A DNA stretch of 64,000 bases. It comes from Chloroflexota bacterium (GTDB lineage: Bacteria; Chloroflexota; Dehalococcoidia; Lucifugimonadales; UBA3495). The position numbers were made by a program, and so were the translations under genes. Positions within the stretch are counted from its first letter, which is position 1, and each line of letters starts with the position of its first letter. Under the pieces are notes generated by a model. It made no database searches, was not told the DNA's origin, and saw only the letters and a program-made list of their open reading frames with translations. The stretch covers positions 1 through 64,000 of the forward strand of contig JAPOQH010000108.1 of NCBI GenBank assembly GCA_026710825.1, given 5' to 3'. Positions 1 through 64,000 of the stretch are shown here, piece by piece.

Positions 1-624
1 ACAACCCGTCACCAACTTCCAACTGATAATGCACAGGCAGCCATAGAGCACACCTTCCGCAAGTCGCTGTAGCAATCCCCGCCACTGAGCCAAATCGGGT
101 ACCAGCGCCAACCCGTAGAGCGTGATGAAACTCGCAGCCAGGACCAACCAGCCCACCCGTTGTACGAGGGCCAGCCTACTGTTACAGGACAAGAACACCA
201 ACCCAAGCGTAGTGATTGGCAGAGTGACCACGGACAATATATTGTGTACGTTCTGGGAAAGACTCCCCGTGCTCGGACACCCCAAATCACAAGGCGCCAC
301 GGCCGAACCGATGTAGGATATAGGTTCGGCGATAAGTAACCAACAACCAATTTTGCTGATACCCTGCAATCTCGCGCGTGGAGCAACCACCAGCAGCAGG
401 ACGACGCCAAGCAAACCCAGGGGGAGAAACCCGAGTAATCCTATTTGCCAGCTCCAGGCCGAACCCGTGGCATTGAGCTCGCTGATGTACTGGCTCAGAT
501 GACTGTATTCAGCCTTCAGCGCAGCGCCGCCGTACAGGACTAAAGGGTAGAACACGACAAGAGCGACGACGAACCAGTGCCTGTATGTTGACGAGTCGTT
601 CCCGGTCAACTTTGTGCTGCTCAT
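1..624 (-). CDS. DUF998-like integral membrane protein (C-terminus beyond the window)
   Basis: The frame opens at the ATG at 624-622 and stays open for 208 codons to the window edge, so the end is missing. The product is strongly hydrophobic, with about six likely membrane segments near residues 17-35, 60-80, 92-110, 131-147, 157-175 and 190-205. After the first segment comes SQYISEL (residues 44-50), the loop signature typical of DUF998 proteins. A CDLGC cysteine pair at residues 112-116 lies in a loop. DUF998 proteins are multi-pass membrane proteins of unknown role; no substrate can be named. It lies upstream in coordinates but downstream in direction of the 708-1718 gene, with an 83-base gap, so it may be a separate unit. 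Family call rests on topology and the loop motif only. Confidence 0.7.
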   Translation of the reverse strand, partial: MSSTKLTGNDSSTYRHWFVVALVVFYPLVLYGGAALKAEYSHLSQYISELNATGSAWSWQIGLLGFLPLGLLGVVLLLVVAPRARLQGISKIGCWLLIAEPISYIGSAVAPCDLGCPSTGSLSQNVHNILSVVTLPITTLGLVFLSCNSRLALVQRVGWLVLAASFITLYGLALVPDLAQWRGLLQRLAEGVLYGCLCIISWKLVTGC

Positions 625-707
625 CGCGTCAACACGAGTGTTTTGCCGTCGCTGAATTCACAAGCGGGCGGCGTTGAAACGCCGTCCCGCAAGGCTCATG
701 AGGCGAA

Positions 708-1718
708 CTACAGGGCGTGCAGCGCGGGTATGACCTCTCGGCCCACCAGGTCGATGTGCTCAAGCACCTTGGCCTGGGACATCTCCGGGTAGAACAGCCG
801 CAGGGCCACGTCGGTGAATCCCATCTCGTGGTAGGCCGCGATCTGCTCCACGCATTCCTCCGGGCTGCCCACCAGGAAGGTATCGTCCATCAGCGTTTCC
901 AGGTCGCCGGTCACTTTGCGGGTCAACTCGGCGTCGGTGCCGTGCAGTCCGTGTTGGGCATAGACCTCGTACTTTCGCGCCAAGTTTGCCCTTGCCCTCT
1001 CCAGCGCCGCGCGGGTCGGAGCGCAGAAGAACTCGCGGACGATCACCATGTCCTCGGGAACGTCGTGGCCGTTCTCCTCGAGGGTCTGGTGGTACAGCGA
1101 TATCTGGTGGCGGATGGTGGCGTTGGACTGGGCGGGTCCGACGTAAAAAATGTCGCCGCTCCGACCGACCCGACGCACCGCCGGATCGCTCATCGCGGCC
1201 TGCCAGATCTTGGGATGAGGCTTCTGGTAAGGCCGGGCCGTGGGCCGCGCTCCGGTCACGTTGTAGTAGCGGCCGTGATGGGTCACCTCGTCGTCGCTCC
1301 ACAGCCGGCGCATCAGGCCGAGGGCTTCGGTACACCGGGCGCCGCGCTGAGACATCTTCGTCCCGAAGGCTTCAAACTCCTCCGGGCGGTAGCCCAGACC
1401 GATGCCGAGGATGAAGCGCCCTTCCGCGATGTGATCCAGGGTCGCCGCCTGCTCGGCGACGTCCACTGGATTCAACAACGGCAGCAGCAGGACCGAGGTT
1501 GCCAGCATCATGTCGCCCGGCTCGGCGGCCAACCGCGCCAGCACCGGCCAGGGCTGAAAGTGCTGGAAGGGGTCGATCAGGTAGTGATGGCCCCAGCAGT
1601 AGATGTCGAAGCCGGCGTCGCGGCAGGCCCGGAACTGCTCCAGGTGGTTTTGCCACTGTTGCTGGTGGTCGATGCTGTCCCGCTGCACCACGTGCCCAAC
1701 CTGATAACCAACACGCAT
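708..1718 (-). CDS. Luciferase-like (LLM class) flavin-dependent oxidoreductase
   Basis: A 336-residue protein of normal length for the bacterial luciferase-like TIM-barrel family, which uses FMNH2 or F420 to oxidise organic substrates. Visible family features are the N-terminal barrel strand with GFDIYCWGHHY (about residues 36-46), LLLPLLNPVDVAEQAATLD (about 77-95), and the GRFILGIGLGYRPEEF block that follows, plus a C-terminal VGSPEECVEQIAAY helix. The start ATG is preceded by GGTGAG. It is the last gene of a four-gene minus-strand run with the NHL propeller, the UGSC selenoprotein and the DGLPVVPP-type protein, with a 71-base gap to the NHL gene. A paralogue sits at 26740-27741. The substrate is unknown; these enzymes are commonly monooxygenases on sulfur, amine or ketone compounds. 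Confidence 0.9.
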   Translation of the reverse strand: MRVGYQVGHVVQRDSIDHQQQWQNHLEQFRACRDAGFDIYCWGHHYLIDPFQHFQPWPVLARLAAEPGDMMLATSVLLLPLLNPVDVAEQAATLDHIAEGRFILGIGLGYRPEEFEAFGTKMSQRGARCTEALGLMRRLWSDDEVTHHGRYYNVTGARPTARPYQKPHPKIWQAAMSDPAVRRVGRSGDIFYVGPAQSNATIRHQISLYHQTLEENGHDVPEDMVIVREFFCAPTRAALERARANLARKYEVYAQHGLHGTDAELTRKVTGDLETLMDDTFLVGSPEECVEQIAAYHEMGFTDVALRLFYPEMSQAKVLEHIDLVGREVIPALHAL

Positions 1719-1789
1719 ATACTCACCCTGTCCCGCCTGAGTGCGGGCGGCCTGAACTGCTCCCAGACGGCGTTGCCACAGACCGGACG

Positions 1790-2683
1790 CTAGGCTCCGA
1801 CGTGGCGGTATTTGATCAGGCGCTGGCCTTCCAGGTTCTGGTTCACGTAGATGTCACCGTGGGAATCGACCCAGACGGCGTGGGCGCCGTTGCCCCACCC
1901 GGCGTCCGAGGGGCTGCCCCAGCGGGCCAGCACGTTGCCGTTGATGTCCAGGATGGACATGAAACCGTCCAGTTCCGGCACGTACACCGCCAGGTCGTCG
2001 TCGATGTAGATGTCGCAGGGCCGAGCCAGGTCCGTCCACTGCTCCAGATAATTGCCCTCGGAGTCGAAGATCTGCATGCGGTTGTTCTCGCGGTCGGCCA
2101 CGAACACCCGCCCGTCGGTGTGAACCCAGACCCCGTGGGGAACGTGGAATTCGCCGGGGCCGGTCTTTCCCGGTTGCCCCCAGGAGTCCACCAGCTCGCC
2201 GTCGGGCGTGAACCGGTGCACCCGGGCGTTGCCGTAGCCGTCGGAGATGTACAGCAGACCCTCCGGGGAGATGGCGATGTCGCTGGGGCGGTTGAATGGG
2301 CCGGCCGCCCTGACCGCCGGGTCGCTGTAGTTGCCCGACCAGCCGGTGTCCGAGGGCTTGTCCCACTCGCCCATGGTCATCAGCAGGTTGCCGCTGGGGT
2401 CGTATTTGAGAACCACATGGCTGTTCTTGACCGGCAGGTAGAGGTTCTCATCGTCGTCGATGAACATGCCGTGGGCGTCGGTGAGGACGCCCTCGCCCCA
2501 GGAGGCGAGATAGTTGCCGTCCCGGTCAAGGACGATCAGCGGGTGGTCTCCGCGGTTGAAGAGATACACCCGGTCCTCGGAGTCGGTGACGATGGCCGTC
2601 TGTCCCAGGACCCATCCCTCGGGGAGCTTTTCCCAGTTCTCGACCTGCTCGTAGGTGTACTTGCCATTGCCGACGGTGGTCAT
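1790..2683 (-). CDS. NHL-repeat six-bladed beta-propeller protein
   Basis: The 297-residue product is a string of NHL-type blades: repeated segments such as GDHPLIVLDRDGNYLASWGEG, SDGYGNARVHRFTPDGELVDSWG, ADRENNRMQIFDSEGNYLEQW and LDINGNVLARWG, each with the hydrophobic-F-x-x-D/E-G-N/E-x-hydrophobic-xxW pattern. There is no signal peptide, so it should be cytoplasmic. Similar proteins include the peptidylglycine amidating-lyase fold and scaffold propellers, but I see no basis for a catalytic assignment. GAGGAGG precedes the ATG. It lies 54 bases after the UGSC selenoprotein in the same direction and is probably co-transcribed with it, so it may bind or scaffold that protein or act on a related small molecule. 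Confidence 0.85.
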   Translation of the reverse strand: MTTVGNGKYTYEQVENWEKLPEGWVLGQTAIVTDSEDRVYLFNRGDHPLIVLDRDGNYLASWGEGVLTDAHGMFIDDDENLYLPVKNSHVVLKYDPSGNLLMTMGEWDKPSDTGWSGNYSDPAVRAAGPFNRPSDIAISPEGLLYISDGYGNARVHRFTPDGELVDSWGQPGKTGPGEFHVPHGVWVHTDGRVFVADRENNRMQIFDSEGNYLEQWTDLARPCDIYIDDDLAVYVPELDGFMSILDINGNVLARWGSPSDAGWGNGAHAVWVDSHGDIYVNQNLEGQRLIKYRHVGA

Positions 2684-2737
2684 TTCGTACCCTCCTCGAT
2701 CGCGCCCGGCGTCCCCGGGAGTTGGTTGTTCGTTGCT

Positions 2738-3295
2738 CTAGTAGGTTGTCAGCGTATCGATAACCGCCTGTTCCAGTTCGCCGGCACGGACTGCCACCTG
2801 CTCGGGCGTCAACCCACCCAGGGGATGCGGGAATCCCAGGGGCCGGAAATCGGGACGGCCAAAGGTGCGCGCCTGGCGGAAGGCCGAGTTCAGGAACGGG
2901 TCGGTGCAGAGCACCACCGTGGGGATGCCGAGGTTTTCGAGGGTCATTGCGTCGTGCACACTGCACGCGGTGCAGGAGCCTCAATCGGCGATCGCGGTCA
3001 CCACGAAATCGCACCGCTCGGAAAGGTCGCTGATGATCTCATCGGCAGCCGGCCGGGAATAGACGAACTTGTCCACGGCGACGACGTCGCCCAGCTCCAG
3101 GTCTTTGGCCATCCGCTCGCCTATGTTGCGCAGCAACAGGGCAGCGTTGGCCTTGCGATTGCCCAGAAAGCCGCCGACCTTGTCGTGCAGCGTGTCCAGA
3201 CGGGGCGCGGCCCGCCAGCGGGACGCCGCGTCCGGGTCGATGGGCAGGGCCAGGCCCAGTTCCCGCATCCGGTCCTGATAGTTCGTGACAGTCAT
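2738..3295 (-). CDS. UGSC family selenoprotein, in-frame TGA read as selenocysteine
   Basis: Read straight through, 3295 to 2738 encodes 185 residues with one TGA at 2983-2981 (codon 105) before the true stop. The TGA is followed by GGC TCC TGC, giving the U-G-S-C-T signature that names the UGSC (seleno)protein family, in which U may be Cys. The frame continues with normal-looking protein (ACSVHDAMTLENLGIP, then a C-terminal helix) to residue 185. The ATG is preceded by AGAGGGAAAG. A SECIS-like hairpin follows the TGA (separate entry). By the family pattern the U/C residues probably form a redox centre; the reaction is not known. The upstream neighbour is a DGLPVVPP-type protein, 33 bases away. 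Without the machinery for Sec insertion in view, the alternative is a nonsense mutation with a 104-residue product; the intact downstream frame and exact motif argue against that. Confidence 0.85.
2950..2969 (-). promoter_or_regulatory. Candidate bacterial SECIS hairpin for the UGSC selenocysteine codon
   Basis: On the minus strand, CGC-GTGCA (2969-2962) can pair with TGCAC-G-CG (2958-2950, one bulged A), leaving a three-base loop GTG at 2961-2959. Nineteen bases separate the TGA from the loop and the loop begins with G, both within the range known for bacterial SECIS elements (short stem, small loop with a G, loop about 16-37 bases after UGA). A competing perfect six-pair hairpin CTGCAC/GTGCAG lies at 2975-2961 but its loop would be too close to the TGA. 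The structure is drawn by eye. Confidence 0.55.
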
Positions 3296-3328
3296 CTTTC
3301 CCTCTGCAATTTTGGAATCGTGAATCTT

Positions 3329-4363
3329 CTAGCAACCCGTGATCTTCCGCGTGACCCGCTGAGAGCCCCAGCCGGGCAGGTAGACGGAGTGGGGGCCGCC
3401 GGCGCCGCCGGCGACGAAAATGTTGATGCGCTCGGGGGCGCGCACCACGGGCACCATCTGGTCGTCGTCGTCAGCGTCGACGTACCTGGGCCAGAAGTGG
3501 CCGCGGCGGGAGTCGCCCTGGGGCGGGCCGCCCTGGCGGATTTTCGATACCGGCTTGCGGGCGTGCTCGTAGAGGAACTGGCGGATGTCCCGCTTGTTCC
3601 AGCCGTCGCGGTGGAGGAACTTGGCGTGCTCGGGGCCAATGACCACGAAGGTGTCGCCCATCACGTACATCTGGACGTTGCCCAGGGTGCACATGGTGTC
3701 GGCCAGCACGGTCAGGAAGTTCCGCGAGTGGGAGGCGTGGTACATGATGTTGTGAGGCGCCTCCGCCGGGAACACCGACACCGTGCTGTCGGTGGGGGCA
3801 AAGCCCAGTTCGACGTGCATCGGCTCCCAGGGGTTGGCGTCCTCGTCCTCGGCGACGCAGTAGGTGTAGGCGCCGGGGTGGCCGAAGGTGGCCTTGTTGG
3901 TCTCGCCGGGGATCGCACCGCCCAGGTTGAGCAGGGCCAGCTTGACCGCGCGGCCGATGGTGGCGTTGGCACGCCAGCCGGAGCCGAAGCAGTTGTAGCC
4001 GCCGTTGATGTCCAGTTCCTTGACGATGGGGCCGTTGACGATCAGCAGCGGGGTGTGGATGCCGGTGGAGCACATCACGCCGCGCAGGTTGAACCGCTCG
4101 TCCATCATCGCTTCAAGTGCGGTGATGATCACCGGCATGTGCTCGGGCCGGCAGCCCGCCATGACGGCGTTTACCGCGATGCGCTCGACGGTGGCCCGTC
4201 CGCCCAGTGGGGGCAGTTCTGCGATGAGCTCGTCGCCTCCGCGGCCCGTGGCATCCACGAACTTGCGGACCAGGTCTTCGGACGGCGGCACGACCGGCAG
4301 ACCATCGGTCCACCCGGTCTCGAACATCAACTCGATGGCATCAACAACGTCGGTGGCAAGCAT
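3329..4363 (-). CDS. DGLPVVPP-motif protein, partner of the UGSC selenoprotein
   Basis: A 344-residue soluble protein beginning with a helix and the segment TGWTDGLPVVPPSEDLV (about residues 16-32), an N-terminal signature I associate with uncharacterised proteins found next to, and sometimes joined with, UGSC-family genes; that association is from memory and not checked here. It has several cysteines, including MCSTG (around residue 97), YNCFGSG (around 123) and a C-terminal Gly-Cys just before the TAG stop. I cannot recognise a catalytic domain. It is the first gene of the operon; a near-consensus promoter sits at 4439-4411, and the UGSC start follows 33 bases after its stop. The tight arrangement suggests the two proteins act together, for example in a thiol or selenol redox step, which is inference. 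Confidence 0.7.
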   Translation of the reverse strand: MLATDVVDAIELMFETGWTDGLPVVPPSEDLVRKFVDATGRGGDELIAELPPLGGRATVERIAVNAVMAGCRPEHMPVIITALEAMMDERFNLRGVMCSTGIHTPLLIVNGPIVKELDINGGYNCFGSGWRANATIGRAVKLALLNLGGAIPGETNKATFGHPGAYTYCVAEDEDANPWEPMHVELGFAPTDSTVSVFPAEAPHNIMYHASHSRNFLTVLADTMCTLGNVQMYVMGDTFVVIGPEHAKFLHRDGWNKRDIRQFLYEHARKPVSKIRQGGPPQGDSRRGHFWPRYVDADDDDQMVPVVRAPERINIFVAGGAGGPHSVYLPGWGSQRVTRKITGC

Positions 4364-4856
4364 TCTCGGCCCATAAGGATGGTTGGATTGGCCGCAAATC
4401 GGCCTGGGCGAGTGTAATCCGAGCAGATGATGGCGTCAACGCGACAACCTGCTAGGAGCGCTGACGACGCGTCGCGTCGCTGGATGGCCGGGGTAACGCG
4501 AGGGTTCGACGCGACGAAGGGATGTGGATTGTGCTCGCGGGTACTAACTGTTGCCCGAGGGTGCCGGGCGTGACAGGGGCATGCCAACGCTTCAAGGTTG
4601 GTAGCACCGCAGCGCCAAACGTGGGCGCTGCCGGTCAACTGCGCGGGCTGCCCACGATTACCGCGCTGTTGAACCATCACTCCGAGCGGGGCCATCGGCG
4701 GTTCTGTTCAAGCGAGATCATTGACCCTGTGTCGGGCTGCCAGGCACTCTGGATGGCGGTCGCGCTGGACATAGTCGGGGGTATGGCTGTGTGATACGCT
4801 CGAAATATGCGCCTGATATCAAACAGTCCGACCGTGCACACGGGAAACCCCGCAAC
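4364..4856. other. Gene-free divergent intergenic region
   Basis: About 490 bases between the divergent selenoprotein operon and the S9 peptidase gene. It holds the promoter at 4439-4411. The open frames here have no start signal and no recognisable protein. I see no convincing promoter for the peptidase gene. Confidence 0.6.
4411..4439 (-). promoter_or_regulatory. Sigma-70-type promoter of the selenoprotein operon
   Basis: Minus strand: -35 TTGACG at 4439-4434, a 17-base spacer, -10 TACACT at 4416-4411. It lies about 48 bases before the ATG of the first gene (4363). Confidence 0.65.
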
Positions 4857-6803
4857 ATGAGCAAACCCACCGTGGCGCCCTATGGCTCCTGGAAGTCGCC
4901 GATCACGTTGGACATGGTGGCGCATGGGACCGTGAACCTGATGCGGATCGCGCTGGACGGGCCGGACACCTATTGGGCTGAGGTGCGACCGGCCGAGGGT
5001 GGCCGGACGGTGATCGTCAAGCGGGACGGCCACGGCAAGATGCAGGATGTCACACCTCCAGGGTTCAGTTCGGTGTCGATGGTGAACGAATACGGCGCCC
5101 GCAGTTTCACCGTAGCCAACGGCGTGGTGTACTTTTCGAACGATGGCGACCAACGGGTGTACCGTCATCGTCCGGGTGAGTCTCCCGTTCCCATCACGCC
5201 GGAGGGCGACTTTCGATACGGCAGCAAGGTGTTCAATGAGCGGTTGGATCGGATCATCTGCATCCGTGAGAACCACACAGATCCTGACGAAGACCACCCG
5301 CTCAGCGAGATTGTCGCCATTGACGTTGATGGCGCGGGTGATCCGCAGGTTCTGCTGGCGGACAACGATTTTCACAGTTCGCCCTGCATCAGCCAGGATG
5401 GGACGCAACTCGCGTGGCTCACCTGGGACCACCCCAACATGCCTTGGGACGGCACCGAACTATGGACGGCCCGGCTGAATGACGACCTCAGGCTGGGACC
5501 AGCCGCGCTGGTGGCCGGCGGAATCGACGAGGCAGTCATACAGCCGGAGTGGTCTCCCACCGGTGAGTTGTTTTTCGTGTCCGACCGCACCGACTGGGCC
5601 AACCTCTACCGGTGGCGCGACGGCCATGTGGATCCGGTGTACCCGATGGACGCCGAGTTTGCGAGATCCAACTGGTGGGTGGGCATGTGTTCCTACGGCT
5701 TCGATTCGCCCAACAGCCTGATTTGCTCGTACTCCCGGCGGGGCCACTGGAGCCTGGCGCGCATTTCTTTGGACGATAACCGGCTCACACCCATCCAGTT
5801 CCCGTATTGGGAAATGGGACACGGCGACCTGCAGGTTGACCCGGGGAGAGTTGTGTTGACGGCCGGTTCTCCGGTTCAGCCCCTGTCGTTGATGGAGGTG
5901 AACATGGAGGACGGCGAGGTGGATTTCCTGCGGGTGGAGTACGAAGAGGACCTGCCGTTGGGTTACACCTCCCTGCCTGAGACCATCGAGTTCGCAACGG
6001 ACAACAATGAGACGGCCCACGCCTTTTTGTATCCCCCGATCAACCAGGACTTCACAGCGCCTGAAGACGAACGACCTCCTTTGTTGGTCACCTGCCACGG
6101 AGGGCCGCACAGCGCCGCGTCGGCGGATCTGAACCTGACCACGCAGTACTGGACGAGCCGCGGCGTGGCGGTGATGGATGTCAACTACGGAGGCAGCAGG
6201 GGCTACGGCCGCCATTACCGCGAGCGCCTGATCGGCGAATGGGGAGTGGTGGACGTTGACGACTGCGTCAATGCGGCGCTGTACGCGGTGGGCAGGGGGA
6301 AAGCCGACGGAGATCGGGTCGCGATCAGCGGGGGCAGCGCCGGCGGATTCACCGCGTTGGCGTCGCTGGCGTTCCGGGACGTTTTCAAGGCGGGCGCCAG
6401 TTACTTCGGAGTCAGCGACCTCGAGGCGCTGCTCAGCGGCATCCACAAGTTCGACGCGCACAGCCTGGTCGGGCTGGTCGGGCCATATCCCCTGTACCGC
6501 CGGCGGTATGTGGAACGCTCGCCGATCAACTTTCCGGAGTCCACCACCTGCCCGGTTATCTTCTTCCAAGGTCTCGAGGACACCATCGTGCCAGCCATCC
6601 AGTCTGAGGAGATGTTCAAAACCCTCAAAGCCAACGGAGTTCCCACAGCTTACCTGGCCTTCGAGGGTGAGTATCACGGCTTCCGGATGGCCGACACCAT
6701 CAAGAAATGCCTGTCCGCCGAGTTCTATTTCTATTCGCGCATATTCGGCTTCGAGCCCGCTGACGACCTGGAACCCGTCGCCATAGAAAACCTCGATCGA
6801 TGA
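4857..6803 (+). CDS. S9 family (prolyl oligopeptidase-like) serine peptidase
   Basis: The 648-residue protein has a beta-propeller N-terminal half (repeated strands such as RVYRHRPGESPVPITPEGDF and LYRWRDGHVDPVYP) and a C-terminal alpha/beta hydrolase domain from about residue 400. The nucleophile motif GGSAGG places Ser494; the acid is in FQGLEDTIVP and the His in GEYHGFR, completing the triad of S9 peptidases such as dipeptidyl or acylaminoacyl peptidases. HGGPHS, the oxyanion-hole region, is present. No signal peptide is seen, so the protein is cytoplasmic. A longer frame extends upstream to 4791, but 4857 begins the first natural-looking protein. It is transcribed alone and ends before a bidirectional terminator at 6862-6895. 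It probably cleaves short peptides. Confidence 0.9.
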   Translation: MSKPTVAPYGSWKSPITLDMVAHGTVNLMRIALDGPDTYWAEVRPAEGGRTVIVKRDGHGKMQDVTPPGFSSVSMVNEYGARSFTVANGVVYFSNDGDQRVYRHRPGESPVPITPEGDFRYGSKVFNERLDRIICIRENHTDPDEDHPLSEIVAIDVDGAGDPQVLLADNDFHSSPCISQDGTQLAWLTWDHPNMPWDGTELWTARLNDDLRLGPAALVAGGIDEAVIQPEWSPTGELFFVSDRTDWANLYRWRDGHVDPVYPMDAEFARSNWWVGMCSYGFDSPNSLICSYSRRGHWSLARISLDDNRLTPIQFPYWEMGHGDLQVDPGRVVLTAGSPVQPLSLMEVNMEDGEVDFLRVEYEEDLPLGYTSLPETIEFATDNNETAHAFLYPPINQDFTAPEDERPPLLVTCHGGPHSAASADLNLTTQYWTSRGVAVMDVNYGGSRGYGRHYRERLIGEWGVVDVDDCVNAALYAVGRGKADGDRVAISGGSAGGFTALASLAFRDVFKAGASYFGVSDLEALLSGIHKFDAHSLVGLVGPYPLYRRRYVERSPINFPESTTCPVIFFQGLEDTIVPAIQSEEMFKTLKANGVPTAYLAFEGEYHGFRMADTIKKCLSAEFYFYSRIFGFEPADDLEPVAIENLDR

Positions 6804-6861
6804 CGGCATTTGGTATTTACGGCCGCGCCCCCGAACGGTACAAGAGGATAACAGTGGGATG

Positions 6862-6895
6862 ATGCGGGCCGCATTTAAGTAGAAGCGGCCCGCAT
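6862..6895. terminator. Bidirectional rho-independent terminator
   Basis: A perfect 11-base-pair stem, ATGCGGGCCGC (6862-6872) with GCGGCCCGCAT (6885-6895), separated by a 12-base loop, lies between the convergent S9 peptidase and CoA-transferase genes. It is A/T-flanked on both sides (TATTCGTT on the right), so it can serve both. Confidence 0.8.
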
Positions 6896-6915
6896 TATTC
6901 GTTAAGGTGAGGATC

Positions 6916-9192
6916 CTATCCCGCTGACACACCGTCAGTGAGGATCACTCCCGAATCCAGCAGGGTTTGGTAACGGCTACCCAGGCCGTGTTCTTCCAGA
7001 ATCTCGCGGGCGTGCGTGCCCGGCTTGGGGGCGGGGATGCCCGGGCGCACCGGAGTGCGTGAAAGCCGAGGAGCGGGACCGCAGGTGGTCACCGGTCCCA
7101 GGTCGTCGTGCTCCCGGGTGAGGCTGAGTCCGTGGGACTCCACCCAGGGGTCGGTCATCAGCTCCCTGACGTTGGTGATCACACGCTGCGCGCCGATGCC
7201 GGCGGCGGTCAGTCGCTCCACCCAGGACGCCACGCTGTGGACCTGGAATCGCTCTTCCAGCGAGGAAGACAAGGCATCGCCCCTGAGGGAGTCTATGCCC
7301 GAGAGTCCGTCGAGACCTGACATGCTGGACAGGGCAGACTCAGGGGCTCCGATGAAGAGCCAGCCGTCGCTGGCCTGGTAGGCCCGGTGCAACGGGCCGG
7401 TTCCCAGGGCGTCCTGCCCGCTGGTCTCGTTCCACTGCTTGCCCTCGTACATCTGCATGAAGGGCGATTGCAGCGTCATGGCGGTGTAGGCCAGGGCCGA
7501 GTCTACGTGCTGGCCCTCTCCGGTGCGCTGCCGGTGGAGCAGTGCCAGGGCCACTCCGTATGCTCCCATGAAACCGGTGCCGTAGTCGTTTACGGGGTTG
7601 GGCTGCGACTCGGGGACGCCGTCACCGCCGAAGCGGCGGGTCATGCCGGCGGTGGCCTGGGCAAACCCCTCGTGGCCAGGGCGCTCCGCCCAGGGGCCGA
7701 TGTGCCCGTAGGCGTTCAACGAGGCGTAGATTATGTCGGGTTTGCGCTTTCGGACTTCATCGTAACCCAGGCCAAGCCTCTCCAGGCTGCCGGCCCGGTA
7801 GTTCTGGGCCACCACGTCGGCATCCTCCAGGAGCTTCCAAAATATGTCGCGCCCCTCGTCGGATCGGAGGTCCAGCAGGATGCTGCGTTTGCCCCGGTTG
7901 ATGTCGTTATGCCGGGCCACGGTGGAGCCGCGCCTGGGGTTGTCGATCTTGATGACATTGGCCCCGTACTCGCCCAGCGTGCGGCCCATGGTGGGGCCGG
8001 CCAGGATGATGCACAGGTCCAGCACCTTCACGCCGTCGAGGGCGGCGCGCATGAGGTCCTCGCGCGCGGGAGCATCGGCAGCGGGGCGGGGTTTCAATTC
8101 CGCGAGGATTTCTTCCCGGTGCTGGTCGGGGGTCGGAGCGGGACCGCGCACCGCACCCGGCGTCAGGGACATCCTGGCGTTGACTCCCGGTTGCAGCATC
8201 TTGCCGTGGGTGGGGTCGTCAACCTCCACCACCATCTGCGAGGCACGGGCGTGGGGATGGTCAAACCACTCAGCGCTGGTTCGGCACACCGCCCCTTCGC
8301 TGCCCGCCTCGGCGATCAGGTCTTCCCATTCCTGCGCGGTTCGAGTCAGGAAGAGATCGTGAATGCGCTGCTGGGCTTCGGAGCGGAATTGTGGGTCGTC
8401 CAGGGGATGGTCGAAATCGGTCAACCCTTCGTCATCCCAGGATGTGATGCCGGCGGCTTCAACGAACTGCCGGAAGTTCTGGTTGCCGGGGCCGCCGAAG
8501 CGCACGTACTCACCGTCACTGCACTGAAAGATGCCGCCCCACAACTCTTGCAGTGTGGGCGCGGTCGGGGGAGCGTTGTGGACCCGAACGCCGAAACGCC
8601 CGATGGACTGGAACATGCTGTCAAACAGCGGAACCTCGATCCGTTGGCCCACGCCATCGCGCTCCCGGACGTTCAGGGCGACGGTGATGGCCACCACCGA
8701 CTGGAAGGCGCCATAAACGGAGGCGATGGGAATGGCCGTATAAACCGGACGCGGCCTGTTCGGGTCGGGCGGGCGGAAGGTGGCAGACGCGGCTCCGACG
8801 ACGCCCTCGTAAGCGGGCATGGCCGCCCTGGGATCGTCCGACGCGAATCCTGGAATGGAGCAATACACCAGGCTGGGATTGGCCCTGGTCATCTCCTCGG
8901 GTCCGAGACCCAACCGGTCCATGGCGCCGGGCCGGAAGTTCTCGATCACCACGTCGGCGCTCTGGATGAGGGACCGGGCAATGGCAGCGTTATCCTCCCG
9001 CTTGAGGTCCAGGGTTATGCTGCGCTTGCCCCGGTTCCAGGTTGAGTTGGCCGGAGTCTCCCAGCGGGGCCCGCCGGGTGGGTCAATCCGCACCACGTCT
9101 GCGCCCTGGTCCGCCAGCAACATTCCTGCCAGCGGGCCGGAGATGTACTGCCCGAAGTCGATTACGCGAATGTGTTCCAGCGCTCCTGCCAT
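6916..9192 (-). CDS. Tandem class III CoA-transferase (two fused CaiB/BaiF domains)
   Basis: 758 residues, about twice a CaiB domain. Half one starts with IRVIDFGQYISGPLAGMLLADQ and half two, at about residue 385, with VKVLDLCIILAGPTMGRTLG; each has its own KRSITLDLK / KRSILLDLR and ENFRPGAMDRLGLG / QNYRAGSLERLGLG blocks. These enzymes move CoA between carboxylic acids through an aspartyl anhydride (Asp169 in formyl-CoA transferase). By alignment to that enzyme, half one has Ser158 at this site (PIASVYGAF) while half two has Asp536 (VNDYGTG), so only half two looks catalytic. Since class III enzymes are interlocked dimers, the fusion may form a one-chain pseudo-dimer. The start at 9192 is chosen over 9207 because GGAAGG sits six to seven bases before it. 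A promoter lies at 9272-9244. The acid substrate is unknown. Confidence 0.9.
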   Translation of the reverse strand: MAGALEHIRVIDFGQYISGPLAGMLLADQGADVVRIDPPGGPRWETPANSTWNRGKRSITLDLKREDNAAIARSLIQSADVVIENFRPGAMDRLGLGPEEMTRANPSLVYCSIPGFASDDPRAAMPAYEGVVGAASATFRPPDPNRPRPVYTAIPIASVYGAFQSVVAITVALNVRERDGVGQRIEVPLFDSMFQSIGRFGVRVHNAPPTAPTLQELWGGIFQCSDGEYVRFGGPGNQNFRQFVEAAGITSWDDEGLTDFDHPLDDPQFRSEAQQRIHDLFLTRTAQEWEDLIAEAGSEGAVCRTSAEWFDHPHARASQMVVEVDDPTHGKMLQPGVNARMSLTPGAVRGPAPTPDQHREEILAELKPRPAADAPAREDLMRAALDGVKVLDLCIILAGPTMGRTLGEYGANVIKIDNPRRGSTVARHNDINRGKRSILLDLRSDEGRDIFWKLLEDADVVAQNYRAGSLERLGLGYDEVRKRKPDIIYASLNAYGHIGPWAERPGHEGFAQATAGMTRRFGGDGVPESQPNPVNDYGTGFMGAYGVALALLHRQRTGEGQHVDSALAYTAMTLQSPFMQMYEGKQWNETSGQDALGTGPLHRAYQASDGWLFIGAPESALSSMSGLDGLSGIDSLRGDALSSSLEERFQVHSVASWVERLTAAGIGAQRVITNVRELMTDPWVESHGLSLTREHDDLGPVTTCGPAPRLSRTPVRPGIPAPKPGTHAREILEEHGLGSRYQTLLDSGVILTDGVSAG

Positions 9193-9243
9193 ATCTAAAC
9201 CTTCCATGTGATTGACCGAATTTTGCCGTCGTCGATTTAGGGC

Positions 9244-9272
9244 ACGCTAACACTGAGTATATGGGCGGTCAA
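9244..9272 (-). promoter_or_regulatory. Promoter of the 6916-9192 CoA-transferase
   Basis: Minus strand: -35 TTGACC at 9272-9267, 17-base spacer, -10 TAGCGT at 9249-9244. The -35 lies inside a perfect inverted repeat GGCGGT-CA-ACCGCC (9264-9277), a possible operator. Confidence 0.5.
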
Positions 9273-9384
9273 CCGCCGGAGTGGAAACATTGCGTCTGCA
9301 CACCCGTACCCACAACGCGAATCATCATCACCCCTGGCGTCCAGGGCCTTGCGATTTTCGGTCCAAACCGGGTCGTGGGCATAG

Positions 9385-9717
9385 CTAAAGTGCGGAGGCG
9401 GGGAAGTCCCAGCGGAGGAGCTCGCGGTAGCGGTCTTTCCTGGCCCAGGGGAGGAGGCTGAGGACGATGTCGCAGGGGTCGGGGACGTCTCCCTGGCGTC
9501 GGGTGTCGTCGAGGTAACGGTGGAGGTTGGCGAAGGTTGGGAGGCGGAATCCGGCGCGAGCGATGCGCCCGATGACGTCTGGGGGTTCGAGGGATTGAGA
9601 GGAATCCCAGTCGTCGGCGACAGCTTCGGCGATGCGGCGGAGACTGATGACGGCGAGTTCGGGGGCGAACTTGCGCTTGAGGGCGTTGACGCGGCGGCGG
9701 AGTTGGGAGACGGTCAT
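9385..9717 (-). CDS. Small protein of unknown function
   Basis: A 110-residue protein beginning MTVSQLRRRVNALKRKFAPE, basic and helical at the N-terminus, with LRRIAEAVADDW, then AGFRLPTFANLHRYLDD, and a C-terminal LLPWARKDRYRELLRWD. No signal peptide or membrane segment. I do not recognise a named family. The start at 9717 is chosen because AGAGG lies seven bases before it; the frame runs open to 9957, but that extension is proline-rich low-complexity sequence encoded by the G-rich stretch that follows and looks like an artefact. Its neighbours are unrelated CoA-transferase and TPP-enzyme genes, so context gives no clue to function. A basic N-terminal helix would be compatible with nucleic-acid binding, but this is weak. 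Confidence 0.55.
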   Translation of the reverse strand: MTVSQLRRRVNALKRKFAPELAVISLRRIAEAVADDWDSSQSLEPPDVIGRIARAGFRLPTFANLHRYLDDTRRQGDVPDPCDIVLSLLPWARKDRYRELLRWDFPASAL

Positions 9718-9989
9718 GGGGTTGCCTCTAACGGAGAGTTTTTGCATCGATGTGCAGGGTGGGAGATTGGGATGCGATGGTGGCGATTTTGGGGATTCCC
9801 GCTCATTTCCGCTCATTTGAGTAGGACGAGGAGTGGGTGTTGGGGGCAGAATGGGGCGGGGCGGTTGAGGTTTTGGGGTGGATTTGATGGTTTTGGTAGG
9901 CTGGCGGGCGGATTTGGGGGAGCAGCCCTGGAGGGTAGGCTGTTGGGATGTGGGCATTGGGATGGCTCGGGGGATCGTGGCCGGACAGG

Positions 9990-10021
9990 TTTGATGCGCT
10001 AGTTATTTGATGCGCCAGTTA
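9990..10021. repeat. Tandem repeat, 2 x 16 bases
   Basis: TTTGATGCGCTAGTTA (9990-10005) is followed directly by TTTGATGCGCCAGTTA (10006-10021), one mismatch. It sits about 120 bases before the TPP-operon promoter and could be a duplication or a regulator site. Confidence 0.7.
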
Positions 10022-10138
10022 AAAATGGTAAAGATGGGTGAAGGGATGAGGCAAGGGAGAAGTGTCATAGGCGGTGCGAAAGGGCAGGGAGAAGGGATTT
10101 CCTGGAGAATCGCAAGGCCCTGTCCCGGCGTCCCGAAA

Positions 10139-10167
10139 TTGACCCTCTCGTTATGGGTTACTATAAT
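10139..10167 (+). promoter_or_regulatory. Near-consensus sigma-70 promoter of the TPP-decarboxylase operon
   Basis: -35 TTGACC at 10139-10144, exactly 17 bases, -10 TATAAT at 10162-10167. This leaves a 5' leader of about 80 bases before the ATG at 10255. Confidence 0.85.
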
Positions 10168-10254
10168 CGGCAGAGTTCAGAGCAGTATCGGGTCTTTGCC
10201 CAGGCAGCGGTAACCGCGACTGCCAAGTTCAATGCGTACGCAAGGAGGACATTC

Positions 10255-10773
10255 ATGGTTCAACAGCAGGCAGCGGTGCTGAGCCCAGAGGCGCTGGTGC
10301 AGGAGTTTAAGCAAAACGGAGTCACCCATGTGGTGACCATTCCCGACAGCGAGACCAACTACCTGTACGAGTTGATGAAGGAGGAACCCTGGCTGGAAAT
10401 TGTTCCCGCCTCCCGGGAAGGCGAGACCTTCGCCATCTCCCTGGGGTTGCTGGTCGCCGGCAAGACCCCCGTGGTACTGATTCAGAACACGGGCATGATG
10501 GAATCGGGAGACTCCATCCGGGGCATGGTTCTGGACGCGGGGTTTCCGCTGGTAAGGGTGGTGGGCTATCGCGGCTGGAACCGCCACGGCGTTATAACCG
10601 ACTCGGCAGCCACCTATACCGAGCCGTTCCTGAATGCATTTCGCATCAACTACTACCTGGTCGAGCAAAACGACGACAGTCCGCGCATCACCACGGCCTT
10701 CGAGGAAGCCCGGGCCACCAAGCGGCCGGTTGCCATCCTGGTGGGCGACGAATACCACGGGTTCAACCGCTAG
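10255..10773 (+). CDS. TPP-dependent decarboxylase, alpha (PYR-domain) subunit, sulfopyruvate/phosphonopyruvate type
   Basis: 172 residues forming only the PYR half of a thiamine-diphosphate enzyme. The block IVPASREGETFAISLGLLVAG carries the glutamate (REGE, about residue 56-59) that activates the TPP ring, and QNTGMMESGDSIRG is typical of ComD / phosphonopyruvate decarboxylase alpha chains. The start at 10255 is fixed by AAGGAGGA five bases upstream; an in-frame extension to 10153 overlaps the promoter and is not coding. The beta subunit follows at 10889. The complex probably decarboxylates a 3-substituted pyruvate such as sulfopyruvate or phosphonopyruvate to an aldehyde, as in coenzyme M or phosphonate metabolism; other 2-oxoacids are possible. 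It has a strong promoter and should be well expressed. Confidence 0.8.
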   Translation: MVQQQAAVLSPEALVQEFKQNGVTHVVTIPDSETNYLYELMKEEPWLEIVPASREGETFAISLGLLVAGKTPVVLIQNTGMMESGDSIRGMVLDAGFPLVRVVGYRGWNRHGVITDSAATYTEPFLNAFRINYYLVEQNDDSPRITTAFEEARATKRPVAILVGDEYHGFNR

Positions 10774-10888
10774 CGGCTAACCCTTCACCCGAAATTACTG
10801 TTACGTCTGCGCCCTACCACGTGTGGTACGTCTTCCTGGGGTGGGGCGGGGTGCGCAGCAAGAAAGATCCACGCAACGGAGGCAAAGA

Positions 10889-11479
10889 ATGATTCAATCC
10901 GCAGACGTATTCCGAGTATTCCAGGAGCACCGGGGCGATGCCATCGTGATACCCACCGGCACTTCCGGTCGCCACTGGCGGGAATTCAGCACCGACGAGA
11001 GCCGGGACCTGAACCTCGGCGGCGCAATGGGCCAGACCACTTCGGCGGCCCTGGGACTGGCCCTGGGACTGCCTGACGAAAAGGTGGTGCTGTTCGATTC
11101 CGAAGGCGCGCTGCTGATGAACATGGGGATACTGGCTACGATCGCCGGCATGAAGCCGGAAAACTTCTGCCATATTCTGTTGGACAATGAGTGCTACGCC
11201 ACCACTGGCGGGCAGCCGGTTCCCAACGCGCAGGACATCAACTACGCCGGCGTGGCCAAGGAAGCGGGTTATACCTCTGCCTACAGCTTTGAAGATCTGG
11301 AAGAGTTCGCCACCAATGTCGAGCAGATAATGAAGGATACCGGGCCGGTATTCGTCGCCATCAAGGTTGTGCCCGAGGTTGAGAACGAGCCAATAGGCAT
11401 GCGGGTTCGTGTCCCTACGCGCAGCCGCGCCGAGACCATCCGTGACTTGCAGGCGGAGTTGGGCATCAGCGCCGATTAG
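10889..11479 (+). CDS. TPP-dependent decarboxylase, beta (TPP-binding PP-domain) subunit
   Basis: 196 residues making up the diphosphate-binding half of the enzyme. NLGGAMGQTTSAALGLALGLP (about residues 42-62) and then the Mg-TPP motif DSEGALLMNMGIL...LLDNECYATTGGQ are visible. The motif reads DSEG where most relatives have DGDG, as in the ComE/phosphonopyruvate decarboxylase branch. GGAGG lies six bases before the ATG at 10889. The gene is 115 bases after the alpha subunit and ends before a perfect terminator. The two proteins together equal one full-length decarboxylase chain, like ComD and ComE of methanogens. The substrate cannot be read from the sequence. Confidence 0.8.
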   Translation: MIQSADVFRVFQEHRGDAIVIPTGTSGRHWREFSTDESRDLNLGGAMGQTTSAALGLALGLPDEKVVLFDSEGALLMNMGILATIAGMKPENFCHILLDNECYATTGGQPVPNAQDINYAGVAKEAGYTSAYSFEDLEEFATNVEQIMKDTGPVFVAIKVVPEVENEPIGMRVRVPTRSRAETIRDLQAELGISAD

Positions 11480-11504
11480 CGTCAAGGGCGGTCGACGCCC
11501 ATGG

Positions 11505-11538
11505 GAAATGCCCGGCTGGACGACCAGCCGGGCATTTC
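11505..11538 (+). terminator. Rho-independent terminator after the TPP operon
   Basis: Perfect 15-base-pair stem: GAAATGCCCGGCTGG (11505-11519), loop ACGA, CCAGCCGGGCATTTC (11524-11538). It lies 26 bases after the stop at 11479 and before the convergent thiolase-like gene. There is no long T tail. Confidence 0.75.
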
Positions 11539-11627
11539 AAGTGTCTGCGACGGGTGGGTCCTTGGGGACCTTTGGATAGCTCAGCCTTTCCGCCTCCGCT
11601 CCGTTATTCCCGCGCTCGCCGGAATCA

Positions 11628-12944
11628 TCACGACGGGTATTTCCCAAGCATCAGCCAGCCACCGCTGCTGGGAGTGGTGAAGGCGCACAGGGCGGTCTCG
11701 GCCCGCACGGTTACCTGTCGGTCGCCAGCGGTGCCGCGGAGTTGCTCGATGCTGTCGGTGTACATGGCGGTGCGGGTGCGACCGTTTCCCAAATTGCCGC
11801 CGCTGGAACTGAAGGGGTGCGGGCCCTTGACACTGATGTCCCCGGCGTAGAAGGAGAGGGATTCGCCCCGCTTGACCCCATGCCACTGGACGCCTTCCAA
11901 GAAGAACTGGGTCATGATTGAGTAGCCGTCGTAGGGGTTGAATATGTCGACGTCGGCGGGGCCCAGACCGGCGCCTTCGTACATGCGGGCGGCCTGGCGG
12001 TCGGTCCACATCTCCACTTCGTCCAGGTCGGGCTGGGTGGTGCGGAATGCGAAATTGTGCTGCGAATGGTTCAGCACGTACACGGGCTGGGATTTCATAT
12101 CCTGGGCCCGCTCGGAGGTGGTGAACAGGTAGGCCGCCGAGGCGTTGACGGGACGGTCGCAGTCCCAGATGCGCAGGGGATTCAGGATTGGCCGGGAGCC
12201 GATGTAGTCCTCCACCGATATGGGCTGGACGTTGTGGGTGGCGTTGTACCCCCAGGGGGTGAGCATCCCGTTCTTGTGCTGGTTGCGGACAAAGTGGACA
12301 AGGTCCTCATGCTCGCCGCCGTATTTCATCAGGTACTGGCGGTGAGGGAAGATGTTGATGAAGTCGTTGCCACCATGGTTGCCCCACGGCACGGTCCACT
12401 GGCGCGCGCCCCGGGCGTAGTCGTCGGCATTCTCGCCGCCCCGACGGTATCGGCCTTCCATGTTGCCGGTGGGATAGATGACCAGGCAGGTGGAGCAAAC
12501 CCCGTCGCCCACGGCCTGGGAAGCCATCCCCACCATCTCGCCGATGGTCGGCACGCCGGTGGGGGCGAATTTGACGTTTTTGAAGCCCATGGTGTTGATG
12601 AGCCACTGGGCATTGATCAGAGTCAGTCCGTATTCCGAATCATAGGGTGGATCGAAGTAGGGCCGGGGCGCCCACACGGAGGCGGTCCCGCCGCTGCCGC
12701 CGGCGATGTGGCTGTCGCAGCAGACGATGCCGTCCACCTGATCGATGGTGACTCCGGCCTGCTCCATGGCTTTTTCGCAAGCCATGATGGTATAAGCGCC
12801 CAGGGAGGTATCAAGGTTCACTTCGTCCCATCGCCGATCCACCGGCGAATGGCCGTAGCCGACGACGGCCACCTTGCCCCGGTGTTCCCACACGCCCAGG
12901 CCGTCCCGGTCCCTGCGCCACTGGAAGTCATTGCTGCTGGTCAT
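11628..12944 (-). CDS. Thiolase-like (SCP-x/Ltp2 type) protein without catalytic cysteine, module 1
   Basis: 438 residues with thiolase-superfamily layout: GKVAVVGYGHSPVDRRW near the N-terminus, a predicted nucleophile region PTGVPTIGEMVGMASQAVG, FNPYDGYSIMTQFFLEG and a C-terminal HPFSSSGGNLGNGRTRT. No cysteine stands where thiolases have their CxS/G nucleophile, so it should not be a thiolase. Ltp2, a steroid side-chain retro-aldolase that also lacks it and pairs with a DUF35 protein, is the best known analogue. The DUF35 gene lies 52 bases upstream in the same direction (12997-13407), the same pairing. A close paralogue is at 19674-20969 (shared WEHRGKVAVVG and RRWD). AAGGA precedes the ATG. 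It probably cleaves a hydroxyacyl-CoA; substrate unknown. Confidence 0.8.
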   Translation of the reverse strand: MTSSNDFQWRRDRDGLGVWEHRGKVAVVGYGHSPVDRRWDEVNLDTSLGAYTIMACEKAMEQAGVTIDQVDGIVCCDSHIAGGSGGTASVWAPRPYFDPPYDSEYGLTLINAQWLINTMGFKNVKFAPTGVPTIGEMVGMASQAVGDGVCSTCLVIYPTGNMEGRYRRGGENADDYARGARQWTVPWGNHGGNDFINIFPHRQYLMKYGGEHEDLVHFVRNQHKNGMLTPWGYNATHNVQPISVEDYIGSRPILNPLRIWDCDRPVNASAAYLFTTSERAQDMKSQPVYVLNHSQHNFAFRTTQPDLDEVEMWTDRQAARMYEGAGLGPADVDIFNPYDGYSIMTQFFLEGVQWHGVKRGESLSFYAGDISVKGPHPFSSSGGNLGNGRTRTAMYTDSIEQLRGTAGDRQVTVRAETALCAFTTPSSGGWLMLGKYPS

Positions 12945-12996
12945 AGTCCGTCCTTTTGTCGCTCTTCCACGGATGAGGGCGAATTTTCGATGATGG

Positions 12997-13407
12997 TTAT
13001 TCCACCACCTGCCACTCGTGTATCAGTTGGCCGGGCGCCACTTCCTCAAAGGTAACCTCAACGGCGGCGCCGAGTGGAACCTCGTAGGGAGGCACCCCTG
13101 GCAGATTGGAGTAGAAGTTTACCGTGGGGTCCTGATCCAGCGTCACGAGGGCAAGATTGTAGGGCTGGTCGAGCATCCGCCGGTTGAGGCGGCCGTCCTC
13201 GATGACGATGTAGGTGGCGACATGGCCCTTGCCTTCAACCTCTTTCCACTCCAAGTAATCTGCGGATCCGCACACCTGGCAGTCCGCCTTGGGAGGGTAC
13301 TGGAGTTTGTCGCAGGCGGTACAGTTCTGGAGGACCAGGCGCTGTTCGTTCACCGCGTCCCAGAAGGGCTGACTGAGTTCATCGGGTACGGGGATTATCT
13401 TTGGCAC
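12997..13407 (-). CDS. DUF35 OB-fold protein with rubredoxin-like zinc ribbon, module 1
   Basis: 136 residues. N-terminal PVPDELSQPFWDAVNEQRLVL is the helix that precedes the zinc ribbon NCTACDKLQYPPKADCQVCG (two CxxC pairs, about residues 33-52), followed by the OB-fold (EWKEVEGKGHVATYIVI and on). DUF35 proteins are acyl-CoA-binding partners of thiolase-like enzymes. The start is GTG at 13407, eight bases after GGAGA; a start further upstream has no signal. It is followed 52 bases later by the thiolase-like gene. It is a close paralogue of the protein at 19189-19617. Confidence 0.9.
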   Translation of the reverse strand: MPKIIPVPDELSQPFWDAVNEQRLVLQNCTACDKLQYPPKADCQVCGSADYLEWKEVEGKGHVATYIVIEDGRLNRRMLDQPYNLALVTLDQDPTVNFYSNLPGVPPYEVPLGAAVEVTFEEVAPGQLIHEWQVVE

Positions 13408-14741
13408 TGCTTGTCTCCAACAAATTCATTTTTTGCAACCACGAACACCTGGACCGGGCACTCCGCCCGCTAAGGTCGACATGCTGCGGACACGGACGGT
13501 AGCCAAGTCCGCAGGGGTCATCACGGGCCCACCGGGGTTAGGGGCCGACTGAAATAGATCGTCCGGGGCTGATTTACGTAGTGGCTATTCTACCCGTAAA
13601 ACGGCGGTTATTCCATTTGGGACTGACCGTGGCGGTAACGATGATTCCTACCTTGCCCTTGCAGTGGATGGGCGGGCCGACGTTACAGCACAGCCAGGAG
13701 CGGGAGCACGCTACATTTTTCCCATGATTTGACACGGTGTCCACATGGCCATCGTGGTCAGGTCCTCGCATAACGCGCGCGCCTACCACGCTTTCCAGGC
13801 ACCGGGGCGACGCCGGCTTCAGCGTATCGTTGTTTACCGGCTTGGTGATCCCTCCGGCGTTCCGATGGATGGATAGGGATCGCCGGACATCCCGTCCCGC
13901 GCGGCGACCGCGGCCACACTACGGTCAGTGCGCGGGACAGGATGTGGATAGTTCTCCAGGTCGCTAATAGCGAGGCGGAGAGAATTGGTCACGACCGTTC
14001 GGCGCTACGGCCTTTTGTCGATCGATTACAGCGACTATGTCGAACGTACATGGTATTGGAGATACGTGGCACAGGCGCGGGGCAGTCGCGGTTCCGTTCA
14101 CATCTGTGGTCCCGGCCGTGAACAGCGTGGCAATCATGCCTTGAACGACCTGCCTACGTTCAACTTGCCGGCGGTTCAACGCCATAGTGTTGCTAGGGAT
14201 CTACTTTCGCTTGGTGATGACACGGCCCGAAGTATTCGCAAATGTGTCATCGGGCGGGTTGAGGTCCTCATACATAGGTTCGAGTTTGGCGCATCCACAC
14301 ATTAACCATGAGTTACGCATGCGCTCGCATTCGGGTGGAAAACGCACGTATTGCATGTCCCACACCATCAGTACGCACATTCCAAACGAGTGTCGAGTTG
14401 GTAAATAACCACGGCGTTTCCATCACCTCAAAGAGGCTGGCCCCATCAACTTGCTGCCCAGATCCGCCCATTATGGAGTCCCAGTTTGGTGTCTATTACC
14501 TACAACCGTCAACGAGATCTCATCGTATATACAGGTAAGGGCACATGATCTAGTCGGGCAAATACCAAATTCCCATTCCACTCTGCGCATATAGCGCTTT
14601 CAAATTGGCAGTTCATATAACCCATAGACCGTGGCGGGGTCGAATATTACGTTTTTGGTGTTGTGGTGACGGTTACCGAGGTTGTTTGAAACGGCCTTCC
14701 TCTGTCTGACGGGCCAACGAACCAGGAACCCGCCGGCTGAT
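13408..14741. other. 1.3 kb region without a recognisable gene
   Basis: No frame here has a ribosome-binding site plus protein-like composition; the longest (13985-14305, plus) reads as unstructured sequence with no family I know. The most regular thing in it is an inverted repeat at 13888-13944. Base composition drops toward A/T between about 14300 and 14650. It could hold decayed genes or the control region of the PAS-LuxR gene. Confidence 0.6.
13888..13944. repeat. Long inverted repeat with nested stem
   Basis: CATCCCGTCCCGCGC (13888-13902) pairs with GCGCGGGACAGGATG (13930-13944), 14 of 15 positions, and within the 27-base interior GACCG and CGGTC can pair again. There is no T tail and no adjacent gene end, so a terminator is unlikely. 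It may be a structured RNA, a protein site or the end of a lost element. Confidence 0.55.
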
Positions 14742-15644
14742 ATGGCCGGCGGGCGGGAGATAAACAAAGTGACGCCTGATGGGCTGTTTGGGGCTTTATC
14801 GTCGGTGTCGTGTGGGGCGTTCGTCCTCGCGACAGACCAGACGCTGGTGTTCTGGAACCGGCGGGCGGGAGATATCCTCGGATACAACTCGGACCGGGTG
14901 GTGGGTAGGCGGTGTTCGGGCATCGCCGGAGCGGAGAATGCGGTCGCCTTGACTGACGATTGCTCGGAAGGGTGCATGATGGTGCGAACCCTACGGGCCG
15001 GACTGGTGCCGGGACGTTCAAGGTTACGGATGCGCTGCGCATGGGGCGAGTGGAAGTGGCTGGTGGTTACGCCGATGGTGGTGTCTGGGTTGGAGGATGG
15101 GGGACCTCTCCTGGTGTATCTGTTCGGCAACTCAGGCGACGATGGGATCTCTGCGGACATCCGACGATTGGTTGAATTGGGAGCCGAGTCGGGTCGGGGC
15201 TTGGCTGCCGGCGACTACGCCAGCGCGCCGGATTCCCTCGAAGGCCCACGCGACGAAGCCGGCCCGTCTGGTGATGTTGACCCCGGCGTCCAGGGAACGC
15301 ACCCTCGCCAGCTTAGAGAGGGCAGCGGAGGGGAGGACCGTTACACCGTGCGCCCAACACCGAGTGCCGCCTCAGGCGAAGCAGACGCAGACACTGATCA
15401 GGGCGGCCCTCCGCGCCGAAGTGCAAGACAGGAAGAGCGTCGGGTTAATCTCACCCGACGAGAACGTGAGGTGCTCTCTTACCTGGCGCTGGGTTGGGAG
15501 ACCAAGTACATCGCCGAAGAGTTGAACGTGAGTTGGTACACCGCCCGCAACCACGTAGAGAACCTGCGGCGAAAGTTGGGCGCGTCCAATCGCCTGGAGG
15601 CAGTCCTCATAGCGATGCGGCTGGGGATTATCCCACCCCAGTGA
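14742..15644 (+). CDS. PAS-domain LuxR-family transcriptional regulator
   Basis: 300 residues. Residues about 12-120 form a PAS sensor (CGAFVLATDQTLVFWNRRAGDILGY, a typical PAS core), with four cysteines in GRRCSG and DDCSEGCMM, a pattern of PAS domains that may bind metal or sense redox state. A linker of about 100 polar residues (SGEADADTDQGGPPRRSAR) leads to the C-terminal LuxR helix-turn-helix: NLTRREREVLSYLALGWETK and IAEELNVSWYTARNHVENLR. There is no receiver domain. The start at 14742 is a choice: the frame opens at 14682, but neither has a strong ribosome-binding site. It lies between the first DUF35/thiolase pair and the second CoA-transferase cluster and may regulate one of them. 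Confidence 0.8.
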   Translation: MAGGREINKVTPDGLFGALSSVSCGAFVLATDQTLVFWNRRAGDILGYNSDRVVGRRCSGIAGAENAVALTDDCSEGCMMVRTLRAGLVPGRSRLRMRCAWGEWKWLVVTPMVVSGLEDGGPLLVYLFGNSGDDGISADIRRLVELGAESGRGLAAGDYASAPDSLEGPRDEAGPSGDVDPGVQGTHPRQLREGSGGEDRYTVRPTPSAASGEADADTDQGGPPRRSARQEERRVNLTRREREVLSYLALGWETKYIAEELNVSWYTARNHVENLRRKLGASNRLEAVLIAMRLGIIPPQ

Positions 15645-16101
15645 TCTCGTCAATGGAGGTTCCAGACTGGAACCACGCTGCCTATTGAGGCGGTGTTCGC
15701 GTACGGCGAGCCATGCTAAATGCGGCTACCACGCTACTGAGCGGTTGACCCCTCAATTTCGGGCAACCCTGTGTAGTCAGGTGCGGTATGCCTACATCGG
15801 CAACTCCGACTCCGGTCAGGTTCAATCCAGAGCGAAGTGGACGGCACAGAACGCTGTGGTAAACGGTTTCCGACTTCGCCAACCTAAGCAGGGGCCTTGA
15901 TACCGCAAGTTTTGGCATGCTCTCCAGGTGCACACGTGGTTGACGTGCAACTTTGGCGGGTTGCATACTCATCGCGGCCAGGTATATCGGGCCGCTCATG
16001 AGCGCGGTTGACGCGCTTGCCTGATGTGCGGAGGCGTGCCCGACTGTTGGGTCAGATGCCTGGCGAGACCGCAATTCCCACAACTGACAGGGAGGTGAAC
16101 C
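15645..16101. other. Intergenic region upstream of the second CoA-transferase cluster
   Basis: About 460 bases with no gene I can support. It holds a possible promoter (15940-15969) and the AGGGAGGTGA ribosome-binding site just before the GTG at 16102. Confidence 0.6.
15940..15969 (+). promoter_or_regulatory. Possible promoter of the 16102 CoA-transferase gene
   Basis: -35 TTGACG at 15940-15945, 18-base spacer, -10 CATACT at 15964-15969. The -10 matches four of six positions. It would give a leader of about 125 bases. Confidence 0.35.
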
Positions 16102-18573
16102 GTGGCAGGACCATGTACAGGCCTGACTGTTCTGGATTTCTCATTGGGCATGCCGGGCGCCCTCTGCACGCTGGTGTTGGCCGACTACGGGGCCGAGGTG
16201 ATCAAGGTTGAACCGCCCGGCGGGGATCCTTTCCGCTTCCAGCCCGCCTGGATTTCATGGAATCGCGGCAAAAAGGGAATCGCGCTGGACCTCTCAACGG
16301 CAGAAGGTCGAGAGCAGGCCATCCAACTTATCGCCGGGGCGGATGTCCTGGTGGAGTCTTTCCGGCCCGGGGATATGGCCAACTGGGGATTGGGGCATGA
16401 CGCCCTCTCGCGACTCTACCCGGGGTTGGTGTACTGCTCCATCACGGGGTTTGGGCAAAACGGACCGCTCCGGAGAGTCAAGGGGTATGAGGGTCTCGTC
16501 AACGCCAAGGCCGGCCGGATGCTCAACCTGGAGGGACAGCCGAATCGGGAAGGCCCAGTCTATTCGGCGGTGCACACCGGAAGCTGGCACGCGAGTCAGG
16601 CCGCGGTGCGGGGGATTCTGGGCGCTCTCCGAGTACGGGACCAATGCGGGCGCGGGCAGTGGGTCCAGACCAGCATCGTGCAGGCCCTCGCTTCTCCGCA
16701 CGACAACAACGTCGGAAATGGCGGACTGGTGAACATGCAACTGCGCCGCAGGGATCCCGACCGGTTTCCCGGGAGACCCGGAGGACGCGGCCTGTCGTCC
16801 ATAGGATACGTCCCGGTCCGTACCAAGGACGGCACGTGGCTCCAGCACGCCAACCAAAGGGTTCCGCATATCCAGGGGCACCTCAAGGCGATCGGCCTGG
16901 AGCACCTGCTTGAAGATGAACGTTTCGCGCGGGTTCCTGCTGTGAACGAGGAAAACCGTGAGCTTCTGCGCAAGGAAATATTGAACAAGCAGTTGGAGAA
17001 AACCTCGGACGAATGGATGGAGATCTATCTCCAGGACGGTAACATCGCGGCAGAACCGTATCGCGACAGCGTCCAGGCCATGGATCACCCCGCAGTGATC
17101 GCCAATGGCACGGTGGTCACGATCGACGATCCTCGCGTGGGTCCCATGCGAACGCTGGCGCCACTGGTGGATCTAAAGGACACGCCGGGAGGGCCGAGCG
17201 GCCCGGCCCCTGACGTGGGTCAGCACAATGCCGAGATCCTGGAACGGTTGAGCGGGCCATCCAACGCGGCAAGCGGCGAGTCGCCCGAGGCTAACGGCAG
17301 CGATGCGCCGGCTCATCCGCTATCGGGAGTAACGGTTCTGGACCTGGCGACCATCCAGGCAGGGCCCTACGGCGCGGCGCTGTTGGCGGACCTTGGCGCG
17401 AGGGTCATCAAGGTTGACGCCACTGACCGTCGCCTGGATGAGGGACGTCGTTCCACGTCGCAAGCCATAGCAGACGCGCGAACCTACTCCGGCAAGGAGG
17501 GCATCCAGATCGACCTCCAGACTCCGGAGGGCAAGGAGATAATTCACAAGCTTATCGCCCAAGCCGATGTGCTCTCGCACAATTTCCGCCTGGGCGTGCC
17601 GGAGCGTCTCCAGGTCGACTGGGAGACCTGCCAGAAAATCAATCCCCGCATGATCCACATCTGGATGGGCACCTACGGGGAACACGGGGAACACGCGCGG
17701 CGGCCGGGCGCCCATCCCATTCCGGGGGCAATCATGGGCGGCGCGATGCGACAGATGGGCAAGGGCATGCCCCCGCCGCCCGATCAGAGCATGGACGTCG
17801 AAGAAACGGTCGAAGCGACCCGCTGGGCCATGAAGTCCAACTGGGGACCGGATCAAAACACGTCGCCGGCGGTGGCGACGGCAGTCATGCTGGGCCTCAG
17901 GGCAAGGGAACTCACGGGCAAGGGCCAGCCAGTCCACGTGACCATGCTGAACGCCAACGCCTGGACCAACGCCGACGAGTATTTCGACCACGCCAACCGC
18001 CCACCGATTGCCATGCCTGACCCTGAGATTCACGGCCTGCATGCCTTATATCGTCTTTATCGCTGCCGGGAAGGTTGGGTATTTCTGGGTTGCCTGTTCC
18101 AGGACGAGTGGGAAGCATTCTGCCTCGCCGTGGGCAGGGATGAACTCCTGTCCGACGGCCGTTTCTCCACGCCGGAAGCGCGGCAGACCAACGACGATGC
18201 GCTGGTTGCCGAAATTGCCGGGATTTTCGCCGAGCGCACTGCCGACGAATGGGAGGCTTTGCTGACGGAGGCGGACGTCGGCTGCGTACGGGCGGACGAG
18301 GCCATGGAAGGGGATTTCTACGCGGACCACCCCCACGCCAGGGCAAACAACCTGAGCGTGGAGGTCGAGCACCCCGTGGTCGGAAAGTACCGTCGTTACG
18401 GCGGGTTGGTCGAATTGTCGATGACCCCGGGAATCTACCGTACCGCCACCCAAATCGGACAGCACACACGGCCCCTGCTACGGGAAATCGGGTACGATGA
18501 TCAGGCGATCGAGGACCTTGGAGCGCGGGGTATTGTTCAGTGGGCAGACACGTCAGACGGCGGTGAGCCGTAG
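16102..18573 (+). CDS. Tandem class III CoA-transferase (two fused CaiB/BaiF domains)
   Basis: 823 residues made of two CaiB domains. Half one starts LTVLDFSLGMPGALCTLVLADYG; half two starts near residue 410 with VTVLDLATIQAGPYGAALLADLG. Each has its own AEV/ARVIKV...D and QADVL/GADVL blocks. The site of the formyl-CoA transferase aspartate is Ser161 in half one (TGSWHAS) and Asp584 in half two (GPDQNTSP), so only half two keeps the catalytic acid. The start is GTG, preceded by AGGGAGGTGA, which is why I do not use a downstream ATG. A C-terminal EIHGLHALYRLYRCREGWVFLG block matches the 37804-40230 protein closely, so the two are paralogues. A HAD protein follows 81 bases later. It activates an unidentified carboxylic acid with CoA. 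Confidence 0.9.
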   Translation: MAGPCTGLTVLDFSLGMPGALCTLVLADYGAEVIKVEPPGGDPFRFQPAWISWNRGKKGIALDLSTAEGREQAIQLIAGADVLVESFRPGDMANWGLGHDALSRLYPGLVYCSITGFGQNGPLRRVKGYEGLVNAKAGRMLNLEGQPNREGPVYSAVHTGSWHASQAAVRGILGALRVRDQCGRGQWVQTSIVQALASPHDNNVGNGGLVNMQLRRRDPDRFPGRPGGRGLSSIGYVPVRTKDGTWLQHANQRVPHIQGHLKAIGLEHLLEDERFARVPAVNEENRELLRKEILNKQLEKTSDEWMEIYLQDGNIAAEPYRDSVQAMDHPAVIANGTVVTIDDPRVGPMRTLAPLVDLKDTPGGPSGPAPDVGQHNAEILERLSGPSNAASGESPEANGSDAPAHPLSGVTVLDLATIQAGPYGAALLADLGARVIKVDATDRRLDEGRRSTSQAIADARTYSGKEGIQIDLQTPEGKEIIHKLIAQADVLSHNFRLGVPERLQVDWETCQKINPRMIHIWMGTYGEHGEHARRPGAHPIPGAIMGGAMRQMGKGMPPPPDQSMDVEETVEATRWAMKSNWGPDQNTSPAVATAVMLGLRARELTGKGQPVHVTMLNANAWTNADEYFDHANRPPIAMPDPEIHGLHALYRLYRCREGWVFLGCLFQDEWEAFCLAVGRDELLSDGRFSTPEARQTNDDALVAEIAGIFAERTADEWEALLTEADVGCVRADEAMEGDFYADHPHARANNLSVEVEHPVVGKYRRYGGLVELSMTPGIYRTATQIGQHTRPLLREIGYDDQAIEDLGARGIVQWADTSDGGEP

Positions 18574-18654
18574 GACAGCACGTCGGGCGTAAGGCACAGC
18601 GCACCGAGGGCGGTCAACTCAATCCGCATTCGGATTTTAGGACGGAGGTCATAC

Positions 18655-19014
18655 TTGGCAGTACTGGTCAGTTTCGACATCGATGGAACTCTGGAGGCAG
18701 GAGACCCGCCCGGGCCCGTCACCATGAGCATGGTCAGGAAGGCCCAGGCTCACGGATGCATCATCGGCAGTTCGTCCGACCGACCCATCCCGGTGCAGCA
18801 GGCGATCTGGGACCGGCACCGCATAGAGGTGAATTTCGTCTCACACAAGCAGGAACTGCCGGACGTGAAGACTCGATTCCCCGCCGCGGAGTACTACCAT
18901 ATCGGCGATACCGAGTTGGACCGCCAATTCGCCCTGGAAGCGGGTTTCAACTTCCTCTGGATGGATGACGGCCATACCGAGCCGTGGATTAACGGAGGGA
19001 CCGATCAGAATTAA
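18655..19014 (+). CDS. Minimal HAD-superfamily hydrolase-like protein
   Basis: 119 residues with the four HAD motifs in order: FDIDGTLE (motif I, D8 and D10), GSSSDRP (motif II), VSHKQEL (motif III lysine) and HIGDTELDRQFALEAGFNFLW (motif IV). The cap and much of the usual core between motifs II and IV are missing, so it is about half a normal HAD protein but looks intact. The start is TTG at 18655, five bases after GGAGGT; no ATG precedes motif I. It lies between the CoA-transferase and the promoter for the second DUF35/thiolase pair. It may remove phosphate from a small metabolite; the substrate is unknown. Confidence 0.75.
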   Translation: MAVLVSFDIDGTLEAGDPPGPVTMSMVRKAQAHGCIIGSSSDRPIPVQQAIWDRHRIEVNFVSHKQELPDVKTRFPAAEYYHIGDTELDRQFALEAGFNFLWMDDGHTEPWINGGTDQN

Positions 19015-19095
19015 GCGCAACCGCGCAGGGCACCCTCCGGTTGCGTACGAAAGAACCCAATACTCGCGGCGATAGTATTTGGGCGGCGAACGCAT

Positions 19096-19124
19096 TTGGA
19101 CAAGGAAAGCGCAGCGCATATAAT
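19096..19124 (+). promoter_or_regulatory. Promoter of the second DUF35/thiolase-like pair
   Basis: -35 TTGGAC at 19096-19101, 17-base spacer, -10 TATAAT at 19119-19124, about 65 bases before the ATG at 19189. The -10 is a perfect match. Confidence 0.75.
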
Positions 19125-19188
19125 TCGTGCTAGATTGTGCGGGTAACTGCCGCGTGTGGCGAGGCAGATTCCTGAGGAGGGAAGAACA

Positions 19189-19617
19189 ATGTCGACGATT
19201 CCCGGGCTGGAGAGACCTGCCCCGGTGCCCAGTGACCTGACGCAGCCATTCTGGGACGCTTGCAACGAGCGGCGGTTGGTCCTGCAGAACTGCACCAACT
19301 GTCAGAGGCTGCAATACCCGCCCACGCAGCGGTGCGACCAATGCGGTTCGGGCGACAATCTGGAGTGGAAAGAGGTTGAGGGCAAGGGCCATATTGACGT
19401 GTACATGGTGATACGGGATTCCCGCATCAGGGGGTTCCGGGCGGCGCAGCCCATCAACTTCGCGGTGATCACCCTGGACGAGGACCCGGGCATCAACTTC
19501 CTGTCCAACCTGCCGGGGACACCGCCGGGCGAGGTTCCTGTTGGAGCGCAGGTGGAACTGATATTTGAAGAAACGAGCACAGGCCAGTTGGTCCACGAGT
19601 GGCAGGGGGCCGCCTAG
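19189..19617 (+). CDS. DUF35 OB-fold protein with zinc ribbon, module 2
   Basis: 142 residues: PVPSDLTQPFWDACNERRLVL helix, zinc ribbon CTNCQRLQYPPTQRCDQCG with two CxxC pairs, then the OB-fold beginning EWKEVEGKGHIDVYMVI. Very similar to the module 1 protein at 12997-13407 along its whole length. GAGGAGGGAAG precedes the ATG at 19189, so the frame upstream to 19156 is not used. The thiolase-like partner starts 57 bases after its stop. Expected role: acyl-CoA recognition for the partner enzyme. Confidence 0.9.
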   Translation: MSTIPGLERPAPVPSDLTQPFWDACNERRLVLQNCTNCQRLQYPPTQRCDQCGSGDNLEWKEVEGKGHIDVYMVIRDSRIRGFRAAQPINFAVITLDEDPGINFLSNLPGTPPGEVPVGAQVELIFEETSTGQLVHEWQGAA

Positions 19618-19673
19618 GCACGCCGAACCGACGGACACCGCGGACGGCGCAACAGGCAGGAGGAAAAACCGAA

Positions 19674-20969
19674 ATGGTTAGCGACAGGAGTTGGATGCGA
19701 GATCGCGAAGGGTTGGGGCTCTGGGAGCACCGGGGCAAGGTGGCGGTGGTCGGTTGGGGACAATCCCACATCGACCGTCGCTGGGATGGCGTCACCATGG
19801 ACCGGAGTTGCGGCGGCTTGACCAAGGAGGCGTGCCTGAAGGCTCTCGCGGACGCCGGTCTTTCGCTGGACGACATCGATGGCCTGATCACCAGCGCCGA
19901 GACCCGCGCCGAGCAGACCTGGGCGCCTCGTCCCTATTTCGACCCGCCGTACGACACGGAGGACGGGCTGACGTTCACCTCGGCGGACTGGATCGAGCGG
20001 GAATTGGGATTGAAGAACATTCAGTATCGGAAATCCGATGCGCCCTACATCGGTCCTATGATGGGCCTGGCGGCGCAGGCGGTGGGCGACGGTCTGTGTG
20101 AAACGGCGCTGGTGTGGTACCCGATGGTCAACCTGGCGGGCCGGTACGGGCACAACAACCCGCAGAACAACAGCCCGGAGGCTCCCGGCGCCAGCGCGTT
20201 CTCCCTCCCGTGGGGCTACCAGAACGGCGCGATGTTCAACAACCTGGTCATATTCCAGCAGTACTGCAAGAAATATGGCAAGTCCCACGACGGGCTGGCC
20301 GACCTGTGCCTGAACCTGCGCAGGAACGGCCTGCTGACTCCCTGGAGCTACTATGCCCTGCACGAGCCATACCAGCTAACCCGCGAGGATTACCTGAACG
20401 GGCGCGTGATCGAGGAGCCGCTGGTGATCTATGACTGCGACCGGCCGGTGAATACCTGCGCGGCATTCATATTCACCACCGCCGAACGCGCCAAGGATCT
20501 GAGGCAAAAGCCGATATACGTCCTCAACCACGCCCAGAACGGCGGACGAGGCCGGAGCACCATGGCAACGCTCGAAGAACACCAGGAGGCGGTCGCCAGC
20601 CTGGCCCGCAAGATGTGGGAGGGTTCCGGTCTGGGTCCCGACGACGTTGACATCTTCAACCCGTACGATGGATACCTCACATTCACCCAGCAATTCCTTG
20701 AGGGATTCCAGTGGCATGGAGTGAAGTGGGGAGAGGCCCACGACTTCTACGCCGACGACATCAGGGTAGAAGGATCGCACCCCTTCCTATCCAGCGGGGG
20801 GAACAACGGAACCGGGAGAACCCGCTCCTGTCTCTTCTCCGACAGTCTCGAACAGCTTCGCGGCACAGCAGGCGCGCGGCAGGTTACGGTAAAGGCGGAA
20901 ACTGCTCTTGCCGGCTGCAATACACCGGACAGCAACGGCTTCTTGATGTTGAGCAAAGAGCCCGACTAG
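19674..20969 (+). CDS. Thiolase-like (SCP-x/Ltp2 type) protein without catalytic cysteine, module 2
   Basis: 431 residues, closely similar to the module 1 protein (REGLGLWEHRGKVAVVG, RRWD, TWAPRPYFDPPYD, FNPYDGYLTFTQQFLEG, FLSSGGNNGTGRTRS). The expected nucleophile region reads SDAPYIGPMMGLAAQAVGDG without cysteine. Such thiolase-like proteins paired with DUF35 include the Ltp2 retro-aldolase of bile-acid and steroid side-chain cleavage, my best model. The start at 19674 has AGGAGG 9-14 bases ahead; an in-frame extension to 19599 overlaps the DUF35 gene end and is not favoured. A terminator follows at 21032. Confidence 0.8.
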   Translation: MVSDRSWMRDREGLGLWEHRGKVAVVGWGQSHIDRRWDGVTMDRSCGGLTKEACLKALADAGLSLDDIDGLITSAETRAEQTWAPRPYFDPPYDTEDGLTFTSADWIERELGLKNIQYRKSDAPYIGPMMGLAAQAVGDGLCETALVWYPMVNLAGRYGHNNPQNNSPEAPGASAFSLPWGYQNGAMFNNLVIFQQYCKKYGKSHDGLADLCLNLRRNGLLTPWSYYALHEPYQLTREDYLNGRVIEEPLVIYDCDRPVNTCAAFIFTTAERAKDLRQKPIYVLNHAQNGGRGRSTMATLEEHQEAVASLARKMWEGSGLGPDDVDIFNPYDGYLTFTQQFLEGFQWHGVKWGEAHDFYADDIRVEGSHPFLSSGGNNGTGRTRSCLFSDSLEQLRGTAGARQVTVKAETALAGCNTPDSNGFLMLSKEPD

Positions 20970-21031
20970 ACCCCGGCTGACGCCACGTTGCCGCGTTGCG
21001 CGGACCGCCAAGGTCACGGCTTATCTAAACT

Positions 21032-21056
21032 GGGGGCGGGTTTGAAACCCGCCCCC
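21032..21056 (+). terminator. Rho-independent terminator
   Basis: GGGGGCGGG (21032-21040) with CCCGCCCCC (21048-21056) around TTTGAAA, which can extend the stem by three A-T pairs, followed by GATTTTAATCT. It lies between the thiolase-like gene and the convergent cupin gene. Confidence 0.7.
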
Positions 21057-21094
21057 GCTGATTTTAATCTCGCATGCCCGTAGAGAATTGAAAA

Positions 21095-21427
21095 TCAATC
21101 ATCCAGCAGGACGTACACGGCGCCGGAAGGGCTCAGGTCGTGGTGAGAGTGGCCTTTGCCGGTCACATCTTCCATCAGGCGAATATCGCCGGCCCGCAGC
21201 ACGCGTTTGGAACCGTCGCTGGCGCCGATCTCGACTTCGCCGGACATGTGAATGATCAACCGGCGCTCGGGCAGGGGATGGAAATCCATCTGGCGCGACC
21301 CGTCAAACTCCTGCACGCGCACCTCGGAAACGTTGATCAGCGCGCCCAGTTCGGGGTGATCCTCCAACTTCAGATCCTCAATGTGACTCTCGCCGTCGGC
21401 GTCCGAATACACACGGTATATTGCCAT
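21095..21427 (-). CDS. Cupin-like small protein
   Basis: 110 residues. The C-terminal half carries cupin strands (QEFDGSRQMDFHPLPERRL, MSGEVEIGASDGSKRVLRAGDIRLMEDVTGKGHSHHDLS), with His residues in the second motif (GKGHSHHD) but only a partial first motif. The start at 21427 follows AGGAGG at a good distance; the open extension upstream to 21493 has no signal. An extended -10 (TGTGATAAT) is at 21494-21502, minus strand. It stands alone between convergent terminator and the MidA gene. Cupins of this size often bind a small metabolite or metal; function unknown. Confidence 0.75.
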   Translation of the reverse strand: MAIYRVYSDADGESHIEDLKLEDHPELGALINVSEVRVQEFDGSRQMDFHPLPERRLIIHMSGEVEIGASDGSKRVLRAGDIRLMEDVTGKGHSHHDLSPSGAVYVLLDD

Positions 21428-21559
21428 TTCGCCTCCTCTGCGTTTCGCTATGGATATGTGGGGATGATGCTTTGCTCGTCCCAGGATCGGCACATTATCA
21501 CACGATTACCGGGGAGCGACCGACACTGTGTCCTTGGGCAGACCGATTGGATTTGCCGG

Positions 21560-22735
21560 TCAGTTGTCTGGGTCCTGGAACCCCAGGAGTTCGGATCCGG
21601 GCGCGATTCCTTTGGCTTGGGCTAGCACTTTGAAGTCGCCATAGTCCGCCGGGTCCACCAGGGTCATCATGGCGATGCGGTTGAGCTCGGTTCGTGCGGC
21701 CGACAGGCCCTGCGTCGCGAGGGCATCAAGATGCGATGGCAAGCCAAGGTTCTCCAGAAATCGGCTTTGCAATGTGTAGCCCGCGGCAGTCAGGCCGTGC
21801 CGCTCGCCCAAATGCGCGAGGGACGTGAAGTCCACGTGGCACGTTATGTCCTGCTGCCCGATGTCCCGATATGGATCAGCGCCGACATCATGCCGATTGA
21901 AACAAACCAGCGTTCCCTGGGAATTTTGGGGCGAGTAGAGGTCAGCCGCCGGTTGGCCGTAGTCGACGGTGAGTACGAACCCGCGATCAAGCGCACGGGA
22001 CGCTTCGACGATCCAATCTTCCATGGCCAGGTTGACCTCGCCTTGAGTCCCTTCCGGCAAGGATAAGCCCAAGCCGGTCAACCGTTCCTCGATGCGGGGA
22101 GTTGATGGCTCGCCCAAGACCTCGGTGAGTTTGCCGCCGTCCAAGGTGACGTAGATTTCCCTGATTTGTCCATCGCGGATGGCGAACCGGTGCACCGGGA
22201 AGTTGTCGATCAATTCGTTGGACAGGATGCAACCGATGATGTTCCGGAATGCTCCAGCCCCGGCAGTTTTGACTTGTTGGACTCTCGGAGACGCGGCTGG
22301 ACCGGCGGCAGCAAATTGTTCCGTCGCCCCAATTTGCCAATCCAACGTGTGCTCGTTGGATTGCAGCCAACCCGGCTCGTAGTCTGTGGCAACGTAGCGA
22401 AGGGCGTCAGTGAACTGCGGAGCGGTCCTCCGGCAGGCGTCGACGATGGATTGAGCGAGGATGCCGTCGCCGGAGCCCACCTCGATCACGTGAAAAATCG
22501 GCGGGGTTCCCAGAACATGCCACATCTGCTCCAGTTGCCTGGCGATCAGGGTGCCGAAAACCGGATGGCTGGTGGAGGAGGTACGGAAGTGGGCGCTGAT
22601 CCTGTTGCGGCGGTCTGCGTAAAAGCCGCCGTTGGGCGAATAGAGGCATGACTGCATGAACCGGGCGAATGTAATTCTTCCGTGTTTTTGAATGAGGTCC
22701 CTGACCTCCTGCTCCACCGCCGAACGCGCAGTCAT
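21560..22735 (-). CDS. MidA/NDUFAF7-type SAM-dependent methyltransferase
   Basis: 391 residues of the COG1565 family. After GRITFARFMQSCLYSPNGGFY comes the SAM-binding glycine motif IEVGSGDGILAQSI (about residues 77-90 from this start), ATDYEP and then ILSNELIDNFPVHRF, the block that characterises NDUFAF7-like methyltransferases, with GRFHE-type sequence absent. The human relative methylates an arginine of complex I, but bacterial members are not assigned. The frame extends upstream to a TTG at 22780 without a ribosome-binding site, so I start at the ATG at 22735; this is not certain. It is isolated between unrelated genes. Confidence 0.75.
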   Translation of the reverse strand: MTARSAVEQEVRDLIQKHGRITFARFMQSCLYSPNGGFYADRRNRISAHFRTSSTSHPVFGTLIARQLEQMWHVLGTPPIFHVIEVGSGDGILAQSIVDACRRTAPQFTDALRYVATDYEPGWLQSNEHTLDWQIGATEQFAAAGPAASPRVQQVKTAGAGAFRNIIGCILSNELIDNFPVHRFAIRDGQIREIYVTLDGGKLTEVLGEPSTPRIEERLTGLGLSLPEGTQGEVNLAMEDWIVEASRALDRGFVLTVDYGQPAADLYSPQNSQGTLVCFNRHDVGADPYRDIGQQDITCHVDFTSLAHLGERHGLTAAGYTLQSRFLENLGLPSHLDALATQGLSAARTELNRIAMMTLVDPADYGDFKVLAQAKGIAPGSELLGFQDPDN

Positions 22736-22930
22736 GGCTGGCGATGTGTGAGGCAGGGATCGCTCATCACTGGAAGGCAAATCGCTGGGGCGACGAACAT
22801 GCTCACGCCATTAACGTAGCGAACGACGATCTCGGCGCACCCCTCGGAACGGGTGTGCCGTGCGCCGTGAACCAATGCCACTCTGGTCAGATAGATCCGC
22901 AGTACCAGCGGATGTAGTTGGACTGAGGAG

Positions 22931-24310
22931 TTACGACGCGCCCAAATCCGAGGCCACCTGACCGATCACGCTGTCCATGGTTGCAACGATCTGCTCGATC
23001 TCACCGGGTGTAACGCACAGCGGGGGCATGATGTTCATCAGGTCGCCTCCGCGCAGGAACAGGCCGTTGTCAGCGAAGCCCTGGGTCAGCCTGGGGCCCA
23101 GTCCTGAATCAGCGGGGAAGTGCTCCTTGGTCTCGCGGTCCTGGACCAACTCCATGCCACACATTAGGCCCAAACCGCGCACGTTGCCGATGATGGAATG
23201 CTTCTGCTTCAACTCTTCCATGCCATCCAGCAGATACCGGCCCATCCTCGCCGAATTCTCGACCATCCCTTCGCGTTCCATGATCTCCAAATTCTTCAAG
23301 GACGCGGCTGCGGCCACGGGGTGGCCTCCGAACGTGATGACATGCCGGAACGCCGCCCGAGGGCTTCCCACAAAGGCGTCGGCGATGGGCTTGCGGAGGA
23401 TGGTTCCACCCATGGGGATATACCCGCTGGTGATGCCCTTGGCTACGGTCATCATGTCCGGCACGACGTCCCAGTGCTCGCAGCCGAACCATTTACCGGT
23501 GCGTCCGAAACCGGTGATGACCTCATCGGCGATCAGCAAACAGCCGTACTTGTCGCAGACCTCACGAAGCAGGGGCCAATAGTTGTCCGGTGGGACGACC
23601 GCACCCATCGGACTGGAGATTGGCTCCGCGATCACCGCCGCAACGGTGTCCGGCCCCTGGAACTTGATGATGTTTTCGATGGCGTCAACGCACCTTTGAC
23701 CGCATTCCTCAGGCGTTTCGCTGTTGAATTCGCAGTGATAGAAGTTGGGCTGCGGAGCGTGGAAAGTGTTGGGCATCAGGGGTTCGTAGTCTTCCCTGGG
23801 GTATAGATAGTTGCCCCCGAGAGCCATCGCGCCCATGGTCGCGCCGTGGTAGGAGTCCCGGCGGCTGATGAACTTGGTGCGATTGGGTTCCCCGATGCGC
23901 TTGAAGTAGGCGCGGGAGAGCTTCAGCGCCGTTTCCACCGATTCAGACCCGCCGCTGGTGAAGAAGCAACGGGAGAGATCGCCCGGCATCATCGACGCGA
24001 CTTTCTCCGACAGGCGAACGGTGGGCTCGGTGGTGGTGCCCATCGGCATATAGGTAATCTTGAGCATCTGCTCGTAGGCCGCGTCCGCGATCTCCGACTG
24101 GCCGTATCCGACGTTCTTCAGCCACAGGCCGGACATGGCATCGATGTAGGTATTGCCCACGGAGTCGGTGACCTGGCAGCCCTTGCCTTCCACGAAAATC
24201 TGAGGCTCGCCCTTCTCCGCCATATCGCTGGGCTCCCGCAGATACACCCACAAGTTTTCCAGCGCGGTCCTTTGCAGGTCCTGGAGCGTGGATTCGGAAT
24301 GGGTAGCCAT
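22931..24310 (-). CDS. Class III aminotransferase (PLP-dependent, omega/taurine:pyruvate type)
   Basis: 459 residues, usual length. ENLWVYLREPSDMAEKGEPQI, DAMSGLWLKNVGYGQSEIADA, FFTSGGSESVETALKLSR, SRRDSYHGATMGAMALGG, LIADEVITGFGRTGKWFG and the PLP lysine in VAKGITSGYIPMGG (Lys291) are all present, so it should be active. It belongs with the beta-alanine, taurine and diamine:pyruvate aminotransferases, which move an amino group from an omega-amino compound to pyruvate or a keto acid. GGAGG precedes the ATG. A promoter lies at 24395-24367, back to back with that of the adjacent FMN oxidase gene. The amine donor is not determined. Confidence 0.9.
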   Translation of the reverse strand: MATHSESTLQDLQRTALENLWVYLREPSDMAEKGEPQIFVEGKGCQVTDSVGNTYIDAMSGLWLKNVGYGQSEIADAAYEQMLKITYMPMGTTTEPTVRLSEKVASMMPGDLSRCFFTSGGSESVETALKLSRAYFKRIGEPNRTKFISRRDSYHGATMGAMALGGNYLYPREDYEPLMPNTFHAPQPNFYHCEFNSETPEECGQRCVDAIENIIKFQGPDTVAAVIAEPISSPMGAVVPPDNYWPLLREVCDKYGCLLIADEVITGFGRTGKWFGCEHWDVVPDMMTVAKGITSGYIPMGGTILRKPIADAFVGSPRAAFRHVITFGGHPVAAAASLKNLEIMEREGMVENSARMGRYLLDGMEELKQKHSIIGNVRGLGLMCGMELVQDRETKEHFPADSGLGPRLTQGFADNGLFLRGGDLMNIMPPLCVTPGEIEQIVATMDSVIGQVASDLGAS

Positions 24311-24366
24311 GCTTTCCTCCGAGAGCCGTAATCGGCGTTAAAATTGTGGATATTTAATCCTTGGGC

Positions 24367-24395
24367 AGTCTAACACCGGGCCAAGGCCGCTACAA
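24367..24395 (-). promoter_or_regulatory. Promoter of the class III aminotransferase
   Basis: Minus strand: -35 TTGTAG at 24395-24390, 17 bases, -10 TAGACT at 24372-24367, about 57 bases before the ATG. Confidence 0.5.
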
Positions 24396-24486
24396 ACTGC
24401 CGGCATGCGACACCACGCATAAGCCGCGTGATGGCGAGCGTTCCAGATCTACCAAGCTGTGAGGCCCGCTGGGTAGACAACGCGGA

Positions 24487-24515
24487 TTGAAACCCGACAA
24501 GCGGCGTGCTAACGT
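24487..24515 (+). promoter_or_regulatory. Promoter of the FMN hydroxyacid oxidase
   Basis: -35 TTGAAA at 24487-24492, 17-base spacer, -10 TAACGT at 24510-24515, roughly 100 bases before the GTG at 24613. Confidence 0.5.
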
Positions 24516-24612
24516 GCCGCAATCATCGGTTTGCATGTGCCGCTGTTGGCGTTGCGGAACTCGCTGCCGCCATGGTCCGCCAATCCCGCCCAAGTTGATA
24601 AGGAGTCCCACC

Positions 24613-25803
24613 GTGCGAATGGATCCGGTCAATCTCTACGACTACGAGGCACGGGCCAGGAAAGTCTTGCCCCACAACTACTGGGAATTCATCGAAGCCG
24701 GCGCGATGGACGAAATGGTCACGGCCCGAAATCGCTCCGCGTTCGAGGAACTGACCCTGAGGCCGCGGTTCATGCGGGATACCACGGAGCGCAAGATCGC
24801 TACCACCGTGCTGGGGACGGACATCAGCTTCCCGGTGATGATCTCGCCCACCGACGCTCACAGCAACGCGCATCCGGATGCGGAGTGCGCCACCGTGCGC
24901 GGCGCCGGGATGTCCAACACCCTGATGATGTGCAGCACCAATTCCAACTGCAGCATGGAGGAAATCGCCGAGGCTGCTACCGGGCCCCTGTGGTTCCAAC
25001 TCTCGCATCGCAGTTACGACCTCACGGAAAACCTGGTGAAGCGTGCCGAGGCCGCCGGCTACGGGGCGATCGTGCTCACCATCGACGCTCCATTTCCCAG
25101 TCCAAAGGAGCGGGACATACGCAACCGCTACGAGCGTCCGGGCGAATACGGCAACTTCCGCGAACAGCAGAAGCGCTGGTCCGAGACCAACGGCGCCCAC
25201 GAGCCGCCCGTGTGGGAAATGCAACCAGGTCCGCCGATCACCTGGCGGGAACTGGAATGGTTGCGGAGCCTCACCGGCCTGCGCCTGGTGCTCAAGGGCC
25301 TCAGGGTGGCCGAAGACGCACGCATGGCGGTTGAGCACGGGGTGAATGGCATCCTGGTTTCCACCCACGGCGGACGGCGGTTCGACAGCACCATGTCCAG
25401 CATCGAAATGGTCCCGGAGATTGTCGCAGCGACCAGCGGCAAAGTGGAAGTGTACGTGGATTCGGGGGTGAGGCGCGGAAGCGACGTGCTCAAGGCGCTG
25501 GCATTGGGCGCAACCGCAGTTTCAGTGGGACGGCCCTTATATTGGGGCCTCGCGGTGAACGGAGCCGAGGGCGTGCACCACATGCTGGAGATTCTCCGAG
25601 AGGAGTTCAACCGCGCCATGGCCTACTGCGGCCAGAGCAGTGTGGATCATCTGGAAGGTCGGCTGCTCAACATCCCGCGCGAGTGGGGACCGTTCCGCAC
25701 CGAGAACGACATCGCCGACCATCTTCCCTTTGCCCCGTATGGACGCCACCACATCCCGAGACGTCATATCGGCATCCCGCCTGCCGCCGGAATCGCTAAG
25801 TGA
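24613..25803 (+). CDS. FMN-dependent alpha-hydroxy acid dehydrogenase/oxidase
   Basis: 396 residues of the glycolate/lactate oxidase family. NLYDYEARARKVLPHNYWEFIEAGAMDE at the N-terminus, FPVMISPTDAHSNAHPDAE, MCSTNSNCSMEEIAEA, GAIVLTIDAPF, LVLKGLRVAEDARMA, and the catalytic histidine block ILVSTHGGRRFDS and VYVDSGVRRGSDVLKALALGA (FMN phosphate loop) are present. The usual SNHGGR is STHGGR here. GTG at 24613 is seven bases after AAGGAG, better than the ATG at 24619. The stop overlaps by eight bases the end of the convergent MBL-fold gene. It probably oxidises a 2-hydroxy acid to the keto acid, which the neighbouring transaminase could aminate. Confidence 0.9.
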   Translation: MRMDPVNLYDYEARARKVLPHNYWEFIEAGAMDEMVTARNRSAFEELTLRPRFMRDTTERKIATTVLGTDISFPVMISPTDAHSNAHPDAECATVRGAGMSNTLMMCSTNSNCSMEEIAEAATGPLWFQLSHRSYDLTENLVKRAEAAGYGAIVLTIDAPFPSPKERDIRNRYERPGEYGNFREQQKRWSETNGAHEPPVWEMQPGPPITWRELEWLRSLTGLRLVLKGLRVAEDARMAVEHGVNGILVSTHGGRRFDSTMSSIEMVPEIVAATSGKVEVYVDSGVRRGSDVLKALALGATAVSVGRPLYWGLAVNGAEGVHHMLEILREEFNRAMAYCGQSSVDHLEGRLLNIPREWGPFRTENDIADHLPFAPYGRHHIPRRHIGIPPAAGIAK

Positions 25804-26662
25804 CGAGTTGCCAGTAGCGGCGACCCTCCGCGCGAATCACCCGGCCGAATCCTCCGTGGTGACAGATCGCCATGATGGCGTCCTCGGACTCGGCTCGCTC
25901 GATCATGGCGGAACGCGTGGCGATGCCCTGGTCGGCGTCCATGTCAAAGCTGAACTTCCAGCCGGGTTCTGATACCTGGGCCGGGCCGTGGAAAACGTCG
26001 CCCAGGACGTAGGCGCGCTGTCCGCCGGACACGATGGCCAGGCTCATCGAACCGGGCGTGTGCCCTGGCGTGGGAATCGCGGTTACGTCAGCGGTCAAGG
26101 CACGCTCGCCGTCCAGCAGGTCCAGGACGCCTAGATCCTGCAGGGGGCCGAGGGTCTGGTCCCAGTGAGGCGGGAACAGTTCCAAAACCTCCGGGCGTTG
26201 GAAGACCTCCCAGTCGGCACGGTGGGCCACGTAGCGGGCGTTGGGAAAGGTAGGCCGGGTGGGCGCCCCCGTTTCGTGGGTGAGGTTCCAGCCCACGTGG
26301 TCGAAGTGGAGGTGACTGAAGAAGACTGCGTTGATGTCGGCCGGGTTCACTCCAGCCGCAGCCAGTTCCTGCATCAGGCGGCCCTCGGATCCGCCCACCA
26401 TGGCATCGATGGAGTGGGGGTTGGTGGCCGCTCCTCCCAGGCCGGTGTCCACGAGGATGGTCTGGCCCTCGGAGCGAATCAGGTAGCTCTCGAAGTGGGC
26501 CAGCAGGTGATCGCCACTGAATCCGTTGGGATAACGCTCCTGGTAGGGGGCCCACGCCTCAGCGGGAACCTCCGGGAAGACATCGCCCAGGGGTAACGAT
26601 GCCTCATTGTCGTTAAGGGACAGGATTTCCACGTTGCCGACGGTCAACCTCGCTTCGGGCAT
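25796..26662 (-). CDS. Metallo-beta-lactamase fold hydrolase
   Basis: 288 residues with the metal motif HLHFDH in FFSHLHFDHVGWN (His/Asp ligands), TILVDTGLG upstream, a third ligand in TPGHTPGSMS and a fourth in GDVFHGP, and a final histidine near the C-terminus (ICHHGGFG). All five ligand positions seem filled, so it should bind two metal ions. Lactonase, glyoxalase II and sulfatase relatives share this layout; the substrate is not clear. AGGAGGTATCCCC precedes the ATG. Seventy-seven bases separate it from the luciferase-like gene upstream, consistent with one operon. Confidence 0.85.
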   Translation of the reverse strand: MPEARLTVGNVEILSLNDNEASLPLGDVFPEVPAEAWAPYQERYPNGFSGDHLLAHFESYLIRSEGQTILVDTGLGGAATNPHSIDAMVGGSEGRLMQELAAAGVNPADINAVFFSHLHFDHVGWNLTHETGAPTRPTFPNARYVAHRADWEVFQRPEVLELFPPHWDQTLGPLQDLGVLDLLDGERALTADVTAIPTPGHTPGSMSLAIVSGGQRAYVLGDVFHGPAQVSEPGWKFSFDMDADQGIATRSAMIERAESEDAIMAICHHGGFGRVIRAEGRRYWQLVT

Positions 26663-26739
26663 GGGGATACCTCCTGGATGGAATGGCAGCGGTTACTGAC
26701 AATTCAAACGCCAAGGCGCGTCCAGCCGCACGCCATTGG

Positions 26740-27741
26740 CTATTGCAGGCGCGGCAGTAGTTCCTCGGAAATGAGTTGCAAGTAGTCCAGCCTGGCTGAG
26801 AATTCGCTGGGCAGATTCAGGCTGGCCAGCCCGATGTAGTCCAGGCCGTCCTCCTCTCTACAGCGGTTGATGATCTCCGCGCAGTCCTGCGGGCTGCCGG
26901 CCACCGCCCAATCCTGCAATTCCCGCTGACCGCCGAGTCCCAGGTCCACGGTGGTGCGTTCCTGCATATTGAACGCGCCATACATGCCGGCTTTCTTGGC
27001 AGCCATCTCGCGGGCTTCGGTGATTGCAGTCTCGCGATCCCTGGCGATGGCGATGGAGCGATGGGCTCCGATGCGGCCGGCAGGGTCCTTGCCCAGTTCA
27101 CCCAGCGCATCTTTGAACTGGCGAGTGAGTACGCTGATGTCTTTCCAGCCGGGTTGCGGTCCAAGGATGACGCGATCACCGAGGGCCGCCGCGCGGCGGA
27201 CGGCGCCCCGGCTCTGCGCGGCTATCCAGATTGGAGGATGGGGATCCTGCGCCGGCGTCAGGGCCAGCCGGGCGTCATGGACCTGCCAGTGTTGACCGTC
27301 AAAGTTGACCTCTTCTCCACTCCACAGCAGCTTCATGAGCTCGATGGACTCCTCGAATCGGCCCACCCGATCTCTGCGGTTGGTCCCGAACGCCGTGAGC
27401 TCCGCCACCCGATAGCCCAACCCAACACCCAGGACGAACCGCCCATTGCTGATGTGGTCGAGGGTGACCGTCTGCTCGGCAATGTCAACCGGGTTGTGGT
27501 AGGGCAGCAACAATATGCCCGTCAGCAGTTGCATCCCTTCCGCCTCGGGGGCCAGCCGGGCCAGAGTTTGCATCGGCTGCATCCAAACGGTGGGATGAGC
27601 AATGTAGTGCTGGGGCATGTAGATGACCGAAAACCCCAGCGATTTGGCGCGCCGGCATACCTCGGCGGCCTCTTCGACCTGTTGATACATGGGCCGGTCG
27701 GGGTCTTCCATGTAATCCCGAATGTACAGTCCTACTTCCAT
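26740..27741 (-). CDS. Luciferase-like (LLM class) flavin-dependent oxidoreductase
   Basis: 333 residues: MEVGLYIRDYMEDPDRP, LGFSVIYMPQHYIAHPTVW, LLTGILLLPYHNPVDIAEQ and NGRFVLGVGLGYRVAELTAFG are typical, as in the 708-1718 protein. The frame runs upstream to 27828 but overlaps the VOC gene there; the ATG at 27741 is preferred, although its ribosome-binding site is weak and MVP at 27750 is an alternative. It follows the VOC gene by 33 bases and precedes the MBL-fold gene, and the three probably act in one pathway. Reaction type: FMNH2 or F420-dependent oxidation. Confidence 0.85.
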   Translation of the reverse strand: MEVGLYIRDYMEDPDRPMYQQVEEAAEVCRRAKSLGFSVIYMPQHYIAHPTVWMQPMQTLARLAPEAEGMQLLTGILLLPYHNPVDIAEQTVTLDHISNGRFVLGVGLGYRVAELTAFGTNRRDRVGRFEESIELMKLLWSGEEVNFDGQHWQVHDARLALTPAQDPHPPIWIAAQSRGAVRRAAALGDRVILGPQPGWKDISVLTRQFKDALGELGKDPAGRIGAHRSIAIARDRETAITEAREMAAKKAGMYGAFNMQERTTVDLGLGGQRELQDWAVAGSPQDCAEIINRCREEDGLDYIGLASLNLPSEFSARLDYLQLISEELLPRLQ

Positions 27742-27773
27742 CGGTACCATCCAACCAAGAGTCTTGAACGGGG

Positions 27774-28151
27774 CTAATCGGTGATGTACGTGTGGGTGAT
27801 GACCTCCCAGACGTGGCCGTTTTCGCACTCGAAATAGAACCCACGGCCTTGGTGCAAATGGTTGATCTGGCCATCCGTCCGTGAGCGCGGCCCGCTCCCG
27901 AAGACTACTCCCTCATCCTTGATGCGCTGCAGAATCGCATCGAACTCCTGGTCCGAAGCCAGAAAGGCGTAGTGATTGGAACGCGGGTTGTCCGAGTCGT
28001 CGAAGTCGAGCGTCAGAATGTCGTTGACCTTGACGGGAGCGAAGTGGCCCCAGGGCCCCTCGTACTTGAGCCCGAATAAACGCGCGATGAACTCCGCCGA
28101 TTTCACCTTGTCATAGGCGGGAACGATTGTGTGGTCGAGTTGCAGCGGCAT
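27774..28151 (-). CDS. VOC (glyoxalase/extradiol dioxygenase fold) family protein
   Basis: 125 residues with the single-domain VOC layout: LDHTIVPAYDKVKSAEFIARLFG opening strand-helix, SNHYAFLASDQEFDAILQRIKDEG in the middle, GRGFYFECENGHVWEVIT at the end. His and Glu residues (HTI, NHY, FECEN-GH) stand where metal ligands usually are. A clear promoter is upstream (28221-28194). First gene of the unit with the luciferase-like and MBL-fold genes. Substrate is unknown; similar proteins act as isomerases, dioxygenases or resistance proteins. Confidence 0.85.
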   Translation of the reverse strand: MPLQLDHTIVPAYDKVKSAEFIARLFGLKYEGPWGHFAPVKVNDILTLDFDDSDNPRSNHYAFLASDQEFDAILQRIKDEGVVFGSGPRSRTDGQINHLHQGRGFYFECENGHVWEVITHTYITD

Positions 28152-28193
28152 AGTGTCCCTCCTCGCAGCGAATGGGTACGCGGGATCCGCGCG

Positions 28194-28221
28194 GCGATAC
28201 GATTCAAACCAGTTATGTCAA
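28194..28221 (-). promoter_or_regulatory. Promoter of the VOC/luciferase/MBL-fold unit
   Basis: Minus strand: perfect -35 TTGACA at 28221-28216, 16-base spacer, -10 TATCGC at 28199-28194. The -35 overlaps the stop codon of the upstream hydrolase gene. Confidence 0.55.
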
Positions 28222-30206
28222 CATCGTTCGCCGTCTCCCGCCCAGTAATCGTACTTGCGGCCGGCCAAATCCACGACCTCGGGGACATCCTCCTCGAGGA
28301 GGTAGCGCTCGGCAACCAGGTCCAGGGCGGCGCGGGTGACCTGCTCCAGGTAGTCCTCGCGACTGGCGTAGCGTTCTTCGATAGACGCCCGAGGGTCGCC
28401 TGAACTCTCGCGTTCCGCCTGGTTGGCGGACAGAGGAAGTGTCCAGCCGGCCAGCCCGCCCGTGATGCCGATGAAAAGGCCGGGGTTGCCGATGCTTTCG
28501 TCGCGCAGGTTCCAGCCGGTGTAGGTCGCCACTGGCACCGACAGGTCCGGAAGGCGTATGCCGCCCAACTCGTTGAAAGACTCGTCAAGGTCGGCCACCA
28601 GCGCCGGAAACTCCTCGCCCTCGTCGGCGGGCAGCTTGATGGTGCGGCCCAGGTGAGACTCAGGGCCATAGTCCAGCCGGATGGCGCGAGTGGTCTGTGT
28701 CGGGACGTTGACCTTGGGAAGTTGGGCCAGGCGCGCCAACAGGGTGTGAGATTCCACCGCCGTACCGTCGTTGAGGCTGGGATGGCGGCTGGCGGGAGGC
28801 TCCTCGCCGGCGGTGACCCAGCGATCCAGATTGTCCAGCACGGCACGGGACAACGGAGCGTAGTCCACGCTGTTGAAAGGAAGTTGCCCCTTGATCCCGT
28901 CGGCGGTGCGGATTTCCAGTGGCGGGAAGTCTCCCGAGCCATGCTGGCAACCGGCAAAGTGATAGCTCCGAGCCCATTGGGACTCCGGGGCGTCGGTCAG
29001 GGTCTCGAGGTCGGTATGGATGAGCGCGGCATCTCCGCGCCAATACTCGGCGGAGGTGTTGGTGAACATGATCCTGGGAACATTGCCCCGCCGCTCCATG
29101 GCGTCAAGCAGGGAACCCTGAGCGCCGGTCACCGGGTCAGTCTGCATGGTGTCGGTGAATGGGAACATCTCCGGGATGATGTAACAGACGTCTTTCGAAG
29201 GCTGTCCGAATCTCAAGTTGAATTCGCCGCGCATTCCGCCAGCCACGTGGGGAATGATCCCATCCAGCGCAGGGCGGTCCTCCTCGTCATCGTTGATACC
29301 GGCATGGATGTATTGCCGTAGGAACCGTCCACTCTGGGAGCGTCCCATGGCGTAGGCATAGTCGATTGAACCGGCGCAAGGATTGCCCGCCGATGACGGC
29401 GCGTGTTTCAAGAAGGAGACCGCATCGCGCATGGCGGCGAAGCCAAGGCCCACGATCCGGCTACCGGTGGTGGTGTAGATCAGTTGGTAAATCTTCCCCG
29501 GATCGAACCCCGAAGGCATGTAGATGTGGCTGTGCTGGGGTTCGAGATCAGCGTCCTCGACCCGTACGAACGACCACTGGCTCCGGTCAACGGTGGTGGC
29601 AGGGCTGTTGGGCAGATCGCGCACCGTGAGGACGGCATCGGCTTCATCGGGATCGGCGGCGGGATTGGGCAGATGCTGGCGGTCCGCCAACAGGAACACC
29701 TGGGTGGGTTCGTTGCACTGGAACTGGCACATGATTTTGCCGGTCAGCGGGCCTTGCGGACCGATTGCTTCCGGACCGTGCATTCCGATGAGGCCGGGAG
29801 TGGGAGGCACGTCGGCCTGCCATCCGGCCCAGACCACCGTGTACCCCCGCCGCATCAGGTAGCCATTGCCTGCTTCCAGGGGAGCAGTCGCGTCATTGGC
29901 GGTGGGCACGCTATTCAGCGTCAGGGCGGTTTTCCGGCCGCGATTCACCACGTCGAACAGGATGCGACGATTGCCGCGGTCCATGTTCACCGGCTGGAGC
30001 ATCGCGAAATCCGATGAAAACTCCACCAGGCCGGCGGCGTTGCGAGGCGCAAGTTCAAGGTCGGTGATCGCCTGATTACGGGCGTGCAGCGGGTCCACGG
30101 CGTAGTAGGCTGTGCCCTCCAGGAGTTCGTATGAACCCACATCGCCGAAGCTTTCGCCAGAGGCGAATCTGGTGCGTTTGGTGATTTCCAAATCCGTGAT
30201 TGCCAA
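28218..30206 (-). CDS. Large alpha/beta hydrolase-domain protein
   Basis: 662 residues. The start resembles the Abhydrolase_10 (alpha/beta hydrolase domain) family: LEITKRTRFASGESFGDVGSYE, YAVDP, RRILFDVVNRGRKTALTL. The serine elbow is probably GRSQSGRFLRQYIHAG (about residues 310-325), with a His in FAGCQHGSG. There is no signal peptide. TTG at 30206 is chosen because CTGGAGG sits five bases before it; the frame upstream to 30287 has no signal. A -10 TACAAT is at 30283-30278. Members of this family are esterase-like, of mostly unknown substrate. It is transcribed away from the RNase Z-like MBL gene. Confidence 0.75.
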   Translation of the reverse strand: MAITDLEITKRTRFASGESFGDVGSYELLEGTAYYAVDPLHARNQAITDLELAPRNAAGLVEFSSDFAMLQPVNMDRGNRRILFDVVNRGRKTALTLNSVPTANDATAPLEAGNGYLMRRGYTVVWAGWQADVPPTPGLIGMHGPEAIGPQGPLTGKIMCQFQCNEPTQVFLLADRQHLPNPAADPDEADAVLTVRDLPNSPATTVDRSQWSFVRVEDADLEPQHSHIYMPSGFDPGKIYQLIYTTTGSRIVGLGFAAMRDAVSFLKHAPSSAGNPCAGSIDYAYAMGRSQSGRFLRQYIHAGINDDEEDRPALDGIIPHVAGGMRGEFNLRFGQPSKDVCYIIPEMFPFTDTMQTDPVTGAQGSLLDAMERRGNVPRIMFTNTSAEYWRGDAALIHTDLETLTDAPESQWARSYHFAGCQHGSGDFPPLEIRTADGIKGQLPFNSVDYAPLSRAVLDNLDRWVTAGEEPPASRHPSLNDGTAVESHTLLARLAQLPKVNVPTQTTRAIRLDYGPESHLGRTIKLPADEGEEFPALVADLDESFNELGGIRLPDLSVPVATYTGWNLRDESIGNPGLFIGITGGLAGWTLPLSANQAERESSGDPRASIEERYASREDYLEQVTRAALDLVAERYLLEEDVPEVVDLAGRKYDYWAGDGERC

Positions 30207-30277
30207 GGTGCCTCCAGTTGGCCGCAGGCCGCCAGGTGGTGAACGATTCTCAAGGGTCGGTTCCAGTTTACGGTGGG

Positions 30278-30283
30278 ATTGTA
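30278..30283 (-). promoter_or_regulatory. Likely -10 element of the large hydrolase gene
   Basis: Minus-strand TACAAT at 30283-30278, about 75 bases before the TTG start at 30206. I do not find a good -35. Confidence 0.4.
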
Positions 30284-30423
30284 GCACCGGTGCGAAGCGC
30301 TGGCCGCAGGTTCCATACCGGCTTGCTCAAGCCAATGAATTTGTGGCCAGACGGGCTTAAGGCGTCATGATACTCTGCGAGCACGTATCCGACAGTGCAG
30401 CTATTGATTTGCGAGGGCCAAAA

Positions 30424-31284
30424 ATGGCAGATATCTACACGCTGGGCGCCGGCACTCCGACTCCCACACCGACTCGATTCGGAAGCTCGCACGTGCTCAA
30501 GCTTGGCGACCAGCACCTGATGTTTGACTGCGGGCCGGCGACCACGCACAAGTTGGTCAAGGCGGGACTGTTTCCCACACAGGTGGATTACCTTTTCTTC
30601 ACCCATCACCATTTCGACCATGACATCGATTACCCCTGTTTTTTGCTGTGCCGTTGGGATCAAAGCATTGGCAAGGAGAACAAGCTCCAGGTATTCGGCC
30701 CCGACCTGACCGAGAAGATCACGGAGGGCATCCTGGGCGAAAACGGGTTGTTCTCCCACGACTGGAAAGCCAGGGTAAACCATCCCCTAAGCCAGCAGGT
30801 TTTCGTCAACCGCGGGGGCACGCTGCCCCGCCCGGCGCCGTCGGTGGATGCTCGGGACGTCGGGCCAGGCAAGGTGTTCAGCGGACCGAATTGGGAGGTT
30901 ACGGCCGCTCCCGCCGAGCACGTCCAACCGTACCTCGACTCCCTGGCTTATCGGGTGGATTCGGAGGAAGGGAGCGTGATATTCACGGGCGATACCCAGC
31001 CGTGCGATTCAGTTATTGAGTTGGCTCGCGGCGCGGACATGATGCTGTGCATGTGTTGGGACGACCAAGCGGTGATGGACGAGAACGGCGAATACACGGG
31101 CCAGTGCGGCACCACCGGGGCAGCACGAATGGCCCAGGCCGCCGGCGTGGAGAAGCTGGTGCTGGTCCACATCGGACCGCATCTGTCAGGCCACGGCCCC
31201 ATGGAGCAAGGCATCGGCGACATCAGCCGCATCTACGACGGACAGGTGGTCTTCTCCGAGGAACTGATGCGCATCTCGTTGTAG
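30424..31284 (+). CDS. Metallo-beta-lactamase fold hydrolase, RNase Z-like branch
   Basis: 286 residues. MADIYTLGAGTPTPTPTRFGSSHVL and FDCGPATTHKLVKAG are typical of the RNase Z/arylsulfatase-like branch. Motif II is FFTHHHFDHDIDYP (HxHxDH), a third ligand in PAEHVQPYLDSLAYR, and the FTGDTQPCDSVIELA block gives the bridging Asp; VLVHIGPHLSGHGP supplies the last His. These proteins hydrolyse phosphodiesters or sulfate esters. The ATG at 30424 follows GAGGG; the frame to 30367 lacks a signal. It ends 17 bases before the converging transaminase gene. It is not the housekeeping tRNase Z in any provable way; no exosite arm is seen. Confidence 0.85.
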   Translation: MADIYTLGAGTPTPTPTRFGSSHVLKLGDQHLMFDCGPATTHKLVKAGLFPTQVDYLFFTHHHFDHDIDYPCFLLCRWDQSIGKENKLQVFGPDLTEKITEGILGENGLFSHDWKARVNHPLSQQVFVNRGGTLPRPAPSVDARDVGPGKVFSGPNWEVTAAPAEHVQPYLDSLAYRVDSEEGSVIFTGDTQPCDSVIELARGADMMLCMCWDDQAVMDENGEYTGQCGTTGAARMAQAAGVEKLVLVHIGPHLSGHGPMEQGIGDISRIYDGQVVFSEELMRISL

Positions 31285-31301
31285 GGAAAGCGAAGCCCGG
31301 G

Positions 31302-32507
31302 TCAGGGCAGCGCGCCCTCTCGCCGGAACACGTCGGCCAACTTTTCGACGCCTTCGCGGATTTCGGCCTCGGACGGCAGCGCAAAACAGAGCCGTATGTA
31401 GCCGGCGGCGGCGGCGGGGTCGGCTGACCAATCCGGCCCGGGGTTGAATGCGATCCCCTCACGGAGAGCCGGGCCTTCCAGGGCGCGTGAATCGACCCCG
31501 TCGGGAAGCTTGACCCAAAGGTACATGCCGCCCCGGGGGACATCGAACTCGACGCTGGGCCCGAACGACTCTCGGAGGGCACTGCCGAGCACGTCGCATT
31601 TGCGCTGCAACGCTGCGCGGACGTCCAAAATGTGCTCGTCGTAGTGGTTGTTGAAATAGTCGCCCACAATCATCTGGTCCATGACGCCGGTGCCAGCGTC
31701 GTTCTTGCGGGACAACAACCGGCTCATCACTTCCCACGGTGCGACGACGTACCCCAACCGGGTGCCGGGCCCCAGGGTTTTAGAGAACGATCCGATGTGC
31801 AGCACCCGGTTGGTGTCGTCCATGGACCGGATCGCATTCTCATATTCGCCTTCGAATATCAGGTCCGCGTAACACTCATCCTCAAATATGGGGACGCCGT
31901 ACTGCTCGCTCAAGGCCAATAATTGATGCCGCCGCTCCATGGTCAACACGGTGCCGGTAGGGTTCTGGAGCGTCGGGATCGTGTAGATGTACTTGGGCCG
32001 CACTCCCTTGTCCCGCAAGCCCTCCAACACCTCGGCCAGGTGATCCATGCGCATCCCGTCCCCGTCGAGGTTGATGCCGACGACGTTGACTCCGCGGCGC
32101 CGGAGATTACCCAAAGCGCCGGAAAAGCTGAACGCCTCGACGATTGCGGTGTCGCCTGGCTCCAGGAGGATTTCGTTGATCAATTCGATCGCCTGGCCGG
32201 ACCCGCCGGTGATCAGAACATCGTCGATGGTAGTTTCTATCCCGCGATGCCTGCCCAGTTTGTCCACCACGAATTCGCGCAACGGCAGGATGCCCTGGGG
32301 ACCACCGGAAAAGTTGTACATCGAAATGTTCCTGGGATCGCCGTGGAACACCCGGTCAGCCGACTCGATGAATCCCTCGGTGGGAACCTTGTCAGGGTCG
32401 CTGTGTCCGCCGATGAAATTGTATTTCGGGTGTCCTTGCCACCGTCCGGCCGGAGGGGGCAGGTCCTTGTTGAATAGGGCGGAATAGTCCAGGCCGTTAC
32501 CTGACAT
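31302..32507 (-). CDS. Class I/II aminotransferase, PLP-dependent (2-aminoadipate/MocR-core type)
   Basis: 401 residues. ISMYNFSGGPQGILPLREFVVD, DVLITGGSGQAIELINEILL, PTLQNPTGTVLTMERRHQLL, IFEDECYADLIFEG and HIGSFSKTLGPGTRLGYVV (PLP lysine Lys243) are clear class I features. It matches the transaminase core of MocR-like proteins without the DNA-binding domain, like LysN (2-aminoadipate aminotransferase). GGAGG lies eight to nine bases before the ATG at 32507; the long frame that continues to 33995 is only antisense to the LVIVD gene. A promoter is at 32596-32567. It is oriented head-to-head with the LVIVD propeller. Substrate: amino acid, unspecified. Confidence 0.9.
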   Translation of the reverse strand: MSGNGLDYSALFNKDLPPPAGRWQGHPKYNFIGGHSDPDKVPTEGFIESADRVFHGDPRNISMYNFSGGPQGILPLREFVVDKLGRHRGIETTIDDVLITGGSGQAIELINEILLEPGDTAIVEAFSFSGALGNLRRRGVNVVGINLDGDGMRMDHLAEVLEGLRDKGVRPKYIYTIPTLQNPTGTVLTMERRHQLLALSEQYGVPIFEDECYADLIFEGEYENAIRSMDDTNRVLHIGSFSKTLGPGTRLGYVVAPWEVMSRLLSRKNDAGTGVMDQMIVGDYFNNHYDEHILDVRAALQRKCDVLGSALRESFGPSVEFDVPRGGMYLWVKLPDGVDSRALEGPALREGIAFNPGPDWSADPAAAAGYIRLCFALPSEAEIREGVEKLADVFRREGALP

Positions 32508-32813
32508 GTGCTGATCCTCCGTGTGGTTGGGCGCTCGCTGTATTCTGGCGGTTGGAAACCGCGAGCATGCTAACACCATGAGCAATTCAGCGTCGACAGC
32601 ATCCGCACTGACAGTTGACGGAGAGGTCATCGAAGTGCAGATCACGACGTCAGGGCAAGCAGGATGGCCACGTACCCAACCCTCGAAATCCGGAGGTTGG
32701 GCAAGTCGATTTTGCGTGGCGCGATTCGGATCATTCCAGGTGATACACTGCCCCGGGAGAACAGGATTCGAACGAGTAGCGCAAGGCGTCGCAACCACGC
32801 CGGAGGAGGCTTC
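32508..32813. other. Divergent intergenic region with one promoter seen
   Basis: About 300 bases between the class I transaminase (leftward) and the LVIVD gene (rightward), with the leftward promoter at 32596-32567. For the rightward gene I see only the ribosome-binding site GGAGGAGG before 32814. Confidence 0.5.
32567..32596 (-). promoter_or_regulatory. Probable promoter of the class I aminotransferase
   Basis: Minus strand: -35 TCGACG at 32596-32591, 18 bases, -10 TAGCAT at 32572-32567, about 60 bases before the ATG. Confidence 0.4.
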
Positions 32814-34028
32814 ATGGCAACCCGGACCCAGGAAATCAAAAACATGAGGCTCATTTCCCACGTCGATCTGAACGGGTACAACAACATCGGAGAGGGTGTG
32901 GACCTGCACCAGACGGCGAACGGACGGCGCATCTTTTACATGGCCCACGAGAGCGCGCCCAAGGATTTCACCAGCGTTGACGTCACCGACCTGGCGAATC
33001 CCAAGGTGGTCGCGCAGACTGATCTGGACTACAGCCACCTGCGCTCCAACTCGCTGTCCATTGTCGGCGACACGATGCTGGTGGCCTACCAGTCGCAGCA
33101 GCACGGTCAACCGGGCACCGGCATGGGCGTGTTTGACATCAGCGACCCGGAGGCACCCAGGCGTATCGCTTCCTACGATGCCCAAGGACCGGGCTCCCGG
33201 GGTTGCCACTGCCTGTGGTGGGTTGACGGCGACTACGCGCACCTGGCGACCGGGACGCCCGATTCTCGTCCCACGGATCCGAAGGACGACCAGTTCTACG
33301 TGATCATGGACATGAGCAACCCCTCGAATCCGCGGGAGGCCGGCCGCTGGTGGCTGCCCGGCACTCAGGAGGGGGACGACGCGGCGTCGCCGGCGCGTCA
33401 TCCCACGTTGGACGTCGGGCACAGTGTCCACAACACCAATGTCTATCCCGACCGAGCCGACCGGGCCTACTGCGGTTGGAAGGACTCGGGTGTGATCACG
33501 CTGGACATATCCGACGTGTCGCGCCCACAGATGGTCGCCCAGCTGAACTACGCGCCGCCGTTCCCCGGGTTCACCCACACGGTGCTGCCTCTGTTCAGCC
33601 GGGACCTGCTGGTGGTGACGCAAGAGGCAACGGCGCTGGGCGGCGCGGACTATCCCAAGTTGGTTTGGCTGATGGACAACCGGCTGGAGACCAACCCGGT
33701 GATCATCAGCACGCTTCCCATGCAGGACACCGACGACTTCTTCAACCGTCCGGGTCGCTACGGTGCGCACAATATCCACGAGAACCGTCCGGGCGCCCTT
33801 TCCCTGCAAACCGACACGCTGGTTTACGCGACCTTCTTCAACGCCGGGATACGCGTATTTGACACCAGCAATCCGTTCCAACCGGAGGAGGTCGCTTACT
33901 TCATCCCGCAGATACCGGATGGAGCCGACGCCAACGGAATCAACGACGTGCACGTGGACGAAAACGGCATCATGTACGTGGTGGACCGGCTGCACGGCGG
34001 CCTGTACATCCTGGAGCTAAACATTTAG
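32814..34028 (+). CDS. LVIVD-repeat beta-propeller protein
   Basis: 404 residues with the LVIVD signature: repeats such as FTSVDVTDLANPKVVAQT, GMGVFDISDPEAPRRIASY, DSGVITLDISDVSRPQMVAQL and AGIRVFDTSNPFQPEEVAYF, about one per 50-70 residues, plus HSVHNTNVYPD and AHNIHENRPG with conserved His residues. LVIVD proteins form propellers, usually surface or secreted, but no signal peptide is seen here. GGAGGAGG precedes the ATG. It is transcribed away from the class I transaminase and its stop region touches the remnant of the P-loop kinase. Function unknown. Confidence 0.85.
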   Translation: MATRTQEIKNMRLISHVDLNGYNNIGEGVDLHQTANGRRIFYMAHESAPKDFTSVDVTDLANPKVVAQTDLDYSHLRSNSLSIVGDTMLVAYQSQQHGQPGTGMGVFDISDPEAPRRIASYDAQGPGSRGCHCLWWVDGDYAHLATGTPDSRPTDPKDDQFYVIMDMSNPSNPREAGRWWLPGTQEGDDAASPARHPTLDVGHSVHNTNVYPDRADRAYCGWKDSGVITLDISDVSRPQMVAQLNYAPPFPGFTHTVLPLFSRDLLVVTQEATALGGADYPKLVWLMDNRLETNPVIISTLPMQDTDDFFNRPGRYGAHNIHENRPGALSLQTDTLVYATFFNAGIRVFDTSNPFQPEEVAYFIPQIPDGADANGINDVHVDENGIMYVVDRLHGGLYILELNI

Positions 34029-34287
34029 CGCCGTCCCGCACAAAACCAGGGGCTCGGCGAACCTGCCAGTGCACCGTTTACCCCCATGGATGCCCTAGCC
34101 AGTTGATCGGCGAGTTCGTAACGGCGTTCGTCGGACAACCACATGATCATGTCTCCGAGCGTACCATCGAACGGCTTGACGTACGTCCCGCCCAGAGTTT
34201 CTGCGGCCAACCGGGCGAGGGTGGTTTTCCGGACCCGTCATGACCATCCAACACGATGATTTGCGGTGGTGCCGACGATTCACCCAT
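34025..34287 (-). pseudogene. Remnant of a P-loop nucleoside/nucleotide kinase, frameshifted and truncated
   Basis: The minus strand from the ATG at 34287 reads MGESSAPPQIIVLDGHDGSGK, a Walker A loop, then breaks. Shifting frame by one base gives the continuation TTLARLAAETLGGTYVKPFD and GDMIMWLSDERRYELADQLA, as expected for a dTMP-kinase-like protein. GGAAAACCACC has four A where five would restore the frame. The remnant stops at 34025, overlapping the end of the LVIVD gene by four bases; the lid and the last two thirds are missing. A sequencing error could explain the shift but not the truncation. Confidence 0.65.
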
Positions 34288-34380
34288 GCTCACACAATGC
34301 CGGCCACATCCCCGCGGATGGGGGTTTGGGGACGATACTTGCCCGTATCTCAGCGACCCAGAGCGACGGTTCGAGTATGG

Positions 34381-35202
34381 CTAGGCGTCCCCGGGGGACC
34401 AGATCCAGTACCTGGAAACCGCGCCGGCGTCCACCCGCAGGTCGAACCCGGTGATCATCTCGGCATCATCGGACGCGAGGAACACGGCGGCCTTGCCATA
34501 GTTTGACGGGCTGGGCAGTTGGAGCAGGGGGGCGCCCCTGCTGGCGTCGGGCAACAGTCCCGCCGCGCGCTCGCCCAGACGCGGGCGCGGCCACTCCACG
34601 CCCCAGCGGGCGGCGCGTTCGCGTCCCTCGGCCTGACTGGTGGCGGTTGGCGTCAGGCTGTTGACACGGATACCGTACTGGGCCAACTCCATCGCAACCG
34701 ATCGGGTGAAATTCAGCAGGCCGCCTTTGGCGGTGCCGTAGCCAACATTGCCGGGTTCCCCCTGGTGGCCCGCCGTGGAAATGATGTTGATGATGTTGCC
34801 CTTTCGGCCCTGCTGGATCATCTGATGGGATATGTGCTTGGTGAACAGAAATGCGCCGGTCAGGATGATGTCGGTCTGGCGTCGCCATTCGTCCAGCGGC
34901 ATGTTCAGCACGCCCTTGAAATTGAATTGGGCCGCGCCGTTGACCAGGATGTCCACGCCGCCAAACCGTTCCGTGGCCCGGGCGATGGCAGCGAGCACCT
35001 GCTCCTCGTCGGTCACATCGCAGGCCACGCCAATGGCCTCGTGCCCGTCTGCCGCGATGGCGGCAGCGCATTTTTCGGCGTACTCCTGGCGGACATCGAT
35101 ACATACGAGGTTGGCGCCTGCGTTGGCCAACTCTTCGGCAATACCGCCCATAATGTTGGGGCTGGTGCCCGTGACCAGCGCCGTTTTGCCTTCAAGTTTC
35201 AA
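34381..35202 (-). CDS. Short-chain dehydrogenase/reductase (SDR)
   Basis: 273 residues. TALVTGTSPNIMGGIAEELA is the Rossmann glycine loop (TGxxxxxGG variant), NIINIISTAGHQGEPGNVGYGTAKGG carries the catalytic Ser, Tyr and Lys (YxxxK), and IDVRQEY ends strand two, an acidic residue that favours NAD. The C-terminus ASDDAEMITGFDLRVDAGA is typical. TTG at 35202 is used because GGAGG lies seven bases ahead; no ATG is suitably placed. An unusual stretch of about 35 residues between the active site and the C-terminus (REAARWGVEWPRPRLGERAAG-like) is inserted. It lies 50 bases after the dioxygenase beta gene and may oxidise the cis-diol. Confidence 0.85.
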   Translation of the reverse strand: MKLEGKTALVTGTSPNIMGGIAEELANAGANLVCIDVRQEYAEKCAAAIAADGHEAIGVACDVTDEEQVLAAIARATERFGGVDILVNGAAQFNFKGVLNMPLDEWRRQTDIILTGAFLFTKHISHQMIQQGRKGNIINIISTAGHQGEPGNVGYGTAKGGLLNFTRSVAMELAQYGIRVNSLTPTATSQAEGRERAARWGVEWPRPRLGERAAGLLPDASRGAPLLQLPSPSNYGKAAVFLASDDAEMITGFDLRVDAGAVSRYWIWSPGDA

Positions 35203-35252
35203 TCGTTGTCCTCCGACGCCAGGGCGAGTCTGCGGGTCCAAACACCGGGCGG

Positions 35253-35747
35253 TCAGAAGATGATGCTGACGGCGCCGTGCCAGGACAGGGATTCCAGGTC
35301 CAACACGGCTCGACGGTATTTGATTTGGAAGCCAGTGTCGTTCCGCCTCAGAATGTAGTCGATGCTGCCGACGTAAGGCGCGCCCTCGCCGGCGCGGAAC
35401 CGGTACACTAGGACGTTTGAGGAGACAGCCAGTTCGCCGTTCCCGGATTCCTGCACGCGCACGTTGGAGACGAATCGACGGGTACGCGACCACGGATACT
35501 CGCGGTGCGCGTGGCGGCTGTTCAACCGCACGGCGCGGGCGCGCAGGCGCGTGATGTCGTCGTCGATGAACACGAGGTCGCGTTTTGGGTCGCCGTCGGG
35601 CAAGTCGGTGGTCGGCACCACGTAACGGCCATCCTCCGTGAACAAATCCACCCACTCGTCCAAACGCCAGTCATCCAGGAGCGCGGCTTCCCGGAAAAGG
35701 AAATCCTCCACCTGCTCTCGAAGAGTGGGTTTGCTAGCGGTCGTCAT
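35253..35747 (-). CDS. Aromatic-ring-hydroxylating dioxygenase beta subunit
   Basis: 164 residues, normal for the small subunit of a Rieske ring-hydroxylating dioxygenase. REQVEDFLFREAALLDDWRLDEWVDLFTEDGRYVVP is the NTF2-like opening and FVSNVRVQ and SIDYILRRNDTGFQIKYRRAVLD the later strands. It gives structure to the alpha3beta3 hexamer and has no cofactor. The start follows directly on the alpha gene (24 bases), and the SDR gene comes next, the usual dioxygenase-dehydrogenase order. No ferredoxin or reductase gene is nearby. Confidence 0.9.
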   Translation of the reverse strand: MTTASKPTLREQVEDFLFREAALLDDWRLDEWVDLFTEDGRYVVPTTDLPDGDPKRDLVFIDDDITRLRARAVRLNSRHAHREYPWSRTRRFVSNVRVQESGNGELAVSSNVLVYRFRAGEGAPYVGSIDYILRRNDTGFQIKYRRAVLDLESLSWHGAVSIIF

Positions 35748-35770
35748 ATTCCACCGTATCTGATGCGGAG

Positions 35771-37096
35771 TTAGTCATCGGTGGCCAGGGCAAGCTCAGG
35801 CTCCATTTCTTCTACCGGCGCGTCCTGCACGTTGGTCTTGCTGAGGCCCTGCATGTTCGCGTGCCATTGCCGCCAGAATCCCCGCATCTGAAGTTCATCG
35901 GTCGATCTGGCCGGCCTGAGCATTCCCCTGGAGATGTCGGACCACTCGGTTTCGGTGGCACGGAACCCGATCTGGCAGGACTCCAGGGCTTCCACGTCGT
36001 CGGGAGTGGCGAAACCACCTGGCCCAAGGAAGGTCAGGAAGCTGTCCAGTCGAGTTTCCAGCATGGCGGCCGGTTCCTCGCGAGGGACGAGGTGCCATGC
36101 CGTGACTTCCATGTCGTCCGGTGCAATCGGCTCGAAATGCCGGACGGTGATGGCCATTATGTCGTTGATGACCAGGTTGGGATATATGATCAGGTTCCGG
36201 GAGGTATCGGCCATCCGGAAGGCGCGCTCCTCGCCGAATTTGTCCACTAACCGCTGACGAACCTCCGCGATGGGCTCCTTGGCTTCCTCTCCGAAGAGTG
36301 GGTGCCAGTGGGCGATGGGCCGGCCGCTTCTCACCGGAGACTCGATCACGCAGTGGCCGTTGCCCAGGGCTTTCGCCTTACCCACGATACGGTTCGCCAC
36401 CGTTTGCCCGCTATCATCAGCGCCGAGGCTGGTGATGTAGTCCAGGTAGGTTTGGTGCGTGGGCACCAGGTGGTAACCATCGAGGCTGTTTTCCACCAGG
36501 AGTTTCCAGTTGGCTTTCATGGTGTACTTGTTGGAGCCGCGCACCACCCGCATCCCGGCCTCCGACTGGTCCACGATGAGATCCAGGTATTCCCGCGCGC
36601 CGGCCAGGTAGGTCACCAAATCTTCCGCGGCCGGGCTGAAGCACACGAAATGGAAGCCCCGATAGCTCTCGACCCTGGGAGGTTCTTTCAGTCCCAGTTC
36701 GCTCCGGTCAAAGTTTGGACCGTAGGCCTCCTCGTCCGGCACACCAATCAGTTCCCCATTGGTGTTGAAAGACCAGGCATGGTAGAAACACTGCAGGACA
36801 TCGGCGTTCCCCTCGTCGCGGCGGCAGATTAGCGCGCCACGGTGGGGACAGGAATTCAGGAATACCCGCACCTGGCCATCCCTGCCTCGGGCAAAAAACA
36901 GCGGGCGGCCGGCCACCGTGCGGCGACGATAGTCTCCGGGATTCTCCACCTCAGATTCGTGGCCGAGGTAAATCCAGCACCGGCTGAATATTTGCTCCTG
37001 CTCCCGTTGGAACAGGTCCGTGGAGGTCATGGAAGACCGGTGGACCCTGAAAATCCCCTTCTGCCGGTCGTCGATAATCAGGTCTTTGATCTCCAT
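35771..37096 (-). CDS. Rieske aromatic-ring-hydroxylating dioxygenase alpha subunit
   Basis: 441 residues. The Rieske 2Fe-2S ligands are Cys83, His85, Cys103 and His106 (SCPHRGAL...QCFYHAW). The mononuclear iron site is NSLDGYHLVPTH: the bridging Asp206, His209 and His214, with a third ligand near Asp366/Asp367 (ATPDDVEALE). Both centres are complete, so it should insert O2 into an aromatic or related ring using electrons from an unlinked ferredoxin. The beta subunit follows in the same operon. A strong promoter lies at 37166-37138. The substrate class cannot be read; benzoate-like and polycyclic branches are possible. Confidence 0.92.
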   Translation of the reverse strand: MEIKDLIIDDRQKGIFRVHRSSMTSTDLFQREQEQIFSRCWIYLGHESEVENPGDYRRRTVAGRPLFFARGRDGQVRVFLNSCPHRGALICRRDEGNADVLQCFYHAWSFNTNGELIGVPDEEAYGPNFDRSELGLKEPPRVESYRGFHFVCFSPAAEDLVTYLAGAREYLDLIVDQSEAGMRVVRGSNKYTMKANWKLLVENSLDGYHLVPTHQTYLDYITSLGADDSGQTVANRIVGKAKALGNGHCVIESPVRSGRPIAHWHPLFGEEAKEPIAEVRQRLVDKFGEERAFRMADTSRNLIIYPNLVINDIMAITVRHFEPIAPDDMEVTAWHLVPREEPAAMLETRLDSFLTFLGPGGFATPDDVEALESCQIGFRATETEWSDISRGMLRPARSTDELQMRGFWRQWHANMQGLSKTNVQDAPVEEMEPELALATDD

Positions 37097-37137
37097 AATT
37101 TCACCCGTGGCCCCAGCGTCGGTTATGATCTGTCGCC

Positions 37138-37166
37138 AGCGTAGAGACCTTCCCCGGGCCTGTCAA
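37138..37166 (-). promoter_or_regulatory. Strong promoter of the dioxygenase operon
   Basis: Minus strand: perfect -35 TTGACA at 37166-37161, 17-base spacer, -10 TACGCT at 37143-37138, about 42 bases before the ATG at 37096. Confidence 0.7.
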
Positions 37167-37282
37167 CAAACATTTCTGCCGCTCGATGGTAGGATGACAG
37201 CCATCGGCGTCGGGCCGGTGCGCGGGTCCACGGTTCGCTGACAAAAGCATTTCATGGCAAGCCAAACGAGGAGATTTTGACG

Positions 37283-37654
37283 ATGAACATCCAGACGTTG
37301 GACCGGAGTCCTCGGAATCACCGAGGAGGGCAGGTATCACACCTGCTGCTGGCCTCGGGTCAGTTCGGGTCAGAGAACCTGGCCGTCACATGGGTCGAGG
37401 GAGAACCCGGCAGTGAGCAGGCGGTCCACTCTCACGATGGGCGTGAGCAGGTGTACGTGGTCGTGCGGGGACAGGGTGCGATGCGGGTTGGAGATGAGGT
37501 AGAGGAGGTCGGGCCAGGAACGCTGATTATGGTGCCGCCAAACACCGACCACTCCATCAAAAATATTGGAGACGATACGCTGATCTACGTATCCTCGACC
37601 TCGCCGCCGTTCGCGATGCAGGAAGGAAACACCAGTTGGTCGGTACCGTCGTAA
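37283..37654 (+). CDS. Cupin domain protein
   Basis: 123 residues with both cupin motifs: GEPGSEQAVHSHDGREQVYVVVRG (motif 1, two His and a Glu) and GPGTLIMVPPNTDHSIKNIGDD (motif 2, His). All four metal ligands are in place, so it may be a metal-dependent dioxygenase or isomerase, or a sensor. GAGGAG lies nine bases before the ATG at 37283, better than the TTG at 37277. It is divergent from the dioxygenase operon and could take part in the same catabolism. The other cupin, at 21095, is less complete. Confidence 0.8.
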   Translation: MNIQTLDRSPRNHRGGQVSHLLLASGQFGSENLAVTWVEGEPGSEQAVHSHDGREQVYVVVRGQGAMRVGDEVEEVGPGTLIMVPPNTDHSIKNIGDDTLIYVSSTSPPFAMQEGNTSWSVPS

Positions 37655-37803
37655 AACGGTCGTACTCGACAGTCAACGGTTTTGCTCTCTCGGTCGTGGC
37701 GCATGCTGCCTGTCAATGGCAGTCGGAACACATCATGGCGCACTGCATGGTGCATGCAGGACGCTCTTCAGGTGACAAACCGGTCGATTCCTAAGGGGAT
37801 GCT

Positions 37804-40230
37804 ATGGCACAGGTTTTCGATGGAATAACCGTCCTCGACTTTACCAGCGGACGAGCCGGTGGCGTTGCCACGATGGTGATGTCCGACTTCGGCGCCGAGG
37901 TCATCAAGGTGGAGCCTCCCGGTGGCGAGAAGTTCAGGGATGCTCCGGGATCGATCCAGTGGAATCGGGGCAAGAAAAGTGTCGTATTGGACCTGAAGAC
38001 CAAGGAAGGTCAGGATAACGCCCGCCGGTTGGCACGGCGCGCCGATGTAGTCATTGAAAATTTCCGACCCGGAGTCGCGGACCGATTGGGCATCGACTAC
38101 GACAGCCTGCGCGCCGAGCATCCCGCGCTGGTGTATGCCACGTTGACCGGGTTTGAATCTGACGGCCCCTACAAAAATTACAAGGGTTACGACGCGGTGG
38201 TGGCTGCCAAGAGCGGCCGCATGATGATGTTCTCCGGCCAGAATCCCCGCGAGGGTCCCAACTACGTGGTCGTGCAGGGCGTTTGCCACGCCGCCGCCAC
38301 CGCATTGGTTCGCGGCATAACGGCAGCGCTTTTCGTGCGGGAAAAGACCGGCCTGGGCCAGCACGTGGAGACCAGCATGCTGAAGGCGGTCACCACCTAC
38401 GACCACGTGTCGTGGGTGCACGGCCAGATGGTCGAAAATCGCCCCCACGAATACCCGCCTGATCCTCGGGTGGGCATCGGGCGTCCCAACCCCACCGGTT
38501 ACCTGCCCGCACGCACGAAAGACGGCCAGTGGATCCAGTTGGGCAACGTGGTGGAGCGGCTGTTCCGGTCCATGATGCACTGGCTGGACATGGATTTCAT
38601 TTACGAGGCCCCGCGATTCAAGACGGCCCCCCGCCTGGAACCCGAAGCCGTCGCTGACCTGGAAAGGATCATGCTGGAAAAGGTCCAGCAGAAAACGCTG
38701 GGCGAGTGGATGGACATTTTCCTCGGCGAGGCCGGCAACGTGGCCGCGGAGCCTTACCTCACCTCCGAGCAGGCGCTCAACCATCCCCAGATCGTGCATA
38801 ACGGCAACGTCCAGAAAATGCAAGTTCCGGGCGTTGGGGACTCACGCCAACTGGGTCCCATGGTCAACTTGCTGGGCACGCCAGGAAAAACGCAGGGACC
38901 CGCGCCCGAATTGGGGCAGCACACCGAGGATGTGCTTGCTGGCGTGCATGGGACCCCAACCCGTGATCATGGTGGTGTAGCGAGCCCGATGCCCAAGCAC
39001 CCGTTGGAAGGCATCACGCTCCTGGACCTGGGTACCGTGATCAACGGGCCGTTGGGATGCGCGCTGGTCGCCGAACTTGGCGCCCGGGTGATCCGCATCG
39101 AAGCGCCGGGCGGCGACTGGGGCCGGCAGGGGCTGCCCTTTTCGGCGCACCGCACCATGGCCGGCTCCGAGGATATCTGCCTGGATCTCAAGACACCGGA
39201 GGGCCAGGAGATCATGGGGAAGCTGGCGGCCAAAGCCGACCTGCTGCTGCACAGCATGCGTCCGGGCGCTCCTGAACGTACGGGTATCGGGTACGATCAA
39301 CTGGCGGAGATCAACCCCAACCTGGTTTACCTGTACGCCGGCGGGTATGGATCCACAGGGCCCTACTCTCACCGACCATCGATGGCTCCCATCGCCGGCG
39401 CGGTGTCAGGGGGCGGCGTAGCCCAGATGGGCACGGACTCGTTCCCGCCGGCCGACCAGGCCATGTCCATCGACGAGATTGCCGCGGTCTCCCAAAAGCT
39501 CAAGCGCGCGAACGACGGCACGGCCGACCACAATACGGCTATGGTCAACGCCGTCGGGCTGCTGCTGGGACTCTACGCGCGGGAACGCACCGGGAAGGCG
39601 CAATACGTTGAGTCCACCATGATCGCGGCCAACGCTTACGCCAACATCGATGACTTCTACTGGCACGAGGGCAAGCAGCCTCGCCCGCTGCCGGACGGCG
39701 ACGGGTACGGGCTCCACGCCCTCTATCGCCTCTACCGGGCGAAGACCGGTTGGGTGTTCCTGGCCTGCCCGTTCGAGGACGAGTGGGAGGCGCTGTGCCA
39801 GACCCTGGTCCGGCCCGACCTGCTGGATGATCCCCGGTTTGCCACCGTTAAGTCCCGGGAGACCAACGATGGCGCGCTGGCCGAAGAGCTGGCCGCATTG
39901 TTTTCGACTGAGGAACCAATGCACTGGGAAAGGTTGCTGACCGCGGCCGACGTGGCGTGCGTCAAGGCCGAGGATCGCGGCATGTATTACTTCTTCAACG
40001 AGGATCCTCACGTCCGCGAGAACGTACTCCTCACCCAGGTGGAAGCGCCGCGTTACGGCGAGTTCTGGCGATACTCACCGGTGGTTGACTTCTCGGAAAC
40101 CATGGGCAAGGCCGGACCGGGTCCGCTCAAAGGTCAGCACACCCGACCCATCCTCAGGGAACTGGGCTACACCGACGAGCAGATCCACGATTTCAAACAG
40201 CGCAAAGTGGTGGACTGGGAGGAGGAATAG
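37804..40230 (+). CDS. Tandem class III CoA-transferase (two fused CaiB/BaiF domains)
   Basis: 808 residues. Half one begins ITVLDFTSGRAGGVATMVMSDFGAEVIKVEPP, half two, near residue 403, ITLLDLGTVINGPLGCALVAELGARVIRIEAP. The aspartate site is Cys161 in half one (QGVCHAAA) and Asp575 in half two (TADHNTAM). The C-terminal YGLHALYRLYRAKTGWVFLACPFEDEWEAL matches the 16102-18573 protein, so these are paralogues. A thiolase-like gene starts six bases after its stop (40236) and a DUF35 gene follows, giving an activation-plus-cleavage operon. An ATG start is used; no strong ribosome-binding site or promoter is seen upstream. Confidence 0.9.
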   Translation: MAQVFDGITVLDFTSGRAGGVATMVMSDFGAEVIKVEPPGGEKFRDAPGSIQWNRGKKSVVLDLKTKEGQDNARRLARRADVVIENFRPGVADRLGIDYDSLRAEHPALVYATLTGFESDGPYKNYKGYDAVVAAKSGRMMMFSGQNPREGPNYVVVQGVCHAAATALVRGITAALFVREKTGLGQHVETSMLKAVTTYDHVSWVHGQMVENRPHEYPPDPRVGIGRPNPTGYLPARTKDGQWIQLGNVVERLFRSMMHWLDMDFIYEAPRFKTAPRLEPEAVADLERIMLEKVQQKTLGEWMDIFLGEAGNVAAEPYLTSEQALNHPQIVHNGNVQKMQVPGVGDSRQLGPMVNLLGTPGKTQGPAPELGQHTEDVLAGVHGTPTRDHGGVASPMPKHPLEGITLLDLGTVINGPLGCALVAELGARVIRIEAPGGDWGRQGLPFSAHRTMAGSEDICLDLKTPEGQEIMGKLAAKADLLLHSMRPGAPERTGIGYDQLAEINPNLVYLYAGGYGSTGPYSHRPSMAPIAGAVSGGGVAQMGTDSFPPADQAMSIDEIAAVSQKLKRANDGTADHNTAMVNAVGLLLGLYARERTGKAQYVESTMIAANAYANIDDFYWHEGKQPRPLPDGDGYGLHALYRLYRAKTGWVFLACPFEDEWEALCQTLVRPDLLDDPRFATVKSRETNDGALAEELAALFSTEEPMHWERLLTAADVACVKAEDRGMYYFFNEDPHVRENVLLTQVEAPRYGEFWRYSPVVDFSETMGKAGPGPLKGQHTRPILRELGYTDEQIHDFKQRKVVDWEEE

Positions 40231-40235
40231 CGGCC

Positions 40236-41426
40236 ATGACGCCCAACATCATTCCGGCGGACACCAACGGCATCCGCGACAAGGCCGCCATCGTCGGCAT
40301 CGGTGAAACCGAGTTCTCCTGGGACTCGGGACGCAGCGAGTTGCAGCTTGCCTCCGAGGCGATCAAGGCCGCCTGCGACGACGCTGGCATCGCGCCGCAG
40401 GACATTGACGGCCTGATCCGGTATGACATGGAGTCCAATCACGAGACCCTGCTGACCCAGTCGCTGGGCATCAAGAACCTGCGCCACTGGGAATCGGTGT
40501 CCTACGGCGGGGGAGCGGGCAACGCGGTGGTGGGGCACGCCGCCGCCGCCATCGCCGCCGGCTATGCCAACTACGTGGTGTGCTTCCGCGCCGCCAACCT
40601 GCGCTCGGGCGTGCGCCTGGGCCGCGCCCGTGGCCCTGAACTGATCCCCGGAGGGGCCGACAGTTTCGCCGTGCCCTGGGGCAGCATGGCTCCCGCGCAT
40701 CGCTTCGGCATGTTCGTGCGGCGTTACATGCACGACTACGGAGCCACCAGCCGCCACTTCGGCTGGGTCGCCGTCACTTTGCGCGAGCACGCATCCCGCA
40801 ATCCGCGGGCGCTGCGGCGAGATCCCATCACCATCGACGACCACCAGAATTCGCGCATGGTTGTGGACCCGCTGCACGTTCTGGATTTCTGCCAGGAGAA
40901 CGACGGCGCCGCGGCCATCGTGATCACCACCGCCGAGCGCGCCAGGGAACTGCGACACTCCGGCACTCTGACCCTCATCGAGGCGGCGGCCCAGGGCTCC
41001 GGGCCCCGGAACGATGGCATCATCTACCGTCCCGACCTGGCCGTCGCGGAGTCGGAGCACACCGCCCGCGACCTGTGGGCACGCGCCCGGCTGGATGCCT
41101 CAGACATGGACGCGCTCATGTTCTACGACCACTTCACGCCGTTCTGCCTGATCAACCTGGAAACATACGGTTTCGTTCCCAGGGGCGAGGCCAAGGACTT
41201 TGTGGATGGAGGCGGCAACATCCGGTTTGACGGAGCGCTGCCCACCAACACCCACGGCGGCAACCACTCAGAGGCGTACATCCACGGCCTGACCCACGTT
41301 CAGGAGGCCGTCAGGCTGATCCGCGGCACGTCCACCGCTCAGCCGCCCCACAAGACCATCAACCGGGCGCTTTCCTGCAGCAGCGTGGCGCAATTGAGCG
41401 GCGCGGTCATCATTCGACGGGGATAG
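40236..41426 (+). CDS. Thiolase-like protein without catalytic cysteine, module 3
   Basis: 396 residues. KAAIVGIGETEFSWDSGRSELQLASEAIKAA is a thiolase N-terminus; the nucleophile region SVSYGGGAGNAVVGHAAAAIAAG has no cysteine; the C-terminal half has MDALMFYDHFTPFCLINLE and GALPTNTHGGNHSEAYIHG. It is only distantly similar to modules 1 and 2. It lies five bases after the CoA-transferase stop and 12 bases before the DUF35 gene, so the three are translated together. Likely a retro-aldolase or related acyl-CoA lyase with its DUF35 partner. Confidence 0.8.
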   Translation: MTPNIIPADTNGIRDKAAIVGIGETEFSWDSGRSELQLASEAIKAACDDAGIAPQDIDGLIRYDMESNHETLLTQSLGIKNLRHWESVSYGGGAGNAVVGHAAAAIAAGYANYVVCFRAANLRSGVRLGRARGPELIPGGADSFAVPWGSMAPAHRFGMFVRRYMHDYGATSRHFGWVAVTLREHASRNPRALRRDPITIDDHQNSRMVVDPLHVLDFCQENDGAAAIVITTAERARELRHSGTLTLIEAAAQGSGPRNDGIIYRPDLAVAESEHTARDLWARARLDASDMDALMFYDHFTPFCLINLETYGFVPRGEAKDFVDGGGNIRFDGALPTNTHGGNHSEAYIHGLTHVQEAVRLIRGTSTAQPPHKTINRALSCSSVAQLSGAVIIRRG

Positions 41427-41438
41427 CGAGGAGCTCCA

Positions 41439-41927
41439 ATGACCCAGCAAAGTGAGCGAGGCGCCCAGTCGCAACCGATGACGAGGCCGCTGGAAGGCGT
41501 GCCGCTACCGGAACTGGAGCGGGTCCCGGACTACGAACGCGGATTCTGGGAGGGGACGCAGGCCGGCGAGCTTCGGATCCAACGATGCTCGGCCTGCGGG
41601 TTGTTCCGGCATCTGCCAACGCCGATGTGTCCAGAGTGCTCGTCGCTGGACTACGAGTGGACGACCGTCAGCGGGCGTGGGTTCGTGTATTCGTACGTGA
41701 TAGTGCGCCATCCGGTGCATCAGGCGATTCGGGAGAAAGAGCAGACCCCCTACAACGTCTGCGTGATCGAGTTGGAGGAACAGGCAGATCTGCGAATCTG
41801 CAGCAACGTCCTCCACATGGCCCCCGAGGACATCAGCATCGACATGCCAGTGCGGGCGACGTTCGTACCAGCATCTGACGATCCTGGTGTCGTGCTGCCG
41901 GTGTTCATTCCGGTGGCTCAATCCTGA
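41439..41927 (+). CDS. DUF35 OB-fold protein with zinc ribbon, module 3
   Basis: 162 residues. The helix PDYERGFWEGTQAGELRIQ precedes the zinc ribbon CSACGLFRHLPTPMCPEC (two CxxC pairs), then the OB-fold VSGRGFVYSYVIVRHPVHQ with NVCVIELEEQ. It is more diverged than the other two DUF35 proteins and comes after its partner gene instead of before it. It should bind the acyl-CoA for the thiolase-like protein. Confidence 0.9.
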   Translation: MTQQSERGAQSQPMTRPLEGVPLPELERVPDYERGFWEGTQAGELRIQRCSACGLFRHLPTPMCPECSSLDYEWTTVSGRGFVYSYVIVRHPVHQAIREKEQTPYNVCVIELEEQADLRICSNVLHMAPEDISIDMPVRATFVPASDDPGVVLPVFIPVAQS

Positions 41928-42045
41928 AAACCCGAACTGACCCCGCTGCGCTCACATGGCCCAGGGATGTGGCCCAGATGATCTCCACGCCCGTCCGCTG
42001 GGCCTCATCATTTGGACGACACGGCCGGCAAGGAGATCGACACTC

Positions 42046-43182
42046 ATGGCCAACGCATTCGGAAAGATAATCGCCAACGTGGAACGGCTGCACCGGCTGA
42101 TGGACGAGGAAAACGTCTCGGCCATCGTCGCCCGCTCGGGCAAGAACTTCACCTACCTGGCCGGATTCGCGTATCCCGGCACGCTGGCGCGGCACCTGGA
42201 GTTTCCGGATTCGCCGCGGGAGGTGCTGCTGGTTTGGCCGCGCCAAGGTGAACCGGCGATGGTCCTCAACTCCTACGCCGCGCCCCTGGCCCGTCGCGAC
42301 TCGTGGCTGGAACGCATTGAGGTCGTGGACGATTACGCCGAATCGCCGTACGAGCGGGCCGCCGAAGTGCTGCGTCAACTCGGCCTGGCCGGCGAGACCA
42401 TCGGTTTCGAAAAGAGCTACGTCAGCGCGAACCGCTGGGAGGAAATCGGCCGACTCCTGCCCGACGCACGCCTCATCGACAGCACCGAGTTGATGGACCG
42501 GGTGCGCTGGATCAAAACGCCCGAGGAGGTGGCCGCCCTCGAAGCCGGCGCAAAGCTGCTGGACGAGGCGTACCTCGAGGTTCTGCCCACCGTCCGGCCC
42601 GGCGACACCGAGCGTCTGGTGCACAGCCGCATCGTCGAAAGCTGCCTCCGTCGCGGCGCCAACTGGGTCCACGGCATCCTCAACTCCCACCGCAACACCG
42701 TCGGCTACGGCGGCGAGAGCGACCTGGCCTTCGAGGCCGGCGACATCATCCGCAACGACTACGTGGCCTATCTCAACGGCTATCCCGGCCACCAGTCGCG
42801 CACCGTCTGCGTCGGCCAGCCCTCGGACGAGCAGAAGCGCATCTACGACACCGTGCTGGACATCTATCGCGGCACCATCGATCATTGCGTCCCGGGCGCC
42901 CGCGCGGCGGACATCTACCATTACGCCAACGACCGCTTCCACCAGGAGGGTTTCGATGGCAACGTCGCCCTGGCCGGACACGGCGTCGGCGCATGGTGGC
43001 ACCAGCAGGAACCTTACATGGTCCCGTCCAGCGACCGCGTCCTCGAGGAGGGCATGGTGGTGGCCCTCGAGCCCCACATCGGCCCCGCCTGGCACCTCCA
43101 GGACATGGTGCTGGTTACGGACGGCGCGCCGCGTCTGCTGTCGCCGCTGATGAGCACCGACGAGATGCTGGTGGCGGGGTAG
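42046..43182 (+). CDS. M24 (pita-bread fold) metallopeptidase-like protein with altered metal site
   Basis: 378 residues: creatinase N-domain (IIANVERLHRLMDEENVSAIVARSGKNFTYLAG) and M24 catalytic domain. The five metal positions read Asp238 (RNDYVAYLNGY), His249 in place of the second Asp (GYPGHQSRT), His312 (GHGVGAW), Glu342 (VALEPHI) and Gln352 in place of the last Glu (HLQDMVLVTDG). Two of five ligands are therefore changed. Aminopeptidase P-like activity is doubtful; it may be a creatinase-type hydrolase without metal. AAGGAG stands about ten bases before the ATG at 42046. The frame upstream to 41956 has no signal. It lies 118 bases after the DUF35 gene and could be in the same operon. 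Confidence 0.85.
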   Translation: MANAFGKIIANVERLHRLMDEENVSAIVARSGKNFTYLAGFAYPGTLARHLEFPDSPREVLLVWPRQGEPAMVLNSYAAPLARRDSWLERIEVVDDYAESPYERAAEVLRQLGLAGETIGFEKSYVSANRWEEIGRLLPDARLIDSTELMDRVRWIKTPEEVAALEAGAKLLDEAYLEVLPTVRPGDTERLVHSRIVESCLRRGANWVHGILNSHRNTVGYGGESDLAFEAGDIIRNDYVAYLNGYPGHQSRTVCVGQPSDEQKRIYDTVLDIYRGTIDHCVPGARAADIYHYANDRFHQEGFDGNVALAGHGVGAWWHQQEPYMVPSSDRVLEEGMVVALEPHIGPAWHLQDMVLVTDGAPRLLSPLMSTDEMLVAG

Positions 43183-43275
43183 GAAAGTAAACCCGGTGCG
43201 CAAAGATTGGCAGGCTTTACGCCGGAGTCTGCTATCTGGTATTGGTAGATCAACCAAGAAACCTGGAGCCAACTG

Positions 43276-46200
43276 ATGCCCGAATCCTCTTCTGATCTAG
43301 CAGACATGACCCCGTTCGGCGATCTCGTGCGCAAATTCGCTGATGAAGTCGCTCTGAATTTTAACCAGCATGTTGCCGCGCAGCCGGAAGATCAGTTAAA
43401 AGCGCACGTCGGCCAATTGTTGCGCAGCGTCGGGCAATTGAATGGCCTAGAAGTGAACTGGCGCACCGAGGTTCAAGCCGATAATGTCGATGGGCGCCCC
43501 GATCTGGGCGTCACCACGAACACCCTGCTGACGGGCCACGTGGAACTCAAGAGTCCAGGGACCGGCGCGCGTCCTGAGCAATTCAAGGGACACAACAAGA
43601 ACCAATGGCAGCGGTTCCAGGCGTTGCCGAATCTCATTTACACAGACGGTTCGGAGTGGAGCCTGTATCGATCAGGGGAGTTGAAAGCACGGATTAGGAT
43701 ATCAGACGACATCAGCAATGGCGGTGGAAAGGGACTGGATACGGCGTCCTTAGTTGGGCACCAGAATCTGTTGCGGGATTTCCTGCACTGGGACCCCGTT
43801 GTTCCTGGAACAGCGCAGGGTCTTGCGGAATACTTGGCCCCGCTGGCCCGTGTCCTGCGGGATGAAGTGCAGTCCGAGCTTGCCAAAGCAGACAGTCCCT
43901 TGCAGAATCTGGCCAAGGAGTGGGGAGGGTTGTTGTTCCCTGAGGGCGGCGAGGCACAGTTCGCGGACGCCTATGCCCAAACCCTGACCTATGCGCTGCT
44001 TTTGGCCAGATTCGAAGGCGCTGAAAGTCTGCGCCCTGCCTTGGCCGTCGACGCATTGCAGAGGGAACATGGGTTGCTCGCGGAGGCGTTGCAACTATTG
44101 GAAGCAATCCCGGTGCGGGAGGCGCTGCGGATGCCCCTCGAACTTCTCGAGCGAGCCATCGGGGCGGTCGATCAGGCCAAAATCAATGATAGTGGCGACC
44201 CGTGGCTTTATTTCTACGAGCATTTCCTCGGCGCCTACGATCCAAAACTCCGCAATGACCGGGGCGTGTACTACACTCCCGTGGAGGTGGTGCGGGCACA
44301 GGTCAGATTGGCCGGAGATTTGTTGCACAATCGCTTCGGAAAGCAGTTGGGCTACGCCGCGGACGACGTGGACGTGCTCGATCCGGCGGTCGGGACGGGC
44401 ACCTATCCTTTGGCGGTTCTGGACCACGCCACCAAGATGGTCGTATGCCACTTGGGGGCAGGAGCGGTTACAGAAAAACTGAGGGACCTGGCCAACCGCT
44501 TATACGCCTTTGAAATCCTGGTGGGGCCGTACTCCGTTGCCCACTTGCGGCTTTCACAAAGGCTCAAGGAAGCAGGCATAGGGAACGCCACGCCCAAGGT
44601 TTACCTCACGGACACCCTCGAGTCTCCTTATCAGATGTCCGAATTCACGGCCAGCGTGTTGCAGGCACATATAACGGAAGAGCGCTCCCGAGCTCAGCAA
44701 GTCAAGAAAGATACTCGGGTGTTCGTCTGTTTGGGCAATCCGCCCTACGACCGCGAGGAGCGGGATCCATTGGACGAAACAGGCGAACGCAAGGGCGGTT
44801 GGGTCCGGCATCGCGAGAGTGGAGAGGGGGCGACCAAGCCCATTCTGGAAGACTTCCTCGCGCCGGCTCGTGAGGCAGGTCAGGGCGTGCACCTGAAAAA
44901 CCTGTACAACGACTACGTGTACTTCTGGCGGTGGGCACTGTGGAAGGTCTTAGATTCCTCTGAGGACGCAGGTATCGTCACATTCATAACCGCGTCATCC
45001 TATCTGCGTGGGCCAGGGTTTATCGGAATGAGGCGCAAAATGCGCGAGGTATTCGACGAGCTGTGGATTATCGACCTAGGAGGCGACAACCTCGGAGCCA
45101 GGAAGACCGAGAACGTGTTTGCGATTCGAACTCCGGTCGCCATAGCTGTCGGCGTTCGTAACGGCACGCCACAACCAGGAACTCCCGCCAAGGTGTGGAA
45201 AACGAGGTTGGACGGGTCAGAAAAGGAAAAGCTGTCGGTTTTGGATAATTTGCATTCCTTACATGACATCACATGGCTCGAATGCTCGTCAGAATGGGAT
45301 GCGCCGTTCTATCCAGCTGGAGCGGGCGCATATTTCAGTTGGCCTGCTGTTACCGACGTGTTCCCTTGGCAACACAACGGCGTGCAATTGAAAAGGACGT
45401 GGCCTATCGGCGAAAGCAGGTCAGTGCTCTTGCAGCGCTGGGATGATCTGGTGGGGTTGCCTCTCGAGAAACAACGGGAAGCGTTCAGGGAAACCGGCGA
45501 CAGGCGGGTGGACGGTCGGTATCTGGCGTTGGATGGCAACGGATCTCGAGAAACTTCGATTGCCGAGATCAGCGCCAGCTCTCCGTTACCCAAAGTTGCA
45601 CCCTACGCATATCGCGCACTAGACCGACAATGGATAATCGCTGATCCCAGAGTGGCGGATAGGATGCGGCCCGAATTGTGGCGTGCGCACAGCGAACGAC
45701 AAGTATATGTCACCAGCTTGCTGACCAAAGTAATTGGGGCAGGTCCGGCAGCCATCGCCACTGCTGAGGTCCCCGACTTGGATCATTTCTGCGGACGCGG
45801 GGCGAAAGACGTCATGCCCTTGTGGCGAGACCCCGATGCTGCGGAACCGAATGTTACCAGCGGATTTCTACAAAAAATGCGTGAGGCTCTTGGAGCGGCA
45901 ATTACGCCAGAGTGCCTCTTTGCCTATACCTACGGCATCCTGGCGCAGCCCGTCTACGTTGAGCGTTTCTGGGATGAATTGGAACAACCGCCGCCGCACT
46001 TGCCGATCACCAAAGATCCCAAGCTGTTCCAGCGCGTGGCCAACCACGGTGAGCAACTTCTGTTCCTGCACACATTCGGTGACCGTTTTACGGGCACATC
46101 TGATTACGACGGGGTTCCCCAAGGTGCTGCCCGTTGCACGGTCGGCGTGTCGTCAAGCACTCTGCCTGCTGATTTCAAGTATGACCCGACCACTGAAACC

Positions 46201-46566
46201 CTCACCGTGGGCGAGGGCGAGTTCGCTCCTGTGTCCCATCAGGTATGGGAATACTCGGTATCAGGCTACCAGGTGGTCAAGTCGTGGTTGGACCGTCGCA
46301 AGAAAATCCGGTCGGGAAGAAAGTCTTCGCCGTTGGACGATATCCGTCCTGAGCGATGGGAGTTTACGGAGGATCTGCTGAATCTGCTATGGGTGATCGA
46401 AGCAACTATCAACCTCCAACCAGAAGGTGCGGGTTTGCTTGATGAGGTTTGCGCCTCCGATCTTTTCACGAGCGATGAACTGCCAAGCCCATCAGAAGAA
46501 GAGCGGAAACCACCAAAAAACATTCCCGCAACCGAGGAACAGGCCGAAATGTTCGCTAGGGGATAG
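43276..46566 (+). CDS. Single-chain ISP-like restriction-modification enzyme lacking a helicase
   Basis: 1096 residues. The N-terminal nuclease has the PD-(D/E)xK residues Asp76 (GRPDLG), Glu90 and Lys92 (HVELKSPG). From about residue 330 there is an N6-adenine methyltransferase: motif I DPAVGTGTY (369-377), motif IV NPPY (488-491, GNPPYDREERD). The C-terminal 400 residues likely read the target sequence. It is annotated as like type ISP enzymes, but those carry a helicase of about 600 residues between nuclease and methylase, and none is here; this makes it closer to type IIG. No separate methylase or specificity gene is nearby. By eye it is richer in A/T than neighbouring genes, consistent with transfer. 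GGAG precedes the ATG. Confidence 0.85.
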   Translation: MPESSSDLADMTPFGDLVRKFADEVALNFNQHVAAQPEDQLKAHVGQLLRSVGQLNGLEVNWRTEVQADNVDGRPDLGVTTNTLLTGHVELKSPGTGARPEQFKGHNKNQWQRFQALPNLIYTDGSEWSLYRSGELKARIRISDDISNGGGKGLDTASLVGHQNLLRDFLHWDPVVPGTAQGLAEYLAPLARVLRDEVQSELAKADSPLQNLAKEWGGLLFPEGGEAQFADAYAQTLTYALLLARFEGAESLRPALAVDALQREHGLLAEALQLLEAIPVREALRMPLELLERAIGAVDQAKINDSGDPWLYFYEHFLGAYDPKLRNDRGVYYTPVEVVRAQVRLAGDLLHNRFGKQLGYAADDVDVLDPAVGTGTYPLAVLDHATKMVVCHLGAGAVTEKLRDLANRLYAFEILVGPYSVAHLRLSQRLKEAGIGNATPKVYLTDTLESPYQMSEFTASVLQAHITEERSRAQQVKKDTRVFVCLGNPPYDREERDPLDETGERKGGWVRHRESGEGATKPILEDFLAPAREAGQGVHLKNLYNDYVYFWRWALWKVLDSSEDAGIVTFITASSYLRGPGFIGMRRKMREVFDELWIIDLGGDNLGARKTENVFAIRTPVAIAVGVRNGTPQPGTPAKVWKTRLDGSEKEKLSVLDNLHSLHDITWLECSSEWDAPFYPAGAGAYFSWPAVTDVFPWQHNGVQLKRTWPIGESRSVLLQRWDDLVGLPLEKQREAFRETGDRRVDGRYLALDGNGSRETSIAEISASSPLPKVAPYAYRALDRQWIIADPRVADRMRPELWRAHSERQVYVTSLLTKVIGAGPAAIATAEVPDLDHFCGRGAKDVMPLWRDPDAAEPNVTSGFLQKMREALGAAITPECLFAYTYGILAQPVYVERFWDELEQPPPHLPITKDPKLFQRVANHGEQLLFLHTFGDRFTGTSDYDGVPQGAARCTVGVSSSTLPADFKYDPTTETLTVGEGEFAPVSHQVWEYSVSGYQVVKSWLDRRKKIRSGRKSSPLDDIRPERWEFTEDLLNLLWVIEATINLQPEGAGLLDEVCASDLFTSDELPSPSEEERKPPKNIPATEEQAEMFARG

Positions 46567-46627
46567 TAGGCAAACCTGGCCTTATACCAAGGTTCCGAGA
46601 GCTCCAAGTGCCAGGCTCCCATCCGCA

Positions 46628-46645
46628 GCCTAACCGCCGTTAGGC
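46628..46645. terminator. Possible hairpin terminator between converging genes
   Basis: GCCTAAC (46628-46634), loop CGCC, GTTAGGC (46639-46645): perfect seven-base-pair stem in the 140-base gap after the restriction gene. No T run, so termination is only likely. Confidence 0.4.
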
Positions 46646-46706
46646 ACACTCATCAAACCACACCACGGCCTGCCCCTGCCGCAACCGACACGACCCTTGC
46701 GGAAAA

Positions 46707-47519
46707 CTATCCCTCCACCTCCGCCAAAAACCCCAGCACGCGCTGGGTGTACTTCTCCGGCTCCTCGCTGTGCGGCGGCACCTCGGCCCAGCGGCAGTTG
46801 GGAACCAACCGGTGCACCGCCTGTGCCAGCCCCCTGGGATGCACGTCATTGTTCCCCGGCATGACCATCGCGGGGACGCTGACGCTCTTCAGCGCCTTCT
46901 CGGTCATCCCCAGCGTCAGGTACGGCCCATCGAACAGCGCATGGATGGTGTCCCGCATCACCTGCACGAAGTCCTCGGTGGGCATGGCCTCCAGGTTTTT
47001 GCGGTATTCGGCGTCGGTCTGCGCCAGCTCGGGGCTGAACGGCGAGAACCGGTCGTCGGGGTCGAAGGCGTCCACCACCGCCGCGATGCCGTGGTTCTCG
47101 GCCCAGTCCATGCTCTTGAACAGCTTTGCCGCCAGGTAGGCGCCGCAGATCACACCGCCGGCGATGTTGGACGGAAAGATGGCGCGCACCCGCTCGGGCC
47201 GGCGCACCGCGCAGCCCAGCGAGATCGCCGCTCCGAACGACGCGCCGCCCAGGTACGCCTGCTCGATGCCCAGGGTGTCCATCAGGCCGAACACGTCGTC
47301 GCACACCATGTCCCACGTCTGCACGACCATGGGGCTGCGGGACTGCCCGCCAAACCGACGGTCGTACACCACGACCCGGTGCTCCTGGGATAATGCCTCG
47401 ATTACCGGCTGGTAACTGCTGGCGACGCCCTGCAGCCCGCCGGCGGACAGGATGATCGGCGGTCCGCTGCCCGTTTCTTCGTAATAGAGTTCCGCTCCGT
47501 TCACTGTTGCAGTAGTCAT
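46707..47519 (-). CDS. Alpha/beta hydrolase
   Basis: 270 residues with PPIILSAGGLQGVASSYQPVI (oxyanion-hole side), VVVYDRRFGGQSRSP, the nucleophile elbow GGASFGAA (Ser near residue 100) and, at the end, MPGNNDVHPRG and VPPHSEEPEKYTQRVLGFL supplying the acid and His. GGAGG precedes two tandem ATG codons; the second (47519) is at the better distance. It follows the RidA gene by 60 bases. Next to RidA and hydantoinase genes it resembles RutD, the hydrolase of pyrimidine catabolism, but this is only context. Confidence 0.85.
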   Translation of the reverse strand: MTTATVNGAELYYEETGSGPPIILSAGGLQGVASSYQPVIEALSQEHRVVVYDRRFGGQSRSPMVVQTWDMVCDDVFGLMDTLGIEQAYLGGASFGAAISLGCAVRRPERVRAIFPSNIAGGVICGAYLAAKLFKSMDWAENHGIAAVVDAFDPDDRFSPFSPELAQTDAEYRKNLEAMPTEDFVQVMRDTIHALFDGPYLTLGMTEKALKSVSVPAMVMPGNNDVHPRGLAQAVHRLVPNCRWAEVPPHSEEPEKYTQRVLGFLAEVEG

Positions 47520-47579
47520 CATCACACCTCCCGGCAAGTGTTCCTCTCATATTCGCTGAAGCGGGGTTGCTCTTTCTAT

Positions 47580-47969
47580 TCAGCTTATTTCTGCAATGGC
47601 TTCGATCTCGAGATCCAACCCATCTTCGGCCAGCGCGGTGATTTCCACCAGCGTATTGGCAGGGTAGTCGCCCTGGAAACACTCGGCGAACTGCGCCTCC
47701 TGGTCCTCCCTGATATCGCGCCACGCGGGGATGCTGGTCACGTAGGTGGTGATCTTCACGATGTCCGACGCGGTTCCTCCCTCCTCTTCGACGATTCGCT
47801 TGATTCGGTCGAGGGTAACCCTGAGCTGATCGGACATCGATTGTCCCTGCGCATCGGTTCCTCTCGCGGTGCAGCCCGCGATGAACAGGAGGTTGCCAAC
47901 CCGGACTCCCCTGCTGAATGTGGAACCTGAGGGCGCAATGTCTGGATAGTTGTTCCTGATCTTGTCCAT
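47580..47969 (-). CDS. RidA (YjgF) family protein with altered catalytic residue
   Basis: 129 residues. SGSTFSRGVRVGNLLFIAGCTARG is the typical RidA start and YVTSIPAWRDIREDQEAQFAECFQGDYPANTLVEI the C-terminal motif. The arginine of the RidA deaminase site is Asn105 (PANTLVEI where the norm is PARxxV), so enamine hydrolysis should be impaired; family members without this arginine act in other ways. AGGAG lies before the ATG. It stands between the hydantoinase and hydrolase genes, like RutC in the Rut pathway. Confidence 0.85.
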   Translation of the reverse strand: MDKIRNNYPDIAPSGSTFSRGVRVGNLLFIAGCTARGTDAQGQSMSDQLRVTLDRIKRIVEEEGGTASDIVKITTYVTSIPAWRDIREDQEAQFAECFQGDYPANTLVEITALAEDGLDLEIEAIAEIS

Positions 47970-48029
47970 TGTTCTCTCCTCGTGCGATCACGGCCGAGCG
48001 ACGCCCTGGTCCGAAAATCTGCGATTAGG

Positions 48030-49472
48030 TTACACCGATGGCTGAGTGATAACCCGCGGGGCCACTTTGCGCGACAACCAGCGGCCATCATTCCGACTAC
48101 CCAGCAACTGACCGTCCCGAACTATCACCTTTCCGCGCAGGATGGTCATGATGGGATACCCTTCGCACTCGAACCCATCCCAGATTGAATAGTCGGACTC
48201 GGCGTGCAACTCGTCCACCGTGATGGTCTTTTTAAGGTTGGGGTCGAATATCACAATATCAGCGTCGCTGCCGACGGCGATGGCGCCTTTTTGCGGGTAC
48301 ATTCCCAATATCCTGGCGGCGTTGGTTGAGGTGACGGCGGCGAACCGCTGCAGGTCGATGCGTCCCGTTGCGGCAAGTTTGGTGTATGTGACAGGCATGC
48401 GCGTCTCGATGCCGTTATGCCCGCCGCAGAGGGTGCGGATGGTTTCGCCGGCGAGTTTGATGTTCTTGTAGGTTGTCCACTCGTCGGTGGCCGTGGTGCA
48501 GATTGGTCCGTCCACCAGGCCCTGCTGGAGAGCATCCCGGTCGTCGGAGAACTTGATGGCCGGGTAAGTGTGAATGGCCAATCCTTCCGGCTTGAGGTAA
48601 TCGTCGCAGGTGAATTCCAGGTAGTTGTGCAGGGCTTCTCCGTACACGGGCAACTGGGCCGCGCGGGCCTCGGCGATGGCGGCCACGCCTTCCTTGGCCG
48701 TGGTGTGGACGAAGTAGATTCCGGTCTCCGTCTGTTGCGCCAGGCGGACGACCTTACGGAACGAGATGTCCTCCGAGATGTTGTTGTGCGCCAGGTGCAG
48801 GTTGGAGGCATGGTCCCGTCCCTCGCGTTCCAGCTTTTCCTCCATATAGGTGACGATGTCATCCTCTTCGGCGTGCACCGCCATGATGCCGCCGTGCTTG
48901 CCGACCTGCTGGAAAATTTCCCAGAGATGCCCCATCGGCACGCGGGCATGGAAGGTGGTGAAAATCTTGAAACTGGCAACACCGGACTGGATGGCTTCGG
49001 CAATTTCTCCCAGGGTGCTGGGCGGAATCGCGCCCGCCAGGATGTAGTGGAACGTGTAGTCGATATATGAGTGGCCGCTGAAAATGTCCCGGCGCTGCTC
49101 GATCTGGCCCATTATTGGATCGGCCGGCGGCACCGCGCCCGGCGTCAGGGGCAAAGCGCCGGCGAAATCCACGTAGGTGGTGACGCCACCGAAGGCCGCG
49201 GCGCGGCTGGCTGCCTCCGGCGGTTGGGTGAAAACACGATCGTCCCCTCCCGCCCAATAGTCAGGCACCGGAACGTTGATGTGTGCGTGCGGTTCGATTC
49301 CGCCGGGCAACACGATCATTCCGGTTGCGTCTATGCTCTCGACTTGGCCCAAATCGTCCAGCACGCCGGGAGCGGCTACCGCAACGATTTGCTCGCCGCG
49401 CACACCAACGTCCATCAGACCCACGCCGTCCGGCGTCACCACAGTCCCACCCTTGATGATCAAATCCAGCAT
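48030..49472 (-). CDS. Dihydropyrimidinase/hydantoinase family amidohydrolase
   Basis: 480 residues with the cyclic-amidohydrolase metal site: His62 and His64 (EPHAHINV), carboxylated Lys169 (VASFKIFTT), His200 (MAVHAEED), His256 (YFVHTTAK) and Asp330 (TTATDEWT). PVYGEALHNYLEFT and GADADIVIFDP close the family pattern. It should hydrolyse a cyclic amide such as a dihydropyrimidine, hydantoin or allantoin. GGGAGG is six bases before the ATG at 49472; the frame upstream to 49514 is not used. A -10 TATAAT is at 49551-49546. First gene of a three-gene unit with RidA and an alpha/beta hydrolase. Confidence 0.88.
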   Translation of the reverse strand: MLDLIIKGGTVVTPDGVGLMDVGVRGEQIVAVAAPGVLDDLGQVESIDATGMIVLPGGIEPHAHINVPVPDYWAGGDDRVFTQPPEAASRAAAFGGVTTYVDFAGALPLTPGAVPPADPIMGQIEQRRDIFSGHSYIDYTFHYILAGAIPPSTLGEIAEAIQSGVASFKIFTTFHARVPMGHLWEIFQQVGKHGGIMAVHAEEDDIVTYMEEKLEREGRDHASNLHLAHNNISEDISFRKVVRLAQQTETGIYFVHTTAKEGVAAIAEARAAQLPVYGEALHNYLEFTCDDYLKPEGLAIHTYPAIKFSDDRDALQQGLVDGPICTTATDEWTTYKNIKLAGETIRTLCGGHNGIETRMPVTYTKLAATGRIDLQRFAAVTSTNAARILGMYPQKGAIAVGSDADIVIFDPNLKKTITVDELHAESDYSIWDGFECEGYPIMTILRGKVIVRDGQLLGSRNDGRWLSRKVAPRVITQPSV

Positions 49473-49545
49473 GATGACCTCCCATCCTGACGTATTCCCT
49501 GAGCAATTGTGCAAGAGCGGATACGGAATCGTTCCGGCTGACCGG

Positions 49546-49551
49546 ATTATA
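49546..49551 (-). promoter_or_regulatory. Consensus -10 element of the hydantoinase unit
   Basis: Minus-strand TATAAT at 49551-49546, 74 bases before the ATG at 49472. No good -35 at the usual distance. Confidence 0.5.
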
Positions 49552-49845
49552 CAGTGGTGAGACGGTCAGGACGGAACGAGGTGTTCAATGGACCCGGTGG
49601 GTCTGCGGCTGGCCGTTGAATAACGCTCCGGACGCGATCGCCCCGCTATGCCGGAAACATCGTCCAATGTATGGATCGGCGCTGGGGAGTACAGTGAAAG
49701 TCGAATCAAGCAGGTGTCGGAGGCTGTGAACAAGTTCACTGTTTTTGGCCCGACGCCGGAATTGAGTAGGGGATTGGTCACGCGGCCACAGCAAATCGGC
49801 TCTCGCCTTGCATGTGGACGAATAATGTTGACACATGCTTGTTAC

Positions 49846-49873
49846 TTGAAGAAATAGTTGATTAACATATCTG
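49846..49873 (+). promoter_or_regulatory. Possible promoter of the hybrid sensory protein
   Basis: -35 TTGAAG at 49846-49851, 16-base spacer, -10 TATCTG at 49868-49873. It would leave a leader of about 115 bases. Confidence 0.35.
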
Positions 49874-49992
49874 TGCAGCAACGGAAAATTGTGCTAGGCT
49901 ACGCGACCGACAGTGCCCCCTCAGTATCTCCAAACATGAGCTGTATCGGGCATGTCGACATGATAAGCACACATATGTAACGCGGTACCAAC

Positions 49993-52383
49993 ATGTCATC
50001 TATGCTCAATTCACCGGATTCGTTAGAAGCCGATCTATCTGACCAGACCCGATCCTCACTCATTGAGCAACTCTTGCGTCTCAATGAAGTCGACCTCAAA
50101 ATTGCCAGGGCGCTGGAAATAGACGACGTCTTGCAGGAAATCACCGACGGCGCGTGTTACCTGACGGGTGCGCAATACGGAGTGTTGGCGCTGCTTGATG
50201 AGTTCGGAGGCATCCAGCAAACGGTAACATCGGGCGTTGACGCGCATCAGCTTGAGCAGATGACCACGCCTCCCGTTGGCAACGGGCTGTTGGGGTACCT
50301 CAACGAAACCGAAGGAACCCTGCGCGTCGCCGACATCTCCAGTCATCCCAGATCGGTCGGACTGCCCGCCGACCACCCGAACATGACCACTTTCCTGGGA
50401 GTCCAACTACGTAACGGAGACCAACATCTGGGGAACGTCTACCTGGGCGAAAAGCGAGATGGTCTGGAATTCACTGAATTGGACGAGGAACTGATACAGC
50501 GGTTCGCAGAACACGCCGGCGCCGCGATCACCAATTCCCTGAGATTCGAACGAGAACGCAAAATAAAGACCGATTTGAGGGCTTTGGTAAAAATCGCCCC
50601 GGTAGGCCTGGTGGTCTTTGATGCACGGACCGGGGAAGTGCTCACTTCCAACCAGGAATGCCAACGAATTGGTGGCGCGGTTGGTTCCAGCTCCATGACT
50701 TGGCAAGAGACTTTTGAAAACGTGACCATGTACCGGGCTGACGGCCGCGAACTGCCGGTCGGCGACCGGCCGGCAACCCAGGTTTTGCAGAGTGGCGAAA
50801 TCGTCCGGGGTGAGGAAATAACTCTGCACTTTTCGGACGGACGAATAGTCAACACACTCATCAACGCAGCTCCGATCTACTCCGATCGGGGTGAGATCCT
50901 GTCGGTGGTCGTGGCAATGCAGGATATGGCTTTCCTGGAAGACGCCGAGCGCATGAGGGCCGAGTACCTCGGGATGGTGAGTCACGAACTCCGGACGCCA
51001 CTCACTACGATCAAGGGCTCGATAGTGGCCCTTGCGGACATCGTCGAACCTCTGAACAATGCCGAACCGCTCCAACTGTTGCAGATCATTGACAACCAAT
51101 CGGAGCTAATGCGAGGCCAGATCAACAGCTTGATCGATCTCACTCAAATTGACGCCGGCACATTGAGGTTGTCGCCGCAATCGGTCGACGTTGCCGGCTT
51201 GGTGGCCGACAGTGTGCGCGAATTCAGGCGAAAACACTCCGGTTTCAACGTCCGCCAGGAGATTCCGGAAGACCTGCCGAACGTGATGATCGACCGGGAC
51301 CGAATATCGCAGGTTCTGCGGGATGTGTTCGCCCACGCGTTCAAATTCGCATCGGACGCATCTACAGTATCAGTTACGGCCGAGCAAGAGGACCTGCATG
51401 TGGCGTTTTCGATTTCGATTGAAAGCGCCCGTGCGCATGCCGCCGACCCGACCGGGTTGATGGAGCGGATGCGCTCCGCAGCCGGAGACGATGGGATCAA
51501 GACCTACCTTGGTGACGGTCTCGCTCTGTCAATTTGTAGGGGACTCGTTGAAGCACACGGGGGACGATTTACGGCAGACACCTCCGACTGCGGACACGGG
51601 TCCACTTTTTCTTTCACCATTCCCATAGCTGGGGACATGCCCAACGAAGCCGGTGGGGCCAGCCAGTTGCAAACGGATGCATCTCTCCGGGATGATCCAA
51701 TTCGGATCCTGGTGGCCGGAGACAATCCACAAAGCGTGGCCACGACAAGACGGGCGCTCTCAAACACGGATTTCACGATCCTCGAAGCGTTTGACGATGA
51801 CCATCTGGACGAACTCATGGTTGACGGGCAACCTCACCTGATTCTGTTCGATCTGGCCAACGGCCGGCGCGAGCGGCTTGATTTGATGCACCGCCTTTTC
51901 ACGTCCCATGACGTTCCCATCATCGCCCTCATGGGACAGTGGGATGAGTTACGGTCAGTGCAGGCTCTGGGGATGGGCGCCGACGGCTACATGGTCAAAC
52001 CGATCGCAGGCACCGAACTCATCGCCCGGATACGCGCAACCCTGCGGCGGTGGGGCCGCGTCCACCCAAGCGACCCTTCAAACGGTTATGCGTCAGGGCA
52101 CGTGACCGTCGACTATGGCGCCCACACCCTGGCTGTGGAGGGCGCGCCGATACAGCTGACCGCGACGGAGTACAAGCTGCTGTACGAACTGTCCAGCAAG
52201 GCCGGACGCGTGTTGACCCAGGACGAACTGTTGCACCGGGTTTGGGGTCCTGAATACTCGGGCGAGTCGCAGTTGCTCCGGGCGTACATCAAGTCGCTCA
52301 GGCAGAAGCTGGGCGACAACGCCCGTAACCCGTCGTATATTTTCACTGAGCACGGGACCGGTTACCGGATGGCAAAGCCATAG
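49993..52383 (+). CDS. GAF-PAS-kinase-receiver-winged helix hybrid sensory protein
   Basis: 796 residues joining a whole two-component system. Order: GAF (about 35-185, ITDGACYLTGAQYGVLALL), PAS (about 195-310), HisKA with H-box MVSHELRTPLTTIKG (His331), a HATPase region (about 440-550), receiver (about 570-690, phospho-acceptor Asp620 in ILFDLANG) and OmpR-type winged helix at the end (LTATEYKLLYELSSKAGRVLTQ). The ATPase is degenerate: both N-box Asn are replaced (Asp444, His448 in LRDVFAHAFKF) and the DxGxG loop is absent, although GDGLALSICRGLVEAHGG remains. In the receiver the Ser/Thr after strand four is Met (IALMGQ). Autophosphorylation is doubtful. A DNA-binding output on a kinase chain suggests direct sensing-to-promoter control. 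Confidence 0.85.
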   Translation: MSSMLNSPDSLEADLSDQTRSSLIEQLLRLNEVDLKIARALEIDDVLQEITDGACYLTGAQYGVLALLDEFGGIQQTVTSGVDAHQLEQMTTPPVGNGLLGYLNETEGTLRVADISSHPRSVGLPADHPNMTTFLGVQLRNGDQHLGNVYLGEKRDGLEFTELDEELIQRFAEHAGAAITNSLRFERERKIKTDLRALVKIAPVGLVVFDARTGEVLTSNQECQRIGGAVGSSSMTWQETFENVTMYRADGRELPVGDRPATQVLQSGEIVRGEEITLHFSDGRIVNTLINAAPIYSDRGEILSVVVAMQDMAFLEDAERMRAEYLGMVSHELRTPLTTIKGSIVALADIVEPLNNAEPLQLLQIIDNQSELMRGQINSLIDLTQIDAGTLRLSPQSVDVAGLVADSVREFRRKHSGFNVRQEIPEDLPNVMIDRDRISQVLRDVFAHAFKFASDASTVSVTAEQEDLHVAFSISIESARAHAADPTGLMERMRSAAGDDGIKTYLGDGLALSICRGLVEAHGGRFTADTSDCGHGSTFSFTIPIAGDMPNEAGGASQLQTDASLRDDPIRILVAGDNPQSVATTRRALSNTDFTILEAFDDDHLDELMVDGQPHLILFDLANGRRERLDLMHRLFTSHDVPIIALMGQWDELRSVQALGMGADGYMVKPIAGTELIARIRATLRRWGRVHPSDPSNGYASGHVTVDYGAHTLAVEGAPIQLTATEYKLLYELSSKAGRVLTQDELLHRVWGPEYSGESQLLRAYIKSLRQKLGDNARNPSYIFTEHGTGYRMAKP

Positions 52384-52576
52384 GCTGCCGCCTCGGCGTA
52401 CCGGCACACACGCTACGTCGCAACCCGGCCGACCGGTCGCCGATATCCGCCGGCCGACTCCGGCAACGCATGGTGGCCGATCCCCGGGTCTGAGCGTATA
52501 GATTCCCAAATCGCGCGGGGCGAGTACACTGTGCGCATCCAGTTGAATCCCGAATGCGTCCGAGGAGCGCCGCCCC

Positions 52577-53560
52577 ATGCCCGACCGTGCACAAACCACC
52601 GTACTGAGTCGCCTCACGCTCGAGTCCGGCGATCAGGAAGAAGTCGCCCAAAGCACCGTGGCTGGGAGCGTCGTTGAAACGCTCACTCCGTTGGTGCAAC
52701 GTGCGCTCGCCGGTGAATCGTCAGTAACAATTCCCCCCACCGACTACTGGATCACAGCGAGCGAGATACCGGACCGGCCCTCTGCCGACGCCCTCCGTGT
52801 CGCGTTCGGGACCGGCTCGATTGGAACCCTCCCAATAGTGGAAATGACTCTCCGGCCGCCCGAAGACGACGGAGCGCCGGCGATGCTGATGACCAGCATC
52901 GGAGGGTGGCTGCAGGCCATGGGCTCCGGTTTGCTTGGCAACCGTCCCGACGCTGATAGAGTGGCGCACGAAATCGCGGATCTGGAAAAATGCGTCGCCT
53001 GGACCTGGCTGGAGATGCGTGGATACGGGGTCAGGCTGCAAAACCTCGGGAGCCCTCTGGAGGTTCTGTTTGCAGCCGGCGGCGGTATGCTGACCGCCAT
53101 AGTTCAGGAGCCGGGCGCATCACACGAGGTTTGTTTCCTGGTGCAGAACGCTCCCGAAGCGATCCGCCGTTTATCGGATGCCCCGAGTGTGGAGGTGCAC
53201 GCTCGGCTGTTCAAAATAGGCTCGGTGCACCTGGTTCCTCTGGTCGCACGGGTGGGCGACACCTGGTACGAATCATGGATCAACGCCTGCTCCGACGACG
53301 GCAAGGGTTTTGAGGAGCTGGAAATACTGGCGGCGCAAGACCGGATGGTGTTCCTGATCTACGACGGAACTTCGTTCGACCCCCAGCGCACGGTGCAACT
53401 GCCCAACCCGCTCGCCGACAACCTAGGTCAAGTACGGCGGGGGATGGAGGGAGTCCCGACCTGGACGATGGAGGAGTTTGCCGACGCCAGGGAGGAACTC
53501 TACGCGGCTTATCCGACGCCGCAGGATCTGATCTTTGGGGCCGACATTTCCGGGCAGTAG
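52577..53560 (+). CDS. Protein of unknown function
   Basis: 327 residues, soluble. GAGGAG stands about nine bases before the ATG. The middle has a globular region of alternating strands (VRLQNLGSPLEVLFAAGGGMLTAIVQEPG, EVHARLFKIGSVHLVPLVARVGDTWYESWIN), then LVPLVARVG and a polar C-terminus. I do not recognise a family. It follows the sensory protein by 193 bases in the same direction with a possible -10 TACACT at 52525-52530, so it may be its own unit. After the TAG stop the same frame reads 17 further codons to a TAA at about 53612, as if the protein was once longer. Confidence 0.7.
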   Translation: MPDRAQTTVLSRLTLESGDQEEVAQSTVAGSVVETLTPLVQRALAGESSVTIPPTDYWITASEIPDRPSADALRVAFGTGSIGTLPIVEMTLRPPEDDGAPAMLMTSIGGWLQAMGSGLLGNRPDADRVAHEIADLEKCVAWTWLEMRGYGVRLQNLGSPLEVLFAAGGGMLTAIVQEPGASHEVCFLVQNAPEAIRRLSDAPSVEVHARLFKIGSVHLVPLVARVGDTWYESWINACSDDGKGFEELEILAAQDRMVFLIYDGTSFDPQRTVQLPNPLADNLGQVRRGMEGVPTWTMEEFADAREELYAAYPTPQDLIFGADISGQ

Positions 53561-53644
53561 ATCAGCGCGCTGGCGTCCGACGACGTGCGGGCGGGGATTG
53601 AGCGCTTGCACTAATCCGGTTCTTTACCAGGCGATTCGGCCGGT

Positions 53645-55033
53645 TCAATCCGTTGTTGGGGCAGGCAACGGCTCTCGATAATCCTGGTCGTATGCCACCG
53701 TCCAGCCCAATTCGACCTGGCGGTCCAGCGGAACGGCCGACGGGGTCTGCGCACCGGCAAGACTCTGACCCACGGCGTCCGATGCTTCCAATTCATCAAT
53801 CTCAGATTCACTGAGACCCAGGATGCTGGACAGCACGTGCTGGTTGTCTTCCCCCAGCATCGGAGCGGGTTTTTGGATCCGGACATCGTTGCCCGACATT
53901 CTCCAGCCCCGGCTGACGTATTCCTGACGACCCAGCCCAGTTGCGGTGTTGTGCTCCGCGGTTTCGAAATACCCCCGGGCTCTGAAATGGGGATCAGAGA
54001 GGAGATCGCGACCATCCAGGACCGGTCCGGAAGGCACGCCGCAGTTCTGCAGCGCATCCATGACTTGGTACTTGTCGCGCCCCGATGTCCAGCCGGAAAC
54101 TATCGCGTCCAGATCATCCTGATTGCGGTGCCGCTCCGCAGGATCTGCGAATCGGGGATCAGCAGCCAGATCGGGCATCGCCATCACGTTGCACAGCGCG
54201 CGCCATTCCTCATCATCCCGGGGGGCAATCACCACCCATTGATCATTTCCCAAACACGGATAACAACCGTGGGGGGCGATGGTTTCGTGTCGATTGCCCA
54301 TCCGGCGAACCCGTCGACCGTTGAAAGCGAAATCCAGGACACCCTCGCCGATGAACGACACGCCAACCTGGTACATCGCCAGGTCGATCCACATCCCCCG
54401 GCCCGTTCGAGCCCGGTGGATGAGGCTGGCCATCACAGCCAACTGGGCCGTCCAACTGGCCAGGAAATCGGTGTACGAGTTGGCGATCTTGTTGGGCACG
54501 GTGCCCGGCGCGGTTCGCCCATCGGAAGCAACGTCCAGATAACCCATAAAAGCCCCGGTGCCGTGGGTCGGTTCGAGGGCCGTGGCCATGGCTCCGAAAT
54601 CCGTCCAGGGGCCGGAGTGTCCATAGCCCGTGTTGGATACCATGATGAGGTCAGGTTTGACGGCTTTGAGGTTGGCGTAATCCAACCCGAAGCGGCGCAT
54701 TACCCGGGGCGTGAAATTTTCCAGGACGATATCGGACACCGACACCAATTGGCGCAGCACTTCCAATGCCTCCGCCGAACGCAGGTCCAGGGTCACGCTG
54801 AGTTTGCCCCGGTTCAGCGTTTGAAAGGTGCCGCCGCGCTCCCAGTAGAGTTCGCCCGGTTCGTTGTCCGGGTATGGTCCATTGAGCGTGCGTGTGGTGT
54901 CGACGAACTGGTTGTGGTGCGTGTCAACCTTGATGACCTCTGCGCCCAGGTCTGCGAGATAGGCGCCGCAGTACGGCATCGCGAACACCCGGCTCAGATC
55001 AACCACTCTTATGCCGTCCAACGGCAGCGTCAT
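53645..55033 (-). CDS. Class III (CaiB/BaiF) CoA-transferase, catalytic-type subunit
   Basis: 462 residues, single domain. IRVVDLSRVFAMPYCGAYLADLGAEVIKVDTHHN, KLSVTLDLRSAEALEVLRQL, ENFTPRVMRRFGLDYANLK and the C-terminal PMLGEDNQHVLSSI mark the family. The catalytic Asp is kept at position 189 (YTDFLAS). Its ATG overlaps the previous gene's stop (ATGA), so translation is coupled. With the upstream gene, which lacks the Asp, it may form a heterodimer equivalent to the fused proteins at 6916, 16102 and 37804. CoA acceptor unknown. Confidence 0.9.
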   Translation of the reverse strand: MTLPLDGIRVVDLSRVFAMPYCGAYLADLGAEVIKVDTHHNQFVDTTRTLNGPYPDNEPGELYWERGGTFQTLNRGKLSVTLDLRSAEALEVLRQLVSVSDIVLENFTPRVMRRFGLDYANLKAVKPDLIMVSNTGYGHSGPWTDFGAMATALEPTHGTGAFMGYLDVASDGRTAPGTVPNKIANSYTDFLASWTAQLAVMASLIHRARTGRGMWIDLAMYQVGVSFIGEGVLDFAFNGRRVRRMGNRHETIAPHGCYPCLGNDQWVVIAPRDDEEWRALCNVMAMPDLAADPRFADPAERHRNQDDLDAIVSGWTSGRDKYQVMDALQNCGVPSGPVLDGRDLLSDPHFRARGYFETAEHNTATGLGRQEYVSRGWRMSGNDVRIQKPAPMLGEDNQHVLSSILGLSESEIDELEASDAVGQSLAGAQTPSAVPLDRQVELGWTVAYDQDYREPLPAPTTD

Positions 55034-56223
55034 ATCACCCCCAGGGCCCTGAGTTGGGACAATTCTCCGTCAGTGCGGCCCAACTCATCTCCGAATATTT
55101 CATGATTATGTTGACCCAGCAACGGCGCGGGCCGCCTCACTTCGTATTCCATTCCGGACAGCTTCGGCCCCATGCCGGGATACTGCGCCTCGCCGACCAC
55201 CGGATGCTCCACCGTGCGATAGAATTCGCGTTCGCTCAGATGGGGGCACTGGTACAGGTCACCAGCGTCCTGTGCCATGCCGAACACCAGTCGTCGCTCT
55301 CCGGATGCCTGGTGCAGCGTTTTGCGATCCCATTCCGCCAGGCCCTGGATCAACAACTCGTAAATTTCCTCACCGAATTCGATCCGACCGGACCCGGACG
55401 CGAATCTTTCGTCGTGCAATTCCGGAACGCCGATAAGGTCGGCTACGGTGGACCAAGGCTGTGAGCCCTGCACCGACGGGATGACGTAGCCATCCCTGGC
55501 CGGCATCAGTTCCTCGAATCCCGAACCCCGCACAGGCCGCCTTCCCTTTATGGCGCCCATATAACTGTAGTACGGGACAGCCTGCACCAGGTGGGACGCC
55601 AGGCACTCCACGGCAGAAACGTCGACCGTCTGGCCCATGCCGGTGTACATTCGTTGGAACAATGCCGCCGTGGTCGCCACCGCGCCGTTGATGCCCGCCA
55701 CGTAGAAAGACTGGTTCAGGGCGTTCCGCAACGGTTCCTGATCAGAGTCGCCGGAGTGGTACATCAACCCGCTCATCGCCACCGCCACAATGTCGGTCGC
55801 CGCATGGTTCCGGTACGGCCCGGTCTGTCCGAACGGCGTGATGGACGTGATGATCAGGTTGGGGTGCTCCCGCGCAAGCCGGGCGACCTCAAGCTCCGGG
55901 GTTGGTCTTCCTTCCGGCGGGTAGTTTTCGACCAGGACGTCTGCGGTATCCAGCAGTTCCGACAAAATTCGCGCACCGGACACCGTGGCCGGATCGAGCG
56001 TGACACCGCGCTTGTTCGTGTTCAGGTAGAGGAACGGAATGCTCTTGTCGGGATGCCGGTCATCACCCACGAATGGGCCCATCCGCCGCGCCTCGTCGCC
56101 CCATCCCGGTGGCTCAACCTTGATGACATCGGCCCCGTAATCCGCCAGCTGTTTGGCGCAGAAAGGGGCGGACACATGGCCGCCCAGTTCCAGCACGCGG
56201 ATGCCGTCGAGCAGGCCCGGCAT
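55030..56223 (-). CDS. Class III (CaiB/BaiF) CoA-transferase, non-catalytic-type subunit
   Basis: 397 residues. IRVLELGGHVSAPFCAKQLADYGADVIKVEPP, KRGVTLDPATVSGARILSELL, ENYPPEGRPTPELE and PLLGQHNHEIFGDEL are family marks. The catalytic Asp position holds Phe173 (NQSFYVAG). The start at 56223 sits in an ATGA overlap with the MaoC gene's stop, and its own stop overlaps the next start in the same way. It probably needs the downstream protein for activity. An upstream in-frame start at 56244 lies inside the MaoC gene and is not favoured. Confidence 0.88.
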   Translation of the reverse strand: MPGLLDGIRVLELGGHVSAPFCAKQLADYGADVIKVEPPGWGDEARRMGPFVGDDRHPDKSIPFLYLNTNKRGVTLDPATVSGARILSELLDTADVLVENYPPEGRPTPELEVARLAREHPNLIITSITPFGQTGPYRNHAATDIVAVAMSGLMYHSGDSDQEPLRNALNQSFYVAGINGAVATTAALFQRMYTGMGQTVDVSAVECLASHLVQAVPYYSYMGAIKGRRPVRGSGFEELMPARDGYVIPSVQGSQPWSTVADLIGVPELHDERFASGSGRIEFGEEIYELLIQGLAEWDRKTLHQASGERRLVFGMAQDAGDLYQCPHLSEREFYRTVEHPVVGEAQYPGMGPKLSGMEYEVRRPAPLLGQHNHEIFGDELGRTDGELSQLRALGVI

Positions 56224-57293
56224 CACCAGGGTTCCTCGTCCCACGTCAGCGGCAGGGACTGGCCGCGTTTCGGTAGGATCACCGTGGCGGTTCCGGCGGC
56301 GGTCTGATTCCCCCGATCGTTCTGCAACACAACGGTACAGTCAACGTGCCCGTACCCGTCAATCTCCCGAACTCCCGAGACCGCGCCCGATGCCGTCAAC
56401 GTGTCCCCCGGGAAATCCATTCCCCGGTGTTCCACGTAGAAGCGCTTGAACCAGCCCTCTTCTCCTGCAAAGTCTAGCAGCAGTTGACCAAGGTACTGGT
56501 TTTTCAGCGAACCATTCACGACCACGTTGGGCAATCCCTGGTGCAACTGGGCAAACGGCAAATCCCAATGAATGCGAGCGTAGTTACCGTTGGCGGCGGC
56601 CCAACGGATCAGGTGCGTAGTCGTCATCGGGCCCTTCACCACTGCGGGCAAACTGTCCCCCACGGCAACGTCTTCAAAGTAGCGCTGAGCAACCTGGGCC
56701 GGTTCCGGCTTGGACAAAATCACCTCGGGGTTTGGCGGCGCCACGGCCACTGTGGTCAAATCCGCAGCGACCTGCGCAACGTCCGTCGGTTGCTCTCCGG
56801 CGGGCAGCGCGCGGTGTATGCTCACGCGCTTGGCGCGGCTCAACTCCTGTCCCTGTTGGTCGGTTTGAGTTTCCTCGCGCACGATGAACACCAGGGGGCC
56901 GGAACGCCCCTGTTTCTCGAATATGTCCAGCATCCGGAACTGACGGGACACCCAACTTCCCACGCGTACGGGGGATAGAAACTGCCAGTCGCTGCCACCG
57001 TTGAGGCCGTAACTGTTGAACGGGAGGGGGACCTCGAAATGCCATTCCTGACCCGCGCCAAAATACCCGATCGGCGGGGCAATGTCCTTCCAGGCCGCCA
57101 GCGGTGGGCACAGCAGGCTTCCGAACCGGCTGCTCTCCGCGTACTCGGGGTCAACGTACAGGGGATTGTAATCCTCTATCGCATCGGCAACGTCATACGC
57201 CATTTCGGCGCTGACTGGAAATCTGTTCCTCTCGGGTTCAGATTGCAGCCCGACCAGGGCTCGTATTTCGTCTGTGATCAGGCTGCCGGACAT
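56223..57293 (-). CDS. MaoC-like (double hot-dog) acyl-CoA dehydratase/hydratase
   Basis: 356 residues with two hot-dog domains: first about 30-170 (VADAIEDYNPLYVDPEYAESSRFGSLLCPP), second about 210-350 (FEDVAVGDSLPAVVKGPMTTTHLIRWAAANGNYARIHWD, with the Asp/His hydratase motif reading NYARIHWDLPFAQ). Double hot-dog proteins hydrate enoyl-CoA or dehydrate 3-hydroxyacyl-CoA. AGGAG is eight bases before the ATG at 57293. Promoter at 57363-57335. First gene of a three-gene operon with two CoA-transferases. A likely task is hydration of an acyl-CoA made by them. Confidence 0.82.
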   Translation of the reverse strand: MSGSLITDEIRALVGLQSEPERNRFPVSAEMAYDVADAIEDYNPLYVDPEYAESSRFGSLLCPPLAAWKDIAPPIGYFGAGQEWHFEVPLPFNSYGLNGGSDWQFLSPVRVGSWVSRQFRMLDIFEKQGRSGPLVFIVREETQTDQQGQELSRAKRVSIHRALPAGEQPTDVAQVAADLTTVAVAPPNPEVILSKPEPAQVAQRYFEDVAVGDSLPAVVKGPMTTTHLIRWAAANGNYARIHWDLPFAQLHQGLPNVVVNGSLKNQYLGQLLLDFAGEEGWFKRFYVEHRGMDFPGDTLTASGAVSGVREIDGYGHVDCTVVLQNDRGNQTAAGTATVILPKRGQSLPLTWDEEPW

Positions 57294-57334
57294 CGGGCAT
57301 GCTCCTTTCCAAGTGTTGTATGATGGTCGCAAAG

Positions 57335-57363
57335 ATTGTAGCCAATGGATCGGGTTTCCACAA
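57335..57363 (-). promoter_or_regulatory. Promoter of the MaoC/CoA-transferase operon
   Basis: Minus strand: -35 TTGTGG at 57363-57358, 17 bases, -10 TACAAT at 57340-57335, about 40 bases before the ATG at 57293. Confidence 0.6.
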
Positions 57364-57377
57364 TTCAGACGATTCGA

Positions 57378-57406
57378 TTGACATGTGCGTGCGGTTTCAT
57401 TAGTCT
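57378..57406 (+). promoter_or_regulatory. Promoter of the envelope operon
   Basis: Perfect -35 TTGACA at 57378-57383, 17 bases, -10 TAGTCT at 57401-57406, back to back with the MaoC promoter. The GTG start follows 30 bases later. Confidence 0.7.
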
Positions 57407-57436
57407 GCGCGCCAATTCAACCAGCCAAGGTGCAAG

Positions 57437-58378
57437 GTGAACAGGTTTCTCGCGCCCCTGCGGGCGCTCACCAGTTGGTATTTCCTGGCCCCGTCCGCGA
57501 TTGTTATCGGTATCGTGATCGGGGCGTTTGTGCTGGTCAACACGTTCCCAACCAAGCACAACATCGGCGTCATCGACATACCGTACACCGTCATCACTGA
57601 CGACTCGGCCTACGTAATCACTCAGTACCTTGATTACGCCCGCCAGGACGATTCCATCAAAGCCGTCGTGATTCGTATCGCCTCGCCAGGCGGCGGCGCA
57701 GCCTCCAGCGAGCGGCTGTACATCGAGACCAGCAACCTCCGTGCGGAAAAACCGGTGGTGATGGTCATGAACGGCTTGGTGGCGAGCGGCGGCTACATGA
57801 TGGCCATGGGCGTCAATCACACCTTTGCCCAAACCTCGTCGCTCGTGGGCAACGTGGGCGTCATCACCATAGCGGGCCCCTTAATCCCGCGGCCACTGCC
57901 AGAGAGCATTGTCGTCACCGGCCCCCACAAGCTCTACGGATCGTCCCGCCGGGACTGGATTGGGCTCGCGGACGAGCTCAAGGACGCATTCGCCCAGATG
58001 GTGATTCGCGAACGCGGAGACAAGCTGCGCGTTACCAAAGCCGAACTCACCGAAGGGCGACTGTATGCCGGCGTCGATGCCGCCAGGCTGGGTATCGTAG
58101 ACGAAATTGGCGGTGACAGCGACGCCATGGAAAAAGCGGCGGAACTCGCAGGCATATCCAGCTACGGCACCGTTGACGTCAACGCCGAGGTTCTGCGTGC
58201 ATCTATCGAGCGAACCCGTCGCATATTCAGATCCGAGCTTGATATTGAACCCACCGGGGAGGAGCTTTTGCCAGCCCTGCTGATCGATAACATAGAACGG
58301 GAAAACCCGCTCCCGGATTTCCCGTTGGATATCCAAAAACCCAACATCTATTACTTGTACGCCGGCAATGATTATTAG
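57437..58378 (+). CDS. S49 family signal peptide peptidase (SppA-like) serine protease
   Basis: 313 residues. One membrane segment (about residues 18-35, SAIVIGIVIGAFVLVNTF) anchors it, followed by the protease fold: KAVVIRIASPGGGAASSERLY, MNGLVASGGYMMAMG with Ser117 as nucleophile, and TSSLVGNVGVI. The Lys of the Ser-Lys dyad should be in the later helix region, but I cannot fix it. It is short and single-domain, as in Gram-positive and Chloroflexota SppA. The start is GTG at 57437 with AAGGTG upstream. It overlaps the next gene by 11 bases. It digests leftover signal peptides or trims membrane proteins. Strong promoter at 57378. Confidence 0.85.
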   Translation: MNRFLAPLRALTSWYFLAPSAIVIGIVIGAFVLVNTFPTKHNIGVIDIPYTVITDDSAYVITQYLDYARQDDSIKAVVIRIASPGGGAASSERLYIETSNLRAEKPVVMVMNGLVASGGYMMAMGVNHTFAQTSSLVGNVGVITIAGPLIPRPLPESIVVTGPHKLYGSSRRDWIGLADELKDAFAQMVIRERGDKLRVTKAELTEGRLYAGVDAARLGIVDEIGGDSDAMEKAAELAGISSYGTVDVNAEVLRASIERTRRIFRSELDIEPTGEELLPALLIDNIERENPLPDFPLDIQKPNIYYLYAGNDY

Positions 58379-59696
58379 ATTACTGGCGTCGTTGGGGCTA
58401 CTGATCGTCTTCGCAGGCCTGGCCTTCGGAGGCGGGTACCTGATATTCAACCTCAGCAGCTATGACCCACCGGTTGCAGCGGAGCGGGTCTATCCGGAAA
58501 ACAGTCCCCCTGACCTTCCAACGAACGAAGTCATAAGCCCTATCGGACGGTCATCTTCGAGCGGCTTGGTCCTCATCGACGCAGTCCACAGGAATACATT
58601 CCGGGACAACGAGCTCGTCACGCTGCTTTCGAAAATTGCCGGCAACGGCTATGCGACCGAGTTGGTCGGAAATTACACCTTGACTAGCGAAACCGAGCGG
58701 TTGTCCCTCTTCGGGGAAAAACTCCGTCGAGCCGACGCGTTGATGGTGATCCTGCCTCGGGATCCGTACACGACTGCCGAGGCTGATCTGGTGGAGAATT
58801 TCGTGGGTAGGGGCGGGAAATTACTCCTGATCGCCGACCCGACACGGTTTCATCGCTCGAATACCCTGGCCGAACGTTTTGGCATCAACTTCCGGCCCGA
58901 CTACCTTTACAACCAGCACGACAACGACCTGAATTTCCAGAATATTTTCGTGCGGCAATTCCAGCCGGACGGCATCACGGCCGGCGTGGATGAAATCGCC
59001 CTCTACACCGCAGGGTCCATCCAGTCGCCCTCCGCCGGCATTGCGTTCACCGACAGCAACACCGAGTCGTCCATTGAGGCATCCGGAGCCGGCCTTTCTC
59101 CGATCGCTTGGGGGAATTCCCGAAACGTATTGGCGATAAACGATTTTACATTCCTGATTCCTCCCCACAGTTCCGCGCTGGATAACGGGCAGTTGCTGTC
59201 CAACGTCGCCGATTACCTCACCACGAGTACACGCGAGTTTGAGATGAGCGACTTCCCGTACTTCTACGGGAGCGGCCCGGGACAGGATGTGGACATCGTC
59301 ACGGCGCAACCTTCGTTGTTGAGCAGCGGCACGGAGGTCAAGAACGCATTGGCCGAGGATGGGATTTCCGCGAGCCTGCAGACCACCGAGGATTTCGGCC
59401 GCGACACGGTGTTCCTCGGACTGCATGAAGACGCGCTGCGAGTCAGCGGGTATCTGCACGCCGCGGGAATACGCGTTGATGACACCTTGTCGGGACCATT
59501 CGGAGAGGATCTGTCGCTGGAGGCCACTGCGGTTGCCGTTTTGGACCCCAATCGCGACCGCCACGTCCTGATCATCCTGGCTGATACTCCAGAGGTGTTG
59601 GGGAAAGCGGTTGATCGACTTTTGGACGGAACATACAGGAATGACCTGGTAAACGATTTCGCGTCGGTCAGTTCCTTCGCGACAGAGAGCAAATAA
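58368..59696 (+). CDS. DUF4350/GldG-like membrane-anchored protein
   Basis: 442 residues. One N-terminal membrane segment (LLASLGLLIVFAGLAFGGGYLIF) and a long extracytoplasmic part with a Rossmann-like core: GLVLIDAVHRNTFRDNELVTLLSKI, ADALMVILPRDPYTTAEADLVENFVGRGGKLLLIADP. That last block is the mark of DUF4350 and GldG-like proteins. The second half repeats strand-helix pattern (DVDIVTAQPSLLSSGTEVKNAL, RHVLIILADTPEVLGKAVDRLL). Starts within the SppA gene, so translation is coupled. Its role is not known; perhaps a partner of a membrane transporter or protease. Confidence 0.75.
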   Translation: MIIRLLASLGLLIVFAGLAFGGGYLIFNLSSYDPPVAAERVYPENSPPDLPTNEVISPIGRSSSSGLVLIDAVHRNTFRDNELVTLLSKIAGNGYATELVGNYTLTSETERLSLFGEKLRRADALMVILPRDPYTTAEADLVENFVGRGGKLLLIADPTRFHRSNTLAERFGINFRPDYLYNQHDNDLNFQNIFVRQFQPDGITAGVDEIALYTAGSIQSPSAGIAFTDSNTESSIEASGAGLSPIAWGNSRNVLAINDFTFLIPPHSSALDNGQLLSNVADYLTTSTREFEMSDFPYFYGSGPGQDVDIVTAQPSLLSSGTEVKNALAEDGISASLQTTEDFGRDTVFLGLHEDALRVSGYLHAAGIRVDDTLSGPFGEDLSLEATAVAVLDPNRDRHVLIILADTPEVLGKAVDRLLDGTYRNDLVNDFASVSSFATESK

Positions 59697-59699
59697 TTC

Positions 59700-61169
59700 A
59701 TGCACAATAAATTTCGTTTGTTTAGACGTTCGCTCCTCGGATTGTCGCTGGTCGCTGCATTCGCGTTGATTGCGTGTACTGCGCCCGCCGCTCCGGAAAC
59801 CTCCGATGAGCCCGCCGATACCAGCGCAACCGTACCGGCAGATTCCGAACCGTCCAGCCCTCAGCAGGCCGTTCCCGTCGCGGATTTCGTCCAGCAACAC
59901 GCTGGCATTTCCAGTGAATGGGACCAATTCCACGGAGACTTCGATCAGTGGAGCGCGAGTTTGGAGTCATGCCACCCCAACGCCATGCGCGAGGCAGTGA
60001 ATGAATTCGCGGTCTCGTTCAACTCCGTCACGGAACAGGCGCGCGGATTGACCCGCGGAAAGACCAGCGGCGAGATCGCCGACCTGTTGATAGTTGCGGC
60101 GGAGGAGGAAGAGACGGCGCTACGACAGTTGCGAGATCGTTGGCAGCCCAACAACATTTCGCTGTTTGAAAATATTGAACAACACCGGACCAAGGCCTCC
60201 CAGGCTCAAAAAAGCGCCGAAGACCTCGTGATCGAATTGCGCGACGGTTTTCAAGATACCGCTGACCCGGAAGCGACTGCAGAATTCCTGGAAGCATTCC
60301 AACCAGTCAAAGAACAATGGAATCAATTGCACGACGATTACGAAACCTTGCGCGACGATGCAGACAGCCTCGGGGCGGCAGCAGTTCGCGAAGGGATCGA
60401 ATTGCACGTGACCAATCTCGGAACGGTTATCGACGGACTCGAGGATCTACCGGAACTGGAAGCCGCGGATGAAATCGTAGAGGAACTCGTCACTGCCGCC
60501 AAAGCCGAGTTGGAGGCATTCGAGGCTGCAACTGCCTCTGAGTCAGCCGAAAGCGACACCGCCACAGCGACCGAATCGGCCACTGGCACGGACAGCAGCA
60601 CCTCCGACTCCGCTGATCAAAGTGGCGCCAATGGATCGACTACCACCCAAGCCAGCGGTTCGGGTGGAGACGGACTCCCCGATTTCGAAGCCCTGGACAT
60701 GGTCACGGACGAGAACGCCAAGGTCTTAAAGAGCGCCAACCGGAGCATCGAAGACCTCGCTGATTCAGATGCGGAGGAAGGTCTGGCAGAGTTGCAGGTT
60801 TTTGACACCGAATACGCTCGCTTGACCAGGGCTTGGGACGCTTTCCACGACCGATACAACGATTGGCGCAAGAGTGATGCCGGGTGCGACCGTGCCCAGG
60901 TGGTGCAGGACCTGGAAGAGCACAGCCTCCAGATCGCTGAAATCTCCCGCGACGTCCGCAACCTTCCCAGCACCGGCAGCCTTCTGCCGATCTACTCGCT
61001 GCTGACGGAAGCGGCCGCTCGAGATGAAGACGCAATCCGGACCCTACGCTACACTTGGCAACCTTTCGCGGTTGACGCGTTCAAAGCGGTGCACCAGGAA
61101 AGAACCAACACCGAAAGCCTCCGCCGCCAGGCGGAAATCGCAGTGCAGGAGCTGGCGAACCGGTCGTAA
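59700..61169 (+). CDS. Lipoprotein with duplicated helical domain
   Basis: 489 residues. The signal peptide ends in lipobox LIAC with Cys26 as the lipid site, then a Pro/Thr/Ser-rich spacer. Two related helical domains follow, about 55-180 and 375-489: WDQFHGDFDQWSASLESC pairs with WDAFHDRYNDWRKSDAGC, and EEETALRQLRDRWQPNNISLFE with DEDAIRTLRYTWQPFAVDAF. A coiled middle region and an STD-rich low-complexity linker (about residues 278-315) separate them. It starts four bases after the DUF4350-like gene. Its function is unknown; the conserved Cys in each copy may form a disulfide. Confidence 0.82.
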   Translation: MHNKFRLFRRSLLGLSLVAAFALIACTAPAAPETSDEPADTSATVPADSEPSSPQQAVPVADFVQQHAGISSEWDQFHGDFDQWSASLESCHPNAMREAVNEFAVSFNSVTEQARGLTRGKTSGEIADLLIVAAEEEETALRQLRDRWQPNNISLFENIEQHRTKASQAQKSAEDLVIELRDGFQDTADPEATAEFLEAFQPVKEQWNQLHDDYETLRDDADSLGAAAVREGIELHVTNLGTVIDGLEDLPELEAADEIVEELVTAAKAELEAFEAATASESAESDTATATESATGTDSSTSDSADQSGANGSTTTQASGSGGDGLPDFEALDMVTDENAKVLKSANRSIEDLADSDAEEGLAELQVFDTEYARLTRAWDAFHDRYNDWRKSDAGCDRAQVVQDLEEHSLQIAEISRDVRNLPSTGSLLPIYSLLTEAAARDEDAIRTLRYTWQPFAVDAFKAVHQERTNTESLRRQAEIAVQELANRS

Positions 61170-61196
61170 GCCGGGAGCCAGCAGGAGGGACCACCG

Positions 61197-62108
61197 ATGG
61201 CTCTGCCTCCCGACCGCATCGACTACCTCCCGATCATCGACCGGCCGGTGATCAAGTGGCCCAACGACGCCCGGGTTGCCCTCTGGATTTCCCCCAACGT
61301 TGAGCACTACGAGTACCAGCCGATCAACGAGGGAGTCCGCGACCCTTGGCCGCGCACCCCGTATCCGGACGTTCAGCAATATACCTACCGGGACTACGGG
61401 AACCGCGTCGGCTTCTGGCGAATGCTGGAGCCGTTGGACAAACACGGTATTCGGTGCTGCGTGTCCCTCAATCTCGCGGTCCTGGAGCATTTTCCGGAGA
61501 TCGCGGAGGCCATGGTCGAGCGCGACTACGACTTCATGAGCCACGGGATCTACAACACTCGTTACCTCTACACCTGCACCGAGGATGAGGAGCGCGAGTT
61601 CTACCGAGACTGCATCGACACCCTGCAACGCCACACCGGCAAGCAACTCAAGGGAATGCTTGGACCGGCGATTTCGGGCAGCGTCAGCACACCTGACCTG
61701 ATGGCCGAGTCCGGCCTGATCTACCACACCGACTGGTTCCACGACGACCAGCCCACGCCGATCAAGGTCAATTCCGGCAAGTTGGTCTCGGTTCCTTACT
61801 CCATCGAGCTGAACGATTCATCGGTGCTGCGGGACAATCATTACACCGCCGAGTATTTTGCCGACATCTGCAAAGCCCAGTTCGACCAGCTTTACAGCGA
61901 AGGCGCAGAAAGCGGGCGAGTCATGTGCATCGCGCTGCATCCATTCCTCATCGGGCAGCCGCACCGCATCAAATACCTTGATGATGCCCTGGGATACATC
62001 ATGTCCCACGACGGGGTGTGGCAGACCACCGCCGACGAGATCGCGGAATACTACATCGCCAACTATTACGACCAGGCCGTCGCACATGCCGCGCAACTCG
62101 GGCGGTAG
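61197..62108 (+). CDS. Polysaccharide-deacetylase-fold protein, PuuE-like, copy 1
   Basis: 303 residues. VALWISPNVEHYEYQP takes the place of the first NodB motif, SHGIYNTRYLYTCTEDEEREF the second, and LKGMLGPAISGSVSTPDLMAESG and ALHPFLIGQPHRIKYLDDAL the later ones. The second His of the deacetylase HxxxH is missing, as in metal-independent allantoinase PuuE and its relatives, so this is more likely a ring amidohydrolase than a sugar deacetylase. It starts 27 bases after the lipoprotein gene and precedes a paralogue and an amidohydrolase. Substrate unknown. Confidence 0.8.
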   Translation: MALPPDRIDYLPIIDRPVIKWPNDARVALWISPNVEHYEYQPINEGVRDPWPRTPYPDVQQYTYRDYGNRVGFWRMLEPLDKHGIRCCVSLNLAVLEHFPEIAEAMVERDYDFMSHGIYNTRYLYTCTEDEEREFYRDCIDTLQRHTGKQLKGMLGPAISGSVSTPDLMAESGLIYHTDWFHDDQPTPIKVNSGKLVSVPYSIELNDSSVLRDNHYTAEYFADICKAQFDQLYSEGAESGRVMCIALHPFLIGQPHRIKYLDDALGYIMSHDGVWQTTADEIAEYYIANYYDQAVAHAAQLGR

Positions 62109-62150
62109 TCTATCCACGCATCAATTCCGATTTCCCGGAGCGTAGCCCAT

Positions 62151-63062
62151 ATGCCTGCCCAACGCACTTTTGGCATGGATCATCCGCATCACGAATGGTC
62201 GCCCATCATTTCCCGTCCGGCGCTGCGTTGGCCCAACGGAGCGGCGGTCGCATTGTGCGTCGTCCTGGTGCTGGAGCATATGGAATGGCAGGCGCCGGAC
62301 GGCAGTTTCCAGGTCGCCAACCTTTCCGGAGGCTCGGCCCCCCGCGCTTTTCCCGATTATGCGCGCCTCTCCCATCGGGAGTACGGGCATCGCGTAGGTA
62401 TATTTCGTCTGCTGGATCTTCTGGACAAACACGGCATACCCGCGACCATCGCCATGGATGCAATGACCGCGGAAAACTACCCATACCTGGTGCAGCATTG
62501 CATCAGTCGGGGATGCGAAATCATCGGGCACGGCATTTCAGTGAGCCGGACGATCAGCGCCAATATGTCGGAGGATGAGGAAAGAGGGTACATTCGGTCC
62601 TCCATCGATTCCCTGATTGGCGCCACCGGGTCCGCCCCGCAGGGATGGTTTGGACCTGAGTACGGAGAATCCGACCGCACGCCGCAACTGCTGGCCGAAG
62701 CCGGTATCCGCTACGTCTGCGATTGGGCCAATGACGAACAGCCCTATCCCATGACTACCGGCGACACGCCGTTCTTTGCCCTGCCGCTGCTGTACGAACT
62801 CGACGACGTCGCGTCCATGGCCCAGCGCAAGGTGACGGTTGCCGATTACCAGCGCCGACTCACCGAGAGCTTCGACACATTGCTGGAAGATGGAGCCTCC
62901 AATGGGCGGGTCATGGCGTTGAATTGGCATCCTTGGATGGTTGGACAACCATTTCGGGTAGGCGCGGCGGACGCAGCCCTGGGCCACATGATGCGAACCG
63001 GAGGCGTATGGGCGGCCACCGGTTCGGAAATTGTTGAACATTTCCAAAGCCAAACGGCCTGA
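62151..63062 (+). CDS. Polysaccharide-deacetylase-fold protein, PuuE-like, copy 2
   Basis: 303 residues, equal in length to copy 1 and alike in order: VALCVVLVLEHMEWQAPDG, IIGHGISVSRTISANMSEDEER, GWFGPEYGESDRTPQLLAEAG and LNWHPWMVGQPFRVGAADAAL. The two share the EHxE, HGI, SEDEER-like and HPxxxGQPxR motifs but differ widely elsewhere, so they probably act on different substrates. The ATG follows a weak ribosome-binding site GGAGCG. The amidohydrolase gene starts 14 bases after its stop. Confidence 0.82.
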   Translation: MPAQRTFGMDHPHHEWSPIISRPALRWPNGAAVALCVVLVLEHMEWQAPDGSFQVANLSGGSAPRAFPDYARLSHREYGHRVGIFRLLDLLDKHGIPATIAMDAMTAENYPYLVQHCISRGCEIIGHGISVSRTISANMSEDEERGYIRSSIDSLIGATGSAPQGWFGPEYGESDRTPQLLAEAGIRYVCDWANDEQPYPMTTGDTPFFALPLLYELDDVASMAQRKVTVADYQRRLTESFDTLLEDGASNGRVMALNWHPWMVGQPFRVGAADAALGHMMRTGGVWAATGSEIVEHFQSQTA

Positions 63063-63075
63063 CGCGGAGACAACC

Positions 63076-64000
63076 ATGGCTTCCTCACTGATTCGCGGCA
63101 GGTACCTCCTGAGCGCATCGCACGAGGGCGGACCCATCGAGACCGTCTACGATGCGGCGATATACCAGGAAGACGGCCTCATCAAGGACATCGGCCCGTA
63201 TGCAGAAGTGAGGGCCAAATACACTCCGGATGAGGAGTTGGGCGGCCCGAATTACGCCATCATCCCTGGTTTGGTGAACTCGCACCACCACGGACGCGGC
63301 GTCACCACACTGCAAATGGGCACCTGCGACGATTGTCTGGAAACGTGGATTCTGGCCGGCTGGGGTCGTCGTCCCTACGACCACTACCTGATGACGTTGT
63401 ACACGGCGATCAACATGGTAGAGAGCGGCACCACCACCGTGATGTACAACCATCCCCAGACTTCCGCCGCCACCCTGAAACAGGACGTTGACGCGGTGCT
63501 GCGCGGATTTCTGGATGCGGGGATGCGGGTCGCCTTTTCCAGTTACATACGCAACCAGAATAGAGTGGTCTACACCAACGACGCCGATTTCCTCGGCGGA
63601 CTGCCGGCGGACCTGGCCAACGATGTGCGTAGTTATCTGTCAGTCAGCGACATGAGCGATGACGATTACTTCGCCTTTTGCGACGAAATGTATCGTCAGT
63701 ACCACGGCGACGCCTCAGGCAAGGTGCGCGTGCTGTTGAGTCCGGCGAACGTGCAATGGAACTCCGACGATTTCCTGCTCCGCACCAAAGAGCAGGCCGC
63801 GCGCTGGCAAACCGGCATCCATATGCACCTGGTAGAGAGTCCGTACCAAAAGGATTATGGCATCAGGACTTGGGGAAAAACGCCGGTCGAGCACCTGCAG
63901 GACCTGGAGTTCCTGGGGCCCGAGATCTCTTTCGCCCATGCGGTCTGGCTCACCGAGAATGACATAGACATCTTGGGCGACGCAGGTTCGACGGTGTGCC
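63076..64000 (+). CDS. Amidohydrolase family protein (C-terminus beyond the window)
   Basis: The frame is open from the ATG at 63076 to the window edge, 308 codons. IIPGLVNSHHHGRG is the HxH metal motif of the cytosine deaminase/8-oxoguanine deaminase-like branch; IHMHLVES and FAHAVWLTENDI hold the next two histidines. The last Asp ligand would lie further on. It should deaminate or dechlorinate a nitrogen heterocycle. It lies 14 bases after copy 2 of the PuuE-like genes in the same operon, which fits purine or ureide catabolism. Confidence 0.85.
   Translation, partial: MASSLIRGRYLLSASHEGGPIETVYDAAIYQEDGLIKDIGPYAEVRAKYTPDEELGGPNYAIIPGLVNSHHHGRGVTTLQMGTCDDCLETWILAGWGRRPYDHYLMTLYTAINMVESGTTTVMYNHPQTSAATLKQDVDAVLRGFLDAGMRVAFSSYIRNQNRVVYTNDADFLGGLPADLANDVRSYLSVSDMSDDDYFAFCDEMYRQYHGDASGKVRVLLSPANVQWNSDDFLLRTKEQAARWQTGIHMHLVESPYQKDYGIRTWGKTPVEHLQDLEFLGPEISFAHAVWLTENDIDILGDAGSTVC

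Follow-up and report, generated by a model that had tools for sequence, protein, structure and literature searches.

An in-frame TGA almost certainly read as selenocysteine in a UGSC-family gene of a Chloroflexota bacterium, and the probable place of its product in a two-part enzyme with an adjacent partner

The locus considered here raises two questions, namely whether a TGA lying within an otherwise open frame is read as selenocysteine (Sec), and what the resulting protein would do. In the window, by which we mean the whole stretch of 64,000 nucleotides that was analysed, the minus strand from 3295 to 2738 consists of an ATG, 184 codons and a TAG, with a single in-frame TGA at 2983-2981, that is, at codon 105, followed by GGC TCC TGC, just as a first, sequence-only reading had described for this 185-codon frame. 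The same reading had assigned the gene to the UGSC family, with which the profile searches agree: the read-through protein of 185 residues matches PF24696 (“UGSC”) at E = 5.7e-45 (154 bits, cut-off 25) and NF041046 at 126.8 bits, barely above the cut-off of 125. Because the read-through product matches PF24696 at that level, the gene is not a chance open frame. Its protein carries U105-G-S-C108, the Sec or Cys followed by G-S-C by which the family is recognized, within U-G-S-C-T-A-C, and a ribosome-binding-like AGAGGG was read by eye 5′ of the ATG; the window gene itself is ordinary for its family. Translation table 11 gives two frames in its place (2981-3295 and 2738-2959), the division into two that had been foreseen from gene callers. 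On the opposite strand, a 972-codon open frame (1499-4417, plus) spans this gene together with the partner and NHL genes that flank it; because the sequence is G+C-rich, this looks like a shadow frame, which a gene caller could prefer.

The comparison with homologues, proposed beforehand as a check on whether Sec or Cys is conserved at position 105, came out positive. All 43 related loci from other assemblies (Chloroflexota/Dehalococcoidia and SAR202 MAGs, some assemblies contributing two loci) have one TGA within the UGSC motif. A single TGA is present in 74 of the 77 matches in the phylum, and 13 plasmid records have either TGA (4) or Cys (9). In alignment A1, made of the window and 42 of the 43 loci (the frameshifted L055 being left out), positions 105, 106 and 108 are invariant and S107 nearly so.

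A recoded TGA would also require the means to decode it, and the Sec pathway that the sequence-only reading supposed, and for which it named selA, selB, selD and tRNA-Sec as the genes to be sought, is present in the draft genome (G000; 3.86 Mb in 137 contigs, with an estimated completeness of 91.67% and contamination of 4.77%). There we found a tRNA-Sec with anticodon TCA (66.4 bits), selB (366 bits), selA (548 bits) and selD (377 bits, with an in-frame TGA of its own), all four on contigs other than that of the window. ARAGORN covered 8 of the 16 matches to the tRNA-Sec model, the remaining eight being weaker, and among the 8 checked the seven further matches are ordinary tRNAs. By E-value, selA is strong in 31 of the 32 genomes that contain UGSC, G217 reaching only E = 3.4e-4; as a marker of Sec use across the phylum, selA was nevertheless set aside, since it discriminates little when 243 of 301 Chloroflexota genomes pass the cut-off. 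The same genome holds a short PF07355 (PrdB/GrdB-like) protein (L188, contig C9, 13198-13611) followed by a TGA in a U-P-L-C motif, probably a further selenoprotein.

The third element of Sec insertion would be a SECIS hairpin, and in bacteria its loop usually lies 16-37 nt from the UGA. A SECIS-like hairpin with a GTG loop had been placed at 2969-2950, starting 19 bases after the TGA. The hairpin and its GTG loop are indeed there (2953-2967, minus strand, with the loop at 2961-2959, opening with G as in bacterial SECIS elements), although 2967-2962 pair with 2958-2953 to form the stem, and the 19 nt are those to the start of the loop, the stem starting at 13 nt. Folded alone, it is unremarkable against shuffled sequence (z from +0.19 to -1.96); single-sequence folding, not being significant for the window, was rejected as SECIS evidence and covariation was used instead. 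When stretches are folded singly, a hairpin loop stands 15–25 nt after the UGA in 109 of 116, and at 19 nt in 78, while the seven without such a loop include one of the genome's own copies (L076).

The covariation test concerned the six-pair stem in 85 distinct 45-nt stretches (alignment A4; 85 of 97 distinct Sec stretches, 12 of a USTC type being left out and L046, which contains N, having been dropped earlier), with 500 shuffles. Standard pairs occupy 92.9% of the stem cells, against 80.4 +/- 0.9 in shuffled and 12–66% in slid versions, and there are 44 cells with a double change against 8.7, and 17 further pair types against 8.7; none of the 500 shuffles matched any of these three values. 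For the count of stem pairs that show a double change at all (5 against 3.1), 22 of the 500 shuffles reached the observed value. The stem is kept while the protein code differs, as in TGC-AGT-GTG-CAC (C-S-V-H), TGG-AGT-GTC-CAC (W-S-V-H), GCC-AGT-GTG-GCC (A-S-V-A) and TAC-AGT-TTG-TAC (Y-S-L-Y). In 26 orthologues (the window and 25 others), moreover, synonymous differences average 0.026 over codons 110–115 and 0.436 over 152 other codons, and no other of the 172 six-codon windows is as low. Because of the covariation across 85 stretches we take the hairpin to be real, so that the SECIS-like element first proposed is supported by comparison rather than by folding, through covariation and the freezing of synonymous sites together. 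L055 has no hairpin but a frameshift at that place, perhaps an assembly fault at the palindrome.

Twelve homologues (L165, L166, L168-L171, L173-L178) have USTC instead of UGSC, each with an adjoining downstream partner, and those whose folds were printed have a hairpin loop GGTC at 17 nt, not GTG at 19.

The opposing explanation, that the TGA really terminates translation or results from an error of sequencing, the gene being broken or split in two, could appeal to the two frames of table 11 and to a lone hairpin that folds no better than shuffled sequence; however, it would have to account for the same single TGA in the UGSC motif of 43 relatives out of 43 and in each of the nine copies of this genome, for frozen synonymous sites and compensatory changes 3′ of the TGA, and for a genome that encodes the Sec machinery, and we regard it as hardly credible. 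Comparison and the four Sec genes thus uphold the initial reading, the TGA of the window gene is almost certainly read as selenocysteine, and this recoding is about as well secured as a computational analysis permits.

The window gene is one of nine UGSC copies in its genome, each with exactly one TGA, seven with the motif UGSC and two with UGGC. They are 22–45% identical among themselves and, judging from these sequences, are old and diverged; in a tree of 114 rows, which has many long branches and unsure deep joins, they do not form one group, seven changes being needed, at least six of which are forced by starred branches. Across the phylum, UGSC was found in 32 of 301 genomes, with up to 11 copies per genome and 77 matches in total, none of them a Cys form. 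Three matches have no TGA, namely a fragment of a split gene and two others in which, by eye, Thr or Met takes the place of Sec; the latter (L179:7127-7573 and L180:436-906), each with a partner downstream, are perhaps non-catalytic copies.

Just upstream of the window gene, at 3329-4363 on the minus strand, lies a gene for a protein of 344 residues, here called the partner, for which profile searches gave no Pfam or NCBIfam match. A homologous partner is found on the same strand near all nine UGSC copies of the genome, in one case (C87) with another gene in between and in another (C48) fused with UGSC in one open frame, and likewise in the stretches of 42 of the 43 relatives and of 61 of the 65 other Sec copies of the phylum. 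The distance is at most 300 bases in 104 of the 112 paired copies; the partner is upstream in 65 copies and downstream in 47, and 22 of 117 copies are fused in a single frame, always with UGSC first. Five copies have no partner, three of them within 450 bases of a contig end, which L061 and L121 are not, and in one stretch (L128) two UGSC copies have a common partner.

At the level of genomes, 31 of the 301 contain both families, one only UGSC (G251), one only the partner (G073) and 268 neither (Fisher p = 6e-40, in a test that treats genomes as independent, which is not quite so). Over 101 of the 117 pairs, the distances between UGSC proteins follow those between their partners (r = 0.94, against a shuffled maximum of 0.16); part of this is owed to shared descent, and within the nine pairs of the genome itself r is 0.60 (p = 0.004). 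Among these nine, the partner is the better conserved (30–58% identity, against the values given above for UGSC). In its alignment A3, which comprises the window and 32 of the 43 loci and replaced the 35 rows of A2, the sole invariant Cys is C71; A3 left out L046 and L055 (runs of X), L035, L037, L039, L052 and L056 (near copies), L050, L059 and L072 (cut by contig ends) and L061 (no partner found). Because of the pairing, the gene fusion and the co-occurrence, we infer that UGSC and its partner form one two-part enzyme.

The association extends beyond the phylum. Among 72,556 plasmid records, 13 have a UGSC match and 24 a partner match, and UGSC adjoins the partner in all 13, while 11 of the 24 partner records gave no UGSC match at E 1e-3. 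The TGA form occurs in four (three Paracoccus records that nearly duplicate one another, and Acidovorax) and the Cys form in nine (five haloarchaea, Roseovarius, Embleya, Arthrobacter and Variovorax). In plasmids of Halalkalicoccus and Halorientalis (L218, L219) the Cys-type UGSC is flanked by partner genes on both sides.

The remaining neighbours are less constant. Downstream of the window gene are an NHL-repeat propeller protein (1790-2683, minus strand, PF01436), conserved in the orthologous loci, with a match above 70% identity in 23 of 26 of them (L032-L057), one of these 23 being partial at a contig end, and, further on, a luciferase-like (LLM) flavin-dependent oxidoreductase (708-1718, minus strand, PF00296), whose association is weaker, with such a match in 15 of the 26; both recur mainly within the orthologous group. 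Elsewhere in the window (6916-9207, minus strand), a protein of 763 residues of CoA-transferase family III, with two matched stretches, is likely a double-domain form. Some plasmid neighbours are CoA transferases, an LLM oxidoreductase, PEP mutase-like lyases and TTT/TRAP uptake proteins; CoA transferases were found, however, in 9 of 129 UGSC stretches against 3 of 13 controls, and in 3 of 8 control stretches of the window, and their link to UGSC is not specific. In a single case among the 129 stretches, a match to FlK, the fluoroacetyl-CoA-specific thioesterase (L075:6758-7156, plus strand), adjoins one of the genome's own UGSC copies.

As for thioredoxin, the gene order is trxB-trxA-partner-UGSC in Arthrobacter and partner-UGSC-trxB in Roseovarius, these trxB genes being annotated as such, like another that lies two genes away in Variovorax. 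Counting a TrxB-like neighbour where the gene covers at least half of the query, such genes occur in 9 of 129 stretches (4 of 13 plasmid, 4 of 64 phylum and 1 of 43 relative stretches), and in none of the 9 UGSC stretches of the genome itself and none of the 13 controls, while the frequency of TrxA does not exceed that of the controls (2 of 129 against 1 of 13). A link of UGSC to thioredoxin is thus suggestive, and absent beside the window gene.

What chemistry the Sec residue might serve is indicated by a remote relationship. The window protein gave no match to PF07355 itself, PF24696 being the only one at E up to 10 (HMMER filters dropping most weak matches), and an earlier hhalign comparison with PF07355 proteins cut to the Pfam match failed (E = 0.044 and 0.2). 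These matches end just before the Sec, and proteins extended beyond it did give a match. The extended sequences, uncharacterized Chloroflexota proteins, were continued past the Pfam match, reading through the TGA where present; of ten, eight required a TGA to be read through, L187 carries Cys, and L190 was dropped because it stopped early. Against four long PF07355 proteins, UGSC then aligned over 86 columns at 96.7% and E = 4.3e-10 (for a single comparison), Sec with Sec; against the short ones alone the values were 76.3% and E = 2.2e-5, and with the motifs masked on both sides 80.8% and E = 1.3e-5. Reversed controls gave E = 0.021–0.036, and the best of 100 column shuffles (50 for each of two alignments) 0.028. 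To judge by these alignments, UGSC is remotely homologous to the Sec domain of the GrdB/PrdB family, which includes selenoprotein B of glycine/betaine reductase and the D-proline reductase protein PrdB.

The AlphaFold2 model of UGSC (built on 43 rows; pLDDT 87.3, pTM 0.81) has five strands alternating with helices, and by eye the Sec lies between the third strand and the next helix, immediately ahead of the latter. This predicted topology does not fit the “Trx-like fold” suggested for UGSC in an earlier survey (PMC2398784). Foldseek returned nothing more specific than flavodoxin- or Rossmann-like matches (TM by query below 0.5), and the 50 PDB rows shown include no thioredoxin. In a phmmer search of the PDB, the top row for UGSC was an ArsA ATPase (E = 1e-4), which fell to 0.39 with the profile and was discarded as spurious. 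The model of the partner (33 rows, pLDDT 79.1) has class I fumarases as its top Foldseek matches, at a TM of 0.29–0.33, too low for a fumarase fold to be accepted, and nothing in the PDB sequences matched it below E = 0.68.

These observations can be brought together in a scheme in which the UGA would be read as Sec by means of the SECIS directly downstream and the SelA, SelB, SelD and tRNA-Sec of the host, and the Sec-bearing UGSC protein would pair with the adjacent protein of 344 residues as one enzyme. We think it probable that UGSC is the Sec-bearing subunit of such a two-part enzyme, with GrdB-like Sec chemistry. The Sec would most likely attack the substrate or perform a reductive cleavage, as the homology to the Sec domain of GrdB/PrdB suggests, Cys108 of U-x-x-C could resolve the selenenyl-sulfide, and thioredoxin with thioredoxin reductase might reset the protein, which would make of it a two-part, possibly thioredoxin-fed, Sec reductase; more speculatively, the nine diverged copies may act on different small organic substrates, namely small organic acids. 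A wider proposal, to which we give somewhat less than an even chance, is that UGSC and partner together make up a hitherto undescribed kind of thioredoxin-fed selenoenzyme with two subunits, a minimal form related to glycine and proline reductases that cleaves bonds in small organic acids reductively. In SAR202-like and other Chloroflexota it would have diversified into sets of as many as about ten per genome, and haloarchaea would have Cys versions of it.

Other divisions of labour between the two proteins have to be weighed. UGSC could serve as a redox or antioxidant selenoprotein of a general, thioredoxin-like kind, with the partner as its dedicated reductase or chaperone and not as one half of a catalytic pair that acts on organic substrates. 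The redox motif U-x-x-C and the TrxB-like neighbours would be as expected, but the strand and helix order of the model and the placement of its Sec are unlike the thioredoxin order, the profile comparison connects UGSC to PF07355 proteins, and nine diverged copies, as well as catabolic plasmid neighbours (CoA transferases, LLM, TTT/TRAP), suggest different substrates, even if CoA transferases are equally frequent in control stretches of the window; we hold this explanation to be unlikely. Less likely still is that the partner alone is the enzyme, weakly fumarase-like, and that UGSC merely protects or activates it. Its better conservation across paralogues, its top structural matches, and the cases in which it was found and UGSC was not (G073 and 11 of the 24 plasmid records) speak for this; against it, the TM values are too low for a shared fold, and class I fumarases hold their 4Fe-4S by three Cys, where the partner has one invariant Cys. 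A catalytic pair of UGSC and partner is the reading that we prefer.

The UGSC family is itself established. One survey, with 255 UGSC sequences in 37 samples, lists it as a major family of marine selenoproteins, and its proteins are among the most abundant selenoproteins of aquatic surveys (PMC2398784); several other papers treat it as an established, abundant aquatic family (PMC9402790, PMC5029168, PMC9312934, PMC7539508, PMC5330540, PMC7435645, PMC13188914). A fusion of UGSC with a domain “Unknown_1” appears there as well (PMC2398784), and this domain may be the partner found here. As far as the accessible text of this literature goes, a redox role is presumed for UGSC, with no specific function, paired gene or relation to GrdB stated; we found no statement on the pairing of UGSC and partner and no paper on selenoproteins in SAR202, in a search that lay outside subscription papers and preprints. 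What is new, then, is not the family but the undescribed partner with which it is paired, the set of nine copies and the homology to GrdB, none of which the sequence-only reading had noticed.

From a near-obligate partner, a homology to known Sec reductases and TrxB-like neighbours in several lineages, it follows that the function of UGSC is directly testable. SAR202 bacteria are thought to process dissolved organic matter, and nine diverged copies in a SAR202-like genome suggest a selenium-dependent chemistry on that matter. There is also a practical consequence, in that annotation blind to Sec splits or truncates UGSC genes: in the plasmid records of Paracoccus and Acidovorax (L222:2977-3546, L214:5974-6264) the gene is split or truncated at the TGA and called hypothetical.

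With respect to known systems, the window gene resembles the UGSC family (PF24696/NF041046) in sequence, length, U-G-S-C motif and the SECIS downstream. GrdB has the motif U-x-x-C-x-x-C and thioredoxin belongs to its system (PMC13188914); U-G-S-C-T-A-C in the window protein has this form, although only 60 of 117 UGSC rows keep the last Cys, with W, A, G, R, S or Y standing there in the rest. TrxB-like neighbours, for their part, are found at some UGSC loci. In contrast, the window protein stands alone with its 185 residues, where the long GrdB-like proteins have some 320 more before the aligned part, and the UGSC partner is unrelated by profile to PF07355 (GrdB/PrdB) proteins (hhalign E 0.15–0.58). 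Searches for GRDA and Gly_reductase (PF04723, PF09338), which would mark GrdA and GrdE/PrdA-type subunits, gave no match in the genome and none in the control genomes either, so that such subunits may nonetheless be encoded. The closest parallel to many Sec paralogues in one genome is Cloacibacillus porcorum MFA1, which is reported to have eight Sec-type GrdB paralogues grouped with grdE, a grdB/farB set (fluoroacetate reductase) whose members were proposed to differ by substrate (PMC10838667). There, in an anaerobe, GrdB acts with GrdE, whereas here a short Sec protein would act with an undescribed partner.
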